Below are positions 1-23,667 of a stretch of 23,667 nucleotides of DNA, piece after piece; the stretch's first letter is position 1, and each line of letters starts with the position of its first letter. The DNA is from a virus. A model generated the notes under the pieces. It was not told the DNA's origin. It saw only the letters and a list, made by a program, of their open reading frames with translations, and did not search any database. Position numbers and translations under genes: made by a program. The stretch is from IMG/VR virus record IMGVR_UViG_3300025093_000122, positions 1 through 23,667 of that record; one strand, written 5' to 3'.

Positions 1-427
1 CATTTAAATTTAAAGTACAAGATCCTCGAGTTCTCCAATCTACATCAGTATGGTCTTTGATATATTGTCCTTCTTCATATCTTAGTATTCTTACGTTTTG
101 ACTAGCGTTTAAATTATGGTCAGTAAAAGATGGACATATTCCTTTAGCCTTAATATATAATACATAATTAGCTATCATAATGTTAATAAATTGAGAGGCC
201 GTTTCTAAAGCCCACTTAATATCTTCATTAGGATTTAGGGTTCGAGAAAGATTTATACATTGGAAATTATCTACTTCTCTTTTATCAGTCTCATACTTAT
301 AGCTTTCTTCAGTAAGATATAATTCAGGGTATTTTTCAAATACTTCTATTAATTTTTGACAGATATTCTTAGGAACTAATCCATTAATCCTATATTTTAG
401 ATCCGATATTTTGTGCTCATAAGCCAT
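1..427 (-). CDS. 2OG-Fe(II) oxygenase, prolyl-4-hydroxylase-like (5' part)
   Basis: Open frame of 142 codons from the ATG at 427 down to base 1, with no stop, so the C-terminal part lies outside the window. The segment RYEEGQYIKDHTDVD (residues 116-130) matches the entry to the double-stranded beta-helix core of 2-oxoglutarate/Fe(II) dioxygenases: a Y-x2-G-x2-Y lead-in, then the iron-binding HxD pair at H126 and D128. The distal His and the 2-oxoglutarate-binding Arg would be in the missing part. Such enzymes hydroxylate proteins, nucleic acids or small molecules using O2 and 2-oxoglutarate, and are frequent accessory genes in marine phages; the substrate here cannot be told. The gene is transcribed away from the virion block. 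The ATG at 427 is the most upstream start before the intergenic gap, and only a weak GAAAGA lies ahead of it. The motif supports the family; the phage role is inference. Confidence 0.75.
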   Translation of the reverse strand, partial: MAYEHKISDLKYRINGLVPKNICQKLIEVFEKYPELYLTEESYKYETDKREVDNFQCINLSRTLNPNEDIKWALETASQFINIMIANYVLYIKAKGICPSFTDHNLNASQNVRILRYEEGQYIKDHTDVDWRTRGSCTLNLN

Positions 428-495
428 TAGATTGTATCTTTCATTCTCTATATATTTAATATATAACATAAATCATATATTTCAAAGGTTTTTTT
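428..495. promoter_or_regulatory. Divergent intergenic region with AT palindrome
   Basis: This 68-base gap separates the leftward oxygenase gene from the rightward virion block, so it probably carries a promoter for each. It contains a 17-bp AT-only palindrome at 449-465 (8-bp arms, one central base) with several TATATT/TATAAT-like hexamers on both strands. No convincing -35 box is visible on either side. AAAGG at 484-488 is the likely ribosome binding site for the ATG at 496. In DNA this AT-rich the palindrome could be chance. Confidence 0.35.
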
Positions 496-2715
496 ATGTT
501 ACAGAAATTAGGATTTTTACCAGGCTTTAACAAACAAGTAACACCTACAGGAGCTGAATCACAGTGGACCGGAGGTGAAAACGTTCGTTTTAGATATGGT
601 ACACCTGAAAAAATAGGTGGTTGGAATCAACTAGGAACTAGTAAATTAACTGGTGCGGTTAGAGCAATCCATCATATGGTTAATAGAGATGGTATTAAAT
701 ATGCTCTTTTAGGATCTAATAGAATTTTATATGTATATTCTGGAGGTGTGTATTATGACATACATCCTTTAGTTAATCCATCAGGAACAGCACAAACAAA
801 TTTTTTTAGTACGACTAATGGACAACCTACAGTCACACTTAATTTTTCCTCAGCACATGGTTTTCTAGCAGGTGATATTATATTATTTGGAGATTCATCT
901 ACATTTAGTTCTATCACTAATTCTAATTTTGTAGCTTCTGATTTTGCCGATAAAAAATTTATGATTACTTCGGTTCCAAATCCAACATCAGTTACTATTA
1001 CAATGCCTTCTAATGAAACAGGTACAGGAGCTTCTACATCAGGAGGTATTACTTATTATCGATATTATCATGTAGGACCAGCAGACCAGGTTGGAGTCTA
1101 TGGTTTTGGTATATCTCAATGGGGTGGTACAGTTCCTAATCCTCAAACTACTACACTAAACGGAGCATTAAATGCCGATGCCTTTGGAACTGGTGGATCA
1201 GGAACTACAATTAATGTAGCCAGCACAGCTGGATTTCCATCTACTGGTACGAATTATTTTCAAGTAGGCTCGGAAGAAATTTCTTACACAGGTACGACAG
1301 CGACTAGCTTTACTGGAATTACCAGAAACGTACGAGGAACAACAAACGCTGCTCACAGTAATGGAGCAACTGTTACCAATACCAGTGACTACGCAGCATG
1401 GGGTCAAGCAGCATCGACCACGGATAAAGTGGCTGAACCTGGTTTATGGTCTATAGATAATTTAGGAAGCACAGCTATTGCTTTAATTTGTAATGGTGCA
1501 TGTTTTGAATGGGACGCTGATAGTATTAATGCAACACAAACCAGAGCAACAATTATATCTGGTGCACCAACAGCATCAAGGGATATGTTAGTTTCAACTC
1601 CCGACCGTCACTTAGTATTTTTTGGAACTGAAACAACTATTGGAGACACAACAACACAAGATGATATGTTTATTAGATTCTCCTCTCAAGAAAATATAAA
1701 TGATTATACACCTACAGCAACCAATAGTGCTGGTACACAAAGACTGGCCGCCGGATCACGGATCATGGGAGCTAAACTTGGTAGAAATGCTATTTATGTT
1801 TGGACAGATACTTCTTTATTTACCATGCGTTTTGTTGGTCAGCCATTTACTTTCGCATACGAACAAGTAGGAACTAACTGTGGATTGATTGGAAAAAATG
1901 CAGCTGTTGAAGTTGATGGTGCTGCGTATTGGATGTCTGAAAATGGTTTCTTTAGATTTACTGGTAAACTAGAATCTATGGACTGTTTAGTTGAAGACTA
2001 TATTTATGATGATCTTAATACTACATCTAATCAAATGGTTTATGCAGGAATCAATAACTTGTTTGGTGAAGTTGTTTGGTTTTATCCTACTGCAGATTCA
2101 AATGTTAATACCAGATCAGTGACTTATAGTTATCTAGATTCTACAGCTAAACGACCTATATGGTTTACTAATGCTAGTTCATTATACACTAGAACAACTT
2201 GGCAAGATTCGGCTGTCTTTGGTTTACCTCATGCAACACAATACGATGCCAGCGCGCATACATCTTTTGACGTAACTGGAAACACTGACGGTATTTCATA
2301 TTACTATGAACATGAAACAGGAGTTAATCAAGTTAGAGGTGGAACTACAACAGCTATACCGGCTAACATTACTTCTGGAGACTATGACATCACACAAAAA
2401 GTTATTAGAGGAGCAGCAACTAACATGGCTGACCTTAGAGGTGATGGAGAAAATATTATGAGGGTTAGTAGAATTATTCCTGACTTTATAAACCAAACTG
2501 GAAACGCAATTATTCAATTAGATCTAAGAAATTATCCTAATAATACTGCAGCTAGCTCATCATTAGGGCCATTTACAGTGACAACTTCTACAAGCAAAGT
2601 AGATACACGAGCCAGAGCTAGAGCAATTGCTCTAACAATATCCAATACTGCAGTGGATACTACTTGGAAATTAGGAACTTTTAGGTTAGATATACAAGCT
2701 GGAGGAAGAAGATAA
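496..2715 (+). CDS. Putative phage stabilisation / tail structural protein
   Basis: 739-aa protein, probably a virion structural component. The N-terminus (about residues 8-43: LPGFNKQ, GENVRFRYGTPEKIGGW) resembles the start of P22 gp10-like packaged-DNA stabilisation (head-closure/tail) proteins found in many podoviruses; this is recalled resemblance, not an alignment. The rest is rich in Ser, Thr, Gly and Asn with short beta-strand patterns. A separate module at about residues 223-297 (INVASTAGFPSTG, FTGITRNVRGTTNAAH) is of a kind that recurs in phage structural proteins and looks inserted; its DNA is more GC-rich than its surroundings. It is the first gene of the rightward virion block, with AAAGG eight bases before the ATG, and its stop overlaps the next start (TAATG). 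Alternatives are a tail-tube or distal tail protein. Confidence 0.55.
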   Translation: MLQKLGFLPGFNKQVTPTGAESQWTGGENVRFRYGTPEKIGGWNQLGTSKLTGAVRAIHHMVNRDGIKYALLGSNRILYVYSGGVYYDIHPLVNPSGTAQTNFFSTTNGQPTVTLNFSSAHGFLAGDIILFGDSSTFSSITNSNFVASDFADKKFMITSVPNPTSVTITMPSNETGTGASTSGGITYYRYYHVGPADQVGVYGFGISQWGGTVPNPQTTTLNGALNADAFGTGGSGTTINVASTAGFPSTGTNYFQVGSEEISYTGTTATSFTGITRNVRGTTNAAHSNGATVTNTSDYAAWGQAASTTDKVAEPGLWSIDNLGSTAIALICNGACFEWDADSINATQTRATIISGAPTASRDMLVSTPDRHLVFFGTETTIGDTTTQDDMFIRFSSQENINDYTPTATNSAGTQRLAAGSRIMGAKLGRNAIYVWTDTSLFTMRFVGQPFTFAYEQVGTNCGLIGKNAAVEVDGAAYWMSENGFFRFTGKLESMDCLVEDYIYDDLNTTSNQMVYAGINNLFGEVVWFYPTADSNVNTRSVTYSYLDSTAKRPIWFTNASSLYTRTTWQDSAVFGLPHATQYDASAHTSFDVTGNTDGISYYYEHETGVNQVRGGTTTAIPANITSGDYDITQKVIRGAATNMADLRGDGENIMRVSRIIPDFINQTGNAIIQLDLRNYPNNTAASSSLGPFTVTTSTSKVDTRARARAIALTISNTAVDTTWKLGTFRLDIQAGGRR

Positions 2716-3728
2716 TGTCAGTAGATAAAAGAGTTATGTATGAAATGCAAGGCGGTAATATGCCTGCAAGAAATTATTTAGGAAAACAAAAAACAGTTAG
2801 TGACGTTCCTGTTAAATGGCAATCAGGACCAAATACACCTCCAACAGAATTAGCATATATTACAGACGCTGAAAAAGATTTAATTCTTAAAGCAAATTTA
2901 CATGGATCATTAACGGATGGACCTAACACAGGTCCAGATGGAATTATGTCTTTAGACTCTCAAGGAGATTATACAAGAGACAGGAGTCCTGGAGCTTACG
3001 ACAGCGGTCCAGCCGGTAACACAGGAGGAGGAAATACTCAACAAGATTTAAGAAACCGAGCAATGAATGAACAACACATGAAAGATATTTTAACAGGTCA
3101 AAAAAATATTGGTCAAACAGTTCAGACAGGTCCAAGAACTCGACAATATTCTGATCTTCCTGAATACATGAAAGTTATGCAACCAGATGGAACTTATAAA
3201 GATACTTATGTAGGTTCAGCATATAAATCATATGGTCAACCAAGTTTCTTTGGAAATTTATTTAGTAGAGGTGCACCAGGTTATAGAGGAATTAGAGGAC
3301 TACCAGCATGGGGAGATCCTATGAGAAATTATAGTTTAAATATGACTGGCCCTGCTGGTCCTGGGTATTATACAGACAAAACAAATTTTACAGAAATGCG
3401 AGGAGCATTACCACCAATTGGTATCATGGGTATTTTAAGTAATATAATGAATAGAGTTAGACCACCTAAAGATATGTCTGAATTTAATAAATTAAGTTTA
3501 ACTAAACCAGAAGATCAAAAAGTTTATATGCCTGAAGGAATGGATATTCCTATGGATAGAAATATTCCAGGGTTTAATTGGACGGATGCTGTTACTACAG
3601 ACGTTCAAGAAAATGAAGAAGTTGTAGATGAATATGGTAATACATATAGAGATTCTCCATACAGTAATCAAATGACAGAAGAAAGATTTAATAATATCTT
3701 TAGTGAACAAGGACAGGAACCAGGTTAA
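2715..3728 (+). CDS. Conserved marine-phage virion-type protein, function unknown
   Basis: 337-aa protein whose start overlaps the previous stop by one base (TAATG). The N-terminal 90 residues are the most distinctive part: GGNMPARNYLGKQ, then TELAYITDAEKDLILKANLH and a Gly/Pro/Asn-rich stretch ending GPDGIMSLDSQG. I recognise this as a recurring module of uncultured marine phages, but I know no assigned function. The middle is Gly/Pro-rich and looks poorly ordered; the C-terminus (about 290-337) is acidic. No enzyme motif, membrane segment or signal peptide is visible. Its place between a stabilisation-type protein and small beta-rich proteins argues for a minor virion or assembly role. That role is inference from position and composition. 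Confidence 0.6.
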   Translation: MSVDKRVMYEMQGGNMPARNYLGKQKTVSDVPVKWQSGPNTPPTELAYITDAEKDLILKANLHGSLTDGPNTGPDGIMSLDSQGDYTRDRSPGAYDSGPAGNTGGGNTQQDLRNRAMNEQHMKDILTGQKNIGQTVQTGPRTRQYSDLPEYMKVMQPDGTYKDTYVGSAYKSYGQPSFFGNLFSRGAPGYRGIRGLPAWGDPMRNYSLNMTGPAGPGYYTDKTNFTEMRGALPPIGIMGILSNIMNRVRPPKDMSEFNKLSLTKPEDQKVYMPEGMDIPMDRNIPGFNWTDAVTTDVQENEEVVDEYGNTYRDSPYSNQMTEERFNNIFSEQGQEPG

Positions 3729-3892
3729 TGGCTAAGATAGTACAAACATTAACTAGAGCAAGTAGAGAATACGAAGAAGATGTGGCACAGTCTTTAGTAA
3801 GAGATTTAGATGCTGTATTAGAAAAATTAAACACAACTTTTCAAGAAGAATTAAAACAGGAAATAGAAGCTAGAAGTTTCTTTTTAGATTAA
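3728..3892 (+). CDS. Small coiled-coil protein (54 aa)
   Basis: 54-codon gene between two longer virion-type genes, joined to both by TAATG overlaps (3726-3730 and 3890-3894), which strongly suggests it is translated. It begins MAKIVQTLTRASREYEEDVA and ends SFFLD. It is nearly all helix-forming, acidic overall, with heptad-like Leu/Val spacing (VRDLDAVLEKLNTTFQEELK), so a short coiled coil is likely. Function is unknown; a scaffold, linker or assembly factor would fit. Confidence 0.6.
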   Translation: MAKIVQTLTRASREYEEDVAQSLVRDLDAVLEKLNTTFQEELKQEIEARSFFLD

Positions 3893-4227
3893 TGGCAGTA
3901 GTAAACCAATATAAATTTGCAGGTATAGATAACAGTACAAGTGGTGCTGCACTTACACCACTAGGATCTGGAAATCCTTTAGTAAGTGAAACTTTTGTTA
4001 TTAAATCTATACTTGTTACATCTGCAGGTACACCTACAGTAACTGTTGTAAATAATAGTATTACAACTATTAAATCAGCAGCATTATCAGCAAATGTTAC
4101 AACAGAATTATTAAACCAACCGCTAATAGTAGAAGGTGGCAAAACCTTTACAATACAATCAAGCACTGCTGATTCGTTTGATGTGGCTATTAGCTATTTA
4201 AACATTAAGAAAGAGGTAACATCATAA
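3892..4227 (+). CDS. Small beta-rich virion-type protein
   Basis: 111-aa protein starting with a one-base overlap on the previous stop and ending with the same overlap onto the next start. The sequence alternates Val/Ile/Thr strands with Gly/Ser/Asn turns (FVIKSILVTSAGTPTVTVV, LIVEGGKTFTIQSS, VAISYLNI), as expected for a compact beta-sandwich. Short proteins with this pattern occur in phage structural blocks and may decorate heads or sit at tail joints; I cannot say which. No Cys, no membrane segment and no catalytic motif are present. Confidence 0.6.
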   Translation: MAVVNQYKFAGIDNSTSGAALTPLGSGNPLVSETFVIKSILVTSAGTPTVTVVNNSITTIKSAALSANVTTELLNQPLIVEGGKTFTIQSSTADSFDVAISYLNIKKEVTS

Positions 4228-4406
4228 TGACTAATATACCAACATTAATACCAGAAAAAATAATAACAACAATTAAGAATAAAAAAACTGGAGAAATTTA
4301 TAAGGACGAAGAGGCTTTAAAAGCAGCAAATATACCAGCGGAGGATGTCCAGAGAGATGTGACAGTCATCATGCCGCCTCTTGATTTGTTCGCAAAAACA
4401 AAGTAA
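4227..4406 (+). CDS. Conserved small phage protein (59 aa)
   Basis: 59-codon gene starting in the TAATG overlap at 4225-4229. It reads MTNIPTLIPEKIITTIKNKK at the start and ends DVTVIMPPLDLFAKTK. The pattern of an I-x-T-I-K-N-K-x-T-G-x-x-Y turn, an acidic helix, then R-D-V-x-V-x-M-P-P-L-D-L-F is one I associate with small proteins next to marine-phage structural genes. Function is unknown. It is likely real because of the coupling to its neighbour and because it fills the gap exactly before the next gene, which has its own ribosome binding site. Confidence 0.6.
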   Translation: MTNIPTLIPEKIITTIKNKKTGEIYKDEEALKAANIPAEDVQRDVTVIMPPLDLFAKTK

Positions 4407-4435
4407 TATGAGAAACTCTTTAAAATAAGGCAATT

Positions 4436-6259
4436 ATGGCAATAACAGATATCAACATTTCAGAAGAACTACAGACAAACGCACCATCTATTAAATATAG
4501 AGGGAACGAAGGTCCTAAATCACCACAAGAAATGGCTGAATTTGAAATGCAAGAATATATAATAGAGTTTGAAAGAGTATTTCCTGAAATGAAAGAGTTA
4601 CGAGGCACTGAAAAATACATGGAAATGTTAGAAGATTATTTTAGAAGTTTAGCTGGTGGCCAACCATTACCAGAAGATCCAACAAAACCAGTTAATCCTT
4701 TTCAACCGAAACCTATAGGACCATTACCAGATAAAAGACAGATGGCAGCGTATGGTGGTATCATGGGTGTAGATGGAAGAAGACGGTATGGTATTGGAAG
4801 TAAATTAAAAAAATTAACAAGAAAAATTATACCTAATGAAATAGCAGATATTGCAGTCAAAGCAGCACCGTTCGTTGCACCATTCAATCCATTAGCTGCA
4901 GGTTTAATGTCAGGTATTGGTGGCTTTGATCAACACGGAAGTATAAGCAAAGGTCTTAAATCAGGATTAATGAATTATGGTTTAGGTAATGTAGCAAGAT
5001 ATGTAGGTGGAGCTGGTCCTCAATGGGGATTACGTAATCCATCAGGAACAGGTTTTATGGATACTTATTTAAGTTCACCACTAGGAAAAGAAACAGGAAT
5101 AGGTAAATGGTTAGATTCTAGAAAAGTAGCAAAAGCACCAACAGATAAATTAATTACTTCAGAAAGTGTTGCAGTAGGAGATAATTATCCTGGAGGAAAA
5201 ATATCAGAAGCAGTTGTTGACATTGGAGAAAAGACTAAAGACACTAAAGGACTTTGGGATACAATTTCAAGTTACGCATTAAATCCTAAACTTTTATTTG
5301 GACTTGCAGGAGGTTCAATTGGAGCTGCTGCACTTATGCAAGATTATGCACCAGATGAAATTCAAGATATGTATAGAGGTGAAGGTTTAGATATACAAGG
5401 TATTAGAACAGAAGTTATAGAAGCAATGAAAGATACGAGTGGAGAAAAATTAAAAGCACTTAGAGTTAAATATCCATTCTTAGGATTACAATCTACAAAA
5501 GACGTAGCTAACATGGCCGACGGTGGTAGAATTGGTTTTGCTGGTGGTAAACTTGCTACATTTTTAGCAGATAAAACAATTACAGGTTCATCACGTAGAT
5601 TTTTAGAAAAGGTATTTGGTAAAGAAACTTTTGAAAGAATGATTGAAAATGATCCTGATTTACATAGAGGAATGTTAGAAGTTGTAGAGATGTTTAGAAA
5701 CAGAGACAAAGAAGGTTTAAAAATGTACATGCAAAAATTCTTACCTCACATGGATGATGCAGAAGTAGAACAATTTATTATTGGTTCTAGACCTGACATT
5801 GAAGGTATTGGAGGTCAATTACTTAGATTAGGTAGTGGTAGAGATTACGCAGGTAAAATCGACATGATTAAAAAATCTGATCAAATGAGAAAGCTAGATG
5901 AATTAGATGTTGATAAAATGAAACCAAATGCTAATGGTGGTAGAATAAGTAAACAAGAAGGTGGGCTCATGGACCTTGGTGGTATGGAAAAAGATTACAG
6001 AAACACTGGAGGTTTTGTAGACCTAGGAGCTAAAGAAAAAGCGGACGATGTGCCTGCAAGATTAAGTGTAAATGAGTTTGTATTTACAGCAGATGCTGTT
6101 AGAAATGCAGGTGGTGGAGATGTAGATAAAGGGGCTGAAATTATGGAAAACATGATGAAACATTTAGAAGCTGGAGGACAAGTATCAGAAGAGTCACAAG
6201 GACTAGCTGGTGCTCAACAGATGTTTGAAGTTTCGGAAAGATTAAGCGAGGTAGTATAA
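4436..6259 (+). CDS. Virion-associated protein with GGRIGF and C-terminal ADDVPARLS module
   Basis: 607-aa protein starting at ATG 4436, five bases after TAAGG. The N-terminal 90 residues are acidic and helical. The middle has a Gly/Ala-rich stretch (about 140-175) and a hydrophobic patch near residue 290 (GLAGGSIGAAALM) that could touch a membrane. MADGGRIGFAGGK occurs near residue 361 and NGGRISKQEGG near 498. The last 85 residues (GGFVDLGAKEKADDVPARLS, NEFVFTADAVRNAGGGD, KGAEIMENMMKHLEAGG) form a module I recognise from many uncultured marine phages, always near virion genes and without a known function. Position suggests an internal or ejected virion protein. The stop overlaps the next start by one base. 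Confidence 0.6.
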   Translation: MAITDINISEELQTNAPSIKYRGNEGPKSPQEMAEFEMQEYIIEFERVFPEMKELRGTEKYMEMLEDYFRSLAGGQPLPEDPTKPVNPFQPKPIGPLPDKRQMAAYGGIMGVDGRRRYGIGSKLKKLTRKIIPNEIADIAVKAAPFVAPFNPLAAGLMSGIGGFDQHGSISKGLKSGLMNYGLGNVARYVGGAGPQWGLRNPSGTGFMDTYLSSPLGKETGIGKWLDSRKVAKAPTDKLITSESVAVGDNYPGGKISEAVVDIGEKTKDTKGLWDTISSYALNPKLLFGLAGGSIGAAALMQDYAPDEIQDMYRGEGLDIQGIRTEVIEAMKDTSGEKLKALRVKYPFLGLQSTKDVANMADGGRIGFAGGKLATFLADKTITGSSRRFLEKVFGKETFERMIENDPDLHRGMLEVVEMFRNRDKEGLKMYMQKFLPHMDDAEVEQFIIGSRPDIEGIGGQLLRLGSGRDYAGKIDMIKKSDQMRKLDELDVDKMKPNANGGRISKQEGGLMDLGGMEKDYRNTGGFVDLGAKEKADDVPARLSVNEFVFTADAVRNAGGGDVDKGAEIMENMMKHLEAGGQVSEESQGLAGAQQMFEVSERLSEVV

Positions 6260-7083
6260 TGGCTGTACAACAAACACAAGCACTTCCACCACAATACGTA
6301 GAAGATTTACAAAAAGATTTAGGAACACAGTTAACCGCATTAAGTGCATCACCACTTGATACATCAAAATTTGCACCAGGAGTTGCTGGTCAAGATGCAG
6401 CTCAACAAGCAGCATATCAAATGGCTACAACAACTGGTCAAGGTATTGGTGCATTCCAACCTTACATCACACAAGCAGGAGCATATTCAGGACCATCAGG
6501 TTATTCAGCTTTCATGTCTCCGTATCAACAAGATGTAATTGATGCAACGTTAAAAGAATACGACCAACAAGCAGCAGCCGGTTTAACAGGTATAGGACAA
6601 CAAGCAGCTATGTCTGGAAATTTAGGTGGTGGTCGTGAAGGTGTTATGAGAGCACAGTATCAAAACAAATCTGATATGAACAGAGCATTGTTACAATCAG
6701 GATTATTACAACAAGGATTCACACAAGCAAATCAACTAGCTAACCAAGCTTTTGGTCAACAACAAGCTTTAGCTCAACAAGTTCCTCAATTATATGGAGC
6801 CGATGTAAACACTTTACGATCAGCGGGCGCGGGTCAACAAGCACAAGCACAAGCAGTTCTTGATGCACAAAGAGAAGCGAATAGATTGGCAGCTTATGAA
6901 CCATATGAAAGATTAGGTTTCCTACAATCAGGTGTAGCAAGTATTGCATCTGGAGCACCGGGACAATATCAATCTATGGTAACACCTAACCCTACACCGT
7001 TGCAAACTGCACTAGGAATAGCTTCAGTTGGTGGAGGATTACTAGGAAACTACGGCGACTATTTAAGAGGTTTAAACGCATAA
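6259..7083 (+). CDS. Gln/Ala-rich internal virion-type protein
   Basis: 274-aa protein coupled by TAATG overlaps on both sides. It is very rich in Gln and Ala with long predicted helices: GIGAFQPYITQAG, then GYSAFMSPYQQDVIDATLKE, then an Ala/Gln/Leu helical stretch at about 135-205, ending in a Gly-rich hydrophobic tail (GIASVGGGLLGNYGDYLRG). The F-M-S-P-Y-Q-Q-x-V-I-D-x-T-L core recurs in marine-phage structural blocks. Composition and place resemble podovirus internal core proteins that leave the capsid with the DNA, but there is no diagnostic motif. The Gln/Ala-rich DNA also gives long spurious frames on the other strand. Confidence 0.55.
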   Translation: MAVQQTQALPPQYVEDLQKDLGTQLTALSASPLDTSKFAPGVAGQDAAQQAAYQMATTTGQGIGAFQPYITQAGAYSGPSGYSAFMSPYQQDVIDATLKEYDQQAAAGLTGIGQQAAMSGNLGGGREGVMRAQYQNKSDMNRALLQSGLLQQGFTQANQLANQAFGQQQALAQQVPQLYGADVNTLRSAGAGQQAQAQAVLDAQREANRLAAYEPYERLGFLQSGVASIASGAPGQYQSMVTPNPTPLQTALGIASVGGGLLGNYGDYLRGLNA

Positions 7084-8243
7084 TGCCAGGCAATTTATAT
7101 AAAAGACCTATGTTTAGAAAAGGTGGGTCGGCAGAAGGTGGTATTACATCTGGCCTAAGACAAGGTTATAATACTAACGAAAATAATCGTGTACTACAAA
7201 ATGATTTATCAAAAGTAAATCTTAGAGATATGGATATGCAACAGATACAAAACTTAGCTAACAGTTTTTATCCTGAAAGAAGAGACCCTAGACCAAGCAG
7301 AAGATTCAATGATTTTATGATTGATTTTGGTTTAGACATCGCATCAAGACCAACAACAGGAAATATTTTTTCAGACATTGCAGCATCAGCTAAAGATCCA
7401 TTTGCACAATTTAAAGCAACTAGATCTGCTGAAAACGCAGCTATGGATAAGAGAGAAGAAAATTTAATTGATAGAAGATCAGATATGTTTGGAACTTTAT
7501 TAGGAGCACAAGCTAAAATACAAGGTTCAGAAGGTGGATCTAAAATATTTGCTAAAGGAGCTAACGATTCAGCTATCCAAGGCATCATGACAGACTTATT
7601 TACACTAGAACGAAATCAACAAGATCCAGATAAAAAATTATCTGATGATGATTTTAACCAACAGCAATCAATTTTAATGCAAAGACTACAAGCATACACT
7701 GGTAAAAACCCAGCAGTACAATCTTTATTTGGTAATAAAGAACAAGCTACTTTAGTTATTCAAGGAATTCAAAATGATATATTAAACAGCGAAGAAGAGA
7801 TTGAAGTTATGGGCCCTGATGGAGTAATGATAAAAGTTATTGAAGGTGAATGGGCTAATGAAAATCCTAAATATATCGGTGAAGAAACAGCTAAAAGATA
7901 CATAGAACTTTACAACAAAATGATAAAAGATTCTATGGGATTAGCAGAGGGTGGTAGAGCTGGATATAGTATGGGTGGTGGAGCAGATATGGGAGAAGTA
8001 GAAGAACAAGTACAAGTTACTGAAACTGCTACTACACCACAACCAGTAGAACCAACGGGTGATAGTTTATCTTATGAAGAATTAAGAGCAAGACTTCCAA
8101 AAGAAATATCAGATGATATTGTAGTAATTCTAGCAGAAAGTCCTCAAGCTTTAATAGATTTTGCAGAAATACAAACACAAACGGATGTTGATGAATTCAA
8201 CATGCAGTACGGAGTAAATTTATCATTACCGTCAGGAGCGTAA
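7083..8243 (+). CDS. Virion-associated protein with GGRAGY motif
   Basis: 386-aa protein starting in the one-base overlap at 7083. The N-terminus (NLYKRPMFRKGGSAEGGITS) is basic and Gly-rich and recurs in marine phages next to the preceding gene type. The middle is helical and charged. LAEGGRAGYSMGGGAD near residue 287 repeats the GGR-(I/A)-G-(F/Y) theme of the 607-aa protein. After a Thr/Pro/Glu linker (about 300-325) comes a compact acidic helical tail starting SYEELRARLPKEISDDIVVI. Function is unknown; a minor or ejected virion protein is the best guess from context. The next gene starts two bases after the stop. Confidence 0.55.
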   Translation: MPGNLYKRPMFRKGGSAEGGITSGLRQGYNTNENNRVLQNDLSKVNLRDMDMQQIQNLANSFYPERRDPRPSRRFNDFMIDFGLDIASRPTTGNIFSDIAASAKDPFAQFKATRSAENAAMDKREENLIDRRSDMFGTLLGAQAKIQGSEGGSKIFAKGANDSAIQGIMTDLFTLERNQQDPDKKLSDDDFNQQQSILMQRLQAYTGKNPAVQSLFGNKEQATLVIQGIQNDILNSEEEIEVMGPDGVMIKVIEGEWANENPKYIGEETAKRYIELYNKMIKDSMGLAEGGRAGYSMGGGADMGEVEEQVQVTETATTPQPVEPTGDSLSYEELRARLPKEISDDIVVILAESPQALIDFAEIQTQTDVDEFNMQYGVNLSLPSGA

Positions 8244-8244
8244 T

Positions 8245-11200
8245 ATGGCCGACGATAAAGAAAAGAGAACACTTATCGGTGATATTAAAAAAAATATCAT
8301 AGATAAAATAGGTAACGAAAATATCATGGAAGGTGATATTTCACGTTATAAAATACCAGATTATTTACCTGAAGTTCCAATTAAACAAATTCCACGTAGA
8401 AAGAAAAAAGTAATTGAAGACGAAAATGAATTTGAAGAAGCTTTCAATTACGCAATGCAAAAAGTTTATGATAAAAATAAACTTCCAACTAAATATACTA
8501 AAGAAGGTGCATTAGCACTTGGATTAAGTCTTAGCGGGCCAACAATGCCTTCAATGTTGGAGTATTTTAGACAACAAGAATTACCAGAAAATAAAAAGAA
8601 AAGAAAATACATAGAGGGTTACACCGACATAGCTAAATCTATTATGAGAGGTGGTCCAAACTTTATACAGTCGGCTAGTGAATTTGTATTAACACCTATT
8701 GACTATGTATTCTCTACAGATTTCCAAAGAAAATTTAATAAGATGATGGACACTAAAGAAGTGTTAGGTGAAGCAGAAACTTTACCAGGTGCTATATCAG
8801 AATTAGCATCAGAATATGCAATGCCTCTATCAGTTGCAACTAAAATTGTTAACGGTGCAAAAACTTGGAAACAAATTAAAAACTTACAACAGTTTATGGG
8901 TACAAGTAAAGCATCTAAAATTGCACAACGAATGGTTAGAGATGCAACAATACTTGGTATCGCAGAAACAGCTGTAAGATCTGGATCAGAACCTAATGAA
9001 GACTATGGTTTTATAGTTACACCAGAATCAACAGAAGGATTAGAAGGAAGAGATTTAGCACTAGCTACTATTAAAAATAAAATAAGATATGCAAAAGAAG
9101 GTACATTAATTGGGGGTGGTTTTCCATTAGGTGCAAAATTATTACAACAAACTTATAAGTATGGAGCTAAACCGATAGTTAAAGGTGGGTTAAAAGTAGC
9201 TGGCAAAACTATTGGTGGTGTAAGTAAAGTTGCAAGCTATGATAAATATGTAATGCCTAACTTAGCTAAAGGTTTAAGATACGCTGCTGTTAAACCATTA
9301 GAAAAAGTAGTAGCACCAATCATAATTGGTGCGTGGGCTAGAACTAATCCTCTTAAAGTTGCTAAACAATTACCACCGTTCGAAGAGTGGCGTATGTTAT
9401 CTAAAACTAATCCTAATAAAGTATTATCAGAAACAGCATCTCTTGATGACTTTTTATCTTTCTTTAGATCTTTTTCTAAAGACACATTAGAAATGGGTCT
9501 AGTAAAAGAATCATTAAGAAATACAATTAAAGCAAAATCTAGAAGAATAAATAAAGCGTTAGAAGATTTAGATAAAGCGTACTATAATTTAGCAAAAGGT
9601 TTTGAAGGAAAATACAATCAAGGTATTACTTCTGCAGTAGGAAGAAAGTTTGATTTAGATAAAGTTACAGAATATTTAAAAGGTCAAAGAAAATTAGAAG
9701 ACTTACCAAAAGAATATAGATTTTCAGCTAAAGATATTAATAGACAATTAGATGAACTTAGAGAAGCATTATCAAAAGCATTACCTAACAATCAAAAATT
9801 TGCAGACTTTAAAAAAGATTTATTAAATAGAGGAAACAAATATATGAGAGCGTCTTTTGATATATTTGAAAGACCTATGTATCAACCTTTAACTAAAGAT
9901 AAAGAAGCAGCTGTAGACTACATATTAAAAAAAGTAGTCAGAGGTAATAAAGATTTTAGAGAAGCTGCTGCAACAGAATTTCCTAACTTAACTAAAGAAG
10001 CAGCGTTAAGAGAACAAGCAAAAAGAATTGTAGAAAATATTTTATACACAGGTCGTGCAGAAAAAATGGATCCAATTACTGCACTTAGAAAAATAGGTCT
10101 TAAGTTTTTAAGAGATGATAACTATAAGTTTTTAAAACGTGGTGAAGAATTACCAGAAGTTATACAAAAGTTATTAGGTAAAGGAGATAATTTAAGATCA
10201 TCTGTTGCTATGACTACAGCAGAAATGATGAGTCAAGTATTTACTAAAAGAGCTTATGATAATCTATCTAAAGTATTATTAAACTCAGGACAATTAGTTA
10301 AGACAGAAGCACAAGCATTGAAGTGGCCTGGGTATGAACAAATAAATAAAATACCTGGTCTTGGTGTATTAAGTAGTGACATTCAAGGAATGTATGCATC
10401 AAAAGAATTAGCTAATGCATTAAAAACTGTAAAAGGTCCATTAGATAAATTAATAGAAGCATCTATCTATAGACATATTTTACAATTTAAAGTTTTAACT
10501 CAGATGGGTAAGACCGTCTTCTCACCACAAACACAAGTTCGTAATGTATATTCTGCAGGGTTCTTTCCATTTGCACGAGGTCACATAGGTGGTAATTCTA
10601 GCGTAGGTGATTCAATGAAAATTGTATTAGAAGATATATTTCCTAAAGGTAGAATAACAAAAGAAAAATTATTTGATTTTATAGAAAAAGAAATTTCATT
10701 GGGTACTATGGATGAAAACATTATATCTTCTGAACTAGGTGCAGTATTAAATGATATTAAAGGTGGTGCTATAAATACATTAGATGAATTGTTTGAAGCG
10801 TTTACAAAGAAACCACTAGTAAGAGATGCAACACGTTTGTATGCAGGTGGTGATTCATTGTGGAAAATATATGGTAGACAATATGTAAAATCTCAAATGA
10901 CTGAGATATTACCTAACATTAAATCAGCTTTAGAATATGCAAATCACATGGGTTTAAAAATAGGACCTGTTAATCCTTTAACAGGTGCTAAACGTACACT
11001 TGATAATATTTTAGATGAAATATCTGCACATGAAATTAGAAACGTGTACCCTACATACAGTAAAGTACCACCAGCAATTCAATCAATTAGAAAATTACCA
11101 TTTGGTAATTTCGTTGCCTTTCCTGCAGAGATCTTGCGTACTGCAACACGGATCATGGATTTCAATCTTAAACAAATGGCACATCCTAATCCTAGAATAA

Positions 11201-12624
11201 GACAACTAGGACTTAGAGGAGCTATTACTACACCTCTTGCTTTTGGTGGTCTAGGTCTTGGAGTTACAGCATTAAGCCAAGCTTTGACAGGCACATCACC
11301 TGAACAATGGCAAGCGTATCAAAGATCATTTGCTGCTGACTGGGATAGAAACGCAAACCTTGTAGCGTTTACTGGATTTGATAAAGGTAAAGCAAAAGCA
11401 TTTAACTTTTCATACTTTAGTCCATATGATTTTTTACAAAAACCATTGAATGCTGTAATGCAAAAAGCAGCTGACCAAAATTTAAGTGGAGCAGATTACG
11501 ATGAGTTTATATTAAATATGATGCTCTCTAAAGATGGTCCTATTATGGAAATGTTAAGTCCATTCTTATCAGAACAATTAGGTTTAGAAGCATTGTTAGA
11601 TGTACAACCAGGAGGTATAATTCTTGGAGGTAGAGGTGGTAGAACAGCAGAAGGTGTTAGAATTTATTCTGAGTCTGATGATGTTGGAGATAAAGTACAA
11701 AAATCATTTATGCACTTATTAAATGCAGTAGAACCTGGATTAGTATCAACAACACAAAAAATGATAAAAGGTGCAACAGGTGATTTAACTAAAGGTGGTC
11801 AACCAGTTAACTTAAAAGATGAATTAATTGCATTATTATCTGGAGTTAGAATAATTAATATCGATGTATTAAAATCGATGGAATATAAAACTGGAGAGTT
11901 TAATAGATTAATGAGAGCTATTGATGACACTGAAAAAATATATAGTCCTGAAGGATATAATACAAGAGGACCAGAAGTGATACTTCAAGAGTATAATCAA
12001 ATGCAATTAGAAGGATACAAAGCACAACAAGATTTTTATAGAATGATTGTTGATGCAAGAACTATTGGTCTATCACAATTAGATATTAGAAAAAAATTAA
12101 AAGAACAAGGCTTAGGAAATAAAATGATTAATAATTTAATGAATGGTATCTTTACTCCTATTAACTATTCTGATGCTAGATTTAAAAAGAAAATAAAAGC
12201 TGTAGAAAACTTAGCTAAAACTCAAACAAAAGATAGTAAAGACTTTAGATACATAGTGGATCCTAATTATCTATATCCTAAACTACAATTAGATATGTTA
12301 AAATTAAGTTATCAATTTAAAAAATTAGATCCTGATAATAAATTAAAAATATATAAAGAAGGTAAAAATCCTAACACTGATGGTATATTTGGTAAATTTT
12401 TAAAAGGAGGACCTGGACTTATACAACGTGGTAAAAATTTAATTAATAAAGTTATACCTGGTGATCCATTAAGTAGTAAAATACAAACACCACCATTACC
12501 AGATCAACCAATGCCTGCTAAAAACTTAACAAGTTCGCTCCCAAAAAATCCAAATACTAACTTGACACAGAGCGAAGAAGCGTTACTATCACCAACCGAA
12601 AAGGTAATAGCGAGTAGAACATAA
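8245..12624 (+). CDS. Very large virion/ejection-type protein (1459 aa)
   Basis: The largest gene in the window, starting at ATG 8245 one base after the previous stop codon. The product is Lys-rich and largely helical. A central segment near residues 759-776 (FSPQTQVRNVYSAGFFPF) resembles a motif of large marine-phage virion proteins. A hydrophobic stretch near 995-1013 (TPLAFGGLGLGVTALSQAL) could enter a membrane. A Gly-rich GGIILGGRGGRTAEG turn lies near residue 1125. The C-terminal 60 residues are Pro/Asn/Ser-rich and probably disordered. Size and position, last before the lysis genes, match ejected internal proteins such as T7 gp16, but no lytic transglycosylase motif is visible. The role is inference; the reading frame is very secure. 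The stop overlaps the next start by one base. Confidence 0.6.
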   Translation: MADDKEKRTLIGDIKKNIIDKIGNENIMEGDISRYKIPDYLPEVPIKQIPRRKKKVIEDENEFEEAFNYAMQKVYDKNKLPTKYTKEGALALGLSLSGPTMPSMLEYFRQQELPENKKKRKYIEGYTDIAKSIMRGGPNFIQSASEFVLTPIDYVFSTDFQRKFNKMMDTKEVLGEAETLPGAISELASEYAMPLSVATKIVNGAKTWKQIKNLQQFMGTSKASKIAQRMVRDATILGIAETAVRSGSEPNEDYGFIVTPESTEGLEGRDLALATIKNKIRYAKEGTLIGGGFPLGAKLLQQTYKYGAKPIVKGGLKVAGKTIGGVSKVASYDKYVMPNLAKGLRYAAVKPLEKVVAPIIIGAWARTNPLKVAKQLPPFEEWRMLSKTNPNKVLSETASLDDFLSFFRSFSKDTLEMGLVKESLRNTIKAKSRRINKALEDLDKAYYNLAKGFEGKYNQGITSAVGRKFDLDKVTEYLKGQRKLEDLPKEYRFSAKDINRQLDELREALSKALPNNQKFADFKKDLLNRGNKYMRASFDIFERPMYQPLTKDKEAAVDYILKKVVRGNKDFREAAATEFPNLTKEAALREQAKRIVENILYTGRAEKMDPITALRKIGLKFLRDDNYKFLKRGEELPEVIQKLLGKGDNLRSSVAMTTAEMMSQVFTKRAYDNLSKVLLNSGQLVKTEAQALKWPGYEQINKIPGLGVLSSDIQGMYASKELANALKTVKGPLDKLIEASIYRHILQFKVLTQMGKTVFSPQTQVRNVYSAGFFPFARGHIGGNSSVGDSMKIVLEDIFPKGRITKEKLFDFIEKEISLGTMDENIISSELGAVLNDIKGGAINTLDELFEAFTKKPLVRDATRLYAGGDSLWKIYGRQYVKSQMTEILPNIKSALEYANHMGLKIGPVNPLTGAKRTLDNILDEISAHEIRNVYPTYSKVPPAIQSIRKLPFGNFVAFPAEILRTATRIMDFNLKQMAHPNPRIRQLGLRGAITTPLAFGGLGLGVTALSQALTGTSPEQWQAYQRSFAADWDRNANLVAFTGFDKGKAKAFNFSYFSPYDFLQKPLNAVMQKAADQNLSGADYDEFILNMMLSKDGPIMEMLSPFLSEQLGLEALLDVQPGGIILGGRGGRTAEGVRIYSESDDVGDKVQKSFMHLLNAVEPGLVSTTQKMIKGATGDLTKGGQPVNLKDELIALLSGVRIINIDVLKSMEYKTGEFNRLMRAIDDTEKIYSPEGYNTRGPEVILQEYNQMQLEGYKAQQDFYRMIVDARTIGLSQLDIRKKLKEQGLGNKMINNLMNGIFTPINYSDARFKKKIKAVENLAKTQTKDSKDFRYIVDPNYLYPKLQLDMLKLSYQFKKLDPDNKLKIYKEGKNPNTDGIFGKFLKGGPGLIQRGKNLINKVIPGDPLSSKIQTPPLPDQPMPAKNLTSSLPKNPNTNLTQSEEALLSPTEKVIASRT

Positions 12625-12800
12625 TGACAAAAAAATCAGCATTACAAAAAATAGAATCGCATGAAAAGCTTTGCAGGATAATGCAAAAGCAAACGTTCGA
12701 GCAAATAAAAGACATGCAAGAACGTATTAAACGATTAGAATATTGGATAGTTGGAGGTATGGGAGCTGTCCTTTTAACTTTACTTACGGATATAGCATGA
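12624..12800 (+). CDS. Holin-like / XhlA-like membrane protein (58 aa)
   Basis: 58-codon gene starting in the TAATG overlap at 12622-12626 and ending in an ATGA overlap with the endolysin. Residues 1-38 form a charged amphipathic helix or coiled coil (FEQIKDMQERIKRLEYW), followed by one hydrophobic segment at about 41-57 (WIVGGMGAVLLTLLTDIA). This coiled coil plus C-terminal anchor is the layout of XhlA-like haemolysin/holin proteins encoded just ahead of phage endolysins. It would sit in the inner membrane and help release the endolysin. Family assignment rests on topology and neighbour, since such proteins are too short for a firm motif. Confidence 0.65.
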   Translation: MTKKSALQKIESHEKLCRIMQKQTFEQIKDMQERIKRLEYWIVGGMGAVLLTLLTDIA

Positions 12801-13273
12801 ATCTTTCACGAAATTTTACCCTTCAAGAGTTAATTAAATCAGATACAGCCATCAGGTTGGACATAAATAACAATCCCAACTCAGGTCAAATAGAAAAACT
12901 AAAAGATCTTTGTGAAAATATTTTACAGCCGGTACGTGATCACTTCGGTAGAGTTAAAGTGACTAGTGGATTCCGTAGCGAGCAGCTGTGTCTAAAGATA
13001 GGTAGCTCAGTCAACAGCCAACATGCCAAAGCCGAGGCGGCCGATTTCGAATGTATGGGTACAGACAATGCTGAATTAGCTGACTGGATCAACCAGAACC
13101 TAGACTATGATCAATTGATATTGGAGTTCTATACTCCTGGTGAGCCGAACAGTGGGTGGATACATTGTAGCTATACTACTGACCAACCCAGAAAACAATT
13201 CTTACATGCATATAAATCAGAGGGTAAAACAAAATATAAACCTGTAATTGGAAAAGCTAAAGATTTAGTTTAA
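12797..13273 (+). CDS. Endolysin, peptidase M15 (D-Ala-D-Ala carboxypeptidase type)
   Basis: 158-aa protein that should cut peptide cross-bridges of peptidoglycan at the end of infection. It begins NLSRNFTLQELIKSD, a typical N-terminus of the Peptidase_M15_3 group. SGFRSEQL (57-64) precedes the zinc site SQHAKAEAADFE with H76 and D83, and WIHCSY supplies the third ligand, H123. Length fits a single-domain phage M15 endolysin. The start is set at 12797, where ATGA overlaps the holin stop; an in-frame ATG at 12743 would add 18 residues read through the holin gene and looks spurious. There is no signal peptide, consistent with dependence on the holin. The DNA is more GC-rich than the virion genes before it. 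Confidence 0.88.
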   Translation: MNLSRNFTLQELIKSDTAIRLDINNNPNSGQIEKLKDLCENILQPVRDHFGRVKVTSGFRSEQLCLKIGSSVNSQHAKAEAADFECMGTDNAELADWINQNLDYDQLILEFYTPGEPNSGWIHCSYTTDQPRKQFLHAYKSEGKTKYKPVIGKAKDLV

Positions 13274-13305
13274 AAAATTCTAGCGCGCCTCGCGTATATA
13301 TCCTA

Positions 13306-14736
13306 TTAAATCCATGACTTTAATTCTTCTCCTAAAACTTCTGATGCTATATTTATTTTTTTGCGTAGAGCTTGCACGATTTTTTCATCCACTGTATCGT
13401 CCGCCATTAAATCGACATAAGTTACCGATTTTTTTTGGCCGATTCTGTGTGCTCTGTCTTCTGATTGTAATCGTTTTTCTAAGTCATAACCGTTAGAATA
13501 GTAAATTACGGTGTTTGCAGCCGTCAAAGTAATGCCATAGCCGCCCGTAGAAGGCGTTCCAACGATAAACCGGCACTTAGGGTCATCCTGAAAACGCTTA
13601 ATATTAGGCTGTCTTTCTTCTTGTGGTGTTAAACCATAGTAGTCTACAATAGATCCTTCACCATATCTTTTAACAACAGCCTCTATTATAGAAGTAATAT
13701 CATATTGATAGTGGGCCCATATAATAGCTTTACCTTCAGTTTCTTCTAGAACATTCATTAATTCAGTGATTCTATTGTTAGCAATAGGTTTAGTAGAACC
13801 ATCATCTGCAGTAAAATGACCACAAGTTATTTGTTGTAATCGCATTAATTGAGTTAATGTATTTACAGTTGTTGATTGTTTACCTTCTAGTATAGCCATT
13901 GCTTGTTTTTTCATTTGTTCATATACTTTACGTTGATCTGGAGTAAGAGGTATTTGACGTTTAATAAATATTTTATCTGGTAAATCTAGACAATCTTCTT
14001 TCAATACTCTGTATGAAAAGTTTTTTAATTTATCTGATAATTCACCTAAATTTTTAAAACCATTTACTACTTGTATTTGTCTTCCATGCATATGAAGAGT
14101 TTTCATTTCTGCATATCTATTTCTAAATGCATAATAAGAAGTAAAATCTAATAACCAAGGACTTAAAAAATCACATTGACTAAATAAATCTAAAGGGTTT
14201 TTAGTCACAGGAGAACCTGTCATTATTCTTCTATATGTAGCAAAAGCTGCTAATTTAATTATGTTTTTAGTTCTTTTAGCTGTAGGTGTCTTAATTGTAG
14301 TAGATTCATCAATAGCCATTAGCGTTCTATGAGAAGCTAAAAATTTGTTAGCAAAATCAAAACCCTTGGTTGTACTAAAAGCTTCAACATTCATAATAAG
14401 AATATGTAAATCTTCACCAGTTTTAAATAATGAATCTAAATATTCTTGTTGTTTTTTAGTTATGGCTGATTTCCACAAAACACTATTATATTCTATGTGA
14501 TCAGGTAAATGTGTAGGTATTTCATTATTATACCAAGTACCAACAACACCTTTAGGTGCTATAATTAAGGCACCATTTATTTTTCCTTTGTCATACAACA
14601 TAGCCATGTTGTCGATTAATACTTTTGTTTTGCCTGTACCCATTTCCATAAAATACGCGTACGTTTCCCTATTCCATGACTTTTCTAAAGCAGTCATTTG
14701 ATGCTCGTATGGTTTTGTTTTAAATTTATATTTCAT
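13306..14736 (-). CDS. SNF2-like superfamily 2 DNA helicase/translocase
   Basis: 476-aa ATP-dependent DNA translocase. Visible motifs in order: Q-like YEHQ (10-13), Walker A GTGKT (33-37), motif II IDEST (142-146, in place of DEAH), motif III TGSP (173-176), motif IV/V region GTPSTGGYGITLTAANTVI (393-411) and motif VI QSEDRAHRIGQ (424-434). The last is diagnostic for SNF2-family proteins. It is close to the minimal length for two RecA-like lobes, with no extra DNA-binding or nuclease domain. It is the only complete minus-strand gene, convergent with the endolysin and divergent from the replication operon. A purine-rich AGAAAGAAGA lies 7-16 bases before the ATG, downstream of a strong leftward promoter (14788-14760). 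Likely role: replication or recombination helper expressed early. Confidence 0.88.
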   Translation of the reverse strand: MKYKFKTKPYEHQMTALEKSWNRETYAYFMEMGTGKTKVLIDNMAMLYDKGKINGALIIAPKGVVGTWYNNEIPTHLPDHIEYNSVLWKSAITKKQQEYLDSLFKTGEDLHILIMNVEAFSTTKGFDFANKFLASHRTLMAIDESTTIKTPTAKRTKNIIKLAAFATYRRIMTGSPVTKNPLDLFSQCDFLSPWLLDFTSYYAFRNRYAEMKTLHMHGRQIQVVNGFKNLGELSDKLKNFSYRVLKEDCLDLPDKIFIKRQIPLTPDQRKVYEQMKKQAMAILEGKQSTTVNTLTQLMRLQQITCGHFTADDGSTKPIANNRITELMNVLEETEGKAIIWAHYQYDITSIIEAVVKRYGEGSIVDYYGLTPQEERQPNIKRFQDDPKCRFIVGTPSTGGYGITLTAANTVIYYSNGYDLEKRLQSEDRAHRIGQKKSVTYVDLMADDTVDEKIVQALRKKINIASEVLGEELKSWI

Positions 14737-14754
14737 AGTTTTTCTTCTTTCTAC

Positions 14755-14783
14755 TTGACAATATAATATTGAAGACCTATATT
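14755..14783 (+). promoter_or_regulatory. Sigma70-like promoter for the replication operon
   Basis: TTGACA at 14755-14760, exactly 17 bases, then TATATT at 14778-14783. This is a consensus -35, optimal spacing and a 5/6 -10 match. The start of transcription, usually about 7 bases after the -10, would be near 14790-14791, that is, on the ATG of the first operon gene. No extended -10 TG is present. Confidence 0.75.
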
Positions 14784-14788
14784 GTCAA
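14760..14788 (-). promoter_or_regulatory. Sigma70-like promoter for the SNF2-like helicase
   Basis: On the minus strand TTGACA covers 14788-14783, followed after 17 bases by TATATT at 14765-14760. It is the mirror image of the rightward promoter. Expected transcription start is near 14753, giving the helicase mRNA a leader of about 17 bases with the purine-rich AGAAAGAAGA. Confidence 0.75.
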
Positions 14789-14790
14789 GC

Positions 14791-15186
14791 ATGAAAGAAA
14801 AAATTACTAGATACGAGGACACTAAAAAAACGGACTCACCTATTGTACATGTTATTCAACATATTCCAGGGACTGCAGAAGGCAGGCCTAAAATAAATAT
14901 TATGGGTGCAGCTGAATATGGAAAGTTTAAATTTTTATTACCAGAACTTTCACAAATTATTTTTTCACCTGGTCCTTTAATTTATAAATTAAGAAAAGAA
15001 TTAGCTAACTATAAAAAAACAGATTATTTATTATTAACAGGTGATCCTGCAATAATAGGTGTAGCCTGTTCTATAGTTTCTGATATAACAAATGGCAAAT
15101 ACAACTTATTGAAGTGGGATAAACAAGAAAGAAAATATTATTCCATAGAGATAGACTTATACGAGAAAGGAAAAATAGATGAGTAG
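14791..15186 (+). CDS. Conserved protein, first gene of the replication operon
   Basis: 131-aa protein of unknown function starting MKEKITRYED. It has a mixed alpha/beta pattern: IVHVIQHIPGTAEGRPKINI, a hydrophobic strand/helix stretch FKFLLPELSQIIFSPGPL, then YLLLTGDPAIIGVACSIVSD, which looks like a strand-turn-helix of a small alpha/beta domain. No catalytic motif is identified. An upstream in-frame TTG at 14782 would overlap the promoter -10, so the ATG at 14791 is preferred; no ribosome binding site precedes it and the mRNA may be leaderless. First position in the operon suggests very early expression, perhaps host takeover or regulation, but that is inference. The last eight bases overlap the next gene. 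Confidence 0.65.
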   Translation: MKEKITRYEDTKKTDSPIVHVIQHIPGTAEGRPKINIMGAAEYGKFKFLLPELSQIIFSPGPLIYKLRKELANYKKTDYLLLTGDPAIIGVACSIVSDITNGKYNLLKWDKQERKYYSIEIDLYEKGKIDE

Positions 15187-15733
15187 TATTGACTTTGAAA
15201 AAGACCAACAGGAGGTCATTAAAAAAACTGACAACATACAATCTTTAGCTGATCAAGTACAAAGATTAGAATCAATGCAACAACAATTTGAAATACAAGA
15301 AGAAGCATTGAAAGAAAAGAAAAAACAAATTGAACATTTATCGGGAGAAGTAATTCCAACTATGATGTCTGAGATGGGTTTAGCACATCTTAAACTTATG
15401 GATGGTTCAACGGTAGATGTTAAACCGCATTACAGTGCAAGCATCTCTATTGCAAATAGAGAGTCTGCATTTAACTGGCTTCGTGAAAATGGCTTGGGTG
15501 ATATAATCAAAAACGAGATATCCGTATCATTCGGTCGTAACGAGGACAACAAGGCAGCTGATTATGCTGCTCTTGCAGAAGAGCGTGGGTTTCAACCAAC
15601 ACAAAAGATGAAGGTTGAGCCCATGACTCTCAAAGCGCTAGTCCGTGAGCGTTTAGAGGCAGGACAAAAAATGCCAACGGAAATTTTCAACATATTTGTT
15701 GGAAATAAAACTACAATAAAAAGGAACAAATAA
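15179..15733 (+). CDS. Conserved coiled-coil replication-module protein
   Basis: 184-aa protein with AAAGGA seven bases before the ATG at 15179. Residues about 18-55 form a coiled coil (ADQVQRLESMQQQFEIQEEA). The C-terminal part is a compact domain: IPTMMSEMGLAHLKLMDGS, SASISIANRESAFNWLRENG, ISVSFGRNEDN and a basic helix TLKALVRERLEAGQ. I recall this coiled-coil plus small domain from marine T7-like phages, encoded next to the ssDNA-binding-type gene, without an assigned function. A DNA-binding or replication-accessory role is plausible from its neighbours only. The DNA at about 15540-15660 is clearly more GC-rich than the first half of the gene. Confidence 0.55.
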   Translation: MSSIDFEKDQQEVIKKTDNIQSLADQVQRLESMQQQFEIQEEALKEKKKQIEHLSGEVIPTMMSEMGLAHLKLMDGSTVDVKPHYSASISIANRESAFNWLRENGLGDIIKNEISVSFGRNEDNKAADYAALAEERGFQPTQKMKVEPMTLKALVRERLEAGQKMPTEIFNIFVGNKTTIKRNK

Positions 15734-15735
15734 AC

Positions 15736-16485
15736 ATGAACCAAGTAGCAGAAAAAAAGAATAGTGCACTAGCGACATTTGATATGGAAGCTGACGCACA
15801 ACAAGGGACTCAGAATATATCGCAGGAAGATCTTGCGTTACCATTCTTAAAAATTTTGGGTCAACTATCTCCGGAAGTAAATAAAAGAGATGGTAAGTAT
15901 GTCGAAGGCGCAGAGCCTGGCAAGATCATCAACACGGTGACAAACGAATTGTTTGATAAAATAAGTGTTGTGCCTTGTCACTACAAAAGACAATACATTG
16001 AATGGCAAGACAGAGGTACCAGTAGTGGTGCACCTGTAGCGATTCATGATGCTGACAGTGATATAGTTAGTCAAACCACAAGAGGGAAAGACTACAAAGA
16101 CAGATTACCAAATGGTAATTATCTTGATAACACTGCAAGTCATTTTGTATTAGTCTTGGGTGATACTCCATCAACTGCTTTGATTTCTATGAAATCTACT
16201 CAACTTAAAGTTAGTAGAAAATGGAATTCATTGATGATGGGTTTAAAACTACAAGGTAAAAATGGTCTGTTTACACCGCCAACTTATAGCCACATTTATA
16301 ATCTATCAACCGTTCAGATGTCTAATGACAAAGGAACATGGTTTGGATGGGAAGTTGAAAAAGCAGGTCCTGTTAAAGATAAAGGAATCTATGACATGGC
16401 TAAAGCTTTTGCAACAAGTGTCGGCAAAGATCAGGTGAACGTAAAACACGGATCAGAAGATACTAAAGACGCAACACCATACTAA
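15736..16485 (+). CDS. Putative phage ssDNA-binding protein
   Basis: 249-aa protein with AAGGA ten bases before the ATG. After a polar N-terminus comes LALPFLKILGQLSPEVNK, then VVPCHYKRQYIEW, HFVLVLGD and ALISMKSTQLKVSRKWNSLM, a mainly beta pattern compatible with an OB-like fold. The C-terminal 20 residues are polar and only partly acidic. Place and size resemble T7 gp2.5-type proteins, which coat ssDNA and recruit polymerase and helicase. No motif proves this, and a gp2.5-type strongly acidic tail is not obvious, so the function is tentative. The hairpin terminator just after it could raise its expression relative to the primase and later genes. Confidence 0.45.
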   Translation: MNQVAEKKNSALATFDMEADAQQGTQNISQEDLALPFLKILGQLSPEVNKRDGKYVEGAEPGKIINTVTNELFDKISVVPCHYKRQYIEWQDRGTSSGAPVAIHDADSDIVSQTTRGKDYKDRLPNGNYLDNTASHFVLVLGDTPSTALISMKSTQLKVSRKWNSLMMGLKLQGKNGLFTPPTYSHIYNLSTVQMSNDKGTWFGWEVEKAGPVKDKGIYDMAKAFATSVGKDQVNVKHGSEDTKDATPY

Positions 16486-16498
16486 GCGAATCCTAGGT

Positions 16499-16535
16499 AG
16501 TGGGCGGTTAAGCGAGAGTGGATCCGCCCACTTTT
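16499..16535 (+). terminator. Intrinsic terminator or attenuator hairpin
   Basis: Left arm AGTGGGCGG (16499-16507) pairs perfectly with CCGCCCACT (16524-16532): a GC-rich 9-bp stem with a 16-base loop, ending in TTTT (16532-16535). It lies inside the operon, between the ssDNA-binding-type gene and the primase, so it may stop some transcripts (excess upstream protein) or protect the 3' end of the upstream mRNA. The T tract is short, so partial termination is more likely than a full stop. Confidence 0.65.
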
Positions 16536-16541
16536 AAAATT

Positions 16542-18029
16542 ATGTTTGAAAAAATATTTAAAGGATTGGAGCGTGCGCATGGTTGTACCAAAGTTACAAC
16601 ACCTGCAGAAAATGGTGTTAAGCTAAAGGGACAATCATTTGTAGTTCGTCAACCAGTCACAGAAGAATTGTGGAAGATGCACCTAGAAGGAAAACAAAGT
16701 CTAGGAATCATACCTATCAATGAAGATAACCAATGTGTGTGGGGATGTGTAGATATAGATTCTTACGCAGGGTTTGATCACAAAAAATTAATAGATAAAA
16801 TAAAACAATATAATCTACCTTTGGCCGTGTGTAGGTCAAAGAGTGGAGGAGCCCATGTCTTTCTCTTCTCCGACAAACCGGTAGCAGCAGAAAGAATGAG
16901 AGATAAACTAACGGAAATAAAAACACTACTAGGATACGGCGGATCAGAAGTCTTTCCAAAACAAATTCAATTAAAATCAGCAGATGACACAGGTAATTTT
17001 TTAAATCTACCATACTTTGGTGGAGATAACACAACGCGTTATGCATTTAGAGAAGATGGAGAAGCTGCAACACTAGAAGAATTTTATAAAATTTATGAAA
17101 ACATAAAACAATACGATCTTGATTTTGTAAAAATAGAAAGACCTAAATCTGAATACGATGATGCACCACCATGTATAGAACTTATGGCATTAAATAAGAT
17201 TCCTGAAGGTGGAAGAAATAATTCTATGTTTCATTTTGGTGTGTATGCTAAAAAGAAATGGCCAGCAGAGTGGAAAAGTAAAATGACTTTGTTTAATGCA
17301 ACAGCATCAATAACACCTTTAAGTGAATCTGAAGTAGAAATAATCAAAAGACAACACGATAAAAAAGATTGGGGTTATAAATGTAATGATACTCCAATGT
17401 GTAATTTGTGTGATAAAAAATTATGTAGAGAAAGAAAGTTTGGTATTGGGGAAGAGATAGTATTTCCTGCACTAACTGATTTACAAAAAATTAAATTAGA
17501 GAAACCATATTATTATTTAAACGTCGATGGTGAAAGATTACACCTGGAGAATGTAAAATATTTAAAACAACAAAGTTTATTCCAGGAAGCATGTATGGAA
17601 CAATTAGATTTTAAACCACCAACAGTTAAACCAAAAGATTGGGATATGATTATAAATCCACTAATGAAGAATCACGAACCAATTGATCCACCTGAAGGTG
17701 TAACTACACAAGATCAATTACAGAATCATTTAGAAGAATATTGTTTAAACAGACAAGTATCAACAGATAAAAGTGATCTTAAAAAAGGTGGGGTATGGAC
17801 TAATGAGGGGTACCATCATTTCGTATTCGATCGATTCTATAATCAGTTTTTAATTAGAAAACGTTGGGATATAAATTATCAACGTACAGCGCAGATGTTA
17901 AAAGAAACATGCAACTGTGATGACAAACGTATTGGTAAAGAAAGAATTTCAGTATTTGTTGTTAAACAATTTGATAAAAAAGAAGATAACTATAATCAAA
18001 AAGAATTAAAACCGAAGGATATATTTTGA
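16542..18029 (+). CDS. AEP-type DNA primase (PrimPol-like)
   Basis: 495-aa protein. CVDIDS (69-74) supplies the DxD metal pair D71/D73; SKSGGAHVFLFS (99-110) carries the SxH-type motif of archaeo-eukaryotic primases; EVFPKQ (136-141) and GNFLNLPYF (151-159) complete the nucleotide-binding region. Four cysteines at 281, 287, 290 and 295, followed by FGIG, suggest a zinc or Fe-S site after the catalytic domain. The C-terminal 190 residues have no Walker motif, so this is a primase without a fused helicase. It should make primers for the polymerase encoded downstream. Start: ATG 16542 is preferred; an in-frame GTG at 16518 lies inside the terminator loop. Neither has a clear ribosome binding site. 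Its last four bases overlap the helicase start. Confidence 0.75.
   Translation: MFEKIFKGLERAHGCTKVTTPAENGVKLKGQSFVVRQPVTEELWKMHLEGKQSLGIIPINEDNQCVWGCVDIDSYAGFDHKKLIDKIKQYNLPLAVCRSKSGGAHVFLFSDKPVAAERMRDKLTEIKTLLGYGGSEVFPKQIQLKSADDTGNFLNLPYFGGDNTTRYAFREDGEAATLEEFYKIYENIKQYDLDFVKIERPKSEYDDAPPCIELMALNKIPEGGRNNSMFHFGVYAKKKWPAEWKSKMTLFNATASITPLSESEVEIIKRQHDKKDWGYKCNDTPMCNLCDKKLCRERKFGIGEEIVFPALTDLQKIKLEKPYYYLNVDGERLHLENVKYLKQQSLFQEACMEQLDFKPPTVKPKDWDMIINPLMKNHEPIDPPEGVTTQDQLQNHLEEYCLNRQVSTDKSDLKKGGVWTNEGYHHFVFDRFYNQFLIRKRWDINYQRTAQMLKETCNCDDKRIGKERISVFVVKQFDKKEDNYNQKELKPKDIF
18014..18019 (+). promoter_or_regulatory. Ribosome binding site selecting a TTG start
   Basis: GAAGGA lies six bases before TTG at 18026. 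No ATG or GTG in frame exists between here and the Walker A motif that would leave the helicase N-terminus intact, so this site supports the TTG start. Confidence 0.6.
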
Positions 18030-19516
18030 GAACGATTGTATTAGGACCACCAGGTACAGGTAAGACTACAACTTTGTTAAACAAAGTAGATGATTATTTA
18101 AAAGAAACTGATCCAGATAAGATTGGTTATTTTGCTTTTACACAAAAAGCTGCACACGAAGCAAAAGATAGAGCAATTAAAAAATTTAATTTAGAAGAAG
18201 ACGACCTACCATACTTTAGAACTTTACACTCACTAGCTTTTAGAAGATTAGGATTAAAGAAAGATCAAGTTATGCAACCAAGACACTATAAAGATTTAGG
18301 AAAGAAGTTAGGTTTTCCTGTAAGTTATGCAGACTATTCAGAAGATCATGGTGGAATTTTTACATCTGATAGTGAGTATTTAAGAATCATACAATTAGCA
18401 CAATTAAGAAACATCACACCAGAACAACAATTTGATTTACAAGAACACACACAAGATTTGGAAAGAGATCAACTTAGAATTATACACAATGAATTAGCAA
18501 GATATAAAAAAGAATATAACCTAATAGACTTTAACGATATGATTTTAGATTTTACTAAATCAGATAAGTCACCAAAATTTGATGTTGTATTTATAGATGA
18601 AGCTCAGGATTTATCTTTAATGCAATGGGACATGACACGATCTATTTGGAATAAAACAAAAGATTCTTTTATTGCAGGTGATGATGACCAAGCTATTTTT
18701 AGATGGGCTGGAGCTGATGTAGATTCTTTCATAGCTTTAGAAGGACAATACTTACCATTAACTCAATCATTTAGAATACCAGCTAAAGTACATGGACTAG
18801 CTATGGGTATTATAAATAAAATTAGAAATAGAATCGATAAGACTTGGGAACCTAGAGTTAGTCAAGGACAATTACACAGGCATTTTGATATTGATAGTAT
18901 AGATATGTCTAGAGGTGATTGGTTAATCTTAAGCAGAACACGACACATGCTAACAGATATAGAGGAGTCTTTGTACAGACAAGGATTGTTTTATGAAAAC
19001 AGATATAAAAGAAGTAGTGAAAAAGAATTACATAACGCAGCTATTTCCTGGGAGAATTTAAGACAAGGAAAGCTAGCTTCTTATAAAGAAATAGAAAACA
19101 TGATTAAATTTATAGGACCTAAAAATTGGCATGCTAAAAAAATAAAAGGTATGGCCAAAGGATCTTTTTATGGAATAGATCAATTAGTAAAAGATTATGG
19201 TCTTCAAGTTAAGACAGTTTGGTATGAAGCATTTGATAATGCAGGTCAAACTAAAGTAAACTATCTCCGAAAAATGAGAAAGAATGGAGAGAAGTTAAAC
19301 GAAAAACCTAGAATAGAATTATCCACTATACATGCAGCTAAAGGTGGTGAAGCAACAAATGTTGTTTTGTTAACAGATCTTACAGAAAATACTATGCGTA
19401 GTTATGAGAAAAATCCTGATGACGAGAATAGATTATTTTATGTGGGTGCAACACGAACAAAAGAAAACTTACACATAATAGAACCAAAAAAATATGAGAA
19501 GGGATATATTCTATGA
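18026..19516 (+). CDS. UvrD/Rep-like superfamily 1 DNA helicase
   Basis: 496-aa helicase starting at a TTG that overlaps the primase stop (TTGA). Motifs in order: Walker A GPPGTGKT (7-14) only six residues from the start, FAFTQKAAHEAKDRA (motif Ia), FRTLHSLAFRRLG, FIDEAQD (189-195, motif II), GDDDQAIFRWAGAD (218-231, motif III), LTQSFRIP (motif IV), STIHAAKGGEATNVVLLTD (motif V) and RLFYVGATRTKENLHI (motif VI). The two RecA lobes are nearly complete but shorter than in cellular UvrD (about 720 aa), so accessory subdomains are reduced. It probably unwinds DNA for the family A polymerase, as no DnaB- or gp4-type helicase is in the window. It overlaps the next gene by four bases (ATGA). Confidence 0.9.
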   Translation: MRTIVLGPPGTGKTTTLLNKVDDYLKETDPDKIGYFAFTQKAAHEAKDRAIKKFNLEEDDLPYFRTLHSLAFRRLGLKKDQVMQPRHYKDLGKKLGFPVSYADYSEDHGGIFTSDSEYLRIIQLAQLRNITPEQQFDLQEHTQDLERDQLRIIHNELARYKKEYNLIDFNDMILDFTKSDKSPKFDVVFIDEAQDLSLMQWDMTRSIWNKTKDSFIAGDDDQAIFRWAGADVDSFIALEGQYLPLTQSFRIPAKVHGLAMGIINKIRNRIDKTWEPRVSQGQLHRHFDIDSIDMSRGDWLILSRTRHMLTDIEESLYRQGLFYENRYKRSSEKELHNAAISWENLRQGKLASYKEIENMIKFIGPKNWHAKKIKGMAKGSFYGIDQLVKDYGLQVKTVWYEAFDNAGQTKVNYLRKMRKNGEKLNEKPRIELSTIHAAKGGEATNVVLLTDLTENTMRSYEKNPDDENRLFYVGATRTKENLHIIEPKKYEKGYIL

Positions 19517-19752
19517 CGAACAAAGAATTATTTAAAGGAACAACATACAATTCTTTAGAAGAGCAGGTAGGCGGGAAGCACTACCGATCAATGAAAATAC
19601 AGCCAGCAGAGTTTATAAATGAAAATAAACTTTTATTTGCTGAAGGAAATGCTATAAAATATATTTGTAGGCATCAGTCTAAAGGAAAGGAACAAGATAT
19701 AAAGAAGGCGATACATTATTTAGAGATGATAATTGAAAGGGATTACTCATGA
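19513..19752 (+). CDS. DUF3310 family protein
   Basis: 79-aa protein. GGKHYRSMKIQPAEFI, then GNAIKYICRHQSKG and DIKKAIHYLEMII give the usual pattern of phage DUF3310 proteins: a His-Tyr near the N-terminus, the G-N-A-x-K-Y-x-x-R core, and a Lys-Lys-Ala-x-x-Tyr-Leu helix. The family is often labelled a nucleotide kinase in phage annotation, but no P-loop is visible here and the activity is not established. It has GAAGGGA eight bases before the ATG and overlaps both neighbours by four bases, placing it firmly in the replication operon. Confidence 0.85.
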   Translation: MTNKELFKGTTYNSLEEQVGGKHYRSMKIQPAEFINENKLLFAEGNAIKYICRHQSKGKEQDIKKAIHYLEMIIERDYS

Positions 19753-21602
19753 TACAAAAACCATTATTTGCACCACAGGTAGAATGGCTACCACCAGAAA
19801 ATTTTCCAGACTTATCTAAGTACGAAGAGATTGCAATTGACTTAGAAACTAAAGACCCAGACCTCATGAAGATGGGATCAGGATCTGTAGTTGGCAAAGG
19901 TGACGTAGTTGGAATAGCTGTAGCTGTACCAGGATGGTCCGGTTATTATCCAATTGCTCATGAAGGTGGTGGTAATATGAGTAGAGCTAAAGTTTTAAAA
20001 TGGTTTCAAGGAGTTCTCGATACCGACGCTATAAAAATATTTCATAACGCCATGTATGACGTGTGTTGGATACGCGCGTTAGGTTTAAGTATTAACGGTA
20101 AAATAGTGGACACGATGATTGCCTCGGCCCTTGTTGATGAAAATCAAATGCGTTATGACTTAAACAACTGTGCTAAAAGATACACTGGCAAAACAAAAAA
20201 TGAAAGTGATTTATATCAAGCAGCTAAGGATTGGGGGGTTGACCCGAAGGCAGAAATGTATAAACTACCTGCCATTTATGTTGGCGCTTATGCAGAAAAA
20301 GACGCTGAAATAACTTTAGAGTTATGGCAAGAACTTAAGAAAGAAATTCTTCACCAAGACATACAATCTATTTTTGATCTAGAGATCGAATTGTTTCCTT
20401 GTTTAGTTGATATGCGTTTCCTAGGGGTGAAGGTAGACGTGACAGCAGCCAATCAATTGAAAAAAGAACTATCCACCAAAGAAGAATCATTGCTACACCA
20501 AGTAAAAAAAGAAACAGGAGTAGATACTCAGATATGGGCTGCAAGATCGATTGCACAAGTTTTTGATAAACTGAAACTAGACTATGATAGAACTGAGAAA
20601 ACATCGGCTCCTTCCTTTACTAAAAATTTTTTACAGAATCACCCCCACCCGACTGTGAAACTTATTGCCCAGGCCCGTGAAATCAACAAAGCCCATACCA
20701 CATTTATTGATACCATAATAAAGCATTCACATAAAGGTAGAATTCATGCTGAAATAAACCAACTTAGATCCGATAATGGCGGAACTGTGACCGGTAGATT
20801 CAGCTACGCGAACCCAAATTTACAGCAAATTCCAGCTAGGAACAAGGATCTTGGACCACGGATTAGGTCGTTATTTGTGCCCGAGGAGGGCCATACATGG
20901 GGTTGTTTTGACTATTCTCAGCAAGAGCCTAGGTTGGTAGTGCATTATGCAGCTTTACAGAATCTCTATGGAGTGGGCGATGTATTGGAGGCGTATCATG
21001 AGGGAGACGCTGATTTTCATACGATCGTTGCTGATATGGCAGAGATACCTAGATCACAGGCTAAGACTATAAATCTTGGCCTGTTCTATGGTATGGGAAA
21101 AAATAAATTACAAGCAGAGTTAGGTGTATCTAAAGATGTATCTGATAATTTGTTTAGACAGTATCATAATAGAGTACCATTTGTTAAACAACTGATGGAT
21201 AATGTTATGCAACGTGCTCAAGAATCTGGAAGAATCCGTACATTGTTGGGGAGACTTTGTCGCTTCCATCTATGGGAACCGAATCAATTCGGGATTCATA
21301 AGGCATTGCCTCACGATCAAGCGCTCATGGAACACGGACCAGGGATTAAAAGAGCTTACACTTACAAAGCTTTAAACAAATTAATTCAAGGATCTGCAGC
21401 TGACATGACAAAGAAAGCTATTATAGAACTACATAAAGAAGGTGTTATACCACACATACAAGTACATGATGAACTAGATATATCTATTGAGAATCCTGAG
21501 CATGCAGAAAAGATAAAACAAATAATGGAATCTGCTGTTGACTTAGAAGTACCTAATAAAGTAGATTACGAATCTGGTCCTAATTGGGGCCAAATAAAAT
21601 GA
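19749..21602 (+). CDS. polA: Family A DNA polymerase with 3'-5' exonuclease
   Basis: 617-aa replicative polymerase. The N-terminal proofreading domain shows Exo I DLET (D31, E33), Exo II HNAMYDVCWI and Exo III YAEKDAEIT. The polymerase domain shows motif A FDYSQQEPR with catalytic D388, motif B RSQAKTINLGLFYG with R435, K439 and Y447, and motif C VHDE with catalytic D574. There is no 5'-3' exonuclease domain, as usual in phages. The residue aligned with E. coli Pol I Phe762 is Leu443. Motif A has Gln-Glu-Pro where DYSQIELR is usual. AAAGGGA lies five bases before the ATG. The gene alternates between AT-rich and GC-richer patches (20620-21080 and 21235-21350 are richer). Confidence 0.93.
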   Translation: MIQKPLFAPQVEWLPPENFPDLSKYEEIAIDLETKDPDLMKMGSGSVVGKGDVVGIAVAVPGWSGYYPIAHEGGGNMSRAKVLKWFQGVLDTDAIKIFHNAMYDVCWIRALGLSINGKIVDTMIASALVDENQMRYDLNNCAKRYTGKTKNESDLYQAAKDWGVDPKAEMYKLPAIYVGAYAEKDAEITLELWQELKKEILHQDIQSIFDLEIELFPCLVDMRFLGVKVDVTAANQLKKELSTKEESLLHQVKKETGVDTQIWAARSIAQVFDKLKLDYDRTEKTSAPSFTKNFLQNHPHPTVKLIAQAREINKAHTTFIDTIIKHSHKGRIHAEINQLRSDNGGTVTGRFSYANPNLQQIPARNKDLGPRIRSLFVPEEGHTWGCFDYSQQEPRLVVHYAALQNLYGVGDVLEAYHEGDADFHTIVADMAEIPRSQAKTINLGLFYGMGKNKLQAELGVSKDVSDNLFRQYHNRVPFVKQLMDNVMQRAQESGRIRTLLGRLCRFHLWEPNQFGIHKALPHDQALMEHGPGIKRAYTYKALNKLIQGSAADMTKKAIIELHKEGVIPHIQVHDELDISIENPEHAEKIKQIMESAVDLEVPNKVDYESGPNWGQIK

Positions 21603-21608
21603 TAAAAT

Positions 21609-22256
21609 ATGTCTTACTTAAATGCAAATATTCCTGTACAATACGCGCAAATAAAAAAGGAGTATTTATATGACCTTACCAGACATGTGGGAGAAGTTGA
21701 GGACTGTATCATCTTCGGTATTACGAGTCTTACGGGACGTGCTATCTTATTCCATGCGATTATGGAAAATGGCGCTGTCTTCTATCGTCTCCCGATTAGC
21801 GCCTTCATACAGCGAGGTTTTAAACCGGAAGAAGTTCCTAAACGTAGACTTGATGAGTTGGAGTTGTGGAATTGTTTTAGTTATTATCCTGCTGTTACTA
21901 CTTGGGATCTTTTAAGCGCAACTTCCGGCAAATTTATAGGAAAAGATAAACAATGGCATCACGGTAAATATTTATTTACTGTTGACTGGGGCCATCCCGA
22001 TGCTAATATACTGAACTCTGATCATTCAGAGATTCCGCACGAGCATAAGTGCGCTCATATCATAGCACTCAATGATGGGAACTATGCGGCACAGCCAAAC
22101 AATAGATGTATTTGGGATCTTCCATCTTTTACAGTAAAAGATGAAGTTCCAGATTGGAAGGTTCAAACTTCTGAATGGAATGTAGAAGATACTGGAGCAT
22201 GGAAAACAGAAGATACCGATAGGTTCTTCTATGAAATTGAGGAAAAAAAGAAATGA
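21609..22256 (+). CDS. Conserved marine-phage protein, function unknown
   Basis: 215-aa protein beginning MSYLNANIPVQYAQIKKEYL, six bases after the polymerase stop and with no clear ribosome binding site. Conserved-looking stretches are GITSLTGRAILFHAIMENGA, LELWNCFSYYPAV, GKYLFTVDWGHPDAN and EHKCAHIIALNDGNYAAQPN. The His/Trp/Asp-rich pattern (FHAIM, VDWGH, HEHKCAH) could bind metal, but no family motif is proved. I recall similar YLNA-type proteins next to polymerase genes in marine phages. The C-terminal 45 residues are acidic and Trp-rich. Position suggests a DNA-metabolism or early-phase role. Confidence 0.6.
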   Translation: MSYLNANIPVQYAQIKKEYLYDLTRHVGEVEDCIIFGITSLTGRAILFHAIMENGAVFYRLPISAFIQRGFKPEEVPKRRLDELELWNCFSYYPAVTTWDLLSATSGKFIGKDKQWHHGKYLFTVDWGHPDANILNSDHSEIPHEHKCAHIIALNDGNYAAQPNNRCIWDLPSFTVKDEVPDWKVQTSEWNVEDTGAWKTEDTDRFFYEIEEKKK

Positions 22257-22265
22257 GGGCTCATT

Positions 22266-22406
22266 ATGAACTACACATTTACAGGAGTGTTGATAATTTT
22301 GTTCTGTTTACTGGCTTTTTTCATCAGGCCTCCTTGGCAAGCGCCATTGAAAGTTGATCCAAAAGAATATATAATTCCGCTGCCAAAACCAAAAATAAAT
22401 GAGTAA
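22266..22406 (+). CDS. Small single-pass membrane protein (46 aa)
   Basis: 46-codon gene with GAGGG seven bases before the ATG. Residues 5-20 are one hydrophobic helix (FTGVLIILFCLLAFFI), followed by Arg-Pro-Pro-Trp and a Pro/Lys-rich tail (IIPLPKPKINE). This is an inner-membrane anchor with a short soluble tail; orientation is uncertain. It overlaps the next gene, also a membrane protein, by eight bases, so the two may work together. Function is unknown; a minor holin or spanin-like part is possible. Confidence 0.55.
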   Translation: MNYTFTGVLIILFCLLAFFIRPPWQAPLKVDPKEYIIPLPKPKINE

Positions 22407-22821
22407 TAAACCTTTAAACATATCTGAAGAAGCCGCCGTGCAAATGCCAATGAAGACGGTTGCCAGCCTGATCATAATCGTGGCACTCGGCACGATGGGC
22501 TATTTTCAAATGGTAGAAAAACTTAATCAACACAGCACGAGATTAGAACTAATGGAGAAAGATCTAACAGAGAATACAGACTTTAGAATTAAATGGCCAC
22601 GTGGACAACTAGGTTCACTGCCCGCAGATTCTGAGCAGTTCATGATGATCGAAGATCTTTATAAGACTACGGACAAGTTAAATGCACATATAGAAAACAT
22701 GGCATTAAACAAAGTAAATATAGAATTTTTGAGAAAACAAATGGATAAAGTTTTAAATGATATTGAAGAATTAAAAGATGAAGCTAGAGATATGCATTAC
22801 AAAAATGGTAACGGACAATGA
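22399..22821 (+). CDS. Membrane-anchored coiled-coil protein
   Basis: 140-aa protein starting within the end of the previous gene. Residues about 19-38 are a transmembrane helix (KTVASLIIIVALGTMGYFQM) followed by a coiled-coil start (QMVEKLNQHSTRLELMEK), a conserved-looking linker RIKWPRGQLGSLPADSEQF (63-81), and a second long coiled coil (about 88-132). The N-terminus NISEEAAVQMPMK and the linker are a pattern I recall from many marine phages. One N-terminal anchor plus a coiled coil in the periplasm or cytoplasm resembles inner-membrane spanins or membrane tethers, but position in the early/replication half rather than beside the endolysin argues for a different role. Function is unknown. 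Confidence 0.6.
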   Translation: MSNKPLNISEEAAVQMPMKTVASLIIIVALGTMGYFQMVEKLNQHSTRLELMEKDLTENTDFRIKWPRGQLGSLPADSEQFMMIEDLYKTTDKLNAHIENMALNKVNIEFLRKQMDKVLNDIEELKDEARDMHYKNGNGQ

Positions 22822-23033
22822 TAGAGTCTGTAGTAGCCCTACTTATGTTTGTAAACGCAGAGATTAAGGAGGCCCGTTTGCAGGTTGACGGTATGGCTCA
22901 ATGTTTACGCGGCAAGAGACACGCAGAACGTGAGTATTCTGAAAACGTGATGTACAAATGTTGGAAGGGTCAAGCAGAATTAGAGGATAATATTGATGGC
23001 TCAAAATCAATTAAAAAACTCATCATCGAATAA
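22818..23033 (+). CDS. Small conserved phage protein, two Cys
   Basis: 71-aa protein starting in an ATGA overlap with the previous gene. A short hydrophobic N-terminus (SVVALLMFVNAEI) is followed by DGMAQCLRGKRHAER and VMYKCWKGQAELEDNIDGSK. The two Cys, about 20 residues apart, could form a disulfide if the N-terminus directs export, but no clear cleavage site is seen. The pattern M-x-x-C-L-x-x-K-R and C-x-x-G-x-A-E-L-E-x-N-I-D-G-S recurs in marine phages in my memory. Function is unknown. It overlaps the following basic gene by 38 bases. Confidence 0.55.
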   Translation: MIESVVALLMFVNAEIKEARLQVDGMAQCLRGKRHAEREYSENVMYKCWKGQAELEDNIDGSKSIKKLIIE

Positions 23034-23157
23034 AGTCGCAAAACATCTAAGAGATAGACGTTACCGTCAGATTGTGATAAAGAATAAGAAAGTATATGAA
23101 CGACAAAAACTTAAAAATCCAAGCAGAGATTGTGAATGGGATATGTCCGACGTGTGA
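22996..23157 (+). CDS. Tiny basic protein (53 aa), overlapping both neighbours
   Basis: 53-codon frame starting at ATG 22996. It reads NKVAKHLRDRRYRQIVIKNK and continues KVYERQKLKNPSRD, with strong positive charge, as in a nucleic-acid-binding peptide. It overlaps the gene before by 38 bases and the zinc-ribbon gene after by 62 bases, more than is usual here, so either its tail or the downstream start may differ from what is shown. I recall similar K-H-L-R-D-x-x-Y-x-x-R-V-V-K peptides at this place in pelagiphages, which is why it is kept. Function is unknown. Confidence 0.5.
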   Translation: MAQNQLKNSSSNKVAKHLRDRRYRQIVIKNKKVYERQKLKNPSRDCEWDMSDV

Positions 23158-23317
23158 AGAACTAACTATGTTAGTTGGAGTAACACGTTCTTTCTACAGA
23201 TGTATGACCTGTGGATCAGACCTTCACCAACACATTAATGGTAAAATTAGTTATTTACCAGCTCTTAATCCACCACCAGGAACAAGGCCTTTTGTAAAAG
23301 AGTGGACTGTTGAGTAG
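23096..23317 (+). CDS. Small zinc-ribbon protein
   Basis: 73-aa protein with two CxxC knuckles: CPTC at 17-20 and CMTC at 36-39, spaced as in a four-Cys zinc ribbon. After the ribbon come SDLHQHINGKISYLPALN and a Pro-rich stretch. Such ribbons bind nucleic acid or protein. No SD precedes the ATG at 23096; an in-frame GTG at 23132, still ahead of the first CxxC, would reduce the overlap with the preceding gene. It is followed after two bases by the next basic gene. Likely a small early regulatory or DNA-metabolism protein; that role is inference. Confidence 0.65.
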   Translation: MNDKNLKIQAEIVNGICPTCEELTMLVGVTRSFYRCMTCGSDLHQHINGKISYLPALNPPPGTRPFVKEWTVE

Positions 23318-23319
23318 TC

Positions 23320-23466
23320 ATGGCTAAAAAAGCTAAAGGTTTATACGCCAAAGTAGCTCATGTCCCTACATTTCACAAGACAAGTATAGGTAGAAATCCC
23401 AGCAAATGCAAAATGAACAAATCGAAAAGGCGTCAGTTTAAAAAATATAAGGGCCAGGGAAAATAG
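23320..23466 (+). CDS. Tiny very basic conserved phage protein (48 aa)
   Basis: 48-codon gene, ATG three bases after the previous stop codon begins its gap. The product is full of Lys and Arg: MAKKAKGLYAKVAHVPTFHK, then TSIGRNPSKCKMNKSKRRQF and KKYKGQGK. The T-S-I-G-x-N-P, M-N-K-S-K-R-R and Y-K-G-Q-G elements are a pattern I recall from small proteins of many marine phages. It probably binds nucleic acid; what it does is unknown. The next promoter starts four bases after its stop. Confidence 0.65.
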   Translation: MAKKAKGLYAKVAHVPTFHKTSIGRNPSKCKMNKSKRRQFKKYKGQGK

Positions 23467-23469
23467 GGG

Positions 23470-23498
23470 TTGACATTTGTCCCAACAAATCCTACATT
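23470..23498 (+). promoter_or_regulatory. Sigma70-like promoter ahead of the last gene
   Basis: TTGACA at 23470-23475, exactly 17 bases, then TACATT at 23493-23498. The arrangement matches the 14755 promoter. Expected transcription start is near 23505, the A of the next ATG. The spacer holds a small perfect dyad (23475-23490). Confidence 0.7.
23475..23490. repeat. 6-bp inverted repeat inside promoter spacer
   Basis: ATTTGT (23475-23480) and ACAAAT (23485-23490) are exact reverse complements around CCCA. The dyad lies between the -35 and -10 boxes, where a repressor would block polymerase, so it is a candidate operator. It is short and could be chance. Confidence 0.4.
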
Positions 23499-23504
23499 GC
23501 AGGT

Positions 23505-23667
23505 ATGAAAGAAAAGAAAATAACAATAACGAGTAAAAACATAAGTCAAAAACAATGGTCGAATTTAATTTTAGAATTAAATTTGATTAAACAAGCCTGG
23601 GCTCCGTACGCAACTTTAAACTTGCAGGGACCTGGAATAAAAAAGGTGATAGCACATGGAACAAAAA
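23505..23667 (+). CDS. Conserved phage protein, 5' part
   Basis: Open frame of 54 codons from ATG 23505 to the right edge without a stop, so the gene is partial. It reads MKEKKITITSKNISQKQWSN, then LILELNLIKQAWAPYATLNL and ends near PGIKKVIAHGTK. The K-x-I-T-I-T-S-K-N-I and W-x-P-Y-A-x-L elements are ones I recall from marine phages, without a known function. The first codons (ATGAAAGAAAA) match those of the gene at 14791, also placed right after a sigma70-like promoter. There is no SD at a usable distance (AGG ends one base before the ATG), so leaderless translation is likely if the promoter is used. Confidence 0.65.
   Translation, partial: MKEKKITITSKNISQKQWSNLILELNLIKQAWAPYATLNLQGPGIKKVIAHGTK

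Follow-up and report, generated by a model that had tools for sequence, protein, structure and literature searches.

The junction between helicase and replication genes

The window, by which we mean the whole 23,667-nt stretch of DNA analysed (positions 1 to 23,667 of IMG/VR virus record IMGVR_UViG_3300025093_000122), carries a minus-strand gene for an SNF2-type helicase next to a plus-strand replication operon, whose first gene is followed by those for a primase, a UvrD-type helicase and a DNA polymerase A. The contig resembles HTVC023P-type pelagiphages (HTVC027P, 023Pt_psg01). Phages of this group are very abundant ocean viruses with SAR11 bacteria as their hosts. Positions 14754–14789 read CTTGACAATATA-ATATTGAAGACC-TATATTGTCAAG, that is, exact 12-bp arms around a 12-nt loop, and contain two opposed promoters which the divergent genes adjoin immediately on both sides. 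The junction comprises the following features:

13306–14736, minus strand: SNF2-type helicase gene (PF00176), ATG at 14736
14737–14752, minus strand: predicted 16-nt helicase leader, AGAAAGAAGAAAAACT, beginning AGAAAG
14752–14753, minus strand: predicted reverse start, 6–7 nt past the −10
14754–14765: left arm of the inverted repeat, exact 12-bp complement of 14778–14789
14755–14760, plus strand: forward −35, TTGACA, 17-bp spacer to the forward −10
14765–14760, minus strand: reverse −10, TATATT
14766–14777: inner spacer, non-complementary and variable among relatives
14778–14789: right arm of the inverted repeat, exact 12-bp complement of 14754–14765
14778–14783, plus strand: forward −10, TATATT
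14788–14783, minus strand: reverse −35, TTGACA, 17-bp spacer to the reverse −10
14790–14791, plus strand: predicted forward start, 6–7 nt past the −10, at or beside the ATG
14791–15186, plus strand: first replication-operon gene, Pam3 gp32-like (PF23992), ATG at 14791

Each −35 has one base in common with the −10 of the opposite strand (14760 and 14783). The inner 11 positions of each arm consist entirely of hexamer bases, leaving the outermost C/G pair as the sole part outside the promoters. Scored against a sigma70-type consensus, from which SAR11's own promoter rules may differ, both promoters reach 11/12 and are two of the window's three top-scoring promoters. Shuffled windows contained a mean of 1.5 promoters with this score, and an overlapping opposed pair of them occurred in 0 of 300 dinucleotide shuffles. 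Furthermore, the element is the only exact inverted repeat in the window with arms of at least 10 and a loop of 3–20; exact repeats with arms of at least 12 were found 0.063 times per window in shuffles. A TTG at 14782, given as the forward start in the list of open reading frames, was rejected because it falls within the −10.

Conservation and rearrangement among relatives

Scans of viral contigs yielded 303 loci with the first operon gene, and in 281 of these the helicase was nearby and divergent. Promoters were scored in the 189 divergent regions that were distinct as sequence: the forward promoter exceeded the 95% shuffle threshold in 158, the reverse promoter in 145 and both in 129 of these junctions. 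Searching for exact 11-bp arms returned at least 119 viral stretches, and all 117 exact-arm viral copies that were examined, among the matches listed, lie at the same helicase junction. Automatic recognition of helicase plus operon gene succeeded for 108 of them, and the remaining nine also have this junction, either cut off at one end or with a different gene on one side. A control pattern with scrambled arms gave no viral matches.

The span of the pair varies among relatives, mainly between 33, 34, 37 and 38 bp, and the spacers mostly stay at 16–18 bp. In two relatives (L032 and L041), the promoters remain interlocked with ~200 bp available, so the overlap cannot be put down to a shortage of space alone. 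In HTVC023P itself, another gene occupies the junction and the element cannot be recognised. Some relatives carry weak halves, such as TATGAA in the forward direction of 023Pt_psg01 and TATATG or TATATA in others, and activity in both directions is hence not certain in every relative. The preliminary description had assigned the SNF2 helicase and the replication operon to opposed promoters that overlap; this is borne out and extends to relatives, and the coordinates it gave for the inverted repeat and the two promoters with 17-bp spacers on about 34 bases were confirmed exactly. The interlocked divergent pair is real and conserved. It is a variation on a known type of promoter arrangement, and our literature searches found no description of this element.

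Several lineages have rearranged the junction. In L147, L156 and L160, a plus-strand tryptophan-halogenase-like gene (PF04820; 407–1840 in L147, 969–2483 in L156) lies ahead of the replication gene. Here, the exact element is found between the helicase and this insert, whose ATG directly follows GTCAA, equivalent to the leaderless position; no separate element accompanies the replication gene. L093 carries a plus-strand 2OG-Fe(II) oxygenase-like gene (PF13759, 1879–2475) between helicase and replication operon. Its new junction of helicase and insert has a symmetric element scoring 11/12 each way. At the original site, beside the replication gene, the forward promoter still scores 11/12, but the reverse −35 is gone (8/12 in that direction). 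In L094, where the operon is faced by a different minus-strand gene, a two-way element persists with 11/12 and 10/12. L098–L101 contain two back-to-back one-way promoters, each scoring 11/12 in the direction it faces and 8/12 in the opposite one, which we infer to be a duplicated element whose complementary halves were lost. The split in L098 and the half-loss in L093 probably represent one event each. Judging from these arrangements, it is the hexamers, not the mirror, that follow the need for transcription as set by gene orientation.

A scan of genome contigs for the dyad returned 10 unrelated bacterial sites in mixed contexts, none of them pelagiphage relatives. Two lie 16–18 nt upstream of open reading frames resembling XRE-type regulators, in a Spirochaetota contig (L428:486–519) and an Ignavibacteriae contig (L433:2516–2549), where the dyad is perhaps an operator. 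In two Bacillales contigs (L430:7602–7633 and L431:1159–1190), the dyad sits within a longer palindrome, ATATACCC..GGGTATAT, which we take to resemble CsoR/CstR-type operators.

Origin of the mirror symmetry

Among the 40 distinct copies of the 34-bp class, ten of the 11 hexamer pairs are complementary throughout and the remaining one in 65%, and for the six inner pairs the proportion is only 5–47%; complementarity ends where the promoter hexamers end. The forward −10 is TATATT in 40 of 40 copies, and the reverse −10 drifts (TATATT in 26, TATCTT in 12, TATGTT in 2). Across relatives, TTGAC/GTCAA are the most constant letters of the element. Outside the 34-bp class, most classes, with spans of 33–38 bp, lack long perfect arms. 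An exception is a 33-bp class that has TATATG at either side and retains ten perfect pairs; the 37–38-bp classes have just about five terminal pairs. Most relatives thus possess the two promoters with arms that do not match perfectly. One-way TTGACA-TATAWT promoters are few in these phages, and every one that was found carries TATATT, so that two of them placed face to face yield a near-perfect mirror by default. We conclude that the mirror is largely incidental, arising because two near-identical promoters face each other. The view that such exact symmetry had been selected is not supported, given where complementarity ends, how imperfect the arms of most relatives are and how non-divergent or split copies lose the hexamers of the unused direction.

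The preliminary description had also considered a switch or strand-choice device, or a symmetric binding site for a regulator; the comparison of relatives does not support the symmetry as a mark of either. In an operator of this kind, a dimeric phage or host regulator would bind TTGAC/GTCAA half-sites and switch between the promoters. The window and many relatives are exactly symmetric, these letters are constant, and similar dyads lie upstream of regulator-like reading frames in two unrelated bacterial contigs, all of which would suit an operator. However, the −35 already accounts for TTGAC, the half-sites vary in spacing by 5 bp (span 33–38 bp), most other classes are no longer symmetric, and L093 and L098 have lost half-sites precisely in the direction that had become superfluous, which leaves an operator quite unlikely. 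On the tree, the arms co-vary, with 13 co-changing branches versus 1.2 expected. We discarded this as operator evidence since it is a geometric necessity: the difference in offset equals the difference in spacer, and as long as both promoters keep their spacers, an offset cannot change on one side without the other. Relatives keeping only one half, which the preliminary description had named as evidence against itself, do occur (L092/L093 and L098), yet exactly where the two-promoter model predicts them.

The contrast between a constant forward and a drifting reverse −10 in the 34-bp class could mean that only one promoter is important and its partner incidental. Alternatively, the arms might have been perfected by template-switch correction between the halves of a quasi-palindrome, a mutational route to perfect arms. 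We judge either version very unlikely, since the reverse promoter is above threshold in more than three quarters of the junctions scored, stays at the helicase when its forward partner changes (L156, L147, L093) and persists alone in L098. A hairpin or cruciform, acting for example in replication initiation or termination, is extremely improbable. The single-stranded region does fold at −13.7 kcal/mol (z −6.5), but this is a trivial consequence of the repeat, and the 37–38-bp classes have only their few terminal pairs. Both predicted transcripts begin outside the repeat, and the skew shows no switch beyond that of the minus-strand gene. The element has no Rfam match and is not among the terminator-like hairpins predicted in the window.

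Predicted transcription and relation to known promoters

HTVC027P encodes no RNA polymerase and depends on the host enzyme (PMC12753301), so the host housekeeping RNA polymerase is likely to read both promoters of the pair. Rightward, it would initiate on or immediately beside the start codon of the first replication gene, producing a leaderless mRNA with the 5′ end AUGAAAGAA. Leftward initiation, ~37 bp away, would give the helicase mRNA with its short leader. Polymerase bound in one orientation would cover the opposite promoter; since the footprints at such a pair would overlap entirely, the two firings are expected to be mutually exclusive. The mirror would arise from identical hexamers (TTGACA, TATATT) and 17-bp spacers set face to face. 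We hold this overall reading, in which interlocked divergent promoters are used by the host housekeeping polymerase for helicase and replication operon with exclusive firing and a leaderless forward mRNA, with considerable confidence. Observed are the sequence, its conservation and the tracking of gene orientation by the hexamers; the polymerase, the start sites, leaderless translation and mutual exclusion are inferred.

A leaderless forward start is a straightforward prediction from these sequences. Of 108 relatives that have an in-frame start 3–12 nt away from the forward −10, 103 have the ATG 6–8 nt past it; the ATG lies at most 3 nt from GTCAA in 118 of 123 relatives. In several relatives, the protein core starts within ~10 codons (e.g., MKDKAIVYVIQEI), leaving no room for a later start, which is why the mRNA is predicted to be leaderless. 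The arrangement is not universal among relatives, as the gene starts ~15 nt later in L151 and L266. There, the ATG nearest the promoter has become AGG or lies out of frame, and the later start follows a GAAA-type sequence.

A GAAAG box just outside GTCAA was found on the right in 121 and on the left in 119 of 123 relatives (~0.02 expected per 18 nt). In the window, it occurs near both predicted 5′ ends (14746–14752, minus strand; 14791–14799, plus strand). On the helicase side, GAAAG may serve as a ribosome-binding sequence; on the operon side, it usually falls within the first codons. In the HTVC027P type, GAAAG is located inside the −35s, yet still close to the predicted 5′ ends.

More tentatively, the interlock itself might be the regulator. 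Competition between polymerase orientations at the 34-bp site would then set the ratio of helicase to replication proteins without a dedicated regulator, and the junction would have moved between interlocked and shared −10 designs and split in one lineage. We regard this as possible, though rather doubtful. Tested bidirectional promoters of E. coli have a basal activity too low for competition (PMC12825309); the near-consensus promoters seen here make polymerase competition more plausible, without showing it. Domain scans of nine window genes found no regulator coupled to the element. As a conserved and easily tested pair, the element offers a handle on the start of replication in phages that use only host RNA polymerase. 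Between them, the relatives show interlocked, shared −10, split and half-lost forms, a ready-made series for studying the evolution of bidirectional promoters and for asking whether polymerase competition has a use.

Leaderless initiation has a precedent in phage lambda, where the cI transcript from PRM is leaderless. As at PRM, a phage promoter in the window would start transcription at the AUG of a gene; unlike PRM, its leaderless start is a prediction, and it feeds a replication operon instead of a repressor gene.

Overlapping divergent promoters are also found in Tn10 tet and mer, where regulators bind nearby and act on them. The account of pLS20 (PMC4207663), as far as it is considered here, likewise describes divergent genes with promoters on the same DNA, again coupled to locally bound regulators, of which none was found for the window element. 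Compared with all three systems as so described, the window element differs by its near-consensus hexamers, interlocked at one shared base on each side.

The closest comparison is with the bidirectional promoters of Warman, Grainger and colleagues (PMC12825309, PMC10268837), which, as expected for the window element, use a short piece of DNA for two polymerase orientations with mutually exclusive binding; they too often lie between divergent genes. These published bacterial promoters share −10 bases and have starts 7–25 bp apart, commonly at spacings of 10, 18 and 23. In the sister HTVC027P type, most copies of the junction between helicase and replication operon combine a forward TTTACT-18-TATAAT (or TATAGT) with a reverse TTGACT-17-TATATA so that the −10s overlap, and their predicted start spacing is 18–23 bp (21 bp in 29 of 32); as judged by these predicted starts, this type fits the published class. 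The window element, in contrast, interlocks each −35 with the opposite −10, keeps the −10s apart and, with predicted starts 37 bp from each other, falls outside that definition of 7–25 bp and overlapping −10s.
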